A stretch of DNA of 64,000 nucleotides from Cedecea neteri (GTDB lineage: Bacteria > Pseudomonadota > Gammaproteobacteria > Enterobacterales > Enterobacteriaceae), in the NCBI RefSeq assembly GCF_000757825.1, contig NZ_CP009451.1:3534001-3598000 (forward strand), written 5' to 3'. Below are positions 1 through 64,000 of this stretch, in pieces; position 1 is the first letter of the stretch, and every line of letters starts with the position of its first letter. The notes beneath the pieces were generated by a model. The model made no database searches. It was not told where the DNA came from and saw only the letters and a program-made list of their open reading frames with translations. The position numbers and the translations under genes were made by a program.

Positions 1-239
1 TGATGATTGACGACGATCGCATCGATCTGCAGCCGGGCGAAGTGATTGAACAACGTATGGTGCGCTTCCGTACCCTGGGCTGTTGGCCGCTGACCGGCGC
101 GGTGGAATCTACCGCGCAGACGCTGCCGGAGATCATCGAAGAGATGCTGGTTTCCACCACCAGTGAACGCCAGGGACGCATGATTGACCGCGACCAGGCC
201 GGCTCCATGGAGCTGAAAAAACGCCAGGGTTATTTCTAA
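1..239 (+). CDS. cysD: CysD C-terminus, sulfate adenylyltransferase subunit 2 (5' partial)
   Basis: CysD is the catalytic subunit of ATP sulfurylase and forms adenosine 5'-phosphosulfate from ATP and sulfate in the cytoplasm, driven by the GTPase CysN. Only the last 78 or so codons lie in the window; the frame is open at the left edge, so the first ATG at 3 is not the true start. The segment [16 protein letters not shown] and the terminal KKRQGYF match the end of enterobacterial CysD. The stop is 11 bases before cysN and a good ribosome binding site (AAGGAG) sits in the gap, so the two are co-transcribed as in the E. coli cysDNC operon. Confidence 0.97.
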
Positions 240-250
240 GGAGCCGCCAG

Positions 251-1678
251 ATGAACACCACTATTGCACAACAAATCGCTGACGAAGGCGGCGTAGAAGC
301 CTATCTGCACGCGCAGCAGCACAAAAGCCTGCTGCGGTTTTTGACCTGCGGCAGCGTCGATGACGGCAAAAGCACGTTGATTGGCCGCCTGCTGCACGAC
401 ACGCGCCAGATTTATGAGGATCAGCTCTCTTCGCTGCACACCGACAGTAAACGTCACGGCACCCAGGGCGAGAAACTCGACTTAGCGTTGCTGGTGGATG
501 GCCTGCAGGCTGAACGTGAGCAGGGCATTACCATTGACGTGGCCTATCGCTATTTCTCCACCGAGAAGCGCAAATTTATCATCGCCGACACGCCGGGGCA
601 CGAACAGTACACCCGCAATATGGCGACCGGCGCATCAACCTGTGACCTGGCGATCCTGCTGATCGACGCCCGTAAAGGCGTGTTGGATCAAACCCGTCGT
701 CACAGTTTTATCTCCACGCTGCTGGGGATCAAACATCTGGTGGTGGCGATCAACAAGATGGATCTGGTGGCGTTCAGCGAGCAGACCTTCGAGCAGATCA
801 AACAGGATTACCTGACCTTCGCCCAGCAGCTGCCGGCGGACCTGGATATTCGCTTCGTGCCGCTTTCCGCGCTGGAAGGGGATAACGTGGCAGGCTCCAG
901 CAGCCAGATGCCGTGGTACAGCGGCCCGACGCTGCTCGAAGTGCTGGAAACGGTAGAAATTACTCGCAGCGTGGAGCAGCAGCCAATGCGCTTCCCGGTG
1001 CAGTACGTTAACCGTCCCAACCTGGACTTCCGTGGCTACGCGGGGACGCTGGCTTCGGGCACCGTCAGCGTGGGACAGCGCGTCAAAGTGCTGCCGTCCG
1101 GCGTGGAGTCGAACATCGCCCGAATCGTGACTTTTGATGGAGATTTGCAACAAGCCGGCGCGGGCGAAGCGATAACCCTGGTGCTGAAAGATGAAATCGA
1201 CATCAGCCGGGGCGACCTGCTGGTTGATTCCGGTGAATCACTGGCCGCGGTACAGAGCGCTAAAGTGGATGTGGTATGGATGGCGGAGCAGCCGCTGGTG
1301 CCGGGGCAGAGCTTTGATATCAAGATCGCCGGGAAGAAAACCCGCGCGCGCGTCGACAATATTCAGTACCAGGTTGAGATTAACTCTCTGACTCAGCGCG
1401 TGGTGGAAAGCCTGCCGCTGAACGGCATTGGGCTGGTGGATTTGACCTTCGATGAGCCGCTGGTGCTCGACAAATATCAGACCAATCCGGTGACCGGCGG
1501 GCTGATTTTCATCGATCGCCTGAGCAACGTGACCGTGGGCGCAGGCATGGTGCGTGAGCCGCAGGAAGATGTTTATCAGGAACCTTCGGCATACGGTGCG
1601 TTTGAACTTGAGCTTAATGCTCTGGTGCGTCGCCACTTTCCACACTGGGGCGCGCGTGACCTGCTGGGAGGCAAGTAA
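251..1678 (+). CDS. cysN: CysN, sulfate adenylyltransferase subunit 1 (GTPase)
   Basis: Regulatory GTPase of ATP sulfurylase that couples GTP hydrolysis to APS synthesis by CysD. The 475-residue product has the usual translation-factor layout: a P-loop GSVDDGKST at about residues 34-42, switch [10 protein letters not shown] near 115, the guanine motif NKMD near 170, then two beta-barrel domains. Length agrees with the E. coli protein. It is preceded by AAGGAG and its stop codon overlaps the cysC start (TAATG), which implies translational coupling. Expression is probably under CysB, but the cysD promoter lies outside the window. Confidence 0.98.
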
Positions 1679-2283
1679 TGGCCGACCATGATGAAAACGT
1701 GGTCTGGCATGCTCACCCCGTTACGCGTGAGCAGCGTGAAGCTTTGCACAAGCACCGTGGGGCGGTGCTGTGGTTTACCGGCTTGTCCGGCTCCGGGAAA
1801 TCAACCGTGGCCGGCGCGCTTGAACAGGAACTGCATAAACTTGGCGTAAGCACCTACTTACTCGACGGCGACAACGTGCGCCACGGGTTATGCAGCGACC
1901 TGGGTTTTAGCGATGCAGACCGTAAAGAAAACATCCGGCGGGTAGGTGAAGTTGCCGGCCTGATGGTGGACGCGGGCCTTGTCGTGCTCAGCGCGTTTAT
2001 CTCGCCGCACCGTGCCGAAAGGCAAATGGTACGCGAACGCGCCGGAGAGGGGCGCTTCTACGAAGTGTTTGTGGATACGCCGCTGGCGATTTGCGAAACC
2101 CGCGATCCTAAAGGGCTGTACAAGAAGGCTCGGGCAGGGGAATTAAAGAATTTTACCGGTATTGATTCGGCGTATGAGGCGCCGCTACAGGCGGAAATAC
2201 ACTTAGACGGCGAACAATTAGTAACAAATTTAGTGGCCCAAATATTAGACCTGCTGCGTCGTGACGATATCATCAATTGCTGA
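1678..2283 (+). CDS. cysC: CysC, adenylylsulfate kinase
   Basis: Phosphorylates APS to PAPS in assimilatory sulfate reduction. The 201-residue protein has the P-loop GLSGSGKST at residues 35-43, the DGDNVRHG substrate motif near 62-69, and the conserved serine of LSAFISPHR near 109 that becomes phosphorylated in the E. coli enzyme (family knowledge). Its ATG overlaps the cysN stop by one base. Last gene of the cysDNC operon; a short GC hairpin without a U-tract follows at 2290-2310. Confidence 0.98.
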
Positions 2284-2289
2284 AGACGC

Positions 2290-2310
2290 CCGGAAGCACA
2301 ACGCTTCCGG
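2290..2310 (+). other. Intergenic hairpin after cysC
   Basis: Perfect 8-bp inverted repeat CCGGAAGC / GCTTCCGG with loop ACAAC, lying between the cysC stop and the ygbE start. There is no run of T after it, so it may stabilise the cys mRNA or act as a weak Rho-assisted end rather than a classical terminator. Confidence 0.5.
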
Positions 2311-2333
2311 CCATCAGGGTTATGAAATCAGTT

Positions 2334-2657
2334 ATGCGCAACAGCACGAATATCGTTATTTCTCAGGCTGAACCCAGCCCGACGGTCGAGGAAACAACCT
2401 GGTCATTGCCCGGGGCGTTTATCGGCTTTTTGTCGTGGCTGATGGCGCTAGGCATTCCCTTTTTGGTCTACGGCCCTAACACGCTGTTTTTCTTCCTCTA
2501 CACGTGGCCATTTTTCCTGGCGCTGATGCCGGTCGCGGTGGTGGTGGGGATAGCGTTGCACTCCATTTTGCGCGGCAGGCTGCTGTTTAGCTGCCTGGCT
2601 ACGCTGCTCTCCGTCGCGCTGATGTTCGGCGTACTCTTTATGTGGCTAATGGGTTAG
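2334..2657 (+). CDS. ygbE: YgbE, DUF3561 inner-membrane protein
   Basis: Small inner-membrane protein of unknown function, 107 residues, the same length as E. coli YgbE. An in-frame start exists upstream at 2277 but the ATG at 2334 gives MRNS, matching the family N-terminus. Three hydrophobic stretches are visible: about residues 27-47, 50-75 and 82-106; the core TWPFFLALMPVAVVVGIALH is strongly conserved. It sits between cysC and ftsB as in E. coli. No function is inferred. Confidence 0.93.
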   Translation: MRNSTNIVISQAEPSPTVEETTWSLPGAFIGFLSWLMALGIPFLVYGPNTLFFFLYTWPFFLALMPVAVVVGIALHSILRGRLLFSCLATLLSVALMFGVLFMWLMG

Positions 2658-2842
2658 CCGTGCCTAACTGCGTCAAACCGTAACAGACTATTTTTGGGCA
2701 ACGTTAAGCTAAACTTGCTGCAATCGCGCATGAATGCGCGTTATGTGGTAAATTCTGGCGCGATTTGGCGGGCAGGGTTGCTTGCCATTGTGGAGTCGAC
2801 GAAAAAGTTGTGGGATGATTGTGCCGTTTTTCAGGGGGCAGG

Positions 2843-3169
2843 ATGGGTAAACTAACGCTGCTGTTGCTGGCCTTGCTGGTCTGGCTTCAGTATTCGCTGT
2901 GGTTCGGAAAAAACGGCGTACACGATTACACGCGCGTCAGCGAAGATGTCGCTGCGCAGCAGGCAACCAATGCCAAATTAAAATCTCGCAACGATCAGCT
3001 TTTTGCCGAAATTGACGACCTCAACGGTGGCCAGGAAGCGATTGAAGAGCGCGCTCGCAACGAACTCAGCATGACCAGGCCGGGGGAGACTTTTTATCGC
3101 CTGGTGCCGGAAGCCTCCAAACGCGCAGCCAACGGTAATCCCCCTAACGCCGGGCAAAATAATCGATAA
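2843..3169 (+). CDS. ftsB: FtsB, cell division protein
   Basis: Bitopic divisome protein that forms the FtsQLB complex and passes the activation signal to the FtsWI septal peptidoglycan synthase. The ATG at 2843 (MGKLTLLLL) is the family start. Residues 4-21 form the single transmembrane helix and residues about 28-62 a periplasmic coiled coil, followed by the conserved [20 protein letters not shown]. At 108 residues it is slightly longer than E. coli FtsB (103) because of a longer unstructured tail. It lies 19 bases before ispD, as in other enterics. Confidence 0.97.
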
Positions 3170-3188
3170 CTCAGCATAAGTGAAAGGC

Positions 3189-3899
3189 ATGGCAGACTCC
3201 TCCCAGGACGTAATTGCCGTGATACCGGCCGCCGGTATCGGCAGCCGTATGCAAACGGAATGTCCTAAGCAGTACCTACACATCGGCGACAAAACGATTC
3301 TCGAACACGCGGTGGCTAGCCTGATGGCGCACCCGCGCGTGGGCCAGACGATCGTCGCTGTCAGCCCCAACGATGCTTACTTTTCTTCTCTGCCGCTGGC
3401 CTCCGATCCTCGCGTCACCGTGGTGACGGGCGGGAAACAGCGTGCGGATTCCGTTCTGGCTGGCCTGCAGGCCGCAGGCGATGCGAAATGGGTGCTGGTT
3501 CACGACGCTGCGCGCCCCTGTCTGCACCCGGACGACCTCGAAAATCTGCTGGCGATTATCGCTACCAGCAAAGTCGGCGGCATTTTGGCCGCTCCGGTTC
3601 GCGACACCATGAAGCGAGGCGAGCCCGGTAAAGCGCTGATAGCGCATACGGTAGATCGTGAAGATCTCTGGCATGCCCTTACGCCGCAGCTGTTCCCTCT
3701 CGAACTTTTGCGCAGCTGTCTGCTGCGCGCGCTGGATGAAGGCGCCACCATCACCGATGAAGCCTCGGCCCTTGAATATTGCGGCTTTCATCCAGAACTG
3801 ATTAGCGCTCGGGCTGATAATATCAAGGTGACTCGCCCTGAAGATCTGGCGCTGGCGGCTTTCTATCTTACGCGGTTAACCCAAACGGAGAATTTATAA
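3189..3899 (+). CDS. ispD: IspD, 2-C-methyl-D-erythritol 4-phosphate cytidylyltransferase
   Basis: Third step of the MEP isoprenoid pathway: transfers CMP to methylerythritol phosphate. The ATG at 3189 gives 236 residues, the E. coli length; a GTG at 3180 is less likely. Nucleotide-binding motif PAAGIGSRM at 13-21, the lysine of [13 protein letters not shown] near 105 and TDEASALE near 190 are all present. The stop overlaps the ispF start by one base, so the two sequential enzymes are translationally coupled. Confidence 0.98.
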
Positions 3900-4378
3900 T
3901 GCGTATCGGACATGGTTTTGATGTTCATGCTTTTGGCGGTGAAGGCCCGATTATTATTGGCGGCGTTCGTGTCCCGTTCGAAAAAGGGCTGCTGGCCCAT
4001 TCTGATGGCGACGTTGCCCTGCATGCCCTGACCGATGCGCTGCTGGGTGCCGCCGCGCTGGGAGATATCGGCAAGCTGTTCCCGGACACCGATCCTGCCT
4101 TCAAAGGTGCGGACAGCCGCGAACTGCTGCGCGAAGCGTGGCGTCGCATTCAGGCTAAAGGTTTTACGCTTGGGAACGTCGACGTGACGATTATCGCTCA
4201 GGCACCGAAAATGGCTCCGCACATCCCGCAGATGCGCGTGTTTATCGCCGAAGATCTCGGCTGCCATATGGATGATGTCAACGTTAAAGCGACCACCACC
4301 GAGAAGCTCGGCTTTACCGGGCGTGGGGAAGGTATTGCCTGTGAAGCCGTGGCGCTGCTGCATAAGGCCAGCAAGTAA
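3899..4378 (+). CDS. ispF: IspF, 2-C-methyl-D-erythritol 2,4-cyclodiphosphate synthase
   Basis: Cyclises CDP-methylerythritol 2-phosphate with loss of CMP; a homotrimeric zinc enzyme. The 159-residue protein starts [12 protein letters not shown], giving the zinc ligands D8 and H10, with the third ligand H42 in the [14 protein letters not shown] loop, and the C-terminal [15 protein letters not shown] that binds the nucleotide. Length equals the E. coli enzyme. It overlaps ispD upstream and truD downstream by one base each. Confidence 0.98.
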
Positions 4379-5424
4379 TGGATATGCAAAACCTGACCTG
4401 GCTGCACGGTAAGCCGCAGGGCAGCGGCGTTATCAAGGCCAGTCCTGAAGACTTCGTGGTGATTGAAGATTTGGGCTTTGGCCCCGACGGCGACGGCGAG
4501 CATCTGCTGCTGCGAATTCTGAAAAGCGGCTGCAATACGCGTTTTGTCGCCGATGCGCTGGCGAAATTCCTCAAAGTCCATGCTCGCGAAGTCAGCTTTG
4601 CCGGGCAGAAAGACAAACATGCCGTGACCGAGCAGTGGTTCTGCGTCCGCCTCCCGGGCAAAGAGATGCCTGATATGAGCGCCTTTGCGCTCGAAGGTTG
4701 CCAGGTGCTGGAGTTTGCCCGCCACCGCCGCAAGCTGCGTTTGGGCGCGCTGCAAGGGAACCGCTTTACCCTCGTCCTGCGCGAAGTCAGCGATCGTAGC
4801 GAACTGGAGCAGCGCCTGCAGGCCGTGGCGCAGCAGGGCGTGCCTAACTATTTCGGCAGCCAGCGTTTTGGTATTGGCGGTAACAACCTGCATCAGGCGA
4901 AGCGCTGGGCGGAGAGTAATGCGCCGCTGCGAGACAGAAATAAACGCAGTTTTTGGTTGTCGGCAGCACGCAGCGCGTTGTTTAATCAGATTGTTAGCCA
5001 GCGCCTGAAAAAACCAGACTTTAATCAAGTTGTTGATGGCGATGCGCTACAATTGGCAGGACGCGGCAGCTGGTTTGTGGCGACCCCGGAAGAACTCCCA
5101 ACCCTGCAACAGCGAGTAGATGACGGCGAACTGCTGATCACGGCTTCGCTGCCGGGTGACGGCGAGTGGGGAACGCAAAACGCAGCGCTGGCTTTTGAGC
5201 AACAATGCGTGGCGGAAGAAGATGTCCTGCTGGGCTTGTTGAAGCGTGAACGCGTGGAAGCTGCGCGCCGGGCGATGCTGGTTCAGCCTAAAGCGCTGAG
5301 CTGGAACTGGTGGGATGATGTGACCGTCGAGCTGAATTTCTGGCTGCCGGCGGGAAGCTTTGCCACCAGCGTTGTCAGGGAACTCATGAACACAGCGGGT
5401 GATTATGCGAATATTGCTGAGTAA
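4378..5424 (+). CDS. truD: TruD, tRNA pseudouridine(13) synthase
   Basis: Makes pseudouridine at position 13 of tRNA-Glu. The 348-residue protein has the catalytic aspartate in [13 protein letters not shown] at about residue 79, the NYFGSQRFG motif near 158 and the [16 protein letters not shown] region. The first few residues differ from E. coli (MDMQNLTW versus MIEFDNLTY) but length is almost the same. The ATG overlaps the ispF stop, and the 3' end overlaps surE by 20 bases. Confidence 0.97.
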
Positions 5425-6166
5425 CGATGACGGAGTCCAGGCCCCTGGCATTCAGGTGCTGGCGGAGGCGTTGCGTGAATTTGCCGAGGTGCAGGTGGTT
5501 GCCCCGGACAGAAACCGCAGCGGCGCATCTAACTCGCTGACGCTCGAGTCATCGCTAAGAACCTTTACCCTCGCCAACGGAGATATCTCCGTGCAGATGG
5601 GCACGCCGACGGACTGCGTCTATCTCGGCGTGAATGCTTTGATGCACCCCCGGCCAGACATTGTGGTGTCGGGCATTAACGCCGGGCCTAATCTCGGCGA
5701 CGACGTTATCTATTCCGGTACCGTTGCGGCCGCGACGGAAGGGCGTCATTTAGGGCTTCCGGCACTTGCCGTTTCGCTCGATGGCCACCAGCACTATGAA
5801 ACGGCGGCGGCGGTAACCTGTTCTATTCTTCGGGCGCTGGCTCGCGAGCCGCTGCGCACCGGGCGCATTCTTAACATCAACGTCCCCGACCTGCCGCTCG
5901 ATAAAATCAAAGGCATTCGCGTTACCCGCTGCGGCAGCCGTCATCCGTCAGACCAGGTTATTCGCCAGCAAGATCCGCGCGGCAACACGGTGTACTGGAT
6001 TGGCCCGCCGGGAGAAAAACTGGATGCGGCGCCGGACACCGACTTTGCTGCCGTCGACGAAGGCTACGTTTCGGTGACCCCGCTGCACGTCGATTTAACC
6101 GCACATAGCGCCCATGAAGTCGTTGGCCACTGGCTGGAAAAGGCCGGAGTTGAGGCTCAATGGTAA
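5405..6166 (+). CDS. surE: SurE, 5'/3'-nucleotidase and exopolyphosphatase
   Basis: Broad-specificity nucleotidase important for stationary-phase and stress survival. The start at 5405 ([10 protein letters not shown]) gives 253 residues, the E. coli length; the GTG at 5399 is less likely. Metal ligands D8 and D9 (SNDDG), the serine of NRSGASNS near 39 and the asparagine of SGINAGPN near 92 form the recognised active site. It overlaps truD at the 5' end and pcm at the 3' end by 7 bases, a tight cluster leading to nlpD-rpoS. Confidence 0.97.
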
Positions 6167-6786
6167 GCAGACGCGTACAAACCCTTCTCGATCAGCTTCG
6201 TGCCCAGGGCATCAAGAACGAACAGGTTCTTGAGGCTATCGCGCAGGTGCCGCGCGAGAAGTTTGTCGACGAAGCGTTTGAACACAAAGCCTGGGAAAAT
6301 ACCGCGTTACCTATTGGGTCTGGTCAGACTATCTCTCAGCCGTATATGGTGGCGAGGATGACGGAGCTGCTGGAGCTGACGGAGCATTCAAAGGTGCTGG
6401 AGATTGGCACCGGCTCGGGTTACCAGACCGCAATTCTGGCGCATCTGGTGGGGCATGTTTGCTCCGTAGAGCGCATCAAAGGGCTGCAATGGCACGCCAG
6501 ACGTCGCCTGAAGCAGCTCGATTTACACAATATTTCGACCCGTCACGGCGATGGCTGGCAGGGCTGGCAGGCGAAAGCCCCGTTTGACGCTATTATTGTG
6601 ACGGCGGCCCCGCCGGAAATTCCGACTGCGCTACTGTCGCAGCTGGACGAAGGCGGCATTCTTGTTTTACCCGTGGGCGACGACCAGCAGTTTTTAAAAC
6701 GCGTCCGTCGCCACGGAGACGAATTTTCAATCGACACGGTAGAAGCTGTTCGCTTTGTGCCCTTAGTGCCCGGCGAATTAGCATAA
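6160..6786 (+). CDS. pcm: Pcm, protein-L-isoaspartate O-methyltransferase
   Basis: SAM-dependent repair enzyme that methylates isoaspartyl residues in aged proteins. 208 residues, identical in length to E. coli. Motif I ([15 protein letters not shown]) lies near residues 79-93, preceded by the substrate region [15 protein letters not shown] near 50-65. The start ATG at 6160 is inside the surE end. Followed by a short hairpin and T-run at 6788-6808 before nlpD. Confidence 0.98.
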
Positions 6787-6787
6787 C

Positions 6788-6808
6788 CCGGAAATATCCG
6801 GTTTTCTT
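6788..6808 (+). terminator. Weak terminator after pcm
   Basis: Five-bp stem CCGGA / TCCGG with loop AATA, followed by TTTTCTT. Short stem, so termination is probably partial; it separates the surE-pcm unit from nlpD. Confidence 0.45.
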
Positions 6809-6917
6809 GCTGTTGATTCGGCGTAACGTAGCCGAATTCAGCAAAAGCTGGCGTGGTTTACGCCGCTTTTCTACAGTGTTTTCATGAATATCTGGTTGTT
6901 ATCATTTTGGGGGATAA

Positions 6918-8066
6918 ATGAGCGCGGGAAGCCCAACTTTCACTTTACGCCGGGCGGCGGTGTTGACGCTAACCAGCCTTTGGCTGGCAGGCTGTACGAG
7001 CAATAATAACACCCAGGCACCGATCAGTTCCGTTGGCGGCAACGGCAATGCTTCAGGCTCTTCAACCGGCAGCCTGCTGGTGACTAAGCCACCGACAATG
7101 TCTACCTCTACCCCGGTTCAGCAACCGCAGATTCAACCGGTTCAGCCCGTTCAGCAGCCGCAAATCCAGCCCGTTCGTCAGCCTCAGGCCCAGCCCGTCG
7201 CCTCCGAACCTGTGCATACGGAAAATGGCCGCATCGTCTACAACCGCCAGTATGGGAATATTCCCAAAGGCAGCTATGCGGGCGGCAGCACCTACACCGT
7301 TAAGCGCGGCGACACCCTGTTCTATATTGCGTGGATTACCGGGAACGACTTCCGTGACCTGGCCCAGCGTAACAACGTAGCGGCACCGTATGGTCTCGAG
7401 GTGGGGCAAACCCTTCAGGTGGGCAACGCATCCGGGACGCCAATCACCGGTGGCAACGCGGTTACCGCGGCCGATGCCCGCGCGCAGGGCGTGACTACGC
7501 CAGTTGAACAAAACTCGACCAGGGTAGTTGCTTCTAAACCGACAATTACGTATTCTGAGGATTCAGGTGAACAGAGTGCTACCAAAATGTTACCGGGCAA
7601 TAAGCCAGCTGAGACTGTCGTCACAGCACCGGTTACGGCACCTGTGGTTAGCTCTACCGAACCTACCGTCAGCAGTACGTCTAACAGCTCGCCAATCTCG
7701 ACCTGGCGCTGGCCGACCGACGGTAAGATCATCGAGAACTTTGCGGCGACCGAAGGGGGCAACAAAGGTATCGATATCGCCGGCAGTAAAGGACAGGCAA
7801 TTATCGCGACTGCCGCAGGGCGCGTGGTATATGCCGGTAACGCACTGCGCGGTTACGGTAATCTAATCATCATCAAACACAACGATGATTATCTGAGTGC
7901 CTACGCCCATAACGATACAATGCTGGTCCGGGAACAAGAAGAAGTTAAGGCGGGGCAAAAAATCGCTACCATGGGTAGCACCGGAACCAGTTCTACACGA
8001 TTGCATTTTGAAATTCGTTACAAGGGGAAATCCGTAAACCCGCTGCGTTATTTGCCGCAGCGATAA
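6918..8066 (+). CDS. nlpD: NlpD, LytM-domain lipoprotein activator of amidase AmiC
   Basis: Outer-membrane lipoprotein that activates AmiC during daughter-cell separation. A lipobox LAGC puts the lipidated cysteine at residue 26. A Pro/Gln-rich linker with repeated QPQIQPV units follows, then a LysM domain (about 125-168, [15 protein letters not shown]) and a C-terminal LytM domain (about 275-378). The domain lacks an intact HLHFE zinc motif (RLHFEI here), the degenerate state that makes NlpD an activator instead of an enzyme. 382 residues, against 379 in E. coli. In E. coli the main rpoS promoter lies inside nlpD, so this reading frame probably also carries the rpoS leader. Confidence 0.97.
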
Positions 8067-8122
8067 ACCGGCAAGACATTCATTGAGTGTATTGCCCAGG
8101 GATCACGGGTAGGAGCCACCTT

Positions 8123-9115
8123 ATGAGTCAGAATACGCTGAAAGTTAACGAGTTAAACGAAGACGCGGAATATGATGAGAACGGAGTTGAGGCTTTTGAC
8201 GAAAAAGCCCTTGTAGAAGAGGAACCCAGTGATAACGACCTTGCAGAAGAAGAGCTGTTGTCACAGGGTGCTACACAGCGTGTACTGGATGCGACTCAGC
8301 TTTATCTTGGAGAGATCGGTTACTCTCCATTATTAACAGCCGAAGAAGAAGTTTACTTTGCTCGCCGCGCACTGCGCGGTGATGTAGCCTCCCGCCGACG
8401 CATGATCGAAAGTAACCTGCGTCTGGTGGTCAAGATTGCCCGTCGTTACAGCAATCGCGGTCTGGCTTTGCTGGACCTGATTGAAGAGGGTAACCTGGGG
8501 CTTATTCGTGCCGTTGAGAAGTTCGATCCAGAACGTGGATTCCGTTTCTCAACGTACGCCACATGGTGGATTCGTCAGACCATCGAACGGGCAATCATGA
8601 ACCAAACCCGTACGATTCGCCTGCCGATTCACATTGTGAAAGAGCTGAACGTTTACCTGCGTACCGCTCGCGAACTCTCCCATAAGCTCGACCACGAGCC
8701 GAGTGCGGAAGAGATTGCCGAGCAGCTGGATAAACCGGTTGATGACGTTAGCCGTATGCTGCGTCTCAACGAGCGCATTACCTCGGTAGACACCCCATTG
8801 GGCGGTGACTCTGAGAAAGCGCTGCTGGATATCCTCGCGGACGAGAAAGACAACGGACCGGAAGACACCACGCAAGACGATGATATGAAACAGAGCATCG
8901 TGAAGTGGTTGTTCGAACTGAACGCTAAGCAGCGTGAAGTGCTGGCTCGTCGTTTTGGTCTGCTGGGTTATGAAGCTGCAACGCTGGAAGATGTGGGTCG
9001 TGAAATCGGCCTGACTCGTGAACGCGTTCGTCAGATTCAGGTTGAAGGCCTGCGCCGTCTGCGTGAAATCCTGCAGACTCAGGGGCTGAACCTCGAAGCG
9101 CTGTTCCGCGAATAA
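8123..9115 (+). CDS. rpoS: RpoS, stationary-phase sigma factor
   Basis: Sigma-38, master regulator of the general stress response. The ATG at 8123 with upstream AGGAG gives 330 residues, the E. coli length; in-frame codons back to 8087 are leader. Sigma region 1.2 ([19 protein letters not shown]), region 2 ([20 protein letters not shown]; the -10 element [18 protein letters not shown]), region 3 and region 4 with the recognition helix [13 protein letters not shown] are all intact. The GGGATCACGGGTAGGAGCC leader resembles the E. coli translational control region targeted by Hfq-dependent sRNAs. A strong terminator follows at once, with mutS converging from the other side. Confidence 0.99.
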
Positions 9116-9130
9116 CAAAGTTTCCATCAA

Positions 9131-9165
9131 AAAGGCCAGTCAGCGATGACTGGCCTTTTTCTTTT
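9131..9165 (+). terminator. rpoS rho-independent terminator
   Basis: Twelve-bp stem AAAGGCCAGTCA / TGACTGGCCTTT, loop GCGA, followed by TTCTTTT. A-rich on the left side as well, so it may also end transcripts of the converging mutS gene. Confidence 0.93.
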
Positions 9166-9188
9166 GCCTTCCGCAACGGGGAGGGGAA

Positions 9189-11750
9189 CTACACCAGGCT
9201 CTTCAGCCGGTAAATCCACTCCAGCGCCTGGCGAGGAGAGAGCGAGTCCGGGTCCAGATTTTCCAGCGCTTCAACGGCCGGAGATGTCTCTTCTGCCGCA
9301 ACCAGCAGCGACATTTGCGTGCCGTCTACCTGGCTTGCTGACGCATTGCCGGAAATGCTCTCCAGCTCGCGGAGCTTCTGGCGCGCACGTTTAATCACGT
9401 CTTTTGGCACGCCCGCCAGCGCGGCGACGGCCAGGCCATAGCTCTTGCTGGCCGCACCGTCCTGCACGCTGTGCATAAAGGCGATGGTATCGCCGTGCTC
9501 CACGGCGTCCAGATGGACGTTAGCCACGCCTTCCATTTTTTCCGGCAGCGTGGTCAGCTCGAAGTAGTGGGTAGCGAATAACGTGAGTGACTTGATACGG
9601 TTTGCCAGGCTTTCGGCGCAGGCCCAGGCCAGCGACAGCCCGTCATAGGTCGATGTCCCACGGCCTATCTCATCCATCAGCACCAGACTGTGCTCCGTGG
9701 CGTTGTGCAGAATGTTGGCGGTTTCGGTCATTTCGACCATGAAGGTTGAGCGGCCCGAAGCCAGATCATCAGCGGCGCCCACGCGCGTAAATATGCGGTC
9801 CACAGGCCCAATTTCTGCCTGCTGTGCCGGCACAAAGCTGCCGATATAGGCCAGCAGCGCAATGAGCGCGGTCTGGCGCATATAGGTACTTTTACCGCCC
9901 ATATTTGGGCCGGTAATAATCAGCATTCTGCGCTGAGGAGAAAGGGTCAGTGGGTTAGCGATAAACGGCTCACTGAGCACCTGCTCCACCACCGGATGGC
10001 GACCGCCGACCAGTTTAATACCGGGTTTGTCTGTCAACGTTGGGCAGGTGTAGTTCAGGGTATAAGCACGTTCGGCCAGGTTCACCAGCACGTCCAGCTC
10101 CGCCAGCGCGGTGGCGCTTTTTTGCAGCGCTTCCAGGTGCGGTAGCAGCAAATCAAACAGCTGGTCATAAAGCTGTTTCTCCAGCGCCAGCGCCTTGCCT
10201 TTGGAGGTCAGTACCTTGTCTTCGTACTCTTTCAGCTCGGGAATAATGTAGCGCTCGGCGTTTTTCAGCGTCTGGCGGCGAACATAGTTGATCGGCACCA
10301 GGTGGCTTTGACCGCGGCTGACCTGAATGTAGTAGCCGTGCACGGCGTTAAAACCGACCTTCAGCGTATCCAGGCCCAGGCGCTCGCGCTCGCGAATCTC
10401 CAGGCGATCCAGGTAGTCAGTCGCGCCGTCGGCCAGGGCTCGCCACTCGTCCAGCTCTTCATTGTAGCCCGGTGCGATTACGCCCCCGTCACGCACCAGC
10501 ACCGGCGGTGATTCGATAACCGCGTGTTCCAGTAGCTCACGCAGCTCCACAAATTCGCCCATTTGCTCGCGCAGGGTTTGCACATAGTCGGTGCTAACGT
10601 CAGACAGCGTTTCGCGCAGCGCGGGCAACTGCTGGAAGGCATAGCGCATACGTGCGAGGTCGCGCGGGCGAGCGGTGCGCAGGGCCAGGCGGGCGAGAAT
10701 ACGCTCAAGGTCGCCGACCTGGCGCAGCGTTGGCTGAATTTCCGCGGTACGTTCCTGCAGGGCGGCAATAGTTTGCTGACGTTTGGTAAGCACATCGACG
10801 TTGCGCACCGGCATATGAAGCCAGCGTTTGAGCATACGGCTGCCCATCGGCGTGACGGTGCAGTCCAGCACCGAGGCCAGCGTGTTCTCCACGCCGCCGG
10901 ACAGGTTCTGGGTTATCTCCAGGTTACGTCGGGTGGCGGCATCCATAATGATGCTGTCCTGCTGCCGGTCCATGGTCACGGAGCGAATATGCGGCAGAGA
11001 AGTGCGCTGGGTATCTTTCACGTACTGCAACAGGCACCCGGCGGCGCAAAGCGCATGGTGGGCGTTCTCGACGCCGAAGCCGGTCAAATCACGCGTACCG
11101 AACTGCAAATTCATTTGCTGGCGTGCGGTTTCAATCTCGAATTCCCAAAGCGGGCGGCGGCGCAGGCCGCGGCGGCCATCAATCAGGCTCATCTCCGCGA
11201 AGTTTTCCGCATACAGCAGCTCTGCCGGATTGGTGCGCTGAAGCTCAGCCGCCATGGTTTCGCGGTCTTCTGGCTCAGTAAGGCGGAAGCGCCCGGAACT
11301 GATGTCCAGCGTGGCATAACCAAAGCTTTTGCTGTCCTGCCAGATAGCCGCCAGCAGGTTGTCCTGGCGCTCCTGTAGCAGCGCTTCATCGCTGATGGTG
11401 CCCGGCGTGACGATACGCACAACTTTACGCTCAACCGGCCCTTTAGAGGTAGCCGGGTCGCCAACCTGCTCGCAGATAGCGACTGACTCACCGAGATTGA
11501 CCAGCTTCGCCAGGTAGTTTTCTACCGCGTGATGCGGCACACCGGCCATCGGAATAGGTTCACCCGCGGAAGCACCCCTCTTGGTCAGCGAGATATCCAG
11601 CAGCTGAGAGGCGCGCTTTGCGTCGTCATAGAACAGCTCGTAAAAGTCACCCATACGGTAAAACAGCAGGATGTCAGGGTGCTCGGATTTGAGACGCAGA
11701 TACTGCTGCATCATGGGCGTATGGGCGTCGAAGGTTTCGCTAGTGCTCAT
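9189..11750 (-). CDS. mutS: MutS, DNA mismatch recognition ATPase
   Basis: Recognises mismatches and small loops and starts methyl-directed repair with MutL and MutH. 853 residues, exactly the E. coli length. The mismatch-wedge motif F36-Y-E38 (MGDFYELF), Walker [10 protein letters not shown] near 614-622, Walker [13 protein letters not shown] near 690 and the C-terminal tetramerisation tail are present. The gene converges on rpoS with only 73 bases between the two stop codons. The mutS-rpoS interval is a well known polymorphic hot spot in enterics, and here it is essentially empty. Confidence 0.99.
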
Positions 11751-12012
11751 GGCGTGGTGATGTCCATTTCTTTGAATTTTAAGTGGTTAGTGATTTTTTT
11801 GGTTCTCATTGTTGCTCACTAATACGGAATAAACTGTTCAGGGAAATCGTCCCGCAGATGGCCCATGATAACGGAGTATCAGGGGCAGGAAAACAGCGGA
11901 GGTTTGCGTGGATCGGGGCATCGCGTTTAGAAACATATTTTTCTCCGTTCAGCCAGGAACTGAATTTTTTGCCAGCCACTTACCAGAAAACATCCCAACA
12001 TCGGAGATAACC

Positions 12013-12729
12013 ATGTTTTCTGCAGTCGGTCAGTCAAATCGCATTCAGCCCGCCGCCCTTAACGCCAGCGGAAGGATTCATCCTGATATTAACATTAAGC
12101 CGCCGGTGAACGATCCCGTTCAGGCGCTGGCAAACCTGTTCCGCGATAACAAGCTTGCCTATCTGGGCGATGTGCATGGTCAGCTTGCGATCCCTGAGTT
12201 TGTCGGGCATGCCATTCCCGAGTTGAAAAAGGCTGGAGTAGATCTGCTGGCGATAGAGTTTGTGAAGTACAGCGATAACGCCTTGTTTCGCGAAGCGCTG
12301 GCGCATGGCAAAGAGGCGACAAAAAACTTCATCATGAATGCCTGGTCAAAACACGGTGAGGCCTGGGTGGATAAGGTTGCCGGGGCACTTTATGAAGCGC
12401 ACAAAGCCGGCATTTCCGTCGCCGGCATTGACCGGCATATTCCCGGTGCTGCGCCCAAAACGCCGATGGAAGCCATCAAATATATGAACAAGCGGCTGGC
12501 GCTCAATATTGCCTGGAACGCTGCGACAGAAAAGGAAGAGCGTGCCATTGGCGCTCGTAAAACGCTGGTCTGGGGCGGCGGTGGTCATTTTCATCATAGC
12601 CGTGAGCAAGGGCCTAAAGATATGCGCCCTGGCCCCGTGGTTTCCTTCAGTGCGAGCGATAAAGCCCCTGGCTGCTCGCTGAACGATAAGGACGACAACA
12701 GCCACCTGGTGATTAATTTCCCGAAATAA
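12013..12729 (+). CDS. Tiki/TraB/erythromycin-esterase-like (ChaN-like) protein, possible effector or hydrolase
   Basis: Not a gene I can name. The ATG at 12013 follows GGAG seven bases upstream and gives 238 residues with no signal peptide or membrane helix. After about 45 low-complexity residues comes LAYLGDVHGQ (G52, D53, H55), then LLAIEF (E82), VAGIDRH (G138, D140, H142) and LVWGGGGHFHHS (G189-191, H192, H194, H195). This spacing of GxxH, E, GxD and G-G-H motifs is that of the Tiki/TraB/EreA/ChaN superfamily, which also includes a domain of Pasteurella multocida toxin; the usual first-motif Glu is Asp here. The unstructured polar N-terminus is compatible with a secreted effector, but nothing in the window proves secretion. 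It lies alone between mutS and a peroxidase operon and ends in a GC hairpin. Confidence 0.6.
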   Translation: MFSAVGQSNRIQPAALNASGRIHPDINIKPPVNDPVQALANLFRDNKLAYLGDVHGQLAIPEFVGHAIPELKKAGVDLLAIEFVKYSDNALFREALAHGKEATKNFIMNAWSKHGEAWVDKVAGALYEAHKAGISVAGIDRHIPGAAPKTPMEAIKYMNKRLALNIAWNAATEKEERAIGARKTLVWGGGGHFHHSREQGPKDMRPGPVVSFSASDKAPGCSLNDKDDNSHLVINFPK

Positions 12730-12734
12730 AAATA

Positions 12735-12756
12735 GCGGGGAGTCTCAGCTCCCCGC
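12735..12756 (+). terminator. GC-rich hairpin after the ChaN/Tiki-like gene
   Basis: Eight-bp stem GCGGGGAG / CTCCCCGC with loop TCTCAG, six bases after the stop codon. No T-run follows (CGTCGAC), so efficiency is uncertain. Confidence 0.55.
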
Positions 12757-12849
12757 CGTCGACAATTCTATTAAGCTGCTGCGCCGCCCGCTGAGTATTC
12801 ACTTTCCTTTGTTTATTGTTGGAAGGGACGTGAAAAAATTGATAACCGG

Positions 12850-12874
12850 GGAATAAACTTCCATTTCGTTCGTC
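12850..12874 (+). promoter_or_regulatory. Candidate ECF-type promoter of the peroxidase/sigma operon
   Basis: GGAATAA at 12850-12856 and CGTC at 12871-12874 are separated by 14 bases (16 from GGAAT). ECF sigma factors typically use a GGAA-type -35 and a CGTC/CGTT-type -10 at about this distance, and the operon encodes its own ECF sigma. The start site would be near 12881, about 40 bases before the first ATG. Inference from sequence only. Confidence 0.4.
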
Positions 12875-12922
12875 CTATGTGCTCAACAGCCAAATGCCGT
12901 TTCATCATTGTGAGCCGAACCT

Positions 12923-14011
12923 ATGCGAGAATCCCGTCCGTCTTTCTGCGCGTTGTTTAAAAATTTGCGCTATCCGCAGCAATTTTTGCTGCGTGGCGCC
13001 GTGATAGTCGCCATTCCGTTAGCCCTTTGCCTGCTGTTTGCCTGGGCGTGGGGAGCCCTGACGCCGGGGCGTTTATCCCCCGACAAGCTGGTTAATGCGC
13101 TGGAAAAAACGGGAGGGGAGCATCCCGGCTATCGTCGCAATCATGCCAAAGGCGTCTGCGTGGCGGGGTATTTTGACTCCAACGGCAGCGCCAGCGCCCT
13201 GTCAAAAGCAACGGTGTTTCTGCCTGGCAATACGCCAGTTATTGGGCGTCTGGCGATTGCCGGCGGTAACCCCAACGCGCCGGACGGTGCGGTTCCGGTG
13301 CGCAGTATGGCGCTGCAGTTTATCACCCGCGATGGCCAGGAGTGGCGCACGGGGATGAACGCGCTGCCGTTCTTTAGCGTTGCTACACCTCAGGGCTTCT
13401 ACGATCAGCAAATGGCGGGTATTCCCGATCCTAAAACGGGCAAACCCGATCCGGCCAAAATGAAAGCTTTTATCAGCGCTCACCCGGAGGCAAAGCCGTT
13501 TTTTGCGTGGGTGAAGAGCTATGTGCCAACGTCAAGCTGGGCCAGCGACAGCTACAACAGCCTGAATACCTTCTTGTTTACCAATAAAGCAGGGGACGTT
13601 CGCGGCGTGCGCTGGAGTATGCAGGCGCAAACTCCTGGCGTGCCGGTGACGGCGGAAGACAAAGCTAACCCGTTGTTCCTTCAGCAGGACATCAGGCAGC
13701 GCCTGCAGCAGGGGCCGCTAAAATGGGATTTAATTATCAGCGTGGCTGAAAAGGGAGACGCGACCAATGACGCGACAAAAGCCTGGCCCGATAGCCACCA
13801 AAAGCTTAACGCAGGCACGCTGGTGCTGACTTCCGCACAAGATCAGGCCGACGGCGGCTGCCGCGACATTAACTACGATCCGCTGATACTGCCGGATGGC
13901 ATCTCTGGCTCTGACGATCCGCTGCTGAGTGCCCGCTCTGCTGCTTATTCGTCATCCTTCAATCGCCGCACGCATGAAGAAGCTCAGGCAAACAAAGGAG
14001 CAGGATTATGA
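12923..14011 (+). CDS. Membrane-anchored catalase-like peroxidase (SrpA-type)
   Basis: Mini-catalase of the catalase-related peroxidase family; expected to use haem to break down peroxide. 362 residues, shorter than classical catalases. A membrane anchor spans about residues 23-44, so the domain is probably periplasmic. The distal histidine lies in RRNHAKGVCVAGYF (H74) and the proximal haem motif R-x3-Y is RSAAY near 338-342. It overlaps the cytochrome b561 gene by four bases (ATGA), which suggests electron delivery from the quinone pool by that cytochrome. No E. coli K-12 homologue at this locus. First gene of a four-gene unit with an ECF sigma/anti-sigma pair. Confidence 0.85.
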   Translation: MRESRPSFCALFKNLRYPQQFLLRGAVIVAIPLALCLLFAWAWGALTPGRLSPDKLVNALEKTGGEHPGYRRNHAKGVCVAGYFDSNGSASALSKATVFLPGNTPVIGRLAIAGGNPNAPDGAVPVRSMALQFITRDGQEWRTGMNALPFFSVATPQGFYDQQMAGIPDPKTGKPDPAKMKAFISAHPEAKPFFAWVKSYVPTSSWASDSYNSLNTFLFTNKAGDVRGVRWSMQAQTPGVPVTAEDKANPLFLQQDIRQRLQQGPLKWDLIISVAEKGDATNDATKAWPDSHQKLNAGTLVLTSAQDQADGGCRDINYDPLILPDGISGSDDPLLSARSAAYSSSFNRRTHEEAQANKGAGL

Positions 14012-14550
14012 ACAAGGTGACCTATTTTCACCCGCTGCTGCGCGTCGTTCACTGGGCGATGGCGCTGATGATTATGGCGATGTTGTTTATCGGCGTGGGT
14101 ATGGTGTCCACCGTGTCGGGTCTGCACGCGTTTTTATACTCGTTGCACAAACCCCTTGGTGTCGCCATTTTGCTGCTGGTTATCCTGAGGGTGTACCTGC
14201 GTCTGCGCTATAAAACGCCGTCGCTCCCGGCTCATTTACCCGCTTTTCAGATGGTTGCTGCACATTTATCCCACTGGTTGCTGTATTTGCTGATGGCGGC
14301 TCAACCGCTGGTAGGCTGGGCTATGCTTTCTGCTGCGGGCTACCCGGTGACGTTAGGGGCCGGTATAACATTACCGGCGCTGGTGGCTAAAAATATCGAA
14401 CTCTATGCGTTGCTGCGGCCGCTGCACACGGGGCTTGCGCTGCTGCTTTTTGTCACCGTTATCCTGCATCTGACTGCCGCACTGTTCCATGCGCTGCTGC
14501 TGCGTGATGGGGTGTTCAGCAGTATGACGGGCTACAAAGGCCGTGGTTAA
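14008..14550 (+). CDS. Cytochrome b561 family di-haem membrane protein
   Basis: Predicted four-helix inner-membrane haem b protein that passes electrons between quinol and a periplasmic partner. 180 residues. Candidate haem ligands are the histidines in FHPLLRVVHWAM (H8, H15), LHKPLG near 49, AHLSHWLLY near 89 and LHTGL near 141. Helices at about 12-34, 48-67, 90-110 and 145-168. Start overlaps the upstream peroxidase stop. Its place directly after the catalase-like gene supports a shared peroxide-reducing function. Confidence 0.88.
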   Translation: MNKVTYFHPLLRVVHWAMALMIMAMLFIGVGMVSTVSGLHAFLYSLHKPLGVAILLLVILRVYLRLRYKTPSLPAHLPAFQMVAAHLSHWLLYLLMAAQPLVGWAMLSAAGYPVTLGAGITLPALVAKNIELYALLRPLHTGLALLLFVTVILHLTAALFHALLLRDGVFSSMTGYKGRG

Positions 14551-14571
14551 CGTCGCGCAGCGGAGTAAATC

Positions 14572-15084
14572 ATGTCAACACTGAGCGAACAGGAAATACG
14601 GGAAATGCTGCCGCATCTGCAGCGTTTTGCCTTATGGCTCACGCGTAATCCTCATTCCGCAGAGGATTTGGTGCAATCCTGCCTGGAAAAAGCTTTTACG
14701 CGAAAAAAGGATCTGGCCGATCGAGAGAGCCTGCGCAGCTGGCTGTTCTCGATCCTTTATCGGCATTTTATTGATGGTGAACGGCGTAAAAGGCGCTACC
14801 AGCGCATTTTGTCGCTGTTTACCGGTGATGAAAACCAGGTCGCCGCCTCAACGGAAGAGATGCTGATCAATGACGACATGCTCGCTATCTTCAGCCAGCT
14901 CCCGGTTGAGCAGCGCGCGTTGCTGTTACTCATCAGCGTTGAAGGGCTGAGCTATAAAGAGGCGGCGGAGTCGCTGGATATTCCTTTAGGTACCGTGATG
15001 TCACGCTTATCACGTGCCAGAAAACAGCTGCAAAAGTGGGATGAGGATACGTCATCCTCCCCGGCGTTAAGGAGATTAAAATGA
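14572..15084 (+). CDS. ECF-family RNA polymerase sigma factor
   Basis: 170-residue group 4 sigma factor. Region 2 runs from about residue 14 to 72 (QRFALWLTRNPHSAEDLVQ ... SWLFSILYRHFID) and region 4 from about 112 to 160 (LPVEQRALLLLISVEGLSYKEAAESL, IPLGTVMSRLSRARKQL). No region 3, as usual for ECF factors. Overlaps its anti-sigma gene by ATGA. The unit peroxidase/cytochrome b561/sigma/anti-sigma suggests an oxidative-stress regulon, with the upstream genes as likely targets; the stimulus cannot be read from sequence. Confidence 0.92.
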   Translation: MSTLSEQEIREMLPHLQRFALWLTRNPHSAEDLVQSCLEKAFTRKKDLADRESLRSWLFSILYRHFIDGERRKRRYQRILSLFTGDENQVAASTEEMLINDDMLAIFSQLPVEQRALLLLISVEGLSYKEAAESLDIPLGTVMSRLSRARKQLQKWDEDTSSSPALRRLK

Positions 15085-15851
15085 AACCGCTCCTTCCTGA
15101 AGAACAGGATCTCCATGCCTGGGTTGACGGGCAACTAGATGAAGAGCGCAAAAAGTGGGTTGAACACTATTTGCAGCAGCATCCGGAGCTGGCAGCACAG
15201 GTGAGAAAATGGCAGGCGGATGCCCAGCGCCTGCGCCTTTCTGTTGATGAGTATGTGCCCCAGGTTTCTCCTGCCAGCGCGGAGGTGAAGCTGGTTCGCC
15301 AGCGGATCCGCCGCAGCCGTCAGTGGCGTTTTGCCTTTGCCTTTAGCCTGCTTTTTGCCGTGGGTATCGGCGGCGTGACCGGTTGGCAGCTGCATGCCAG
15401 TGAGATTTTGCGGCAAATGCTGCCGATGGAGGATGCCGTGCAGGCCTACCGGCTGGTGAACAACGGCAACGTTAAGGCGCTGGACGTTGTTGCCAGCGAT
15501 CGCGATACGGTAAATGGCTGGATGAGCCGCTACTTTATTGATGGCGCGCAGGCCCCTAACCTGGATAATTACGGTTTTACGCTGGTGGGCGGGCGCTTAA
15601 TGGTTACCGAGCAGGGCCCGGCAGCGCTGGTAATTTACCAGGACGCGCAGGGAACGCGTGTCGCCTGGTATATCCGGCCTTCAGGCTCAATAACCCTGGG
15701 CAAAGGGGAGCGGCAGGCCGATAACCTCAAGGCGCAATACTGGAGCGATCGTCGCTATAACTATGCGATGGTAAGCCCGGCTAACGACAGCCAGACGGCG
15801 GGGCTACAAAAAGCGGTGCAGCAGTATGCAGGCGATGCCAGCTCGATTTAA
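15081..15851 (+). CDS. Anti-sigma factor, single-pass membrane protein
   Basis: Putative inhibitor of the preceding ECF sigma. 256 residues: a cytosolic N-terminus (EEQDLHAWVDGQLDEERK, the short anti-sigma fold common to FecR/ChrR-like regulators but without a cysteine zinc motif), one membrane helix at about 79-101 (RFAFAFSLLFAVGIGGV), and a periplasmic domain of about 150 residues that would be the sensing part. The start overlaps the sigma stop codon. The residue before the helix is basic (RIRRSRQWR), giving an N-in topology. Confidence 0.87.
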   Translation: MKPLLPEEQDLHAWVDGQLDEERKKWVEHYLQQHPELAAQVRKWQADAQRLRLSVDEYVPQVSPASAEVKLVRQRIRRSRQWRFAFAFSLLFAVGIGGVTGWQLHASEILRQMLPMEDAVQAYRLVNNGNVKALDVVASDRDTVNGWMSRYFIDGAQAPNLDNYGFTLVGGRLMVTEQGPAALVIYQDAQGTRVAWYIRPSGSITLGKGERQADNLKAQYWSDRRYNYAMVSPANDSQTAGLQKAVQQYAGDASSI

Positions 15852-15910
15852 TACAGCTGCCTGTTTATTCGCCAATACCAGAAAAAATATACCATTTTTG
15901 CCGGAAGGAC

Positions 15911-15977
15911 TTATCCTGAATGGAGTGAAGCGGCGCCCGGACTCCCCGACGCTGCTTCTGTCATTCCTGAAGGATAA
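15911..15977 (+). promoter_or_regulatory. terC leader that pairs with its Shine-Dalgarno sequence
   Basis: TTATCCT at 15911-15917 is a perfect complement of AGGATAA at 15971-15977, which contains the ribosome binding site (AAGGA, 15970-15974) of terC. Between them GAAGC 15927-15931 can pair with GCTTC 15954-15958. The leader could therefore hide the ribosome binding site. It lacks the conserved loop sequences of the yybP-ykoY manganese riboswitch found before many terC/alx genes. Confidence 0.4.
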
Positions 15978-15980
15978 AAC

Positions 15981-17021
15981 ATGGTATCTACACATATTGG
16001 CTTCCCGACCGAAACGGTGGCGGTGTTTCTTGCGCTCTCGGTGGGTGCCATTTTCATCGACCTCTTTATGCACCGCAAAGACGAGCCCATCTCGCTGAAA
16101 AGTGCCGCATTGTGGTCGGTGTTCTGGGTTGCAGTGGCAATGCTTTTTGCCGGTTTTTTATATCTTCATCACGGGGCGGAAGTCGCCAGCCTGTTTGTCA
16201 CCGGCTACGCGCTTGAGAAGGTGCTTTCGGTTGATAACCTGTTTGTGATGATGGCGATTTTTGCCTGGTTCGGCATTCCGGATCGCTATCGGCACCGCGT
16301 GCTGTACTGGGGCGTTATCGGGGCGATCGTTTTCAGGGGCATTTTTGTTGCCATCGGCACCGGGCTGCTATCTCTTGGGCCCTATGTTGAAATCGTCTTT
16401 GCGCTGATTGTCGCCTGGACGGCGGTGATGATGCTGAAGGGCGACGGCGGGGAAGAAGAGGTTGAGGACTATTCTCAGCATCTGGCTTATCGGCTGGTAA
16501 AGCGCTTTTTCCCTATCTGGCCAAAGCTTGCCGGGCGCAAGTTTCTGCTTAGCCAGGCCGAAGTCGACCGGGAGCTGGAGAAGCCAGAAAACCAGGCCAT
16601 CACCGTTGGGCGAGTCAAAAAAGCCGCGCTTTATGCTACGCCTCTGATGCTGTGCGTGGCGGTGGTTGAGCTTTCTGACGTGATGTTTGCTTTTGATTCC
16701 GTCCCTGCCATTATTGCCGTCAGCCGTGAACCGCTTATCGTCTACAGCGCAATGATGTTCGCGATACTTGGCCTGCGTACTCTCTATTTCGTACTGGAAG
16801 CGTTAAAACAGTATCTCGTTCACCTGGAAAAAGCCGTGGTGGTGCTGCTGTTCTTTATCGCCGTTAAACTTGGGCTTAATGCCAGCGAACACATCTGGCA
16901 TCATGGTTACAGCATTTCGGCCACCGCCAGCCTGTACGTTGTGCTGGGCGTGCTGGCCGTGGGCATCATCCTTAGCGTGATGTTCCCGGCAAAAGCTGAA
17001 TCAAGCGACAGTAAGAACTAA
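15981..17021 (+). CDS. terC: TerC-family integral membrane protein (orphan TerC)
   Basis: 346-residue multi-helix membrane protein almost collinear with the TerC of plasmid tellurite-resistance operons (starts MVSTHIGFPTETV; contains GYALEKVLSVDNLFVMMAIF and VELSDVMFAFDSVPAII, whose acidic residues in helices are the family hallmark). TerC/Alx proteins are linked to metal ion export or metal loading of exported proteins. None of terZABDE lies nearby, so this copy is unlikely to give tellurite resistance alone. A structured leader covers its ribosome binding site (15911-15977) and an 11-bp hairpin follows. Confidence 0.9.
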   Translation: MVSTHIGFPTETVAVFLALSVGAIFIDLFMHRKDEPISLKSAALWSVFWVAVAMLFAGFLYLHHGAEVASLFVTGYALEKVLSVDNLFVMMAIFAWFGIPDRYRHRVLYWGVIGAIVFRGIFVAIGTGLLSLGPYVEIVFALIVAWTAVMMLKGDGGEEEVEDYSQHLAYRLVKRFFPIWPKLAGRKFLLSQAEVDRELEKPENQAITVGRVKKAALYATPLMLCVAVVELSDVMFAFDSVPAIIAVSREPLIVYSAMMFAILGLRTLYFVLEALKQYLVHLEKAVVVLLFFIAVKLGLNASEHIWHHGYSISATASLYVVLGVLAVGIILSVMFPAKAESSDSKN

Positions 17022-17029
17022 GCAATTGA

Positions 17030-17055
17030 AGGACGCCTTCAGGCGAAGGCGTCCT
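17030..17055 (+). terminator. Hairpin between convergent terC and HAD gene
   Basis: Eleven-bp perfect stem AGGACGCCTTC / GAAGGCGTCCT with loop AGGC between the terC stop (17021) and the HAD-gene stop (17067). No marked T-run; likely a bidirectional or Rho-assisted end. Confidence 0.6.
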
Positions 17056-17066
17056 GATGACGCGAC

Positions 17067-17738
17067 TCAGAGATGTTTGTCGAGGCGCAATCTTTCGATA
17101 GGTGAGCGGCGGCGAGGCCTGGAGCGATGGAAATAGCGCCAGTGGTAATCCCTTGCGGCGGTCAGCAGCTCATAGTCCCCTCGTGAATCTCCCCATGCGC
17201 GCAAATGAAGCTGATTCAGCGGGCCATAGACCTGCTCCAGACGCTGAATTTTCTGGTCGCAGCGGCAGTTATGGCCGTTAATGCGGCCGGTCAGCATGCC
17301 ATCAATCACTTCAAGCTGAGTACCAATAAGCTTAACGCCAAGGCGTTCGGCGAACGGTTGCAGCACGATAGCCGGAGACGCAGAACACAGCGTCACTTCG
17401 GCACCAGAACGCAGCTCGGCGGCGACCGCCATAAGCCCGCGCGGACGCATCATTTTTTCGAAGTTTTTCGCGCAATAAACTTCGGCTTTCTCTTTAACCC
17501 ACTGCTCGTTGACGCCGGTTAAGAAGGTTGAGATCAGCACTTCTTTTAATTCATCTCGGGTCAGCTTCCGGCGCAGGCATTTGAGCGTCGGTAATACCAT
17601 GCGCATCATTTTGCGTGCAAAGGTTCTGCGCCCAAACGCAAACCGCAGGAACGGGACAAAGCTATCGCTATGGGTTAGCGTGCCGTCGAAATCAAAGACC
17701 GACAGTACGCCAGGCGAAGGATCATTCATAACAACCAT
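17067..17738 (-). CDS. HAD-superfamily subfamily IB phosphatase
   Basis: 223-residue cytosolic hydrolase resembling SerB/CicA/PgpC-type phosphatases. Motif I is FDFDGTLTHSD (about residues 15-25, nucleophile and acid/base Asp), motif II the serine in TLCSASPA near 119, motif III K in CRCDQKIQRL, motif IV GDSRGDYELL near 183-192. An alternative ATG lies three codons in. The C-terminal tail is very basic (RSRPRRRSPIER). Substrate unknown: phosphoserine, phosphatidylglycerophosphate and other phosphates are all possible. It is divergent from the trpS2 leader. Confidence 0.82.
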   Translation of the reverse strand: MVVMNDPSPGVLSVFDFDGTLTHSDSFVPFLRFAFGRRTFARKMMRMVLPTLKCLRRKLTRDELKEVLISTFLTGVNEQWVKEKAEVYCAKNFEKMMRPRGLMAVAAELRSGAEVTLCSASPAIVLQPFAERLGVKLIGTQLEVIDGMLTGRINGHNCRCDQKIQRLEQVYGPLNQLHLRAWGDSRGDYELLTAARDYHWRYFHRSRPRRRSPIERLRLDKHL

Positions 17739-17856
17739 AGTTTCCCAAATTTCCCTTTTATCTGTACGTCGCGAGGGGATCTTGCGAACGATAGTGAAAT
17801 TATAAACTTTTAAATCCCGCTACGGAAACCGTCGCGAAATGTGATAGGGTAGCGCA

Positions 17857-17910
17857 ATGAACAGAAAACACACCGCCTTTATCGTTACCCGTTGGTGGCT
17901 GTCTCTTTAG
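17857..17910 (+). CDS. Tryptophan-rich leader peptide of trpS2
   Basis: Seventeen-codon open reading frame MNRKHTAFIVTRWWLSL ending in TAG, too short for ordinary gene calls. It carries two consecutive UGG codons at 17893-17898, the hallmark of ribosome-mediated tryptophan attenuation, and is preceded by AGGG 8 bases upstream of ATG. Its stop codon lies inside segment 2 of the attenuator, so a ribosome that reaches the stop masks segment 2, while a ribosome stalled at the Trp codons leaves it free. No clear promoter is visible; TTGCGA 17782 and TAAACT 17803 form a weak match. Confidence 0.85.
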   Translation: MNRKHTAFIVTRWWLSL

Positions 17911-17973
17911 AGGCGGCAGGAATTCGTTCACCCTTTTCTAATAGCCGCCGGAAGGCGGCTATTTCGTTTTATC
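17873..17973 (+). promoter_or_regulatory. Tryptophan attenuator upstream of trpS2
   Basis: Three mutually exclusive pairings are seen. 1:2: CCGCCTTTA (17873-17881) with TAGAGGCGG (17908-17916), nine pairs including one G-U. 2:3 antiterminator: GGCGGC (17912-17917) with GCCGCC (17944-17949), six GC pairs. 3:4 terminator: ATAGCCGCC (17941-17949) with GGCGGCTAT (17954-17962), nine pairs, loop GGAA, then TTCGTTTTAT. Ribosome at the leader stop blocks segment 2 and allows 3:4; ribosome stalled at tandem Trp codons blocks segment 1 and allows 2:3. This is the classical enteric attenuator logic. Confidence 0.85.
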
Positions 17974-18015
17974 CGTTCGCCCTCCGGCCAGATTTATCAG
18001 TCTCAGGAGGCATTT

Positions 18016-19035
18016 ATGAACAGCTCACATCCTTTGCAGCAAACCATTCTTACCGGCGATCGCCCAACCGGGCAGCTTCACCTCGGGCATTATGTTGGCT
18101 CACTTCGCCAGCGCGTTCAGCTTCAGCACCAGCATCAACAGTACATTCTGGTAGCCGACCTGCAGGGATTAACCGATAACGGCAGCCGCCCTGAGCGCGT
18201 CGCAGGGAATATTCTGGAGGTGATGGCGGACTATCTGGCGGTGGGCATTGACCCGCAGAAAACGACTATCTGCCTGCAGTCCTCGCTGCCCGCGCTGGCT
18301 GAACTCACCATGCTGTATATGAACATCGTGACCGTCGCTCGTGTGGAAAGAAATCCGACGGTGAAAAGCGAGATTGCGCAGAAAGGTTTTGCCCGCTCTC
18401 TGCCTGCCGGGTTCCTTGTTTACCCGATAAGCCAGGCCGCCGATATCACCGCTTTTAAGGCGGCTCTGGTCCCGGTTGGCGACGATCAGCTGCCGATGAT
18501 CGAACAGACCAATGAAATCGTGCACAAGATGAATAGCCTGACGGCGACGCCGCTATTAACCAGCTGCAAGGCGCTGCTTAGCCCGGTAAGCCGCCTGCCG
18601 GGCGTTGACGGCAACGCCAAAATGTCAAAATCCCTGGGCAACACGCTCACCCTTTCTGCCAGCGAGCAGCAGATTCACCAGGCGGTGAGCGCCATGTTTA
18701 CCGACCCGGATCATTTGCGCGTCAACGATCCGGGAAAAGTTGAAGGTAACGTGGTGTTCACCTACCTGGATGCATTCCATGAAGACAAAGAGAAAGTGGC
18801 TGCGATGAAGGAGCACTATCAGCGCGGTGGCCTGGGCGATCGGCAGTGTAAAAACGAGCTGGAAACCTGCCTGCAAAATCTGCTGGCGCCAATAAGAGAG
18901 CGGCGGAATCGTTTTATTGAGGACAAGGCGTATCTGAGCGAAGTGCTGAAGGCCGGGAGTGAAAAAGCACGGGCACTAACCCAGCAAACGGCTGATGAAG
19001 TGAAGCGAGCTCTTGGGTTGCCGATATTATTTTAA
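18016..19035 (+). CDS. trpS2: Tryptophan--tRNA ligase, second (TrpRS II-like) copy
   Basis: Charges tRNA-Trp with tryptophan. 339 residues, class I synthetase with the HIGH-type motif PTGQLHLGHYVGS (17-29) and KMSKS in NAKMSKSLGN near 201-205. Enterics keep the housekeeping trpS in the dam region, and this locus between mutS and mltB has no trpS in E. coli, so this is probably an additional enzyme; sequence resembles TrpRS forms from outside the enteric trpS group (inference). A strong AGGAGG precedes the ATG. It sits behind a Trp attenuator, so its synthesis should rise when charged tRNA-Trp is low, as needed for a backup or drug-insensitive enzyme. Confidence 0.9.
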   Translation: MNSSHPLQQTILTGDRPTGQLHLGHYVGSLRQRVQLQHQHQQYILVADLQGLTDNGSRPERVAGNILEVMADYLAVGIDPQKTTICLQSSLPALAELTMLYMNIVTVARVERNPTVKSEIAQKGFARSLPAGFLVYPISQAADITAFKAALVPVGDDQLPMIEQTNEIVHKMNSLTATPLLTSCKALLSPVSRLPGVDGNAKMSKSLGNTLTLSASEQQIHQAVSAMFTDPDHLRVNDPGKVEGNVVFTYLDAFHEDKEKVAAMKEHYQRGGLGDRQCKNELETCLQNLLAPIRERRNRFIEDKAYLSEVLKAGSEKARALTQQTADEVKRALGLPILF

Positions 19036-19130
19036 AGGCAGAAGGGCAAAGAGAGGCATACTCAGATGGGGAATTATGGATTACCATTATTGGGAAACTT
19101 TCGCGAACATTCACAGGGACAGCCCATCAG

Positions 19131-20207
19131 ATGCGTTATTCAGCCGCAGCACTTCTTCCTATCCTGGTTTTACTCTCCGCCTGTAGCAGTAAGCCGAAAA
19201 CCGCCGAACAGCAGCAAACAAGCGGCACGCCGTCGGGTGGTTTTCTGCTGCAGCCGCAGCACGATGTCTTTATGCAAACCGGGGACTTCGCTAACAACCC
19301 GGAAGCAGAGAAATTCATCGACAAAATGGTGAATGAGCATGGCTTCGACCGCCGCCAGCTGCATGAAGTGTTGTCCCAGGCTAAACGTCTGGACTACGTG
19401 CTGCGCCTGATGGATCAGCAGGCGCCGACTACCGCCCCACCGGCCGGGCCGAACGGAGCGTGGCTGCGCTACCGCGGTAAATTTATCACCCCGGATAACG
19501 TGCAAAACGGCGTTAAGTTCTGGAACCAGTACGAGTCTGCGCTGAACCGTGCTTACCAGGTTTATGGCGTGCCGCCAGAAATCATCGTCGGGATTATCGG
19601 CGTTGAAACCCGCTGGGGCCGGGTGATGGGGAAAACGCGTATTGTGGATGCCCTGGCTACGCTTGCCTTTGCTTATCCACGCCGCGCGCAATACTTTGCG
19701 GGCGAACTGGAAACCTTCCTGCTAATGGCGCGTAATGAAGGTGATGACCCGCTGGCGCTGAAGGGCTCTTTCGCCGGAGCAATGGGCTACGGGCAGTTCA
19801 TGCCTTCTTCGTTTAAAGAGTACGCGGTGGACTTCAACGGCGACGGCCACGTGAACCTGTGGGATCCGGAAGACGCTATCGGCAGCGTGGCGAACTACTT
19901 CAAAGCCCACGGCTGGGAGAAGGGCGACATGGTTGCCGTCCCGGCTAACGGCCAGGTACCGGGGCTGGCTAACGGCTTCAACACCAAATACTCCGTGGCG
20001 GCACTTGGCCAGTCCGGCCTGAGCCCGCAGGGTTCTTTAGGCAACCATCAGGAAGTGAGCCTGCTGCGCCTGGATATGGGCGATCGCTACCAGTACTGGT
20101 ACGGTCTGCCGAACTTCTATGCGATTACCCGCTATAACCACAGCACCCATTATGCGATGGCGGTGTGGCAATTAGGGCAGGCCGTGGCGCTGGCCCGCGT
20201 TCAATAA
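19131..20207 (+). CDS. mltB: MltB, membrane-bound lytic murein transglycosylase B
   Basis: Outer-membrane lipoprotein that cleaves peptidoglycan glycan strands to 1,6-anhydro products. Lipobox LSAC places the acylated cysteine at residue 18. The catalytic glutamate is in IIGVETRWGR near 160, followed by KGSFAGAMGYGQFMPSS and the calcium-loop region DFNGDGHVNLWDPED. 358 residues against 361 in E. coli. Its position before gutQ differs from E. coli, where mltB lies between srlA and pncC. The ribosome binding site is weak. Confidence 0.96.
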   Translation: MRYSAAALLPILVLLSACSSKPKTAEQQQTSGTPSGGFLLQPQHDVFMQTGDFANNPEAEKFIDKMVNEHGFDRRQLHEVLSQAKRLDYVLRLMDQQAPTTAPPAGPNGAWLRYRGKFITPDNVQNGVKFWNQYESALNRAYQVYGVPPEIIVGIIGVETRWGRVMGKTRIVDALATLAFAYPRRAQYFAGELETFLLMARNEGDDPLALKGSFAGAMGYGQFMPSSFKEYAVDFNGDGHVNLWDPEDAIGSVANYFKAHGWEKGDMVAVPANGQVPGLANGFNTKYSVAALGQSGLSPQGSLGNHQEVSLLRLDMGDRYQYWYGLPNFYAITRYNHSTHYAMAVWQLGQAVALARVQ

Positions 20208-20213
20208 GTGATT

Positions 20214-20239
20214 TTATCGCCCTCGTAGGAGGGCGATAA
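20214..20239 (+). terminator. Bidirectional hairpin between mltB and gutQ
   Basis: Eleven-bp perfect stem TTATCGCCCTC / GAGGGCGATAA with loop GTAG, between convergent stop codons at 20207 and 20247. Lacks a long T-run on either strand. Confidence 0.65.
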
Positions 20240-20246
20240 GCACGGA

Positions 20247-21212
20247 CTATAAAATGCCTGCCTGATGAAAATCATGCAGGTTGATAGCCCCGAGCAGCCT
20301 GCCGTTTTCATCCACCACCGGCGCGGCGCTAATGCGTTTCTTCATCAAGGTTTCTTTGGCATCTATCGCCCTGGTTTCGGCCTTTAGCACCGTGCCGTGT
20401 TTTGTCATGGCTTCGTTGATGCCGGCTTCTAGTTTGCCTCCCCCTACCAGCCAGCGGCGCAGGTCACCGTCGGTAAAGACCCCGGCCACTCTTTGTTCTT
20501 TGTCGCAGACGGCAACCAGCCCCAGCCCCGTGCGGCTTAGCTCCAGCATGGCATCCATCACCGAGGCGCAGTCCGCGACCTGCGGCAGCCGTTCTTCGGT
20601 CCGCATCAGGTGATGCACCCGGTTTAGCAAACGCGCGCCTAACGCACCTGCAGGGTGTGAGCGGGCAAAATCCTCTTCGTTAAAACCGCGCTCCTGCATC
20701 ACGGCCATTGCCAGCGCATCGCCCATCATTAAGGTGTTCACCGCACTGGAGGTCGGCGCCAGACGCATAGGGCAGGCTTCGCGTTCTACCGAAATATCCA
20801 GCGAGGCAAGCGCGGCTTTGGCCAGCGGCGACTGGGCTTTGCCGGTAATCGCAATCAGCGTCACGGCCTTTTCCTGCAGGCGAGGAATGATTAAATCCAG
20901 CTCTTTCGCATGGCCGGAATAGGAGATAAACAGCAGGATGTCGCGGCTTTCAATCATCCCCAGATCGCCGTGTAACGCTTCGGCAGGATGGACGAAGAAG
21001 GCCGGCGTGCCCGTGCTGGCAAGCGTTGCGGCGATTTTCTTGCCGATATGCCCGGATTTGCCCATGCCGGAGACAATCACTTTCCCCTGGCAGGTGAGCA
21101 CGGCATTGGCGGCGGCAACAAAGCTTTCTCCCAGCCTGTCCGGCAGGCGGCTCGCTTCCTGTAACTCCAGCAGCAGGGTTTCTCGTGCGGCGTTAATCAT
21201 TCGCTGATTCAT
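20247..21212 (-). CDS. gutQ: GutQ, D-arabinose 5-phosphate isomerase
   Basis: Interconverts ribulose 5-phosphate and arabinose 5-phosphate. The start chosen ([11 protein letters not shown]) aligns with E. coli GutQ and gives 321 residues; an upstream TTG at 21230 is less likely. SIS domain about 35-170 ([33 protein letters not shown]) followed by two CBS domains (about 205-321). The start lies inside the 3' end of srlR, so translation is coupled. Last gene of the sorbitol operon. Confidence 0.96.
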
Positions 21213-21978
21213 CTTCTTCTCCGGTAACAATCACTTTCACGCCCTTTTCGCGCAGCGCGGTGAGGAATTCATGGCTAATGCCGCTGTCGGTGATGATGGT
21301 ATCGACGCTTTCCAGGCCGCAGACGATGTTCGGGCTTTTACGACCAAACTTTGAGGAGTCTGCCATCAGAATCACTTCGCGGGCTGCGTTACACATCGCT
21401 TTGCTGACGGTATAAACCTCGTTATAGGTCGTGACCCCGGCGTTGAGATCGATGCCATCGGTGCCCATAAACAGCCGGTCAAAGCTGAAGTGCTCGAAGG
21501 CGTTTTCCGCCAGCTGGCCGTGAAAAGAGGCTGATTTCTTACGGAAGGTTCCGCCGGGCATCAGGATGGTTTGTTCGTTATCCAGCTCAGACAGCGCGTT
21601 GACGATATGCAGGCTATTGGTCATCACCGTGATGTTATTGAAGCGCTGAAGCAGCGGCACCATCTGTAATACGGTGCTGCCCGCGTCAAGAATAATGGAG
21701 TCACCATCATGGATATACTTGACCGCCGCATCGGCGATTTGCTGTTTTTGCTGGGTATTGATCAGCGTTTTGTGATCAATCGGCGGGTCGGGTTCGTCCT
21801 TGCTGAGCACTACGCCACCATAGGTGCGAATAACGGTCCCGGCAGTTTCGAGCAGCACCAGATCTTTACGGATCGTGGTGCCGGTGGTTTGAAAGTGCTG
21901 CGCGAGATCTTCTACCGAGCATTTTCCCTGTTTTTGCAGATGTTCGAGGATCGCCGCCTGCCGTTGACGTGGTTTCAT
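21193..21978 (-). CDS. srlR: SrlR (GutR), DeoR-family repressor of the sorbitol operon
   Basis: DeoR-type repressor, 261 residues. N-terminal winged helix ([24 protein letters not shown], about 5-55) and a C-terminal sugar-phosphate sensing domain ([38 protein letters not shown]). Encoded inside the operon it controls, between gutM and gutQ, as in E. coli. Slightly longer than E. coli SrlR at the C-terminus, where it overlaps gutQ by 20 bases. Confidence 0.96.
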
Positions 21979-22046
21979 AGGCTCTTATTACCTTGCAATA
22001 AATTTCGATTCGGTAATTTCGCAAGCAATAAGCATTCGAAACGAAA

Positions 22047-22406
22047 TTAACCCTGTTTCAATTTAAGCGCTAATGATAGAGCATTCTGACAGTTCCGATC
22101 ATGGGGAAAGATCACATCAGGCTGCAATTCCTGCCGATTCATGCCGTGTAGCTGAGATAAAGGCTGTGGCAGCGCGAAAACCGTCAGGCCTTTCATTATC
22201 AGGCTGTCGCGAACGTTCTGCTGCTCGTCAAACGCCAGGGCGATCACCACCCGAGGCCTGAAGCGCCCGGACGAGCGGCCAACGCCAACGGCGCCCTGTC
22301 GGCAGAGTCGGTCAAAGGCCCGGTTAAACAGGCGAATCTGCCAGCCGCCGAGCAGTAACTGGCTTAGCCACGCGATCGTTGCGAGGGCGATAAGGGCGTT
22401 TATCAT
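22047..22406 (-). CDS. gutM: GutM, transcriptional activator of the sorbitol operon
   Basis: 119-residue glucitol operon activator. A hydrophobic N-terminal helix (INALIALATIAWLSQLLLGGW) is followed by VGRSSGRFRPRVVIALAFDEQQNV, characteristic of GutM proteins. Length is the same as in E. coli. It is separated from srlD by about 60 bases holding a GC-rich hairpin, and from srlR by 68 bases. How the protein activates is not evident from sequence. Confidence 0.95.
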   Translation of the reverse strand: MINALIALATIAWLSQLLLGGWQIRLFNRAFDRLCRQGAVGVGRSSGRFRPRVVIALAFDEQQNVRDSLIMKGLTVFALPQPLSQLHGMNRQELQPDVIFPHDRNCQNALSLALKLKQG

Positions 22407-22421
22407 GATGTTTCCTCCCTG

Positions 22422-22453
22422 GGTTCCCCCATTCCCTAAAAGAAGGGGGAACC
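22422..22453 (-). other. Intercistronic hairpin between srlD and gutM
   Basis: Nine-bp stem GGTTCCCCC / GGGGGAACC with a 14-base loop. No U-run on the coding strand. It could stabilise the upstream PTS message or reduce read-through into the regulators gutM and srlR. Confidence 0.5.
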
Positions 22454-22466
22454 GGTGACCTGATGG

Positions 22467-23246
22467 TTAAAACATGACCTGCCCGCCGGTGACGTTAATC
22501 GACTGCCCGGTACAGTAAGAGGCTTTATCGCTGGCGTAGAACAGCAGCGTGTTAAGCACGTCCTGATAGTCGCAGCCGCGCTTTAAGGGGACTTTGTCGA
22601 TGTAGTATTGCTCCACTTCGTCAGCGGCGATGCCGAGCTTTTCCGCGTACTGAGGCAGCAGCGACTGGAACATCGGCGACTTGAGCAGGTTACCCAGCAT
22701 CAGCGCATGCACCGTGATGCCGTATTCCGCCAGATCCAGCGCTAAAGACTGCGTCAGCCCCACGCCGCCAAACTTCGCCGCGCTGTAGCCGGAGTTATGC
22801 TTGCTGCCCACTTTGCCGGACTTCGAGTTGATCTGGATGATGCGGCCTTTGATGCCGTCACGGATCATCAGGCGCGAGAACTCTCTGGCGCACAGGAAGT
22901 AGCCCACCAGGTTCACCTGCAGCGAACGATCAAAATCCCCCAGCGCGAAATCGCCAATAAACGCCGCTTTGGCGATGCCCGCGCTGTAAACCAGCAGGTC
23001 AACCTGGCCGAAAATCTCATCCACGCCGTGGGCCAGGGCGGTAACGCTTTGCTCGCTGGTGGCGTCAGAGCCAAATCCCCAGGCGGTGCCTGGCCCGTAC
23101 TGTTCGTTTATCTCCTGCGCCACGCGGGCGGCTTTCTCACTTTGGATATCCACTACGGCGACTTTGTAGCCTTCCTGGGCCAGCCCATGGCAGAGAAACG
23201 CCCCAAGCGTTTGCCCTCCACCGATGACAACGGCAACCTGATTCAT
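22467..23246 (-). CDS. srlD: SrlD, sorbitol-6-phosphate 2-dehydrogenase
   Basis: Oxidises sorbitol 6-phosphate to fructose 6-phosphate with NAD. 259 residues, short-chain dehydrogenase: cofactor motif VVIGGGQTLGAFLCHGL at 5-21, NAG-equivalent YSAGIAKAA, and the catalytic Tyr/Lys in GYSAAKFGG near 153-157. Follows the three PTS genes in the order srlA-E-B-D found in E. coli. Confidence 0.97.
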   Translation of the reverse strand: MNQVAVVIGGGQTLGAFLCHGLAQEGYKVAVVDIQSEKAARVAQEINEQYGPGTAWGFGSDATSEQSVTALAHGVDEIFGQVDLLVYSAGIAKAAFIGDFALGDFDRSLQVNLVGYFLCAREFSRLMIRDGIKGRIIQINSKSGKVGSKHNSGYSAAKFGGVGLTQSLALDLAEYGITVHALMLGNLLKSPMFQSLLPQYAEKLGIAADEVEQYYIDKVPLKRGCDYQDVLNTLLFYASDKASYCTGQSINVTGGQVMF

Positions 23247-23275
23247 ACTTCACTCCTTTTCTTTAAAGACAATGT

Positions 23276-23638
23276 TTATGCGACAAACTTCAGCCGACAG
23301 CCCGGCTCAATGCCCTGCGGCAGCGGGCCGTTGACGTGAACGGTGCCCGGATATTCCGCCTGCGCCTCACCGTCGAAGCGCAGGGTGATGTGCCCCAGCT
23401 CCTGCAAATTCTGCTGCGCGACGTCCCCGACGGCGGTCACGGCATAATGCTGGCCGTTAAGTTCAAAACCGATGCCCGGTTTAAGCTTGCCGGTGAGTTC
23501 GCCGTGGCAGTGGATAAAGCAGTAATCCTGAATATCCGCCGGCGCGCCTTCCCGAAAGGTAATCAGCATGTTGTCTTCCAGCGCCTCACGAGCGCACCGG
23601 CCAATGTGGGTGATGGTGGTCTGGTAAATGGTTTGCAT
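23276..23638 (-). CDS. srlB: SrlB, sorbitol-specific PTS EIIA component
   Basis: Phosphocarrier that accepts phosphate from HPr and gives it to the EIIB domain of SrlE. 120 residues, against 123 in E. coli. The phosphorylatable histidine is expected in YCFIHCHGELTG near 42-45. Spacing to srlE is 11 bases and to srlD 29 bases. Cytoplasmic. Confidence 0.96.
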   Translation of the reverse strand: MQTIYQTTITHIGRCAREALEDNMLITFREGAPADIQDYCFIHCHGELTGKLKPGIGFELNGQHYAVTAVGDVAQQNLQELGHITLRFDGEAQAEYPGTVHVNGPLPQGIEPGCRLKFVA

Positions 23639-23649
23639 GTTGCGCTTCC

Positions 23650-24618
23650 TTATTGATAGATGAAGCCGGACACCAGCCAGGCAATAAGCACGGTGGGCGC
23701 GCCCGTCAGAAAACGCCCGACCAGCACGGAAGGAACGCCGACGCGCACCGTGTCCTGCCTGGCTTCAGCCAGCGACAGGCCAACCGGAATAAAATCGCAG
23801 GCGGCCTGGGCATTAATCGCAAACAGCGCGGGCAGCGCCAGGTGAGGAGGGATATGCCCCTGACCAATCTGCACGCCAATCAACACGCCGATGACCTGCG
23901 CGATGACTGCGCCCGGGCCGAGGAAAGGTGAAAGCAGGGGAAACGAACAAATCAGGGCGAGGGTAATCAGGCCGACAGGATTGTTGGCCAACGGAGCCAG
24001 GCCATGCGCAATCCAGTCGCCCAGCCCGGAAGCCATGATGATGCCAATCAGCGCCGAAACGAACGCCATAAAAGGCAGTATCGTTTTCAGAACCGTATCG
24101 ATAGTGTCGCGCCCGGCCTGGAACAGCACGGCGACGGCGGAGCCCATTCCCATGCCCACTTTTGCCAGCAGGCCGTCGCTTTGTTCGGTAATTTTTTTGC
24201 TGGTGTCGTAGTCGCGTGCCGGGGCTTTTTTCAGCCCGGCCTGCGGCTCGCCCTGGGCCCAGGCGATGTTTTCTTCCCTGACGCCTGAGACATAAATATC
24301 CTCCACGATGTATTGCGCCATTGGCCCGGATTTCCCGGTCGCATGGATATTTATCGTCGGAATGCGCCGTTTAGGGTAGAGCCCGCAGCGCAGCGTGCCG
24401 CCGCAGTCGATGATGGCCATGGCAATCTCGGCTTCCGGAGGCTCGCCGTCTTTAAAACCGTCTACTGCCTCGCAGCCGGTCATTTCACTGAGCTTATCCA
24501 CTATTGCTGGGCGCGTCCCCGCGGTGATGTATACGATCTTCTTGCTCGGGTCGACCGGGATAATCAACGGGCCGCCCCATCCGCCCTGGCCTTTTTCAAT
24601 ACGAATGCTTTGAGTCAT
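23650..24618 (-). CDS. srlE: SrlE, sorbitol-specific PTS EIIBC component
   Basis: Second membrane part of the glucitol permease. 322 residues. The N-terminal EIIB domain ([44 protein letters not shown] with the phospho-cysteine near 76) is followed by the C-terminal membrane part (about 180-322; [22 protein letters not shown] and following helices). Together with SrlA it forms the channel. Nine bases separate it from srlA. Confidence 0.96.
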
Positions 24619-24627
24619 GATTTTTCC

Positions 24628-25224
<597 letters not shown>

Positions 25225-25461
25225 TCATATTAATCATTTTGAAACCTGTAAATATGTTATTTAGATCTCATTGTGAAACATAAAACTATCGATTTGAAAG
25301 CTTTTGGGGTGTGAAAGAATCGGTGAAGCTTTTGCTTTGCTGACGGATGAGCGAAAAAGAGGTCGATTGAGGGTTCGTTTATCCCGAGGTGTAAAACAGA
25401 AATTTACAAGGTCGGCTCGGTAGATTATGTTATGTTATAACGAAACAATATTGGTGTCGGT

Positions 25462-25581
25462 ATGTCCGCTGTTGCTCCCTCTTCCTTATTCAGCCTTTCC
25501 GGGCTGCTGCGCGTGGCCCTTGTGGCAGCGCTGATCCTCATACTTTGGGGCGCCATTCACTGGGCGGTTATCCTGCCATGA
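25462..25581 (+). CDS. 39-residue hydrophobic peptide coupled to a metal ABC transporter
   Basis: Short open frame not previously named by me: MSAVAPSSLFSLSGLLRVAL followed by a strongly hydrophobic helix VAALILILWGAIHWAVILP. One transmembrane segment covers about residues 15-38. Its TGA overlaps the ATG of the ATPase gene (ATGA at 25578-25581), the same coupling seen between every other pair in this operon, which is the main reason to believe it is translated. No strong Shine-Dalgarno is visible (GGTGTCGGT upstream). Could be a small transporter subunit or simply a coupling peptide. Confidence 0.6.
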   Translation: MSAVAPSSLFSLSGLLRVALVAALILILWGAIHWAVILP

Positions 25582-26273
25582 TCGAATTGAAGAACCTTGA
25601 GCTGGGCTATTACGGCAATGTGGTGGTGTCGGCTATTAGCGGCCGATTTCAGCGGGGCAGCATGACCGCAGTCATCGGGGCTAACGGCTGCGGTAAATCG
25701 ACGCTGTTAAAAACCTTAGCCGGGCTGCTGCCGCCGATTTCCGGTCGGGTAAACTTTCAGGACGATGCCCGGCCGCGTATCGCCTGGCTGCCGCAGCTGG
25801 GTGAAATGGACAGGCAGTTTCCCGCCACGGTTTATGACGTGGTTTGCATGGGAAGCTGGCCGGGGCGCGGGCTATTTTCTGGCCTGCGTCGTAAGCACCG
25901 TGAACGCGTGATGGAAGCTATTGAGCGCGTGGGCTTAACCGAGCATTACCTGCGTCCGATTGAGGTGCTCTCCGGGGGGCAGTTTCAGCGCATGCTGTTT
26001 GCCCGCCTGCTGGTTCAGGACGCGCCGCTGGTGTTGCTTGATGAGCCGTTCACCGGCGTGGATGCACAGACCAGCGAATTTTTGATGGAACTGATGTGCC
26101 AGATGCATCGGGATGGAAAGACGCTTATCAGCGTGCTGCATAACAACGAGCTGGTGCGTCGCCATTTTCCTGAAGTCTTGCTGCTCACGTCAGATGGTTA
26201 CCAGTGGGGCAACGCCGACGAAGCCTTAGCGCAATACGCTTCCTTTCGCCCACGGCTGGTACAAACCGCATGA
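25578..26273 (+). CDS. Zinc/manganese-type ABC transporter ATP-binding protein
   Basis: 231-residue ATPase of a metal importer (ZnuC/AztA-like). Walker A GANGCGKST near 34-42, Q-loop in WLPQLGE, signature LSGGQFQRM near 134-142, Walker B LVLLDEPFTGVD near 155-166 and the switch histidine in SVLHNN. Start at 25578 overlaps the small peptide stop, and the end overlaps the permease start (ATGA at 26270). The operon is inserted between srlA and pncC, a place where E. coli has mltB. Confidence 0.92.
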   Translation: MIELKNLELGYYGNVVVSAISGRFQRGSMTAVIGANGCGKSTLLKTLAGLLPPISGRVNFQDDARPRIAWLPQLGEMDRQFPATVYDVVCMGSWPGRGLFSGLRRKHRERVMEAIERVGLTEHYLRPIEVLSGGQFQRMLFARLLVQDAPLVLLDEPFTGVDAQTSEFLMELMCQMHRDGKTLISVLHNNELVRRHFPEVLLLTSDGYQWGNADEALAQYASFRPRLVQTA

Positions 26274-27154
26274 TTTATCACCTCTTTATTGAGCCCTTTG
26301 TGGCCTACGGTTTTATGCGTCGGGCGCTGGTGGCCTGCCTGTCGCTTTCCCTGAGCACCGTTCCTCTTGGCATTTTTCTCCTGCTGCGCCGCATGAGCCT
26401 GGTGGGGGATGCGCTTTCTCACGCCATTTTGCCCGGCGTCGCCGTGGGCTATTTAGTGGCCGGTATGTCGCTGGTGGCGATGGGCGTCGGAGGGTTTGTC
26501 GCCGGCGTGCTGGTCGCTTTGCTTTCCGGCTGGGTGAGCGCGAGGACGCCGTTAAAAGAAGATGCCAGCTTTGCCGGATTCTACCTTGGTTCGCTGGCGC
26601 TCGGCGTGACGCTGATTTCTTTGCGCGGTTCAAGCGTTGACCTGCTGCATCTTCTATTTGGCTCGATTCTCGCCGTTGATGGCGAGGCCATTAAGTTTGT
26701 GGGCCTTATTGCGAGCGTGACGCTGATTGCGCTGGCGTTGCTCTATCGCGGGCTGGTGATGGAGTCGTTTGACCGCAGTTTTTTACAGGTCAACAACCGG
26801 CTGCTGCCGTCGCTGATCCACGGCACATTTCTGGCGCTGCTGGTGCTTAACCTGGTCGCCGGTTTCCAGATCCTCGGCACATTAATGTCCGTTGGCCTCA
26901 TGATGCTGCCCGCCATTGCCGCGCGGTGCTGGGCTAAGACGCTGCCGGGGTCGATCGCGCTTGCCGTAGTGTGCGGCCTGATTTGCGCCTGGTTAGGGCT
27001 GGTGTGGTCTTTCTACGCCTCGTTACCCGCCGGGCCGGCCATCGTGCTTACGGCGAGCGTCGCATTCTTTATCTCAATACTTTTCGGACCGCGCAGCGTG
27101 CTTGCAGGGAGCCTGCTGCGTAGGAAATTGGCAATCATAAAGGGGGTTAAATGA
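26270..27154 (+). CDS. Zinc/manganese-type ABC transporter permease
   Basis: 294-residue integral membrane permease of the ABC-3 family with about eight hydrophobic segments. The family motif VGDALSHAILPGVAVGY (about 44-60) is clear. The ATG at 26270 is inside the ATPase stop region; longer in-frame starts upstream would overlap the ATPase body and are rejected. The end overlaps the substrate-binding protein start by four bases. Confidence 0.93.
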   Translation: MIYHLFIEPFVAYGFMRRALVACLSLSLSTVPLGIFLLLRRMSLVGDALSHAILPGVAVGYLVAGMSLVAMGVGGFVAGVLVALLSGWVSARTPLKEDASFAGFYLGSLALGVTLISLRGSSVDLLHLLFGSILAVDGEAIKFVGLIASVTLIALALLYRGLVMESFDRSFLQVNNRLLPSLIHGTFLALLVLNLVAGFQILGTLMSVGLMMLPAIAARCWAKTLPGSIALAVVCGLICAWLGLVWSFYASLPAGPAIVLTASVAFFISILFGPRSVLAGSLLRRKLAIIKGVK

Positions 27155-28029
27155 AACGTTTAGGGATAGGTATTGCGCTGGCACTGGCGCTTTCCAGCCA
27201 GATGGCTGCGGCTAAAACGCTGAATGTGGTGGCAAGCTTTACCGTGCTGGCCGACATGGCTAAACAGGTTGGCGGTGAGCATGTGAAGGTCACCAGCCTG
27301 GTTGGGCCGGATGGCGACCCGCATAGCTTCGAGCCGTCGCCAAAAGACAGCGTGGCGCTGCGCAACGCGGATGTGGTGATTGTTAGCGGGCTAGGCATGG
27401 AAGGGTGGATGGATCGCCTGGTGACGGCATCCGGCTATAAAGGGAAAGTTATCGTCGCTTCGCAGGGGATCAATACCCGCAGTATGGAAGAGGACGGCAA
27501 ATCTATTACTGACCCACATGCGTGGAACAGTGCGGCAAACGGGGCAACCTACGCGGAAAATATCACCGCGGCGCTGGTTGCAGCCGACCCACAGGATGCA
27601 GCGGCTATCCGCAAAAGCGGTGATGGCTATGCAGCACGCCTGAAGCAACTCGATAGCTGGGCGAAAAAACGCTTTGCGGATGTGCCTCAAACTCACCGTA
27701 AGGTGCTGACCAGCCACGATGCGTTTGGGTATTTCGGCGAAGCTTATGGCGTGACGTTCCTGGCGCCGGTGGGCTTTTCAACCGAAGCGCAGGCGAGTGC
27801 CAGCGATGTTGCTTCTCTGATTAAACAGCTGAAAGATGAACATATCTCCACCTACTTCATCGAAAATCAGACCGACCCACGCCTGGTGAAACAAATCGCA
27901 GGCGCAACAGGTGCGAAGCCTGGCGGTGAGCTTTATCCTGAGGCGCTTTCAGGCCCTGGCGGCCCGGCAAGCACCTACGAAATGGCGTTCAAGCACAACG
28001 TGAACACCATCGCCAACAGCATGAAATAG
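27151..28029 (+). CDS. Metal-binding periplasmic protein (cluster A-I, ZnuA/AztC-like)
   Basis: 292-residue solute-binding protein with a Sec signal peptide ending QMAAAKT (cleavage near 22). The three histidine ligands of the family are recognised in GDPHSFEPS (near 58), TDPHAWNS (near 122) and SHDAFGYF (near 190); a histidine in the third place favours zinc. There is no histidine-rich loop as in ZnuA. The usual fourth ligand, Asp in a LYxDAL motif, reads LYPEALSGPGGP, so it appears to be Glu. No lipobox. A terminator follows at 28041. Confidence 0.92.
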   Translation: MKRLGIGIALALALSSQMAAAKTLNVVASFTVLADMAKQVGGEHVKVTSLVGPDGDPHSFEPSPKDSVALRNADVVIVSGLGMEGWMDRLVTASGYKGKVIVASQGINTRSMEEDGKSITDPHAWNSAANGATYAENITAALVAADPQDAAAIRKSGDGYAARLKQLDSWAKKRFADVPQTHRKVLTSHDAFGYFGEAYGVTFLAPVGFSTEAQASASDVASLIKQLKDEHISTYFIENQTDPRLVKQIAGATGAKPGGELYPEALSGPGGPASTYEMAFKHNVNTIANSMK

Positions 28030-28040
28030 TCCTCTCCCTC

Positions 28041-28068
28041 CGGCCAGCTTTCGCTGGCCGTTTCAATT
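28041..28068 (+). terminator. Terminator of the metal ABC transporter operon
   Basis: Eight-bp stem CGGCCAGC / GCTGGCCG, loop TTTC, followed by TTTCAATTCT. Confidence 0.85.
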
Positions 28069-28162
28069 CTGGAACCTTTCCCGAGCATCCTGATGTAATC
28101 CCCTGCAACGCCCGTAAAATGCTATCGTGTTGGGTAATGATATGTCTACAATCGGAGCCAGC

Positions 28163-28658
28163 ATGACAGACAGCGCATTGTTTGAGCTAAGCAAGCGGGT
28201 AGGGAATGCCCTCGGGCAGCTTGGGGCCACCGTGACCACCGCAGAGTCCTGTACCGGCGGCTGGATAGCGAAAGTCATTACCGACGTGTCGGGGAGTTCA
28301 GCCTGGTTTGAGCGGGGCTTTGTGACCTACAGTAATGAAGCCAAGCATCAGCTGATCGGCGTAAATACGCTGACGCTGGAGGCCTATGGCGCCGTCAGCG
28401 AAGGCGTGGTGCTTGAGATGGCGCAAGGCGCACTTGCCGCAGCGAAAGCTGATTATGCCGTGTCCGTCAGCGGTATTGCCGGGCCAGACGGTGGCAGTGA
28501 TGAAAAACCGGTGGGTACCGTATGGTTTGGCTTTGCTGAAAAGCAGGGCCGAACGTCGGCAAAGATGCAGCGCTTTGACGGAGACCGGGATGCCGTTCGT
28601 CGGCAAGCGACGGAATATGCCCTGCAAAGCCTGTGGAATGATTTTCTAAAAAATAAAC

Positions 28659-28672
<14 letters not shown>
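28163..28672 (+). CDS. pncC: PncC (YgaD), nicotinamide-nucleotide amidase
   Basis: Deamidates NMN to nicotinate mononucleotide in the pyridine nucleotide cycle; CinA C-terminal domain family. Start at 28163 (MTDSALFELS) matches E. coli; in-frame upstream starts at 28127 are rejected. 169 residues with TTAESCTGGW near 30-39, the WFERGFVTYSNEAK block and SVSGIAGPDGGS near 100. Its stop codon lies inside the recA promoter and SOS box, as the two genes are neighbours in E. coli. Confidence 0.96.
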
Positions 28673-29822
<1,150 letters not shown>

Positions 29823-29830
29823 GTAATACA

Positions 29831-30303
29831 AAGGGCCGCTAACGCGGCCCTTGAGACTGCTGACAATGTTCATTGCTCTAAAAAGTCCGAACCCAGGTCT
29901 AATAAAAACAATGAATAATGTTCTCTGGTTTACCCCAAACAGTCGAAAACCACGTTTTTCGGCTGTTTGTCATCAATACAAAGGGCCGCTAACGCGGCCC
30001 TTGAGACGGCTGACAATGTTTATTGCTCTAAAAAGTCCGAACCCAGGTCCAATAAAAACAATGAATAATGTTCTCTGGTTTACCCCAAACAGTCGAAAAC
30101 CACGTTTTTCGGCTGTTTGTCATCAATATGAAGGGCCGCTAACGCGGCCCTTGAGACTGCTGACAATGTTCATTGCTCTAAAAAGTCCGAACCCAGGTCT
30201 AATAAAAACAATGAATAATGTTCTCTGGTTTACCCCAAACAGTCGAAAACCACGTTTTTCGGCTGTTTGTCATCAATATGAAGGGCCGCTAACGCGGCCC
30301 TTT
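29831..30303 (+). repeat. Three tandem 150-bp repeats plus a partial fourth between recA and recX
   Basis: Units begin at 29831, 29981 and 30131, each exactly 150 bp; a fourth start (terminator only) is at 30281. Units 1 and 3 differ only in the last two bases; unit 2 differs from unit 1 at five positions (29858/30008, 29871/30021, 29900/30050 and the final two). Each unit holds the recA terminator stem AAGGGCCGC / GCGGCCCTT (loop TAAC) and a second 13-bp hairpin AAACAGTCGAAAA / TTTTCGGCTGTTT with one G-U pair (29937-29968 in unit 1). TTCATTG 29870 can also pair with CAATGAA 29909; the C-to-T change in unit 2 keeps a G-U pair there. Confidence 0.97.
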
Positions 30304-30310
30304 GTGCTTT
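30281..30310 (+). terminator. Fourth copy of the recA terminator, next to recX
   Basis: Stem AAGGGCCGC / GCGGCCCTT with loop TAAC followed by TGTGCTTT. The same hairpin occurs at 29831-29852, 29981-30002 and 30131-30152, each followed only by GAGAC. In E. coli a single copy lies between recA and recX and limits read-through. Confidence 0.85.
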
Positions 30311-30346
30311 CTCCCACCCTGATATCGACCTGTGCCACACGACCCT

Positions 30347-30862
30347 ATGCCCGATAACATCACCTCCCCCCGCCGTAGTCCCTTTGCCCGTCTTTTGGAT
30401 AAGGCAACCCGTATTCTGGCCATGCGCGACCACAGCGAGCACGAACTGCGCCGTAAGCTGGCTACGCCTTCTGCCTTTGCGGCCAAATTTGCCAAAGAGG
30501 ATGAGCCTGAGATAGCGCAGGAGGATATCGATAAGGTCATTGCGTGGTGTTATGAACATCGCTGGCTGGACGACGTGCAGTTTGCGTCACGCTTTATTGC
30601 CAGCCGTAGCCGTAAAGGTTACGGGCCACAGCGTATTCGCCAGGAGCTGAAGCAAAAGGGCATCGATCGGGCCATTGGCGAGTCGGCAATGATGGCCTGT
30701 GACATTGACTGGCAGCCGCTGGCGTGCGAGCTGGCCGAGCGAAAGTTTGGCACACCGCTCCCAACGGAGTGGCAGGCGAAGGCGAAAGTGCAGCGTTTTC
30801 TTCTCTATCGTGGCTTCTTTATGGAAGACATTCAGGAGATCTGGCGAAATTTTGCTGATTAG
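30347..30862 (+). CDS. recX: RecX, regulator of RecA
   Basis: Inhibits RecA filament extension and activities. Start taken at ATG 30347 ([12 protein letters not shown]), giving 171 residues against 166 in E. coli; a GTG at 30332 is an alternative and neither has a strong ribosome binding site. Conserved blocks [41 protein letters not shown] and the C-terminal [18 protein letters not shown] are intact. In E. coli it is expressed mainly by read-through of the recA terminator, which here occurs four times in series. Confidence 0.95.
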
Positions 30863-31001
30863 GGCCACACTGGATTTTACTTCCCACGCCAGAAAACTTA
30901 TCTTATTCCCACTTTTTTCCAGGTAAGCTGGCCTGAGCCGTCCGCGTTACGGCCGTCATGGCAGGTTTACAACTCTTCGTTAGCTTGATTCCAGGATAAT
31001 T

Positions 31002-33629
<2,628 letters not shown>

Positions 33630-33874
33630 AAATAACTAAAAGTGTATTGCGCCATAACTGTTCTCAGTTATGGCGTACTAACATTTACACATTATCAATA
33701 ATGATAAAGTCAGGTTGAAGTTGTGTATATCGGCTAAACTTAGATATAACAGAGTGTAATGCTATGACAGAGTCCGTTTTATCTATTTGTCATCCGCTAC
33801 ATTTTCGCGTTATATGATGGATAATGCCGGGATACAGAGAGACCCGACTCTTTTAATCTTTCAAGGAGCAAAGA

Positions 33875-34060
33875 ATGTTAATTCTGACTCGTCGAGTTGG
33901 TGAGACCCTTATGATTGGGGATGAGGTGACCGTGACTGTGCTTGGGGTAAAAGGCAACCAGGTACGTATTGGTGTTAACGCCCCGAAAGAAGTCTCTGTG
34001 CACCGCGAAGAGATCTACCAACGTATCCAGGCTGAAAAATCCCAACAAACGAATTTCTAA
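33875..34060 (+). CDS. csrA: CsrA, post-transcriptional regulator
   Basis: Homodimeric RNA-binding protein that binds GGA motifs near ribosome binding sites and controls glycogen, biofilm and motility genes. 61 residues, identical in length and nearly in sequence to E. coli ([20 protein letters not shown] ... [10 protein letters not shown]). Its own ribosome binding site AAGGAG contains a GGA motif, in line with autoregulation. The 245-base AT-rich gap upstream holds several possible promoters. A strong hairpin follows. Confidence 0.99.
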
Positions 34061-34067
34061 AGATATC

Positions 34068-34094
34068 GCGTCTCGCTGGGCTACAGCGAGGCGC
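34068..34094 (+). terminator. csrA terminator-like hairpin
   Basis: Eleven-bp stem GCGTCTCGCTG / CAGCGAGGCGC with one G-U pair and loop GGCTA, eight bases after the stop. The downstream tract is pyrimidine-rich (ACCTCTCCTGCAGTTTCC) with no clean T-run. Confidence 0.7.
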
Positions 34095-34268
34095 ACCTCT
34101 CCTGCAGTTTCCTTTCTCTCTCCAGTTAATACTCCTTTGCTTCGTTTATCGTCGGGCCGTTTCTGCACGCTTATCGCCGTTTGCCTGTTGATAAAACACT
34201 CTTTTTGTCTCCAAATTACGCTAATCGAGCGTGATTTGTGCAATCGATAGCGAGTCGGGAAAAATTGT

Positions 34269-34296
34269 TTGACTTATAAGTCCCAGAAAGTAATAT
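34269..34296 (+). promoter_or_regulatory. Promoter of the Ser/Arg tRNA operon
   Basis: TTGACT (34269-34274), 16-base spacer, TAATAT (34291-34296), followed by a GC-rich discriminator GTGCGCC, typical of stringently controlled stable-RNA promoters. It lies about 55 bases before the first tRNA. Confidence 0.88.
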
Positions 34297-34359
34297 GTGC
34301 GCCACGCAGCGACGAGAAGCTCTTACGAGTAACTCGAAGCACTCGAAAGAGGCGTGTGT

Positions 34360-34452
34360 GGTGAGGTGGCCGAGAGGCTGAAGGCGCTCCCCTGCTAAGG
34401 GAGTATGCGGTCAAAAGCTGCATCCGGGGTTCGAATCCCCGCCTCACCGCCA
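34360..34452 (+). tRNA. serV: tRNA-Ser (anticodon GCT)
   Basis: Ninety-three-base type II tRNA with long variable arm, encoded CCA end, anticodon GCT in CTCCCCTGCTAAGGGAG. Acceptor GGTGAGG pairs with CCTCACC. Same position as E. coli serV, downstream of csrA and upstream of the tRNA-Arg genes. Confidence 0.98.
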
Positions 34453-34456
34453 TTTT

Positions 34457-34533
34457 GCATCCGTAGCTCAGCTGGATAGAGTACTCGGCTACGAACCGAG
34501 CGGTCGGAGGTTCGAATCCTCCCGGATGCACCA
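34457..34533 (+). tRNA. tRNA-Arg (anticodon ACG), copy 1
   Basis: Seventy-seven bases with encoded CCA; acceptor GCATCCG / CGGATGC; anticodon ACG in CTCGGCTACGAACCGAG. Four bases after tRNA-Ser. First of four identical copies, matching the E. coli argVYZQ array. Confidence 0.98.
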
Positions 34534-34728
34534 TTTCCCCCCAAGTCATTAGCAATGACAGTGTGACAGAGAAATAAATTTCTCCGCCAACACCAGGGAG
34601 GATAACGTTGCTTAGCAACGGCCCTTAGGGCGAGCAAACGGCGAATCATTTTCCCGAATGCACCATCTTCATCAGTGTTGCGGCATGATGAGTGACATTG
34701 ATTCAGTAGTAAAAGCAGTAATCCCGAT

Positions 34729-34805
34729 GCATCCGTAGCTCAGCTGGATAGAGTACTCGGCTACGAACCGAGCGGTCGGAGGTTCGAATCCTCCCGGATG
34801 CACCA
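34729..34805 (+). tRNA. tRNA-Arg (anticodon ACG), copy 2
   Basis: Identical in sequence to copy 1. Separated from it by 195 bases holding a diverged form of the structured spacer element. Confidence 0.98.
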
Positions 34806-34999
34806 TTTTCTTCCCAGTCATCGGCGATGACGGTGTGACAGAGAAAGTTAATTTCTCCGCCAGCACCAGGGAGGATAACGTTGCTTCAGCAACGGCCCTT
34901 TAGGGCGAGCCTTCGGCGAGTCATCCTCCCGGATGCACCATCTTCTCCCGATTATCAAATGTTGATAATTGAGACGCGTAGTAAAGCAGTAATCCCGAT

Positions 35000-35076
35000 G
35001 CATCCGTAGCTCAGCTGGATAGAGTACTCGGCTACGAACCGAGCGGTCGGAGGTTCGAATCCTCCCGGATGCACCA
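35000..35076 (+). tRNA. tRNA-Arg (anticodon ACG), copy 3
   Basis: Identical to copy 1; 194-base spacer upstream. The tRNA starts repeat at about 271-277-base intervals. Confidence 0.98.
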
Positions 35077-35276
35077 TTTCTTCCCAGTCATCAGCGATGA
35101 CGGTGTGACAGAGAAAGTTAATTTCTCCGCCAGCACCAGGGAGGATAACGTTGCTTCAGCAACGGCCCTTCAGGGCGAGCCTTCGGCGAGTCATCCTCCC
35201 GGATGCACCATTCTTCTTCGCTGTTGCCTGTAATGTCAGGCAGTAACGAATCAGTAGTAAAAGCAGTAATCCCGAT

Positions 35277-35353
35277 GCATCCGTAGCTCAGCTGGATAGA
35301 GTACTCGGCTACGAACCGAGCGGTCGGAGGTTCGAATCCTCCCGGATGCACCA
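35277..35353 (+). tRNA. tRNA-Arg (anticodon ACG), copy 4
   Basis: Identical to copy 1; 200-base spacer upstream. Followed by one more spacer element and a truncated tRNA 3' end, then no further tRNA. Confidence 0.98.
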
Positions 35354-35670
35354 TATTCTCCCGCATCATTAGCGATGACGGTGTGACAGAGAAAGTTAAT
35401 TTCTCCGCCAGCACCCAGGGAGGATAACGTTGCTTCAGCAACGGCCCTTTAGGGCGAGCCTTCGGCGAGTCATCCTCCCGGATGCACCATTTTCTTCCCA
35501 GTCATCCTCCCGGATACACCATTTTTCCCCGCACTTTTTAATCCCCTATTAGCACGTTTTCTCCAATTTTTAATACTCCTTTTTCGCAACCCCCCCCGGA
35601 CCACAGACAGCGACAATTTCAGCCATTTACGCTAAAGTAACGCCTCGACATTCAGCGAAGTGAGGGTGAG

Positions 35671-36237
35671 ATGTACGACCGCTATGATGGTTTAATCTTT
35701 GATATGGACGGCACAATTCTCGATACGGAACCGACTCACCGTAAAGCCTGGCATGAAACCCTTGGCCGCTATGGTATGAGCTTCGACGAGCAGGCGATGG
35801 TTGCCCTGAACGGTGCGCCGAGTTGGAAAATTGCCGCCGCAATTATTGAAAGCCACAATGCCGATCTCGATCCCCACAGCCTGGCAGCCGAAAAAACTGC
35901 TGCTGTACGCGCGATACTGCTAGACACCGTGCGCCCGTTGCCGCTGATTGAAGTGGTAAAAGCCTGGCATGGCCGCCGGCCTATGTCCGTCGGCACAGGT
36001 AGCGAAAGCGATATCGCAGAGGCCCTGCTTAAACACCTGGGCCTTCGCCACTATTTTTCGGCGGTGGTGGCAGCAGATCATGTTAAACACCATAAGCCTG
36101 CACCTGATACCTTCTTACGCTGCGCCGAACTGATGGGCGTAACGCCGCAGAAGTGCGTTGTCTTTGAAGATGCCGATTTTGGCCTTCAGGCCGCGCGCAG
36201 TGCGGGAATGGATGCGGTGGACGTGCGCTTACTGTGA
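35671..36237 (+). CDS. yqaB: YqaB, fructose-1-phosphate/6-phosphogluconate phosphatase
   Basis: HAD-superfamily phosphatase, beta-phosphoglucomutase-like. 188 residues, E. coli length. Motif I FDMDGTILDTEPTH at 10-23, motif II serine in SVGTGSESD near 108, motif III lysine in HVKHHKPAPDTF near 141, motif IV VFEDADFGLQAA near 164. The stop overlaps the GTG start of yqaA. Follows the tRNA array as in E. coli. Confidence 0.96.
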   Translation: MYDRYDGLIFDMDGTILDTEPTHRKAWHETLGRYGMSFDEQAMVALNGAPSWKIAAAIIESHNADLDPHSLAAEKTAAVRAILLDTVRPLPLIEVVKAWHGRRPMSVGTGSESDIAEALLKHLGLRHYFSAVVAADHVKHHKPAPDTFLRCAELMGVTPQKCVVFEDADFGLQAARSAGMDAVDVRLL

Positions 36238-36662
36238 GCGACACGCTGTCGCTCCTCTCACTGTTCAGCAGCAGCTTCCTGAGCGCAACTCTGCTTCCGG
36301 GCAGCTCGGAAGCGGTGCTCGTGGCGCTTCTGGTCGCCGGTAGCGGTCCGGTATCGGTTCTTGTGATAATAGCAACAATCGGTAATAGCCTTGGCGGTAT
36401 GACTAACGTTATTCTGGGGCGCTTTTTCCCGCAGCGTATACAATCGCGCTGGCAGGGGAAAGCGACCGACTGGTTGACTCGTTTTGGCCCAGCCACGCTG
36501 TTATTGAGCTGGATGCCGCTAATAGGCGATCTGTTGTGCCTTCTGGCCGGGTGGCTACGCCTGAGCTGGGGGCCGGTGATATTCTTTTTATGCCTTGGTA
36601 AAGCGCTACGCTACATCGTTGTCGCGGCTGCAACGGTACAAGGCATGGCGTGGTGGCACTAA
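36234..36662 (+). CDS. yqaA: YqaA, DedA/SNARE-associated-like inner-membrane protein
   Basis: 142-residue membrane protein of the VTT/DedA-like family, function unknown. It begins with GTG overlapping the yqaB stop (GTGA), as in E. coli. Conserved LSATLLPGSSEAVLVALL near 17-34 and LLSWMPLIGDLLCLLAGWLRL near 88-108; about three to four hydrophobic helices. Ends MAWWH as in the E. coli protein. Confidence 0.95.
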   Translation: MSDTLSLLSLFSSSFLSATLLPGSSEAVLVALLVAGSGPVSVLVIIATIGNSLGGMTNVILGRFFPQRIQSRWQGKATDWLTRFGPATLLLSWMPLIGDLLCLLAGWLRLSWGPVIFFLCLGKALRYIVVAAATVQGMAWWH

Positions 36663-36738
36663 TTGCGTGGGATGAGTCTTCATTACCGGCGAAAACAATT
36701 ATGCTTATTAAAATAAATTCGACAGGCGGGAGGTCAAT

Positions 36739-38295
36739 TTGATCCCGGACGTATCACAGGCTTTGGCCTGGCTGGAAAAGCACCCTGAAGCAGTAAAAGG
36801 CATTTGCCGTGGTCTTGAGCGTGAAACGCTACGCGTGACGCCAAAAGGCGATTTAGCCACCACCGGGCATCCTGAAAGCCTTGGTTCAGCGTTTACTCAT
36901 AAATGGATTACCACGGACTTCGCCGAAGCCCTCCTGGAATTTATTACCCCGGTTGATGGTGACATTGACCATATGCTCACCTTCCTGCGCGACGTTCATC
37001 GCCATACGGCGCGTGAGCTGGGCGAGGAGCGCATGTGGCCGCTGAGTATGCCGTGCTACATCGATGACGGTCAGAACATCGAGCTGGCTCAGTATGGCTC
37101 TTCTAACGCGGGCCGCTTTAAAACGCTCTACCGCGAAGGGTTGAAAAACCGCTATGGCGCGCTGATGCAGACCATTTCCGGCGTGCATTACAATTTCTCC
37201 CTGCCGATGGCTTTCTGGCAGGCAAAATGCGGCGTGCAGGACGCTGAAAGCGGCAAAGAGGCGATTTCTGCCGGCTACTTCCGCCTGATCCGCAACTATT
37301 ACCGCTTTGGTTGGGTTATTCCTTACCTGTTCGGTGCTTCTCCGGCTATCTGCTCTTCGTTCCTGCAGGGCAAAGAGAGCGCTTTACCGTTTGAGAAAAC
37401 CGAATGCGGCATGTATTACCTGCCGTATGCCACCTCGCTGCGTTTGAGCGACCTGGGCTACACCAACAAGTCGCAGAGCAATCTGGGTATTACCTTCAAC
37501 GATCTAAACACCTATGTTGATGCGCTGAAGCGGGCGATTAAAACGCCGTCGGAAGAGTACGCTAAGATTGGTTTGATGAAGGATGGCAAGCATTTGCAGC
37601 TCAACACTAACGTGCTGCAAATTGAAAACGAACTCTATGCGCCGATTCGTCCAAAACGCGTGACGCGTGACGGTGAATCGCCGTCAGATGCGCTGCTGCG
37701 CGGCGGCATCGAGTATATCGAAGTGCGTTCGCTGGATATCAACCCGTTCTCGCCGATTGGCGTGGATGAGCAGCAGGTTCGCTTCCTCGATCTGTTTATG
37801 ATTTGGTGCGTGCTGGCCGATGCGCCGGAGATGAGCAGCGACGAGCTGCTGTGTACCCGCACCAACTGGAACCGTGTGATTCTGGAAGGGCGTAAGCCTG
37901 GGCTGACTCTGGGCATTGGCTGTGAAACGGCACAACATCCGCTGTCAAAAGTGGGTAAAGACCTGTTTGCTGACCTGCGCCGCGTGGCGGAAACGCTCGA
38001 CGGCATGACCGACAGCCAGGAATACCAGCAGGTTTGCGACCAGCTGGTTGCCAGCTTTGACGATCCGGAATTAACGTATTCAGCGCGTATTTTGCGTTCT
38101 ATGATTGATAACGGGATTGGCGGCACCGGCCTGGCTCTGGCCGAACAATACCGTCAGCAGTTGGTTCAGGAACCGTTGGAAATTTTAACAGCGGATGCGT
38201 TGCAGAAGGAGCATGATGCTTCATGGCAGCGTCAGCGGGATATCGAAGCGGCGGATACAGAGTCGTTTGATAGCTGGCTTGAGAAGAAGGCCTGA
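36739..38295 (+). CDS. gshA: GshA, glutamate--cysteine ligase
   Basis: First, rate-limiting step of glutathione synthesis. 518 residues, the E. coli length, with the same rare TTG start ([16 protein letters not shown]), preceded by GGGAGG. Active-site blocks [10 protein letters not shown] near 24, [12 protein letters not shown] near 60, [14 protein letters not shown] near 146 and [16 protein letters not shown] near 326 are present. The weak start codon likely keeps synthesis low. micA is transcribed from the opposite strand directly downstream. Confidence 0.98.
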
Positions 38296-38297
38296 CA

Positions 38298-38377
38298 AAA
38301 AAGAAAATGGCCACATACTTGTGGCCAAACATTCATCTCTGAATAACAGGGATGATGATAACAAATGCGCGTCTTTC
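38298..38377 (-). ncRNA. micA: MicA small RNA
   Basis: Hfq-dependent sRNA that represses ompA and other porin messages. On the minus strand from about 38377 the sequence starts GAAAGACGCGCATTTGTTAT, the conserved MicA 5' seed, continues through CAGAGATGAATG and ends in the stem TGGCCAC / GTGGCCA with a U-rich tail (TTTTCTTTTTT). It lies between gshA and luxS on the strand opposite to both, exactly as in E. coli. A sigma-E type promoter precedes it. Confidence 0.95.
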
Positions 38378-38383
38378 ACATAC

Positions 38384-38411
38384 TCAGACTCGCGTGCGTA
38401 AAAATAGTTTC
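38384..38411 (-). promoter_or_regulatory. Sigma-E promoter of micA
   Basis: On the minus strand GAAACT (38411-38406) and TCTGA (38388-38384) are separated by 17 bases and lie seven bases before the MicA 5' end. This fits the sigma-E consensus (GGAACTT ... TCTGA) and the known sigma-E control of micA. Confidence 0.8.
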
Positions 38412-38450
38412 AATTATTTTAAAAAAAATCATTTTATCGGAGGTGACCAG

Positions 38451-38966
38451 ATGCCGTTGTTGGATAGCTTCACAGTCGACCATACTCGTATGGGTGCGCC
38501 AGCCGTTCGTGTAGCCAAAACTATGCACACGCCACACGGTGACACTATTACGGTGTTTGACCTGCGCTTTTGTGTCCCGAACAAGGAAGTGATGCCGGAA
38601 AAAGGGATCCATACTCTGGAGCACCTGTTCGCCGGTTTTATGCGTGACCACCTGAACGGAAACGGTGTTGAGATTATCGACATCTCCCCGATGGGCTGCC
38701 GCACAGGGTTCTACATGAGCCTGATCGGTGTACCTGCAGAGCAGCGCGTTGCCGATGCCTGGAAAGCGGCAATGCAGGACGTGCTGAAGGTGAAAGAGCA
38801 GAACCAAATCCCTGAGCTGAACGTTTACCAGTGCGGGACGTATCAGATGCACTCTCTGCAGGAAGCGCAAGATATCGCGCGCCACATCATCGAGCATGAC
38901 GTTAGCGTCAACAGCAACGATGAGCTGGCCCTGCCGAAAGAGAAGCTGCAGGAGCTGCACATCTAG
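38451..38966 (+). CDS. luxS: LuxS, S-ribosylhomocysteine lyase
   Basis: Cleaves S-ribosylhomocysteine to homocysteine and the AI-2 precursor DPD, part of the activated methyl cycle. 171 residues as in E. coli; upstream in-frame codons rejected in favour of ATG 38451 with GGAGGTGACC. Metal ligands H54 and H58 in [10 protein letters not shown], catalytic cysteine in [11 protein letters not shown] near 83, third ligand cysteine in [11 protein letters not shown] near 128. Ends in a strong terminator. Confidence 0.99.
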
Positions 38967-38981
38967 CGGTGTGCCAACTGT

Positions 38982-39009
38982 AAAAAGGAGCCTTATGGCT
39001 CCTTTTTTT
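38982..39009 (+). terminator. luxS rho-independent terminator
   Basis: Stem AAAAAGGAGCC / GGCTCCTTTTT with loop TTAT and a run of seven T. Confidence 0.95.
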
Positions 39010-39055
39010 ACGTCTGCGGTATGCTATCGTCATCTTTTTGCTCGCGAAATAAACT

Positions 39056-39820
39056 ATGTCCACCAGCCTGCAATTCAGCTTTGCCACGCGCCCACTGGTT
39101 CCGTTTGCCCATGACTATACTCATGGCGCAACGGAGCCGTGGCACAGTCATGACTGTGCGCAGCTATTGCATACGCTGAGCGGAGTGGTGCGAGTCGAAA
39201 CCGAAAAAGGTATCTGGGTTGTTCCACCCGGACGTGGCGTCTGGCTGCCGGCGGGGACTCAGCACCGCCTGCAAATCACCGGCAACGTGGCGGCGCGCAC
39301 GCTTTTTATCGATCCGTTCGCCCGGGCTGACTTACCCTCGGTGTGCCAGGTTGTGCAGATATCCACTTTACTGCGCGAGCTGATTATCACCTCTCTTCAA
39401 CTGCCGGAGGCCTACGCCGCTGGCAGCCGGGCGGAGCGTATTTATGAGCTGATCCTCGATGAAATTAGAGTGATCGCCGTGCTGCCGTTTAACCTGCCTG
39501 AACCTCAGTCTCCCGGCCTGCTGGCTTTATGCCGACAGATTCAGGCCGAGCCCGGTAAACCGTGGACAAACGCGCTGGCCGCTGAGCGGGTGAACGTCAG
39601 TGAACGAACGCTGCTGCGCCATTTTCGCCAGCAAACGGGCCTGGCGTTTAGCGAATGGCTGCGTAGGGCAAGGCTGATGGAAGCCCTCAACCGCCTTGCC
39701 CTGGGGCAGTCCGTGCTGCGTGTTGCGCTGGATCTGGGCTATGAGAGCCACAGCGCCTTCAGCGCCATGTTCCGTCGGACGCTCGGCGTTTCACCGAGCG
39801 ATTACTTCCTCTCTGATTAA
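39056..39820 (+). CDS. AraC-family transcriptional regulator with cupin sensor
   Basis: 254 residues. N-terminal cupin-like domain (HSHDCAQLLHTLSGVVRVET, PPGRGVWLPAGTQHRLQITG, about 28-80) and a C-terminal double HTH domain (about 160-250: WTNALAAERVNVSERTLLRHF, ALDLGYESHSAFSAMFRRTLGVSPSDYF). Similar to the YgbI/NimR-like group that controls neighbouring exporters, but no exporter is adjacent. Its stop overlaps the leuA2 stop by four bases on the other strand (tail to tail). Ligand unknown. Confidence 0.9.
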   Translation: MSTSLQFSFATRPLVPFAHDYTHGATEPWHSHDCAQLLHTLSGVVRVETEKGIWVVPPGRGVWLPAGTQHRLQITGNVAARTLFIDPFARADLPSVCQVVQISTLLRELIITSLQLPEAYAAGSRAERIYELILDEIRVIAVLPFNLPEPQSPGLLALCRQIQAEPGKPWTNALAAERVNVSERTLLRHFRQQTGLAFSEWLRRARLMEALNRLALGQSVLRVALDLGYESHSAFSAMFRRTLGVSPSDYFLSD

Positions 39821-41478
39821 CCCGCTGGCAGCGCATTTAACAGCGCCTGCAGCGAAGCGCGTGAGACGTCGTTATCAATGCCGGTTCCCCACCGGCTCAT
39901 GCCTTGCTTAAAGGTACAGCGGATATAGGCTGCCGATCGGCTTTCGCTGTGTCTGCCTAACGTATGCTCATGATAATCCTCAATAGAAAGCGTCAGAGCA
40001 AAGCGAGACTTGATGGCGTCCGCAGCGGCGGAAAGCAAGCCGTTGCCCTTGCCTTGCAGAGTGATAACGCCGTCCTGCGTCTGAACGCGGGCCCACAGCT
40101 GAAGCGACCCGTCGGCCTGGCTCTCCGTCCGGTAGTCCTGTAGCTGACGTGGTGCGGTTTGATGCGGGCCATAAAGCTCGCGGAACAGCTGCCACAGAGC
40201 GCTCAGCGTCATCTCGCTTCCTTCTCTGTCGGTCTGCGCCTGCACGTGACGGCTAAAGTCCTGCTGCAGCCCTCGCGGCAATACCAGGCCATGGTTTTGT
40301 TCCAGCATCCAGGCGGCACCGCTTTTCCCTGACTGACTGTTGACGCGGATCACTGCCTCATAACTACAGCCGATATCGTTCGGGTCGACCGGAAGATAGG
40401 GCATCTCCCACAAAGCTGAACTGGATTCCCCACGTGCGGTAAAACCTTTCTTGATGGCATCCTGATGCGAGCCGGAGAAGGCGGTAAACGCGAGTTTTCC
40501 GGCATAGGGATGGCGAGGATGTACCGGCAGCTGATTACACTGCTCGACCAGCTCCACCACCTGCTTCATATCGCTGAAGTCCAGCTGCGGTGAGATCCCC
40601 TGGCTATAAAGGTTCATCGCCAGCGTGACCAGGCAGACGTTGCCGGTGCGCTCCCCGTTGCCGAACAGGCAGCCTTCAACCCGGTCTGCTCCGGCAAGAA
40701 TGGCAAGTTCGGCGCTGGCGACGCCGCTGCCGCGATCGTTATGCGGATGCACGCTGATACAGACCGCATCGCGGCGGGAAAAGTGGCGGCAGAAATACTC
40801 AATCTGATCGGCATAGACGTTGGGCGTGTTCACCTCCACGGTAGCGGGCAGATTGATAATCATTGGGCGCTCGGGCGAGGGCTCCCAGACGTCTGCTACC
40901 GCCTCACAAATTTGCAGGGCAAACTCCGGCTCGGTAAAGCAAAAGGTTTCCGGGGAATATTCATATCGCCAGCGCGTCTGTGGATTTGCCTCGCACAGCG
41001 CTCGCACCTGGCGAGTGGCGGTCACCGCCAACTGAATAATCTCTTCTTTACTCTGACGGAACACCAGCTTGCGGAACAGCGGCGCCGTGGCGTTGTAAAG
41101 GTGCACAGTCGCGCTGTGGGCACCTTCAAGCGAAGCAAAGGTACGCTCAATAAGGTCGCTGCGCGCCTGGGTCAGCACCTGGATGGTTACGTCTTCGGGA
41201 ATACGATTTTCTTCAATCAGTTGACGCACAAACTGAAAGTCGGTTTCTGAGGCGGAAGGGAAGGCGACCTCTATCTCTTTAAAACCGCACTTCAGCAGCA
41301 AATCCCAGAAGCGCAGCTTGCGGGCTGCGTCCATCGGTTCGGCCAGGGCCTGGTTGCCATCGCGCAGGTCGGTGGAGAGCCAGCGGGGAGCCTGCGTCAG
41401 GGTTTTGTCCGGCCACTGGCGGTCGGCTAATTGAATCGGCGCGTGGGCGAGGTATTTTTGCGATGGGTTGGTCAGCAT
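39817..41478 (-). CDS. 2-isopropylmalate synthase, long (LeuA2) form
   Basis: Condenses 2-oxoisovalerate with acetyl-CoA. 553 residues of the long form seen in actinobacteria and some proteobacteria; it differs from the enteric LeuA of the leuABCD operon in carrying a leader of about 35 residues before the TIM barrel. Catalytic and metal residues: RWLSTDLRDGNQALAEP near 32-48, ISVHPHNDRGSGVASAELA near 240, GNGERTGNVCLVT near 275. A C-terminal regulatory domain follows about 440. As enterics usually have leuA elsewhere, this is likely a paralogue. Its ribosome binding site can be paired by an upstream hairpin (41486-41516). Confidence 0.92.
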   Translation of the reverse strand: MLTNPSQKYLAHAPIQLADRQWPDKTLTQAPRWLSTDLRDGNQALAEPMDAARKLRFWDLLLKCGFKEIEVAFPSASETDFQFVRQLIEENRIPEDVTIQVLTQARSDLIERTFASLEGAHSATVHLYNATAPLFRKLVFRQSKEEIIQLAVTATRQVRALCEANPQTRWRYEYSPETFCFTEPEFALQICEAVADVWEPSPERPMIINLPATVEVNTPNVYADQIEYFCRHFSRRDAVCISVHPHNDRGSGVASAELAILAGADRVEGCLFGNGERTGNVCLVTLAMNLYSQGISPQLDFSDMKQVVELVEQCNQLPVHPRHPYAGKLAFTAFSGSHQDAIKKGFTARGESSSALWEMPYLPVDPNDIGCSYEAVIRVNSQSGKSGAAWMLEQNHGLVLPRGLQQDFSRHVQAQTDREGSEMTLSALWQLFRELYGPHQTAPRQLQDYRTESQADGSLQLWARVQTQDGVITLQGKGNGLLSAAADAIKSRFALTLSIEDYHEHTLGRHSESRSAAYIRCTFKQGMSRWGTGIDNDVSRASLQALLNALPAG

Positions 41479-41485
41479 CAGGATC

Positions 41486-41516
41486 CTCCAGGTCGTGTGG
41501 TCTGTTTATCCTGGAG
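41486..41516 (-). promoter_or_regulatory. Leader hairpin covering the leuA2 ribosome binding site
   Basis: CTCCAGG (minus strand, 41516-41510) pairs with CCTGGAG (41492-41486), the latter forming part of the Shine-Dalgarno GGAGG seven bases before ATG. A second hairpin AACCTGGCGGTTTCGCC...CAGGTT lies further upstream at 41550-41575. Could give translational control; not tested. Confidence 0.35.
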
Positions 41517-41586
41517 AAGAACGACATTTGATACTGGCGCAAAGCTGACAACCTGTATGGCGAAACCGCCAGGTTCGGGCAAAGAA

Positions 41587-41608
41587 AAAGGAGCCCGAAG
41601 GCTCCTTT
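41587..41608 (-). terminator. emrB rho-independent terminator
   Basis: On the minus strand AAAGGAGCC / GGCTCCTTT with loop TTCG, followed by TTCTTTG, 10 bases after the emrB stop. Confidence 0.9.
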
Positions 41609-41618
41609 ATAAAGTGCA

Positions 41619-43157
41619 CTAGTGCGCGCCACCGCCTCCGCCGCCCGCCCCGAAAGGCGGCCTGGCAAACCACACCAGACCAAGCAGCAGAATAAATACC
41701 CCTGCCGAGAACCAGAAAATCTCGTTGGCGGAGATGATCAGCCCCTGGTTGGTGATCTGCTGGGCGATGTAGCCGGAAGCCTGCTGCTGCGTCATACCCA
41801 AGCCCTGAAGCTGGTTGTAGGTTTCAACCGAGTTCGGGTTAAACGGCGTGATCGACTCCGTCAGCTGCGCATGGTGCAGCGACTCGCGGTTCGTCCACAG
41901 CGTGGTCGTTATCGAGGTGCCAATCGAACCCGCCAATGTACGGGTAAAGTTCGACAGGCTCGACGCCGCGGCAAGACGCTCCGGCGGCAGCCCAGAGAGG
42001 GTAATTGTGGTCAGCGGCATGAAGAAGCACGCTACCGCAAAGCCCTGAATAAACTGCGGCCAGGCCGAGGCGGCAAAGTCCATCCCCGGTTCAAAGGTAT
42101 ACGCACGCCAGTAGAAGCACACCGCATACATAATGAAGCTGAAGGTGACCAGGCGACGCATGTCGAGCTTATGCGCGAAGCGGCCGATAATCGGCGACAG
42201 CAGCACCGGGATTATCCCTACCGGCGCGGACGCAAGCCCGGCCCAGGTCGCGGTATAGCCGTACACTTCCTGCAAGAGCTGCGGCAAGAGCACAATCGCG
42301 CCGAAATAGAGCATGTAGGCGAGACTGATACACAGGCAGCCGATGGTAAAGTTTCTCGACTTAAACAGCGACAGGTCGACTATCGGGTTGTCGTCGGTGA
42401 GCTCCCACACAATCAGGAAGCTGATAGTGACCACCGCCACGACCGTCAGCACGATGATTTCCGTCGAGTTGAACCAGTCCAGCTCTTTACCGCGGTCGAG
42501 CATGATCTGCAGGCTACCAATCCCCAATACCAGCAACGCCAGCCCAATGCCGTCAATGCGGCGCTGCTCGGTGCGGGTTTCGCGGCCTCGCAGGGCCTGC
42601 AGGCCCATCAGTACCACGACAATGCCGATCGGCACGTTGATGAAGAAGATCCAGCCCCAGTGGTAGTTATCGCTGATATAGCCGCCCAGAATTGGGCCGC
42701 AAATCGGCGCGACGATAACCGTCATTGACCACAGCGCCAGCGCAATGCTGCGTTTGGCGGGAGGATAGTTGCTCAGCAACAGGCTCTGCGACAGCGGGAT
42801 CAGCGGCCCGGCAACAATCCCCTGAATCACGCGGAAGAAGATAAGCATCGTCAGGCTGTTCGACATGCCGCACGCCCAGGAGGCAATAGCGAACAGCACG
42901 GTCGACCACAGGAACAGCTTCACTTCACCGAAGCGTTTTGCCAGCCAGCCGGTTATCGGGATTGAAATGGCGTTGGCCACCCCAAATGAGGTGATAACCC
43001 ACGTGCCCTGGCTCAGGGATGAGCCCAGGTTACCGGCAATGGTCGGGATAGCCACGTTAGCGATGGTGGAGTCCAGCACCTGCATAAAGGTCGCCAGCGA
43101 CAGGGCGATGGTCATAATGACCAGCTGGGCCCCTTCTAGCGGTTTTTGTTGTGCCAT
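41619..43157 (-). CDS. emrB: EmrB, multidrug efflux MFS transporter (DHA2 family)
   Basis: Inner-membrane proton-drug antiporter with 14 predicted helices that works with EmrA and TolC to expel hydrophobic uncouplers and drugs. 512 residues as in E. coli. Motif D1 LDSTIANVAIPTIAGNLG near 28-45, motif A GWLAKRFGEVKLFLWS near 70, motif C GPLIPLSQSLLLSN near 125. The C-terminus is glycine-rich (GAGGGGGGAH). Starts 15 bases after emrA ends. Confidence 0.98.
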   Translation of the reverse strand: MAQQKPLEGAQLVIMTIALSLATFMQVLDSTIANVAIPTIAGNLGSSLSQGTWVITSFGVANAISIPITGWLAKRFGEVKLFLWSTVLFAIASWACGMSNSLTMLIFFRVIQGIVAGPLIPLSQSLLLSNYPPAKRSIALALWSMTVIVAPICGPILGGYISDNYHWGWIFFINVPIGIVVVLMGLQALRGRETRTEQRRIDGIGLALLVLGIGSLQIMLDRGKELDWFNSTEIIVLTVVAVVTISFLIVWELTDDNPIVDLSLFKSRNFTIGCLCISLAYMLYFGAIVLLPQLLQEVYGYTATWAGLASAPVGIIPVLLSPIIGRFAHKLDMRRLVTFSFIMYAVCFYWRAYTFEPGMDFAASAWPQFIQGFAVACFFMPLTTITLSGLPPERLAAASSLSNFTRTLAGSIGTSITTTLWTNRESLHHAQLTESITPFNPNSVETYNQLQGLGMTQQQASGYIAQQITNQGLIISANEIFWFSAGVFILLLGLVWFARPPFGAGGGGGGAH

Positions 43158-43172
43158 ACGCCCTCCGCTCTA

Positions 43173-44345
43173 TTAACCCGCATTGGCCTGAATAATCTGG
43201 TCAATAAGCTGGTTAGCTGGCGCCAGATTCAGCTCACGCGCGTTACTTTCGTACGCTGGCGTGCTGCGGGTCTGGGATGACAGCACGCTCCCGTCGCGGT
43301 TGCTGGTATCGACGTTCACCAGCGTGGACAGACCGATGCGCAGCGGATGCTGTTCAATCTGTTTGGCGTCGAGTTCGATACGAACCGGCAGGCGTTGAAC
43401 CACTTTGATCCAGTTCCCGGTGGCGTTCTGCGCTGGCAGCAGCGAGAAGGCGCTGCCGGTGCCCATATCCAGGCCGACAACTTTACCGGTGTACTTCACT
43501 TCGTCGCCGTAGATATCACTGATGACGGTGGCAGGCTGGCCGATGCGCATATGTGCCAGCTGGGTTTCTTTAAAGTTAGCGTCCACCCACAATCCGCTGG
43601 CCGGCACGATGGCCATCAGCGGCGTGGACGGGCTGATTTGGGCGCCAACCTGCACGGCCCGGCGAGAAACATAGCCGGTCATTGGGCTGACGATTTTAGT
43701 CCGCTGCAGCGCCATCCAGCTGTTGCGAACTTCGGTGGCCGCCTGCTGAACGGCAGGCTGTTCTTCCAGCTTAGTGCCGAGGATCATTGCCTGGTTAGCA
43801 TTGTATTGCTGAACGGCAACGTCCAGTTGAGCCTGAGCGCTGGTCACCGCATCACGGGCGTGCTGCAATTCTTCGCGGCCAATCAGGTTGGCGCTGCCCA
43901 GCGGAATACGGCGGTTCAGGTCGGTTTGTGCCTGAGCCAGCGCGGTTTTCTGCAGTTCGATGTTCGCCTGATACTGCTTGCTGTTGATCATCAACTGGCG
44001 AGTCTGGCGCACGCTTGAGGCCAGCTGAGTTTTTGCTTTCTCAAACGCCTGCTCGGCATCGGCACCGTCGAGGCTGACCAGTACATCACCCTGTTTTACA
44101 AAATCGGTATTGTCTGCCCAGACTTTGGTCACGCTACCGGAGACCTGGGCCATGATCTGCACCTGATTTCCTGCGACATAAGCATCATCGGTCTCTTCAA
44201 AGTGACGCAGCACCAAAAACCAATAGATTCCATATGCCACGGCAATAATGACAAAGAGCAAGGTCAACAAGATCAGGGCGCTCTTACGTTTGCCTTTCTT
44301 GTTAGCCGGTTGCTGCGGGGCTTGAGTCTCCGCATTTGCGCTCAT
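43173..44345 (-). CDS. emrA: EmrA, membrane fusion protein of the EmrAB-TolC pump
   Basis: Periplasmic adaptor. ATG at 44345 (MSANAETQ) gives 390 residues, matching E. coli; 34 upstream in-frame codons are rejected. One membrane anchor about 25-46 (LILLTLLFVIIAVAYGIYWF), lipoyl half-motifs around 60-85 and 245-260, a long coiled-coil hairpin about 95-210, and the beta-barrel domain. Preceded by a 10-bp hairpin in the emrR-emrA gap. Confidence 0.98.
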   Translation of the reverse strand: MSANAETQAPQQPANKKGKRKSALILLTLLFVIIAVAYGIYWFLVLRHFEETDDAYVAGNQVQIMAQVSGSVTKVWADNTDFVKQGDVLVSLDGADAEQAFEKAKTQLASSVRQTRQLMINSKQYQANIELQKTALAQAQTDLNRRIPLGSANLIGREELQHARDAVTSAQAQLDVAVQQYNANQAMILGTKLEEQPAVQQAATEVRNSWMALQRTKIVSPMTGYVSRRAVQVGAQISPSTPLMAIVPASGLWVDANFKETQLAHMRIGQPATVISDIYGDEVKYTGKVVGLDMGTGSAFSLLPAQNATGNWIKVVQRLPVRIELDAKQIEQHPLRIGLSTLVNVDTSNRDGSVLSSQTRSTPAYESNARELNLAPANQLIDQIIQANAG

Positions 44346-44404
44346 GCTAATCTCCACCTGTTTATTATTATTTCCGGTCAGCTGAGCCGACCTGTTAGAC
44401 CTGA

Positions 44405-44431
44405 CAGGCCAGCAAGGAGATTGCTGGCCTG
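44405..44431 (-). other. Hairpin between emrR and emrA
   Basis: Perfect 10-bp stem CAGGCCAGCA / TGCTGGCCTG, 7-base loop. No U-run follows on the coding strand, so it may lower read-through or set RNA processing between the repressor and the pump genes. Confidence 0.6.
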
Positions 44432-44480
44432 AGAGTAGTTGTGACATCGGATTGTTGTCGGACGTGCAGACGGTGACAGC

Positions 44481-45011
44481 TTAGCTCAGTGCTTCAAGGA
44501 TCACTTTGTCCTCTTCCATCTGGTCGAGGCGGTTGAGCAGCTTACGGGTGATCATTTCCAGCTGCTCTTTTTCGCCGGCGTCGAGCGCGGACCACAGCTG
44601 ATGCAGGCAGTTATGCTGCGGCGGCAGCACCTGGCGCAGGAATTCGTGACCTTTTTCGGTCAAATGCAGATGCAGGCAGCGGCGATCGTTATCGCTTTCA
44701 CGGCGTTCGATCCAGCCGCGTTTTTCCAGCTCATCGGCGATACGGGTCGCGTTGGTGCGGGATGAACCCAGCGCGCAGCTAAGCTCAGAAGGCTGAATGC
44801 TGTGATTTTCCTGGGACTCAAGGGTAATGAGTGCCATGAATAAGGTCTCGTTGATCCCTTGCGCCTTCAGCATCTTATTGCGGTTTTCCAGCAGTTTACC
44901 CTGCATGTGCATACAAAGACGCGTCAACAGAACCTCCTGGTACGGGAACTCCTGATAACGTTTGGCGCGGAACTTCAGCATTTGTTCTATGGGCGTGAAC
45001 GAACTATCCAT
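44481..45011 (-). CDS. emrR: EmrR (MprA), MarR-family repressor of emrRAB
   Basis: 176-residue MarR-family repressor that releases DNA when it binds uncouplers or salicylate-like drugs. Winged-helix core about 55-120 ([43 protein letters not shown]). Length as in E. coli. It is first in the operon; a promoter match and decameric repeats lie directly upstream. Confidence 0.98.
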
Positions 45012-45041
45012 TTTGGCATAACCTCATTAGTTGCAGCCGAT

Positions 45042-45070
45042 ATAGTAACGATGGTGACAAATAAAGTAAA
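45042..45070 (-). promoter_or_regulatory. Putative emrRAB promoter
   Basis: Minus strand TTTACT (45070-45065), 17-base spacer, TACTAT (45047-45042). It lies about 30 bases before the emrR ATG and abuts the decamer repeats at 45081-45120. Confidence 0.6.
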
Positions 45071-45080
45071 TGCATTATTT

Positions 45081-45120
45081 ATACGTTTATATGCGCTTGT
45101 ATACGTTTATATACGTTTGG
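45081..45120. repeat. Four tandem decamers upstream of the emrR promoter
   Basis: ATACGTTTAT, ATGCGCTTGT, ATACGTTTAT and ATACGTTTGG follow each other without gap, so the motif recurs at one helical turn. This could be a bend or a cluster of operator half-sites for EmrR or another regulator. Confidence 0.7.
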
Positions 45121-45393
45121 TTGTTGCCACCATCGGCGTAAACCACGCTAAGCCATAGCCCAGAGCGCTAAGCAGCGTGGGGGAAGAAAATGGGTTTCGA
45201 GTAGGGTAACGACGTTTAACGGCATCGAAGCCGGAGGCTGATGCCTTGAGGACAGGAGAAATGGCGATGGAAAAGCTGCTTTTCAGTCTGACGAACAGTT
45301 TCGCCCTGTGGCGATTGTCGGCTGAAACAGTTGCGGGTCTATCCATATACGGTGTTAATAAATAACCTGCGTTAATGTCACTCGAATTAGTAA

Positions 45394-45423
45394 ACGGGGA
45401 CAACCTTAACAGACTGTCCCCGT
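45394..45423 (-). terminator. ygaY terminator-like hairpin
   Basis: Nine-bp stem ACGGGGACA / TGTCCCCGT with a 12-base loop; on the minus strand followed by TTACTAATT. It lies about 45 bases beyond the ygaY stop. The stretch between it and the emrR promoter (about 45121-45393) holds no gene I can support. Confidence 0.6.
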
Positions 45424-45466
45424 CATTACATCTTCAATTTCCCTTACGGGCAGTGGCGATATCGCG

Positions 45467-46645
45467 CTAATCGGCCTGCCGCTGGTATCCGCGCCACCAC
45501 ACTACCAAATTTAGTAGGGCGACGCTGGCGCCGGCGATACACACGCCATTCCAGCCCGCATGTTGGTAAGCACTCGCTGAAATCAAAGAGCCCGCCGCGC
45601 CGCCGATGAAATAGCTGGTCATGTAGCCGGCGGTCAGTCGGTTACGCGCTTCCGGCATCATGCGGTAAATCAGACTCTGGTTGGTGATGTGAACGCCCTG
45701 CACGGTCAGGTCCAGCACCAAAATACCAATAATCAACGCGATGGCCGAGAACTGACCGAAGGCGATCGCGACCCACGAGAGCAGCAGCAGCAGCAGGCCA
45801 ATGGTGGTGGTGTGGTGTCCTTTGCCCTTATCGACCAACCCGCCAGCGGGGCGAGCACCGAGCGCGCCTGCGGCGCCTGCCAGACCGAACAGGCCGATAA
45901 CGCCTTCGGAATAGTTAAACGGCGGCGAGGCCAGCAGGAACGCCATTGAGGTCCAGAGAATACTGAAGTTGGCGAAGGTCAGGCAGCCCAGCAGGGCGCG
46001 GGTGCGCAGCAGGCTATTTTTGATAAACAGACTGAAGATAGAGCTCAGCAGCTGCGGATAGTTGAGGTGGCTGTCCTGCTTCACCTGCGGCAATCCGCGC
46101 CACAGGGCGAGCGCCATCAGCGCCATCAGCACGCTGGCAACCCAGTAAACGGTGCGCCAGCCGCCAAGGCTTGCCAGCAAACCGGCCACGGTACGCGCCA
46201 GCAGGATCCCAAGCAGCAGCCCGCTCATAATCGTCCCGACAACTTTTCCGCGTTTTTCCGGTGCCGCGAGCGTGGCGGCAAACGGCACGAGAATTTGTGC
46301 CACCACGGAGAAAAGTCCGGTCAGCGCGGTGCCCAGAATCATCATCCACAGGGACTGGCTGGTGGCGGTGATCAGCATCCCGCCTGCCGCCAGCAGCGTC
46401 ATAAAGACGATAAGCCCACGACGCTCAAACATGTCGCCAAGCGGAACCAGCAGCAACAGCCCGGCCGCATAGCCAAGCTGTGCCGTTGTGACGATGAAAC
46501 CTGCCTGGTTTACCGAGAGTGAGAAGGCGTTTGCGATGGTATCGAGCAGCGGCTGCGCATAGTAGTTGCTGGCCACCGCGAGGCCGGTCGCGACGGACAT
46601 CAGGACGATCAGCGCCGGGCTGAGTCCGTGAGTATTGTTTTTCAT
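45467..46645 (-). CDS. ygaY: YgaY, MFS transporter (intact homologue)
   Basis: 392-residue MFS protein with 12 predicted helices; motif A GDMFERRGLIVFMTLLAAGG near 70 and LARTVAGLLASLGGWRTVYW near 150, typical of the inner-membrane drug/sugar efflux group. ATG at 46645 follows GAAGATAATA; an in-frame TTG four codons upstream is less likely. It lies between proX and emrR like ygaY of E. coli K-12, which is a pseudogene there; here it is full length. ygaZ and ygaH, expected before emrR in E. coli, are missing. Substrate unknown. Confidence 0.85.
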   Translation of the reverse strand: MKNNTHGLSPALIVLMSVATGLAVASNYYAQPLLDTIANAFSLSVNQAGFIVTTAQLGYAAGLLLLVPLGDMFERRGLIVFMTLLAAGGMLITATSQSLWMMILGTALTGLFSVVAQILVPFAATLAAPEKRGKVVGTIMSGLLLGILLARTVAGLLASLGGWRTVYWVASVLMALMALALWRGLPQVKQDSHLNYPQLLSSIFSLFIKNSLLRTRALLGCLTFANFSILWTSMAFLLASPPFNYSEGVIGLFGLAGAAGALGARPAGGLVDKGKGHHTTTIGLLLLLLSWVAIAFGQFSAIALIIGILVLDLTVQGVHITNQSLIYRMMPEARNRLTAGYMTSYFIGGAAGSLISASAYQHAGWNGVCIAGASVALLNLVVWWRGYQRQAD

Positions 46646-46738
46646 TATTATCTTCAACTTGCCAAAGAGAGGTCTGAATAATAGCGAAAAATTATGTCAG
46701 CAGTAGGGAAGGTGGGTGTCGGATCGTGCGGTGATTGA

Positions 46739-46797
46739 CCCTCACCCCGGCCCTCCCCCTGGAAGGGAGAGGGGGAAATAAAGGGAGGTGAGGGGAG
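46739..46797. repeat. REP-like palindromic repeat between ygaY and proX
   Basis: CCCTCACCCCGGCCCTCCCC followed by GGAAGGGAGAGGG and a distal GGTGAGGGG form nested hairpins. The same core CCCTCACCCCGGCCCTC occurs at 55706-55725. Located just downstream of proX on its coding strand, where such units often stabilise mRNA ends or terminate. Confidence 0.75.
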
Positions 46798-46799
46798 AT

Positions 46800-47792
46800 T
46801 TATTTCGCCGCCAGCGCCTCTTTCACCCAGCCGTCAAACTGCGCCTGGTGCGCTTTGATCCAACCGTCCACGTGGCCGTTAACATCGGCTTCGGAAGACT
46901 TGCCGTTATGCATCATCGCGTTCTGAGCATTAATGTCCGCCAGCGGCAGCTTCATGAGGGCAAACAGCTTCGCGGCCTGCGGGTTCTTCTCGGCCCATGC
47001 CTTGTTGGCGACAATGTGCATGGTGCTCACCGGGAAGCCGTAGTTAGCGCCGTTAGGCAGTTTGGTATCGATATCTTTCTGCACGCCCGGCAGGGAAGAG
47101 AACGGCACCTGCAGCCAGACCACGTCTTTACCTGGCTTCAGCACGTCGCTTACCCAATAGGGGGTCCAGGTGTAGTACAGAACCGGCTTGCCTTCTTTAA
47201 AGCGAGCGATAGTGTCGGCCATCATTGCCGAGTAGTTGCCGTGGTTGACGGTAACGGTGTTCGCCAGCTTGTAGGCTTCATTCTGGTGATTAATCACCGC
47301 CTCACAGCCCCAGCCAGGCGTACAGCCCATCATGTCGGCTTTGCCGTCGCCGTTGCTGTCGAACAGTTTGGCGATTTTCGGGTCTTTTAGCTGCTCAATA
47401 TTGGTGATGTGGTACTGGTCAGCGGTTTTCTTGTCGATGAGGTAACCCTGAGCCGCGCCGGTCACGAAGGTGCCTTCGCGGTAGAATTTCTTGTCACCGC
47501 CTGCGGCGGCGTACATATCATCATGCAGCGACCGCCAGTTAACGGCGGTAAAGGTGGCGTCGCCGGCGGCGATAGAGGTGTAGCCGACGTTATAGTCCAC
47601 TTCACTTGGCTTATTCACGGTGTAGCCCATTTTTTCCAGCGCGCGGCTCACCAGCAGCGTCTGGAAGCTCTCCTCAGAGATGGTGCTCTGTATCGGCTGA
47701 ACGGTGATGCCTTTGCCCGGCAAGTCTGCCGCAAAAGCGCTGGTGGAAACGAGTGTGGCAAGAGCTGTGGCTAAAATAGCGTTGTGTCGCAT
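46800..47792 (-). CDS. proX: ProX, glycine betaine/proline betaine binding protein
   Basis: Periplasmic binding protein of the osmotically induced ProU importer. 330 residues, E. coli length, with Sec signal peptide ending SAFAAD (cleavage near 21). Aromatic-cage tryptophans are visible in [23 protein letters not shown] and [13 protein letters not shown]. The pair of cysteines in GCTPGWGC probably forms a disulfide. Third gene of proVWX, 56 bases after proW. Confidence 0.98.
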
Positions 47793-47848
47793 CGTTATTC
47801 CTTTTTAATGGTGATGGGGCGAGGGGCGACCCGAGGCCGCCGCCAGGC

Positions 47849-48928
47849 TTATTTAATGAAGGGACGAGTCAGGAGACCCAGCGGGCCGGTGGTGTACCAG
47901 CGGCGGTTGCCACGGGAGCGGGAGTCGCGCCCTATAGACTGGGTCAGGCGGTCGAGAATAATGGCAAGGATAACAATCCCCACGCCACCGACCGTTGCCA
48001 GGCCCATATCGAGACGGCCAATACCGCGCAGAACCATTTGACCCAGGCCGCCAACGGCGATCATCGAGGCGATAACCACCATCGACAGCGCCAGCATCAG
48101 CGTCTGGTTAACCCCGGCCATAATGGTCGGCATTGCCAGCGGGAGCTGGACTTTGAACAGCATCTGGCGCGGGCTGGCGCCGAACGAACGGGTGGCCTCG
48201 ACCAAATCTGCCGGCACCTGCTTAATCCCGAGGATAGTCAGGCGCACAATCGGCGGCAGGGCGAAGATAATCGTCACCACCACGCCCGGCACGTTACCGA
48301 TGCCGAACAGCATCACGATAGGCACCAGGTAAACGAACGCCGGGGTGGTCTGCATCGCATCCAGCAGCGGGCGAATAATCTTCGCCGCCCGTTCGCTACG
48401 CGCCAGCCAGATCCCAAGCGGCAGGCCGATGACCATACAGAACAGCAGGGCGGTAAGCACCAGCGCCAGGGTAACCATCGCCTGAGACCACGCGCCAATC
48501 GCGCCAATGGCAATCAGGGAAATCAGCGTCGCGACGCCCATCCCGAGGCTGGACATCTGCCAGGCGATCAGCGCGAAGACGATAATCGCCACCGGCGCAG
48601 GCATACCTAACAGCAGCTGCTGGAAGCCGCTAAGAATGTAATCCACCGGCACGCGAATGCCCTGGAACACAGGGCGGAAGTGGATCACCACCCAGTCGAT
48701 CCCCTGCGTCACCCAACTGTCGAGCGGGATCAGCGTTTTGTGGAACGGATCGAGAATATTAAAATGCTCTGGTGCCGCTGCCGGTGCGGAGTTCAGCCAG
48801 TCGGCACCCCCGCTGGTGGCTGCATCCGACGCCGGAGCGCCCCATGCGTCTGCAGAGCTTGCGGCCTGATTGGTTGCGGCGTCGGTCGCCGCGCTGCCGT
48901 TATCCCATGGATTAGTTGCGTCACTCAT
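47849..48928 (-). CDS. proW: ProW, glycine betaine ABC transporter permease
   Basis: 359-residue inner-membrane permease of ProU. A polar Ala/Ser-rich N-terminal tail of about 65 residues precedes the membrane part, as in E. coli ProW. The permease EAA loop is [26 protein letters not shown] near 250. Start overlaps the proV stop by four bases. Confidence 0.97.
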
Positions 48929-50124
48929 TGATTTGCCCCCTCACGATCTAATGCCTGAAGCAGCACCCCTTTTGAGATGATGCCCACGTACTGCCCCTCT
49001 TCACTGACTACCGGCACCGCGCACGGGGCCTGGCCGACATGAGAGAGCAGATCGCTCAGTGAGGTTTCGGCGGAAACCGCCTCCGGGGAAGCCAGGTACG
49101 CATTGTCCAGACCCTCGCCCGCAGCCAGTGCCGCTTTCAGCGAATCGGTAGAGACGATACCGAGGAATTTCTGCCCACGTTCAATGACATAGCCATATTC
49201 GCGGTCATCATCCTGCAGCAGCTTAAGCGCCGAGCGTGGCCCAAAGCCTGTGGTTTTACGCAGCAGGCCAGCCGGGCTACGGCGGGCAATATCTTTAGCG
49301 CTAAAGACCTGGCTGATGTCCACGCCGCGGAAGAAGGTGCGCACATAGTCGTTAGCCGGATTATTCAGAATTTCATCCGGTGTGCCGACCTGCACCACTT
49401 CACCGCCCTGCATAATGGCAATGCGGTCGCCAATGCGCATGGCTTCATCGAGATCGTGGGAAATAAAAACAATAGTGCGCTGGTGTTTCGCCTGCAGCTT
49501 AATTAATTCGTCCTGCATTTCAGTTCGAATTAGCGGATCGAGTGCCGAAAAGGCTTCATCCATCAGTAATATATCGGGATTAATAGCCAGCGCGCGGGCT
49601 AAACCAACACGCTGGCGCATGCCGCCGGAAAGCTCATCGGGATACGCGTTCGCGTAATTCTCCAGCCCGACCTGACGCAGGGCATCCAGCGCTTTTTCCT
49701 GGCGTTCTTTGACCGGCATTCCGGCGAGTTCCATGCCGAATGCGGTATTATTTAATACCGTCATATGTGGCATCAGAGCAAATGACTGGAAGACCATTGA
49801 GATCTTATTTTTGCGCACCTCACGGAGTTCAGATTCCGATATTTTGGCAATGTCGATGCCGTCAATCAGTACCTGTCCGCGGGTGGGTTCAATCAGGCGA
49901 TTGAGAAGGCGAACCATGGTGGATTTCCCTGAACCGGATAACCCCATGATGACAAAAATCTCGCCTTCTTCAATGGCCAGATTGGCGTCTTTTACGCCAA
50001 GCGACAGACCCGTTTTTTCCAGTAATTCACTCTTGGAAATGCCTTTCTCTATGTATTTGAATGCGCGCTGTGGATGTTCGCCAAATACCTTATATAAATT
50101 CTTCACTTCTAATTTAATTGCCAT
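48925..50124 (-). CDS. proV: ProV, glycine betaine ABC transporter ATPase
   Basis: 399-residue ATPase of ProU. Walker [10 protein letters not shown] near 61-69, signature [14 protein letters not shown] near 164, Walker [15 protein letters not shown] near 185, then two CBS domains (about 280-399) that sense ionic strength in this family. First gene of the osmotically regulated operon; the sigma-70 promoter lies 70-95 bases upstream. Confidence 0.98.
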
Positions 50125-50192
50125 GCAATATACGGCTTCCTGTATTTGATTTATTTATAGATGTTTCCTGGTGGAAATATTGACCTGTATAT

Positions 50193-50220
50193 ACCCTAAC
50201 ATACTAAGAATCTGAGGCAA
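50193..50220 (-). promoter_or_regulatory. proU P2-type promoter
   Basis: Minus strand TTGCCT (50220-50215), 16-base spacer, TAGGGT (50198-50193). This matches the osmoregulated P2 promoter of E. coli proU nearly base for base. Surrounding DNA (50125-50379) is AT-rich, as expected for H-NS silencing, and has no other recognised element. Confidence 0.85.
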
Positions 50221-50379
50221 CCCTCGGTTTTGTGATATGAAAATATCTATCCCTTGAATATGGGAGAAATTTCCCATGAACGCTGGGCTGAGCGTGGATT
50301 AATGTGGTGAGATATTTTTTGTCAATGTGGGGAATATTCAGCCTGAATGGGATGCATTCAGGCTGAAATGACGGGAATA

Positions 50380-51570
50380 TTACGGTTTTGATATTAAGTT
50401 TATAACGGCGGTTTTATTTCGATTTAGCAGCCATTTTGCCTTGTCCTGTAAGGTATTATTTTCCCGCCAGGCATGTGCGGCAGTGACAATATTTTCCAGC
50501 GCTTCATCAGGCTTGAACGGCTCCATATTGGGGTAAGGCCACGGAGTCTGGCTATCGACAAACCCGGCGATATACAGGTAGCCATTTTGCAGGCTGTGCT
50601 CGGCGCTTTTCGCCTGCCAGACGTTGACCCCAACCTTTTCACCCAACAGCCCTAACGGGTTCCAGGCATCCAGAATAAAGTTGCTGTAATGCCAGGAGCG
50701 CGTGCGCTCAATTTCCGTCACCGGCACGCCTTTGGCGTCAAACTGAACCGGAATGCGCTGAGTGGCAGAAATCAAACGCTGTTTTGCCGCGTCTTTATCC
50801 CCCAGCCACAGGGCAATGGCGGCGGCCTGAACGTCATACCAGGTGCCGTGGTTATTTTCAGCGGCGGCCTCTTTCCTGCCGTTTTCGCTGGTGGTCAGCC
50901 ACTGATAATAATCGCGATACCATTGCCTGAGCCCGTTCCAGGTTTTTTCGTCCAGCTGGCCGCCGTCGTGCAGCAGTTCAATGGCGTCGATCAGCCGCAC
51001 AAAGCCACGCCCGTCGAGAATGCCGGTACCGCGCACGCCTTTTCGCCCCGGAATGCTCTGGGCGTTAGCAAGATTCGGCGTCATCCGGGTTTCCGGCGTG
51101 ATAAACCAGTTCACCAGCTGCTGGCGGGCTTTTGCCGCATACGCCGCGTTGCCGGAAAGCTGCCAGGCCAGCGCCAGATTCCAGACGTCGTTGGTCATGC
51201 CGTTTAGCCGGGCTTTGTCGCTTTGCTTGCCGACTGCAGCAGGGTTTATCTGGCCATCTTTTCGCACCCACGGCAGGCCGTCGGGGGCTTTTGGGTCAGG
51301 CCACCAGTAGTCCGAAAAGCTGTAATATTCATGAGGATCGCCCGCCGGAGATCCGGGGCTTTTTTGGGTGATGCTGTAGAGCGTATGAATAAGCGCCTGG
51401 TCGGCTTTATGTTTGAGGGCTTGCCAGGCGGGCATCAGAGCCGGGTTTTGCTGGCTGATTTCTTGCTTACTGTGCGCCAGCTGTGCCATATCCAGCAGCA
51501 GCGGCGCGCTAAAAGCTAACGGGGCGCTGCCGCAAAGCAGCGCGAAAAGAGAACAACGAAATAACGACAT
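50380..51570 (-). CDS. Alginate-lyase-family (PL5-like) exported protein
   Basis: 396 residues with a Sec signal peptide (CSLFALLCGSAPLAFSAP, cleavage near 21). Blocks typical of AlgL/PL5 alpha-helical lyases: DYWWPDPKAPDGLPW near 87, the catalytic NNHGTWYDVQAAAIALW near 240, and ERTRSWHYSNFILDAW near 285 carrying the Arg, His and Tyr of the active site. Expected to cleave an acidic polysaccharide by beta-elimination in the periplasm or outside the cell; alginate itself is not proven as substrate. No alginate or other polysaccharide genes are adjacent: it stands between proV and nrdF, where E. coli has nothing. Confidence 0.82.
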   Translation of the reverse strand: MSLFRCSLFALLCGSAPLAFSAPLLLDMAQLAHSKQEISQQNPALMPAWQALKHKADQALIHTLYSITQKSPGSPAGDPHEYYSFSDYWWPDPKAPDGLPWVRKDGQINPAAVGKQSDKARLNGMTNDVWNLALAWQLSGNAAYAAKARQQLVNWFITPETRMTPNLANAQSIPGRKGVRGTGILDGRGFVRLIDAIELLHDGGQLDEKTWNGLRQWYRDYYQWLTTSENGRKEAAAENNHGTWYDVQAAAIALWLGDKDAAKQRLISATQRIPVQFDAKGVPVTEIERTRSWHYSNFILDAWNPLGLLGEKVGVNVWQAKSAEHSLQNGYLYIAGFVDSQTPWPYPNMEPFKPDEALENIVTAAHAWRENNTLQDKAKWLLNRNKTAVINLISKP

Positions 51571-51605
51571 AGGCCACCTCGCAAAAATGCTCAGCGGCCA
51601 GACTA

Positions 51606-54719
<3,114 letters not shown>

Positions 54720-54747
<28 letters not shown>

Positions 54748-55130
54748 AATTCGCTTACTCCCTTACGCACGTTGTCGATGTCTTGCGGGGTGCCCAATAG
54801 CTCAAAACGGTAGAGGTAGGGCACCTGGCATTTTTGTGAAATGACGTCCCCGGCCCGGCAAAACCCTTCGCCAAAGCTGCGGTTGCCGCTGGCAATCACG
54901 CCGCGGATCAGCGCGCGATTGTTCGGGTTGTTCAGAAAGCGGATCACCTGAGGCGGTACCGCTCCGGCAATGCCGCCGCCGCCGTAGCTGGGCACGATTA
55001 AAATGTAGGGTTCCGTCACTTCCAGGCGCGCTTTTACCTCCAGGGGGATGCGCAAGGCGGGCAACCCAAGGCGTTCGATAAAACGCAGGGTGTTTTCCGA
55101 CTCGCTGGAGAAGTAGACGAGGGTGCTCAT
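54720..55130 (-). CDS. nrdI: NrdI, flavodoxin-like protein for NrdF cofactor assembly
   Basis: Supplies superoxide or reduced flavin for making the Mn-tyrosyl cofactor of NrdF. 136 residues; flavin loop [16 protein letters not shown] near 6-21, and [20 protein letters not shown] near 49. Overlaps nrdH by four bases and nrdE by 28. Confidence 0.97.
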
Positions 55131-55363
55131 ACGCTGGCGGCAACGCAGAGGCGATTGATCATATCCGGGCGAAAACCGCTCCAGCTTTCTGCTTCGGTGA
55201 CCACCACCGGCAGCTGGCGAAATCCTTTGGCTCGCAGGTCATCTGCCGCTTCCGGATTGAGGTCGAGATTGATCATCTCGAAGGCAAAACCGCGGCTCTC
55301 CATTGCCCGTTTTGTGGCATGGCACTGAACACAATCATCTTTAGTGTAAATAGTAATGCGCAT
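55127..55363 (-). CDS. nrdH: NrdH, glutaredoxin-like electron donor
   Basis: Small thioredoxin-fold protein donating electrons to NrdEF. 78 residues, three fewer than in E. coli. Redox motif CVQC at 11-14 and the C-terminal WSGFRPDMI typical of NrdH. First gene of the operon; a pair of NrdR-like boxes lies 75-120 bases upstream. Confidence 0.97.
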
Positions 55364-55437
55364 GATTCGTATTTCCCTTTAGAATAATGGAACGCCGCAG
55401 TTTGCTGCCCGACGGGTGGTGTGTTCTTACTGAGAGA

Positions 55438-55485
55438 AATACTAGATGTTGATTTAATAATTTGCAACCACGCAACATATAGCGT
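55438..55485 (-). promoter_or_regulatory. Pair of NrdR-like boxes upstream of nrdHIEF
   Basis: Box 1, minus strand ACGCTATATGTTGCGT (55485-55470), is close to the NrdR consensus acaCwATATwTwGtgt. Box 2, ATCAACATCTAGTATT (55453-55438), is weaker. Sixteen bases separate them, about 32 bases centre to centre, which is the spacing of NrdR box pairs. They should give dATP-dependent repression. Confidence 0.75.
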
Positions 55486-55705
55486 TTTTGATGAGTTTCG
55501 TAGGGGGTTGAAAAGTGTAGGGGAAGGGGGAAGCTTCTTCGGCACAAAGGGCCTTTGTCTATGAAAAAGTGGTTAAGGTTCCGTTCACCCGTGATCCTGT
55601 TTCCCCATTCGTTCCCGACGATCGCTCTCTTTCGCAGCTCCCGGCAGGTCAACCCCGCCTGAGTTGGGTCATGGCCGGGGGCGATGAGAGCCGGGAAGCA
55701 ATTCC

Positions 55706-55797
55706 ACCCTCACCCCGGCCCTCTCCCAGAGGGAGAGGGCCGGGGTGAAACATTGTTTATTCCCTCTCCCTTTCAGGGAGAGGGTTAGGGTGAGGGT
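55706..55797. repeat. REP-like double palindrome
   Basis: Perfect 18-bp stem TCACCCCGGCCCTCTCCC (55710-55727) with 55731-55748, loop AGA, followed by a 10-bp stem CCCTCTCCCT (55762-55771) with 55775-55784. The outer ACCCTCACC and GGTGAGGGT also match. Its core recurs at 46739-46797, so it belongs to a dispersed intergenic family. Confidence 0.85.
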
Positions 55798-55809
55798 AAA
55801 AATAAAAAG

Positions 55810-56090
55810 CGAGGCTCGGTTCCGGCTTAAATCGCCTCGGTTTTCTCTCCGACTGGCCGGGGTCCGGACGTCGGGAACGGCCGGAGGCTGAGAGCGTCGG
55901 GAACGCATCTCAGCCGACCCAGGACTGGGAGATAAAACGGAGGTCTGCCGCTTCAGCGGTCGATTTATTTCGCCGGGAGTCCGGGGTCTCGGGGGAATGA
56001 CGGTGATTCTCCCGAGACGTTCACCGGTGCAGTGGTGACAGATGAAACAGGACTGGAAGTGAACGGAATATTCACCGACCATACATAATC
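55810..56090. other. GC-rich block of serial hairpins, no supported gene
   Basis: A 280-base stretch between the nrdH promoter repeat and the AhpD-like gene. It contains a 13-bp stem GTCTCGGGGGAAT (55986-55998) with ATTCTCCCGAGAC (56006-56018, one G-U pair), a GGCTGAGA / TCTCAGCC stem, a direct repeat CGTCGGGAACG, and GTGAA / TTCAC near the end. An open frame crosses it on the minus strand but is composed of these palindromes. It may be a structured RNA or a dispersed element. Confidence 0.5.
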
Positions 56091-56122
56091 GCGAGTATTT
56101 GTGACGAAGAGACTATACCCGC

Positions 56123-56554
56123 TTACTGCCGCATCCCAACCGCAACGCGGTTAAACGCATTCATCATGCTGGCCGCCAGCGTCAAATCGACAATCTCCTC
56201 GGCGCTGAAAAATTGCAGCAGCGGCTGATAAACATCGTCTTCGGCGTTGCTGTCGGCAATCAGGGTAATGGCTTCTGCCCAGGCCAGAGCCGCACGCTCT
56301 TTCTCCGTAAACTGATGGCTTACCTTCCAGCCCGCCAGTGAATCCAGCTTCACCTGCTCAACGCCGGATTTACGCAGCGCTTTAGAATGCATCTCCAGGC
56401 AGTAGGCGCAGCCATTAATCTGCGAAACGCGCAGGAAAACCAGCTCGATCAGCTCGTTGCTTAGCGGGCCGTTTTCCAGGCCCTGCAGCGCCTGCCGCAT
56501 CGGTTTGATCACGTTGGGGGAAAGTTCATAGTAAGGCTGACGTAATTCGATCAT
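56123..56554 (-). CDS. AhpD-like carboxymuconolactone decarboxylase family protein
   Basis: 143-residue alkylhydroperoxidase-fold protein; start taken at ATG 56554 (MIELRQPYY). The redox motif NGCAYCLEMHSKALRKSG (C-x2-C plus His near 47-53) is intact, so peroxide or organic hydroperoxide reduction, or thiol redox activity, is likely. Divergent from a MocR-type regulator 87 bases away, which suggests control by it. Not present at this place in E. coli. Confidence 0.88.
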   Translation of the reverse strand: MIELRQPYYELSPNVIKPMRQALQGLENGPLSNELIELVFLRVSQINGCAYCLEMHSKALRKSGVEQVKLDSLAGWKVSHQFTEKERAALAWAEAITLIADSNAEDDVYQPLLQFFSAEEIVDLTLAASMMNAFNRVAVGMRQ

Positions 56555-56641
56555 GGTGTGGCTCCTCAGATTGGTGTGAGGCAAATTTACCACTATGATG
56601 GACTATCAAAGAGAGCCATAAGTTAACTAAAAAACCAGACC

Positions 56642-58018
56642 ATGAAACAGAAGCCAGTCCCGCCGGTTGTTGCATCTCACCACACTCAGCCGCGCTATCA
56701 GCAGATTGCGCGCCAGCTAAAGCAGGCGATAAACAGCGGCGAGCTGACCGCGGGAAGCCGCCTGCCTTCCAGCCGGACTTTGGCGCTGGAGCTGGGCGTT
56801 GCCAGAGCCACGGTTGAAAATGCGTATGGCGACCTGGTTGCCCAGGGCTGGCTGGAGCGACGCGGGCAAGCCGGCACCTTCGTTAGCCCGTCGGTGAAAA
56901 GCGATGGCGGAGGCGAAAACGTCTCAGCCGCCAGGCCGCAGGGCGCACCCAGACCTTTCCAGATGGGGCTTCCGGCGCTGGATCTTTTCCCCCGTGCCAT
57001 TTGGGCAAGGCTTATGGGGCGGCGCCTGCGCCAGCAAACTCGCTTTGACCTGATGCTTCCTGAACCCGGCGGTGAAGCCTCACTTAAGCAGGCGATTGCA
57101 GATTACCTGCGCTTTTCACGCAGCATCGACTGCCAGCCGGAGCAAATTTTTGTCACCTCAGGCTTCCAGGCTGGATTAGCCCTGGTGCTCTCTACGCTTG
57201 CGCGACCGGGGGATGGCATCTGGCTGGAAGATCCGGGCTACCGCTTCGTCCGCCCCGACTTTGCGAAGGCTGGAATGCAGGTCCGTGCTATCCCTGTCGA
57301 TGGTGAAGGGATGCAGGTGGATTACGGTTTACGCCACTTTTCCGATGCCCGTTTTGCGCTTTTGACGCCCGCACACCAAAGCCCATCGGGCGTTGCGCTC
57401 TCTCTGCCGCGCCGACACGCCTTATTGGAATGGGCCAGCCGCGAGCAGAGCTGGATTATTGAGGATGACTACGACAGCGAATTTCGCTACCACGGTAAAC
57501 CGCTGCCGCCGCTCAAAAGCCTGGACAGCCCGCAGCGCGTTATTTACGCGGGGACTTTCAGCAAGTCGATGTTTCCCGCGCTGCGTGTGGCATGGCTGGT
57601 GGTACCTCCCCATGCGATGGAAGATTTTCAGCGGCAGGCTCGCAGGCAGCCTTGTACTGCACCAGTCCTTATCCAGCAGGCCATTGCTGATTTCTTGCGG
57701 GAGGGGCATTTCTGGCGGCACCTAAAAAAAATGCGTCAGTGCTACGCCGAGCGTCGGCTATGGCTCGAGGAGGCGCTGCGTGCGCAAGGGTTTGCGGTTG
57801 TGCCGCAGGAAGGCGGCATTCAGATGGTGATGGAAGTTGAAGGTGATGACCTGGCCGTAGAAGGCAAAGCGAGAGCCGCGGGGCTTGCGGTTCAGGCGCT
57901 TAGCCGCTGGCGAATAGAACATGCCGGGCGGGGCGGTTTACTGCTGAGCTTTACCAACATCAGCTCGTATGAACTCGCACAGCGCTATGCGGTACGGCTG
58001 CGGCTGGCCATAACGTAA
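56642..58018 (+). CDS. MocR/PdxR-type GntR regulator with aminotransferase domain
   Basis: 458 residues. N-terminal GntR winged helix (RYQQIARQLKQAINSGELTAGSRLPSSRTLALELGVARATVENAY, about 18-75), linker, then a fold-type I aminotransferase-like domain (about 115-455) with the PLP lysine in YAGTFSKSMFPALRVAW near 305 and the DDYDSEFRY motif near 276. Such proteins sense PLP or an amino compound. Divergent to the AhpD-like gene, its probable target. A terminator follows. Confidence 0.92.
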   Translation: MKQKPVPPVVASHHTQPRYQQIARQLKQAINSGELTAGSRLPSSRTLALELGVARATVENAYGDLVAQGWLERRGQAGTFVSPSVKSDGGGENVSAARPQGAPRPFQMGLPALDLFPRAIWARLMGRRLRQQTRFDLMLPEPGGEASLKQAIADYLRFSRSIDCQPEQIFVTSGFQAGLALVLSTLARPGDGIWLEDPGYRFVRPDFAKAGMQVRAIPVDGEGMQVDYGLRHFSDARFALLTPAHQSPSGVALSLPRRHALLEWASREQSWIIEDDYDSEFRYHGKPLPPLKSLDSPQRVIYAGTFSKSMFPALRVAWLVVPPHAMEDFQRQARRQPCTAPVLIQQAIADFLREGHFWRHLKKMRQCYAERRLWLEEALRAQGFAVVPQEGGIQMVMEVEGDDLAVEGKARAAGLAVQALSRWRIEHAGRGGLLLSFTNISSYELAQRYAVRLRLAIT

Positions 58019-58019
58019 A

Positions 58020-58044
58020 AACCCCGGCGAAAAGCACCGGGGTT
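58020..58044 (+). terminator. Terminator after the MocR-type regulator
   Basis: Eight-bp stem AACCCCGG / CCGGGGTT with loop CGAAAAGCA, directly behind the stop codon; the downstream T content is low. Confidence 0.75.
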
Positions 58045-58089
58045 GTAACACGCATTTAGTCTCATTTATCGACTGTTAAACACTCAGGG

Positions 58090-58419
58090 TTAGCGGCGTG
58101 ACACCAGCAAAGCCCCGAGGAAAATACCCACTGCCGCGCCAATACCCACGCTCTGCCAGGGTTTGTCACGGACATAGGAATCGGCGCAGCCTACGGCATC
58201 ACGTGCGGCCTGCTTAACGCGACCCTGGTTGCCGTTAATACGGGCACGGGTCTCTTTCAGAAGGGCTTCGGCTTTTTTACGTGCGGCATCAACTTCATCT
58301 TTCGCATCGCTACCGAAGGACTTCAGTACATCTTCCAGCGTATCCGCAAGCTGGCTGACATCGTTATTGATTTCGTCTACCTGATCGTCAACGTTATTTC
58401 TGTTTGCTCGGCTAGCCAT
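58090..58419 (-). CDS. ygaM: YgaM, YqjD/ElaB-family ribosome-associated membrane protein
   Basis: 109 residues, the E. coli length. Charged helical N-terminal part (about 5-75: VDDQVDEINNDVSQLADTLE, KKAEALLKETRARI) and a single C-terminal membrane helix SVGIGAAVGIFLGALLVSRR. Members of this family anchor ribosomes to the inner membrane in stationary phase. Divergent from ygaC as in E. coli, though here the AhpD/MocR pair separates it from nrdH. Confidence 0.95.
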   Translation of the reverse strand: MASRANRNNVDDQVDEINNDVSQLADTLEDVLKSFGSDAKDEVDAARKKAEALLKETRARINGNQGRVKQAARDAVGCADSYVRDKPWQSVGIGAAVGIFLGALLVSRR

Positions 58420-58579
58420 TGTTGTCTCCCTTTCTAAGATGTAAGGCTAAGTGTAGACCATGGATTTTAGTTATGGGACGGCTCACGGCTATTGCCGGGC
58501 TTTCTGGACAATTCCGAAAGCGTTGCCGATGCTGCTTAATGTATGGTTGCGATGCAGTAAATGATGACGAGGAAAATCT

Positions 58580-58924
58580 ATGTATTTACGACCGGACGAG
58601 GTGGCCCGAGTTCTTGAGAAATCGGGTTTTACCATGGATGTGGTAACAGCAAAAACCTACGGCTATCGTCGTGGCGAGAATTACGTGTATGTGAACCGCG
58701 AAGCACGCATGGGGCGCACCGCCCTGATTATTCATCCTACCCTGAGAGAGCGTAGCCAGTCGCTGGCCGATCCGGCTTCAGAAATGAAGACCTGCGATCA
58801 TTATCAGCAGTTCCCGCTCTATCTGGCCGGTGAAACGCACGAACACTATGGCATTCCGCACGGTTTCAGCTCCCGTATTGCGCTGGAAAGGTATCTGGCA
58901 GGGTTATTTGGCGAGACTGAATAA
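58580..58924 (+). CDS. ygaC: YgaC, DUF2002 protein
   Basis: 114-residue cytosolic protein of unknown function, same length as E. coli YgaC, reported there as Fur-regulated. Conserved [29 protein letters not shown] and the C-terminal [24 protein letters not shown]. Good ribosome binding site (GAGGAAAATCT). Lies between ygaM and alaE as expected. Confidence 0.95.
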
Positions 58925-58968
58925 GTGAACGACTGGCTTTCAGGCCAGTCGCCCTTGCAAACCGGGAC

Positions 58969-59424
58969 TCAGGCTCCCGCCTTCACGCCTATCTGGCCGC
59001 TGACGCGAAACAGGCGGCGGCAAAAATCTAAAAAGTAGCCGTAAGCGGCACCCATCATCATCGACACCAGCAGGTTCGACGTCACGGCAGCCACAATCTG
59101 GTGCCAGTCCGCGCCTACGCTCCATAAAATCACCACATAGACCGGGGACTGGAAGGTTACGTAGGCCAGCACGTCAGCCAGGTTTTTCGCCCAGCTTGCC
59201 GGGGTGATACGACGAGCCGCACGCATAAAGGCATCACGGTAGAAGCCGTATGGCCAGGCGATAAGAATATTAACCGGCACGGCGACCAGGCGAGAAGAGA
59301 GTGACTGTTCGAAAGTCATGCCTGAGAGGAAGATCTCAATCATCATGTTCACGACCGAGCAATACACTACCATCGCAAAAATATCTGCGGCTGCATGGCG
59401 TAAGCGTGACTCACGGGAAAACAT
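58969..59424 (-). CDS. alaE: AlaE, L-alanine exporter
   Basis: 151-residue inner-membrane exporter of L-alanine (E. coli AlaE 149). Four hydrophobic helices at about 14-34, 45-60, 85-105 and 108-130. The conserved start [30 protein letters not shown] and the core [20 protein letters not shown] are intact. On the opposite strand to ygaC, as in E. coli. Confidence 0.96.
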
Positions 59425-59775
59425 AATGTTGACTCCGATTTAAAAGCAGTGTGTTGAGCTGCTTTTATGGCTAATTGGCAGTGTTATGAATCATGTAATT
59501 TATCCTGCGTAGGGTATGTTACTGGATTGATTTCATCAATTAGCTAAAAATTTTTATTTATAGGGTTTTTGTCGATAAAGTGCGATGAAACACACTTTGC
59601 CGCTGGCATTTCCTGATTTTGTGGTCTCTTTTTTATTTTTCTATTTATTATCAACGAGATGAATTAATCGTGCCCAAAAGCACAGAATCCCCCAAAAACC
59701 CTGGGTTTTAGGGATACCCATCACGTTTAAAATCGTTATATAATTATTTATATAGCGAGTGATGAGGAGTCGCTG
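59425..59775. other. AT-rich intergenic region between alaE and the YghW homologue
   Basis: No gene seen. A TATAAT hexamer at 59739-59744 lies about 30 bases before the YghW-like ATG and could be its -10 element, with no clear -35. GAGGAG at 59763 is the ribosome binding site. Confidence 0.6.
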
Positions 59776-60063
59776 ATGGATAACCATTTTGGTAAGGGCC
59801 TGATGGCCGGAATGAAAGCCCGGCAGGCCGACAGCGCGGTCAACGTTGAGCGTTTTTGTTCTGATTACAAGCGCGGCTTCGTGCTGGGTTTTGCTCACCA
59901 TATGGCCGAGCAAACCGGCGATCGTCAGCGCGCAGCCTGGGAAGCCGGGGTGCTGACTCGTCGCTATCAGCTGGATAAAGAGTCGGTGGCTGACTTCCTG
60001 AAAGAGGTCAACGCGGACGTTGCGGTTCGATGTTTCTTTGCGGGTTATGAGAAGGGCTACTGA
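59776..60063 (+). CDS. yghW: YghW-like DUF2623 protein
   Basis: 95-residue small protein of unknown function with the length and sequence pattern of E. coli YghW ([49 protein letters not shown]). In E. coli yghW lies near the hyb genes, so its position here is different. No membrane segment or known catalytic motif. It ends 78 bases before a strong terminator. Confidence 0.9.
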
Positions 60064-60140
60064 TTGCTGGCCTGGATTGCCGCCGTGCCCGGTTGTTTAT
60101 GAATGGCGACGACAAGGATAGGGGCACTTTTATTGATAAG

Positions 60141-60172
60141 AACGGCGTGATTAACCTCACGCCGTTTTTTTA
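60141..60172 (+). terminator. Terminator after the YghW homologue
   Basis: Ten-bp stem AACGGCGTGA / TCACGCCGTT, loop TTAACC, then TTTTTAT. On the other strand the DUF2158-like gene ends five bases away, so the hairpin may serve both. Confidence 0.9.
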
Positions 60173-60176
60173 TGGC

Positions 60177-60356
60177 TCAGCAAACGCCGAAATCGCCTTC
60201 TTCCTTGTACAGCGAGACAGAATCCGCTTTCAGCGTCAGTTTATCCGCGCCTAAGGTTGAGGCCGGGACGCAAATCAAATCCTCTCCCTGAACCTCGACG
60301 ACCTGCAGCTTAGGGCCGCCCTGGTTTGGCTGAACCACATCACCTTGTTTAAACAT
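60177..60356 (-). CDS. Small DUF2158-like protein
   Basis: 59-residue frame starting MFKQGDVVQPNQGGPKLQVV and ending EEGDFGVC, below common gene-calling limits. The GDVVQPNQGGPKLQV start resembles DUF2158 (YodC-like) proteins, which open with a short beta-barrel GDxVxLKSGGPxMTV-type sequence. AGAGG stands 8 bases before the ATG. Convergent with the YghW homologue and sharing its terminator. Function unknown. Confidence 0.75.
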   Translation of the reverse strand: MFKQGDVVQPNQGGPKLQVVEVQGEDLICVPASTLGADKLTLKADSVSLYKEEGDFGVC

Positions 60357-60446
60357 AGAAAAACCTCTGAATGCTAAGGGAATTTAATGCGGTTATGCCG
60401 CCAGATAACCATAGATCAGAAATCGAGGTGGATAAAGCAGGATACG

Positions 60447-60971
60447 CTAGCTGCGGTTCCACGGCAGCCAGGCGAGTAAACGCGCCATGCCGCAAAATCC
60501 GCTGATCCCGGCAAACAGTAAACCTGCGCCCACAAAGCCTGAAATCAGGAAAAAACCTTGATTGATGGCGTATCCCAGTACGACACCGAGCAGGATCAAC
60601 GAACCTGCGACGATCTGCACCTGCCGCATGATGGGCATGGGCTGGCTTTTATCCGCCAGAACTTCCTGCCCGCCTTTTTTCCACGCCTCAAGCCCGCCTT
60701 CCAGCAACATGACCTGAGCCGGTTCGGCAAGCTTAGCCAGTTTTTGAGCATGCTGAGAGGAGCGCATCCCGGACTGGCAGTGGAAAATCACCACATCGTG
60801 CGGGTCCAGTGGCCCCAGTCGGGCGCCGTTTTCAATCGCCGAGAGCGGCAACAGATGCGCTTCAGGAATGTTTTCGCGGGCATGTTCATCCGGCTCGCGG
60901 ATGTCTATCAGCGCTGCTCCGCTGGCAATGAGCTTTTTCGCTTCTTCTGCCGTGATGGCTGGTATGGTCAT
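60447..60971 (-). CDS. ygaP: YgaP, membrane-bound rhodanese
   Basis: 174 residues, E. coli length, from ATG 60971. Rhodanese domain about 1-105 with active-site cysteine in [10 protein letters not shown] near 64, then two membrane helices (about 118-138 and 140-160: [34 protein letters not shown]). Transfers sulfane sulfur at the inner membrane. Eight bases after ygaV, forming the sulfide-responsive ygaVP operon. Confidence 0.96.
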
Positions 60972-60979
60972 GATGTTCC

Positions 60980-61282
60980 TTAAGGGCAATAAATGGCTTT
61001 CAGCGTCGCGATCACCTCGCGCACTGAGCTATCTTTGATGAAATAGAGCACTCGCTGGGCGTTACGCTGGTGCTCAATGAGTCCTTCATCCTTCATTTTC
61101 GCCAGGTGTTGAGACGTTGCCGACGGGCTTAACCCTGCGGCGGCGGCCAGTTCTCCGGCGCTGGTGCCGGGGGAGTCGAGCAGCAGGCACAGAATCAGCA
61201 AACGCCGCGGGTTGCTCATGGCTTTCAGTAGTTTTGCTGCTTCATCCGCGCTGGACTGAAGCTGAGAAAGGTCTGGTTTCAT
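60980..61282 (-). CDS. ygaV: YgaV, ArsR-family sulfide/persulfide-responsive repressor
   Basis: 100-residue winged-helix repressor of the ArsR family. HTH about 42-65 ([23 protein letters not shown]). The two cysteines thought to sense reactive sulfur in E. coli YgaV are kept: C32 in LLILCLLLD and the penultimate-region cysteine in AIYCP. Autoregulates ygaVP (family knowledge). Confidence 0.96.
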
Positions 61283-61349
61283 CGTACCTTATTTTAGATT
61301 TTTCTAAATTTAGTAAATGCTAAATTAAATTTTCAACAAAGGAAAGAGC

Positions 61350-61961
61350 ATGCGGGTAATTCTGGTACGGCATGGCGAAAGTGAGGGGAATCAACAAGGC
61401 ATTATTCAGGGAAGGCTGGACAGCCAACTTACGGCGCGGGGGCTCCGGCAAAGCTTTGCGCTGGCTGCCGCGTTGGCCGATTTAACCGTCGCGCATATTT
61501 ACACGTCACCAGCCCTGCGTGCACAGGGCACAGCGAATGTGCTGGCTAGCAAATTAGGCAGCCGGATAAGCGTGGATGAACGTTTACAAGAACGTGATTT
61601 TGGGCGGCTTCAGGGGATAAATGCGATGGAGGCGCAAAAACAGCATCCTGAGTTATTTGATGCCCTGCTATCGGGCGATCCTCTGCGGGTTAGTTCTCAG
61701 GGTGAAAGCCTGAATAACGTGAGTCATCGCCTGTTTTCTTGCCTGAAAACGCTAAATATACATCACCAGAAGGATACCGTTATTATTGTGAGCCACGGCC
61801 ATGCTTTGGAGATTGCCATTTGGGAATTGAAAGGTGCTTTAATTACCGACGATCTCAGACAATATGGTCATCAAAACTGCAGTTATAGCATCATGAATAT
61901 CGAAGATGAATGTATCCAATTGGTTAAATGGGGTGTTGCGACGCATTTACGTGATATCTGA
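61350..61961 (+). CDS. Histidine phosphatase family protein
   Basis: 203-residue phosphoglycerate-mutase-like phosphatase. The catalytic RHGESEGNQQG (H8 nucleophile at residues 7-9), SPALRAQGTANVLA near 53, the acidic ERDFG near 83 and the second histidine in VSHGHALEIAIW near 150 complete the active site. ATG at 61350 follows AGGAAAG. Substrate unknown. Divergent from ygaV with a short AT-rich gap. Last gene before the AT-rich region. Confidence 0.88.
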   Translation: MRVILVRHGESEGNQQGIIQGRLDSQLTARGLRQSFALAAALADLTVAHIYTSPALRAQGTANVLASKLGSRISVDERLQERDFGRLQGINAMEAQKQHPELFDALLSGDPLRVSSQGESLNNVSHRLFSCLKTLNIHHQKDTVIIVSHGHALEIAIWELKGALITDDLRQYGHQNCSYSIMNIEDECIQLVKWGVATHLRDI

Positions 61962-62553
61962 AAGCGATTATTGATGCTGTTTAAGCTTGTTGAAGACTTA
62001 TTTGTTGCACCTGAAGTAGGGTTTTTCATGTGGTTTTTTCAATGACAAAATTAATTTTTTACTTTCAAAAATAAAATTAAGGTTAATTCCCTAATAGGAT
62101 TAGTCTGTAAATCCATGTTTTTTAATATTTCATCTCTGTAAGTTTTGTTTTTATTTAACACCAACAAAAACAATCAGTTGTGTTGTGTTTTTGGTCTGAA
62201 GATATCAGTTTATATCCTCATCTAAATTCCCCTTATTATTCATTCCATGCGCCAGGTCAAATTGTAATACAATTTAATTTCACTTAAGGCTATTTTCATG
62301 GTGTTAAAATTAGTCACCGAAATGAATTTTTTCTCTGAAAGAAATAGCCGTGAAAGGTTAATTTTATCGCCGCTTGGGTGTTTTGTAATTACATTGTTTT
62401 AACACGAGAGTGACTTTTAAATGAACCCAGCTTTCATTTGATGGTTGTTTTCGCTCGTCTTTTAAAACCCTAAGGCAATTTTCAATAAATTGTTGCGCGC
62501 CTGTTTCTGATATTTCGAATCAACATAACTCCGCAGAGTTAAAGAGGACGGAA
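61962..62553. other. 590-bp AT-rich intergenic region before the glycine-rich protein
   Basis: No coding frame or RNA gene was recognised. The stretch is much richer in A and T than the flanking genes, with many TTTT/AAAA tracts (for example 62031-62080 and 62270-62290), a pattern seen upstream of H-NS-silenced surface protein genes. The downstream gene has AAAGAGGACGGAA as ribosome binding site. Confidence 0.7.
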
Positions 62554-64000
62554 ATGCCCCATTTATTACAGACCCCCGGTAAGCGACATTTGATTGCCAC
62601 CGCAATCGGCGCCGCGTTGTTAAGCACCGCCCCACAGTATGTGCTCGCCGCTGACGGCCAGACAGGTGCACCTTCAACCGTTTCTGACAGCGCTCAGGGT
62701 GGCGGTGGCGGCACAATGGACACCACAACGGGCATCGGCGGTAACGGTGGTGCCGGGGGGGCCGGTGAGCGTGGGCAGGGCAGTAGCCAGGGGGAAAATG
62801 GCGGCGCCGGGAGCGTGGATGGCGTGGATAATTCGTTGCCACCGGGTACCGCAACCGGGGGCGTAGGCCAGCAGCCTAACGGCACGGCCACCAACGGCAG
62901 CGGTTCTGCCGGCGGCGGCGGCGGCGGTGGTTCAGCGGGTGAAGTTGTCGGCGGCAATAACCAGAGCAGCAACGGCGGCGACATCAAAGGCGGTAATGGT
63001 GGGCGCGGGGGCAACGGCGGCAGCAACGCCACCGATGTTGCCGATGCAGGTAACGGCGGCAGCGGTGGTGACGGCGGTGAAGGCGGGGCGGGTGTACTGA
63101 TTACCGGGTCGGGCAGCTATAGCAACATTGGCTCCATTAGCGGGGGCGACGGGGGCACCGGCGGTAATACCGGGAGCGCAACGGCTAACAGCCAAACCAC
63201 ACCGGGCGAAGAATTACACGGCGGGAGCGGCGGTGCCGGTGGGGCCGGAGGCGACGGCATCATGTCGACACAGGGCGGCAATATCACCAACGACGGAACC
63301 ATCACCGGCGGGCATGGTGCGACGGGCGGCCTGGCGGCAAACGCGGACACCAAAGACAACGCTGATGTTACCGGTTTTGGCGGCAAAGGCGGTGAAGCTG
63401 CAGAGGGCGGAAACGGCGTATTGCTGAGCGGCACCAGCGCCATCACTAACAACGGTAATATCCACGGCGGCGACGGCGGCGACGGCGGTAACGGCGGGGC
63501 CGTTGAGTCCGGCCAGGGAACCGGCATCGTAGGTTATGGTTCTGCGGGCGGCAACGGCGGCAGCGGCATCACCGTCAAAGGCAGCGGTAAGGTCATTAAC
63601 AGCGCAGGCGGTCATATTGTGGGCGGCAACGCCGGGACAGGCGGCGGCGGTAACTCCAACAGCAGCGGGGATAATCTCACCGGTGGCGACGGCGGCGATG
63701 GCGGTAAAGGCGGCAGCGGGATCTCGCTTGAGGGCGGCGGCAGCGTCAGTAACTTCGGTGAAGTAACCGGCGGCCTCGGCAATCGCGGTGGCGGTAGCGG
63801 CAATTTAAGTACCTCGCAGGGGGGGGATTCTGGTGCGGGCGGTATTGGGATTGAAATCAACGGCGGGGGCGATGTTGTTAACGAATCCACCGGTGTAGTG
63901 ACCGGCGGTAAAGGCGGCGATGATTCTGCCGGCGGCGGTGGTGTCGGTGGCGCTGGGGGTGATGCTGTCTCCATTATTGGCGCCGGGAGCGTCACTAACC
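62554..64000 (+). CDS. Very glycine-rich exported repeat protein, probable autotransporter adhesin (3' partial)
   Basis: Open from ATG 62554 to the window end (482 codons, no stop). A Sec signal peptide (RHLIATAIGAALLSTAPQYV, cleavage after LA near 33) is followed by a passenger made of Gly, Asn, Asp, Ser and Thr with GGxGGxGG tracts. A unit of about 50-60 residues recurs: [GS]xSxxNxGxIxGGxGGxGG, for example SYSNIGSISGGDGG, NITNDGTITGGHG, AITNNGNIHGGDGG, SVSNFGEVTGGLG. The xNxGxIxGG beta-strand signature is usual in type V autotransporter passengers; the beta-barrel that would prove it lies beyond the window. GC is far higher than the DNA just upstream. Confidence 0.75.
   Translation, partial: MPHLLQTPGKRHLIATAIGAALLSTAPQYVLAADGQTGAPSTVSDSAQGGGGGTMDTTTGIGGNGGAGGAGERGQGSSQGENGGAGSVDGVDNSLPPGTATGGVGQQPNGTATNGSGSAGGGGGGGSAGEVVGGNNQSSNGGDIKGGNGGRGGNGGSNATDVADAGNGGSGGDGGEGGAGVLITGSGSYSNIGSISGGDGGTGGNTGSATANSQTTPGEELHGGSGGAGGAGGDGIMSTQGGNITNDGTITGGHGATGGLAANADTKDNADVTGFGGKGGEAAEGGNGVLLSGTSAITNNGNIHGGDGGDGGNGGAVESGQGTGIVGYGSAGGNGGSGITVKGSGKVINSAGGHIVGGNAGTGGGGNSNSSGDNLTGGDGGDGGKGGSGISLEGGGSVSNFGEVTGGLGNRGGGSGNLSTSQGGDSGAGGIGIEINGGGDVVNESTGVVTGGKGGDDSAGGGGVGGAGGDAVSIIGAGSVTN

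Follow-up and report, generated by a model that had tools for sequence, protein, structure and literature searches.

A tryptophan-codon leader with the features of a two-stage attenuator precedes a second tryptophanyl-tRNA synthetase gene in Cedecea neteri

The trpS2 gene of Cedecea neteri, which encodes a second tryptophanyl-tRNA synthetase (TrpRS), appears to be controlled by a ribosome-mediated, tryptophan-sensing attenuator in its leader, a reading of this auxiliary TrpRS locus to which we give, mechanistic steps included, a probability of roughly 0.88 on the basis of sequence comparison. The locus lies in a 64,000-nucleotide stretch of the genome, referred to here as the window. Comparison with relatives supports the putative leader ORF, its tandem Trp codons (WW), the predicted helices 1:2, 2:3, 3:4, 4:5 and 5:6, a −10-like box and the co-occurrence with a second TrpRS; ribosome stalling, read-through, release of the Shine–Dalgarno sequence (SD) and the inducing condition we infer.

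Transcription would probably begin at or beside the leader AUG. With enough charged Trp-tRNA, the ribosome at the leader stop codon would cover segment 2, terminator 3:4 would form and RNA polymerase would stop; in transcripts that read through under these conditions, segment 5 would pair with the SD of trpS2 and block translation. When charged Trp-tRNA is scarce, through Trp starvation or because the housekeeping TrpRS fails or is inhibited, the ribosome would stall at UGG UGG and melt 1:2, helix 2:3 would form and no terminator would arise; the freed terminator apex could then pair with segment 5, leaving the SD open. Such control would explain a spare TrpRS that stays silent until the housekeeping enzyme or its substrate fails.

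We see about even odds that the element is a relay of six RNA segments. One stall in its near-leaderless ORF would set two serial outputs, termination and then SD access; relay and auxiliary TrpRS would move as one cassette within Enterobacterales and further afield, on plasmids too, and in Hafnia-like and Edwardsiella-like genomes this platform would have acquired leucine codons to control a sodium symporter. If both outputs work, this would be a compact natural case in which a single stalled ribosome couples control of transcription with control of translation, and lineages without one output would be natural experiments.

Table 1 Features of the trpS2 leader region, in window coordinates
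Feature	Position	Strand	Remarks
Predicted extended −10 element, TGA-TAGGGT	17842–17850	+	Position conserved among relatives
Leader peptide ORF, MNRKHTAFIVTRWWLSL followed by stop	17857–17910	+	17 codons, UAG at 17908–17910; homologous leaders in relatives
Regulatory codons UGG UGG	17893–17898	+	WW in 63/64 family loci
Segment 1:2 protector hairpin	17898–17917	+	17898–17905 with 17910–17917, loop UUUA; stop codon in loop and stem
Antiterminator 2:3	17912–17949	+	17912–17917 with 17944–17949, 6 bp
Terminator hairpin 3:4 and U-rich tail	17940–17970	+	17940–17949/17954–17963, 10 bp, GGAA loop
Alternative helix 4:5	17947–17988	+	Terminator apex 17947–17957 with segment 5, 17978–17988; one A–C mismatch
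SD-sequestering helix 5:6	17981–18010	+	CCUCC 17981–17985 with GGAGG 18006–18010; seen in predicted folds
Shine–Dalgarno AGGAGGC of trpS2 (segment 6)	18005–18011	+	
trpS2, auxiliary tryptophanyl-tRNA synthetase, 339 aa	18016–19035	+	TIGR00233, 235.5 bits; PF00579

An original prediction made from the window alone had described a 17-codon ORF with tandem UGG codons, a 2:3 pairing and a terminator with a T-rich tail, and all three are present, with the coordinates given in Table 1. The tail 3′ of the terminator stem (17940–17963) reads UCGUUUUA, and helices 2:3 and 3:4 are mutually exclusive because 17944–17949 is common to both. The segment 1 then proposed, 17873–17881 pairing with 17908–17916, was rejected: 55.0% of cells are paired across 48 relatives against 55.2% in shuffles, no better than chance (330/500), and the conserved 1:2 hairpin lies instead at 17898–17905/17910–17917. 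Segment 5, the SD hairpin and the −10-like box did not figure in that prediction. Overall, its observation is partly confirmed and its interpretation partly supported; classical Trp attenuation before a second TrpRS gene receives strong support from comparison, through WW, a covarying terminator stem, a conserved antiterminator and the −10-like box.

Relatives of TrpS2 at E ≤ 1e-90 were found in 64 of 391 genomes of the family (23 of 149 genera), in 65 of 394 genomes of the order (22 of 119 genera), ten of these being family genomes, and in 2 of 370 genomes of the class, the window's own included. Loci came from a scan of named genomes (the best 80 of more) and from family, order and class samples of whole genomes; 54 of the 55 outside-family loci in the order sample were read, the remaining one (G1025) lying near a contig end. 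Among the named loci listed, the closest protein to TrpS2, at 98%, is from Cedecea neteri. A WW leader precedes 63 of the 64 family copies, the exception (L162) reading UUG UGG, while the other peptide residues drift; leader peptides differ widely apart from WW and the codons within the hairpin. Outside the family, 49 of the 54 copies read have a WW leader, and copies were classed as lacking one if no WW occurred in ATG, GTG or TTG ORFs of 8–45 codons. The five without it are a single-W leader (L194), in a genome with no other TrpRS, and four copies of one family that are 51–57% identical. In Undibacterium, four copies (L072, L073, L074 and L082) have a GCCGC-type hairpin upstream of trpS and no WW leader; trpS regulation may have changed sensor there.

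The single-contig C. neteri genome (4.88 Mb) encodes another TrpRS, which shares 28% identity with TrpS2, in line with the approximately 30% identity to a housekeeping enzyme by which we recognized an auxiliary TrpRS. Among solved structures the two best relatives of TrpS2 are 1yi8 and 2a4m, of which 2a4m bears the name Tryptophanyl-tRNA synthetase II. We counted TrpRS genes in 55 genomes picked from the carriers (E up to 0.001; counts ignore relatedness), taking matches at E above 1e-6 to frames of 397–418 aa as TyrRS and excluding them. Another TrpRS was present in all 38 genomes with a WW-led TrpS2; without WW, 14 of 17 genomes, including seven of Acinetobacter, lacked any further TrpRS at this threshold, and the three that had one were Pseudoalteromonas luteoviolacea and the genomes of L078 and L080. 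The same seven are those in the census from 29 Acinetobacter loci without a WW leader (L035, L037, L038, L040–L064 and L070). The proposed switch would explain why WW accompanies two TrpRS genes and is mostly absent where a TrpS2-type enzyme is the sole one, among the genomes tested. An excerpt of PMC3487940, in which the gene is called trpS2, suggests that Salmonella trpS tolerates insertions thanks to trpS2, and part of PMC11481867 suggests that an ancestral second trpS copy was lost towards E. coli. By both transposon papers, in these excerpts, bacteria with a second copy seem able to do without trpS (PMC3487940, PMC11481867), from which it follows that the second copy can be expressed when needed. 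In Salmonella biofilm, a passage of PMC2805695 lists trpS2, so named there, as up twofold.

The inducer in nature may be an indolmycin-type TrpRS inhibitor and not Trp starvation, with TrpS2 an insensitive isoenzyme as in Streptomyces, a possibility that we take seriously while leaning against it. The His of the VDQHAIT motif in the housekeeping TrpRS, a residue with a role in indolmycin binding, aligns with Gln in TrpS2, and copies of the element occur on plasmids. A close homologue without WW (L216, 7492–8490, + strand) in P. luteoviolacea, whose genome has three TrpRS genes, adjoins aminotransferase, methyltransferase and ligase-like genes that are possibly an indolmycin cluster; that identity is a guess from reading their translations, which weakens the argument, and the switch would answer any cause of uncharged tRNA-Trp. 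A second P. luteoviolacea copy (L215, 4464–5459, − strand) has a WW leader and neighbours that read like the end of a cluster for violacein, the product of a tryptophan-consuming pathway. P. luteoviolacea is reported to make indolmycin in an excerpt of PMC6804068.

To follow the helices among relatives, 150 loci with a WW leader, in both sets, were reduced by a similarity cut to 98 representatives (52 family, 46 outside). Alignment A1 holds 48 family leaders, omitting 4 of 52 rows in another register (L026, L068, L101 and L172), and A2 holds 42 leaders from outside the family, omitting 4 of 46 rows (L029, L036, L039 and L183); L093, which has an insertion between segment 5 and the SD, was barred as a representative. 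Rows that fit the layout less well are thus absent from the pair counts, and the shuffle tests ignore relatedness among sequences. WW is invariant in A1 and A2, but rows were chosen for carrying it.

The terminator stem 3:4 is paired in 92.7% of cells in A1, with 57 two-sided cells (0/500 shuffles), and in 81.3% in A2, with 51. Antiterminator 2:3 is paired in 95.5% of cells in A1, where one pair changes from C–G to U–A in 3 cells, and in 90.1% in A2, with 22 two-sided cells. Covariation across the three stems, proposed earlier as a check, holds for 3:4 and, mainly outside the family, for 2:3, and fails for the 1:2 stem as originally placed. The relocated 1:2 hairpin is paired in 84.3% of cells in A1 (48 sequences; slid versions, 29–53%), which is not above shuffles (83.5%) and comes with no covariation beyond them, because the hairpin hardly varies. 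Its homologue in A2 is 85.8% paired with two-sided changes in 5 pairs, with the caveat that a version slid by +3 has a higher covariation score (0.325 versus 0.256). In the window this hairpin alone has a folding energy of −12.2 kcal/mol, and the full leader is more stable than its shuffles (z = −2.21); for the stretch lacking the leader the difference is slight (z = −1.12).

Segment 5, 3′ of the terminator, matches the terminator apex as a complement and, over part of its length, the trpS2 SD as well; both components that we sought in a translational attenuator, a conserved SD-sequestering helix (5:6) and an alternative anti-sequestor (4:5), are present. Helix 4:5 is paired in 92.2% of cells in A1, with 25 two-sided cells and a covariation score reached by 0/500 shuffles, and in 81.0% in A2, with 51; at A1 column pair 109–147, for example, A–U occurs in 24 sequences, G–C in 18 and G–U in 6. 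For 5:6 the values are 76.0% and 58 two-sided cells in A1, in the majority register and not the window's own, and 76.9% and 30 in A2, where 2-column slides give a similar covariation score with less pairing. An alignment-free swap test, on 51 of 52 family and all 46 outside-family representatives, showed the native segment-5 region binding its own SD region better than the mean of unlike relatives' regions in 51/51 and 43/46 cases, respectively; against mononucleotide shuffles the mean z was −1.45 for the family and −2.34 outside it. For the SD hairpin of the window alone, starting at 17964, the fold is indistinguishable from that of shuffles (z = 0.10, 104/200).

Calculated folding energies are divided on the release step. 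When 2:3 is imposed, 4:5 comes out ahead of 5:6 in 29 of 48 family and only 15 of 42 outside-family sequences, and the window still prefers 5:6; the ON state (2:3 with 4:5) is more stable than the OFF state (3:4 with 5:6) in 20 of 48 and 6 of 42. If SD release works, we infer that it must depend on timing, with segment 5 transcribed ahead of the SD. This additional stage, together with the misplaced segment 1, makes the earlier statement that the classical logic works in every detail too strong. Upstream of the trpS2 of L093, very roughly 160 nt extra separate segment 5 from the SD, an insertion that, from its position, should uncouple the SD stage.

The preference of the window for 5:6 even with 2:3 forced, which means that SD release may not occur, and its U-rich tail would fit transcription attenuation only, with the complementarity of segment 5 to apex and SD incidental or tuning basal translation. 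We consider this unlikely, in view of the two-sided changes in 4:5 and 5:6 in both sets and of several lineages that still keep the SD hairpin without a U-tract. A U-tract (at least 5 U in the 8 nt behind the hairpin) follows the terminator in 36 of 48 family leaders, the window included, and in 17 of 42 outside-family leaders; it is weak, with under 5 U in that stretch, in 12 of 48 and 25 of 42. The terminator is thus not universal, and several lineages without a U-tract seem to retain just the SD stage. A still less probable account reverses the emphasis: attenuation would be mainly translational, the SD hairpin being the older output and the terminator an addition in some lineages. The 17 of 42 outside-family leaders with a U-tract, 5:6 being kept, speak for it; the terminator-like tail in 36 of 48 family leaders, the window's among them, speaks against it.

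The tryptophan-sensing attenuator was also recovered by covariance models. We built R1 from A1 and R2 from A2, the latter with no family member in training. R2 finds 17857–18018 at 53 bits as its sole match in the window (E up to 1), and the trpS2 leader is its only match in the whole C. neteri genome (E up to 0.005). Over 149 family genomes, R1 matched all 21 trpS2 carriers, many of them training members. Its further matches were one decayed copy, a genuine second site in one Hafnia-like genome and low-scoring sites in three more genomes. In the decayed copy (L226, in G044) both trpS2 and the attenuator have decayed and the Trp codons are lost; at L020 an R1 match of 95.6 bits is retained. 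The weak R1 sites (25–27 bits; G062, G027 and G083, of which G083 alone was read) were taken as chance. R2 matched 44 of 265 order genomes, and one of these matches (L268, in G923) precedes a trpS2 with an internal deletion while the attenuator looks intact. Four weak R2 sites (26–28 bits) in one genus were set aside: we take the three read (L269–L271; the fourth is in G841) for ordinary trp attenuators, as their WW leader is followed by genes that read as trpE- and trpG-like.

Among distinct upstream regions, 53 of 71 in the family and 54 of 56 outside it (107/127) have a TANNNT motif whose end falls 6–8 nt ahead of the leader ATG; at a control distance the counts are 5 and 0, respectively. 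In the window this −10-like element is TGATAGGGT at 17842–17850. An SD-like motif before the leader occurs in 19 of 71 family and 0 of 56 outside-family upstream regions. A consensus sigma-70 scan of 16800–19500 gave no site, and no good −35 was seen at the −10-like box. Transcription is predicted to start at or within 1–2 nt of the leader AUG, which would make the leader ORF nearly leaderless; the trpL1 of S. lividans is described as transcribed leaderless in part of PMC8079986. An ATG ORF with WW, a terminator and an antiterminator complement, a pattern defined after the site was seen, occurs once in the 64-kb window, both strands considered, at the trpS2 leader, and once in total over 100 dinucleotide shuffles of the window. 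That single match in 100 shuffled windows, the conservation, the two-sided changes and the model matches make it extremely improbable that trpS2 is unregulated and merely preceded by a chance ORF and an ordinary terminator. The empty sigma-70 scan might be cited for that reading, which the comparative data already contradict.

Attenuators of trpS have precedents: Vecchione and Sello (2010), by its title, reportedly describes the attenuator of Streptomyces trpS. Excerpts report an attenuator upstream of a TrpRS gene for S. avermitilis trpS2 (PMC1262725) and a Trp-codon leader upstream of a TrpRS gene, trpL2 MMTRTCTQLWRAA followed by stop, in S. lividans (PMC8079986). The Streptomyces trpS attenuators, which serve an auxiliary, indolmycin-resistant TrpRS1, likewise place a Trp-codon leader and attenuator before a TrpRS gene, in another phylum and with another leader sequence than the window element. 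Attenuated trpS having been published for Streptomyces, this kind of attenuator is already known, and the earlier view that the arrangement had not been described is untenable as worded.

The E. coli-type trp operon attenuator shares with the trpS2 element a Trp-codon leader and the 1:2/2:3/3:4 logic; the latter is set apart by segments 5 and 6 and by its near-leaderless leader ORF. Membership of the Rfam Trp_leader family was rejected, since RF00513 has no match at the trpS2 leader at E up to 10 in the C. neteri genome; it matches two places there at 75.8 bits (C1:9546–9643 and C1:4872936–4873033), presumably the trp operon leader. These equal matches near both contig ends suggest that the assembly retains a terminal overlap, about 13 kb long, that should have been trimmed. 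A 21-base pattern search for derivation from the genome's own trp leader found nothing.

The gammaproteobacterial pheST attenuator likewise controls aminoacyl-tRNA synthetase genes, and differs from the trpS2 element in its Phe codons and in serving an essential, sole enzyme. A passage of PMC1262725 gives pheST as an aminoacyl-tRNA synthetase operon under attenuation. Caulobacter trpS, like the trpS2 of the window, has a small leader CDS in front, found by ribosome profiling according to an excerpt of PMC4117421. Erm-type translational attenuation, too, works through a ribosome that stalls on a leader ORF and so opens an inhibitory stem–loop before the gene; Erm leaders answer macrolides, as stated in part of PMC5118997, and not amino acid supply, and the trpS2 element has a terminator before its SD hairpin. 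The two-output layout looks new against the open-licence literature with which we compared it. A 2010 survey covers RNA helix chains and overlap with the ribosome binding site, according to an excerpt of PMC4833913; the two-stage idea or a gammaproteobacterial trpS case may already have been published, and in view of the topics of that survey, as far as the excerpt describes them, we do not claim otherwise.

Related elements precede this type of gene in numerous enteric and marine species, and the attenuator and trpS2 occur together on several plasmids. When ten window proteins were tested at 32 named loci (L003–L034), the window neighbours lay within about 5 kb only at L003–L005, where TrpS2 is 92–98% identical. 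On E. coli pB379_2 the pair lies close to IS26 and IS1, and on a conjugative Klebsiella plasmid mtr and a diguanylate cyclase gene accompany it between copies of IS1; E. coli pKTa005_5 and an 8-kb Salmonella record also have both attenuator and trpS2. These plasmid copies, which lay outside the training set, carry the whole element. A Citrobacter youngae query against 5,426 E. coli genomes matched 21 records, of which, among the matches listed, 2 (both plasmids) extend over the gene and 13 over 59 nt only, 6 lower-ranked records falling outside the matches listed. The window sequence itself, used as the query in the E. coli search, had no match at high identity. With copies on IS-flanked and conjugative plasmids, a synthetase that is regulated and possibly insensitive to inhibitors would be passing from one enteric bacterium to another. 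TrpRS relatives (E up to 1e-60) were also seen on 24 Staphylococcus plasmid records.

A second R1 site, carrying leucine codons, was found in 4/4 Hafnia-like genomes and, more weakly, in 2/4 Edwardsiella-like genomes, with a 32-nt partial match in a third of the latter (leucine-version loci L225, 3438–3578, − strand, and L244–L247). Terminator core, segment 5 and SD pairing are as in the trpS2 element, and the leaders are leucine-rich, reading by eye VQAVNLQLSLLLLII (GTG start) and MTMPVQRRLLNLLLLLST, each followed by stop. R1 gave no second site in G012, G078, G089 or G140, and the leucine-version site was absent from the two symporter loci read (L229 and L235, out of L229–L235). The leucine version precedes a sodium symporter gene, the Hafnia-like protein matching PF00209 SNF.

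Elsewhere in the window, five tRNA genes lie at 34360–35350 (+ strand), four of them with equal scores and a spacing of about 270 bases, and the MicA sRNA lies at 38304–38377 (− strand).
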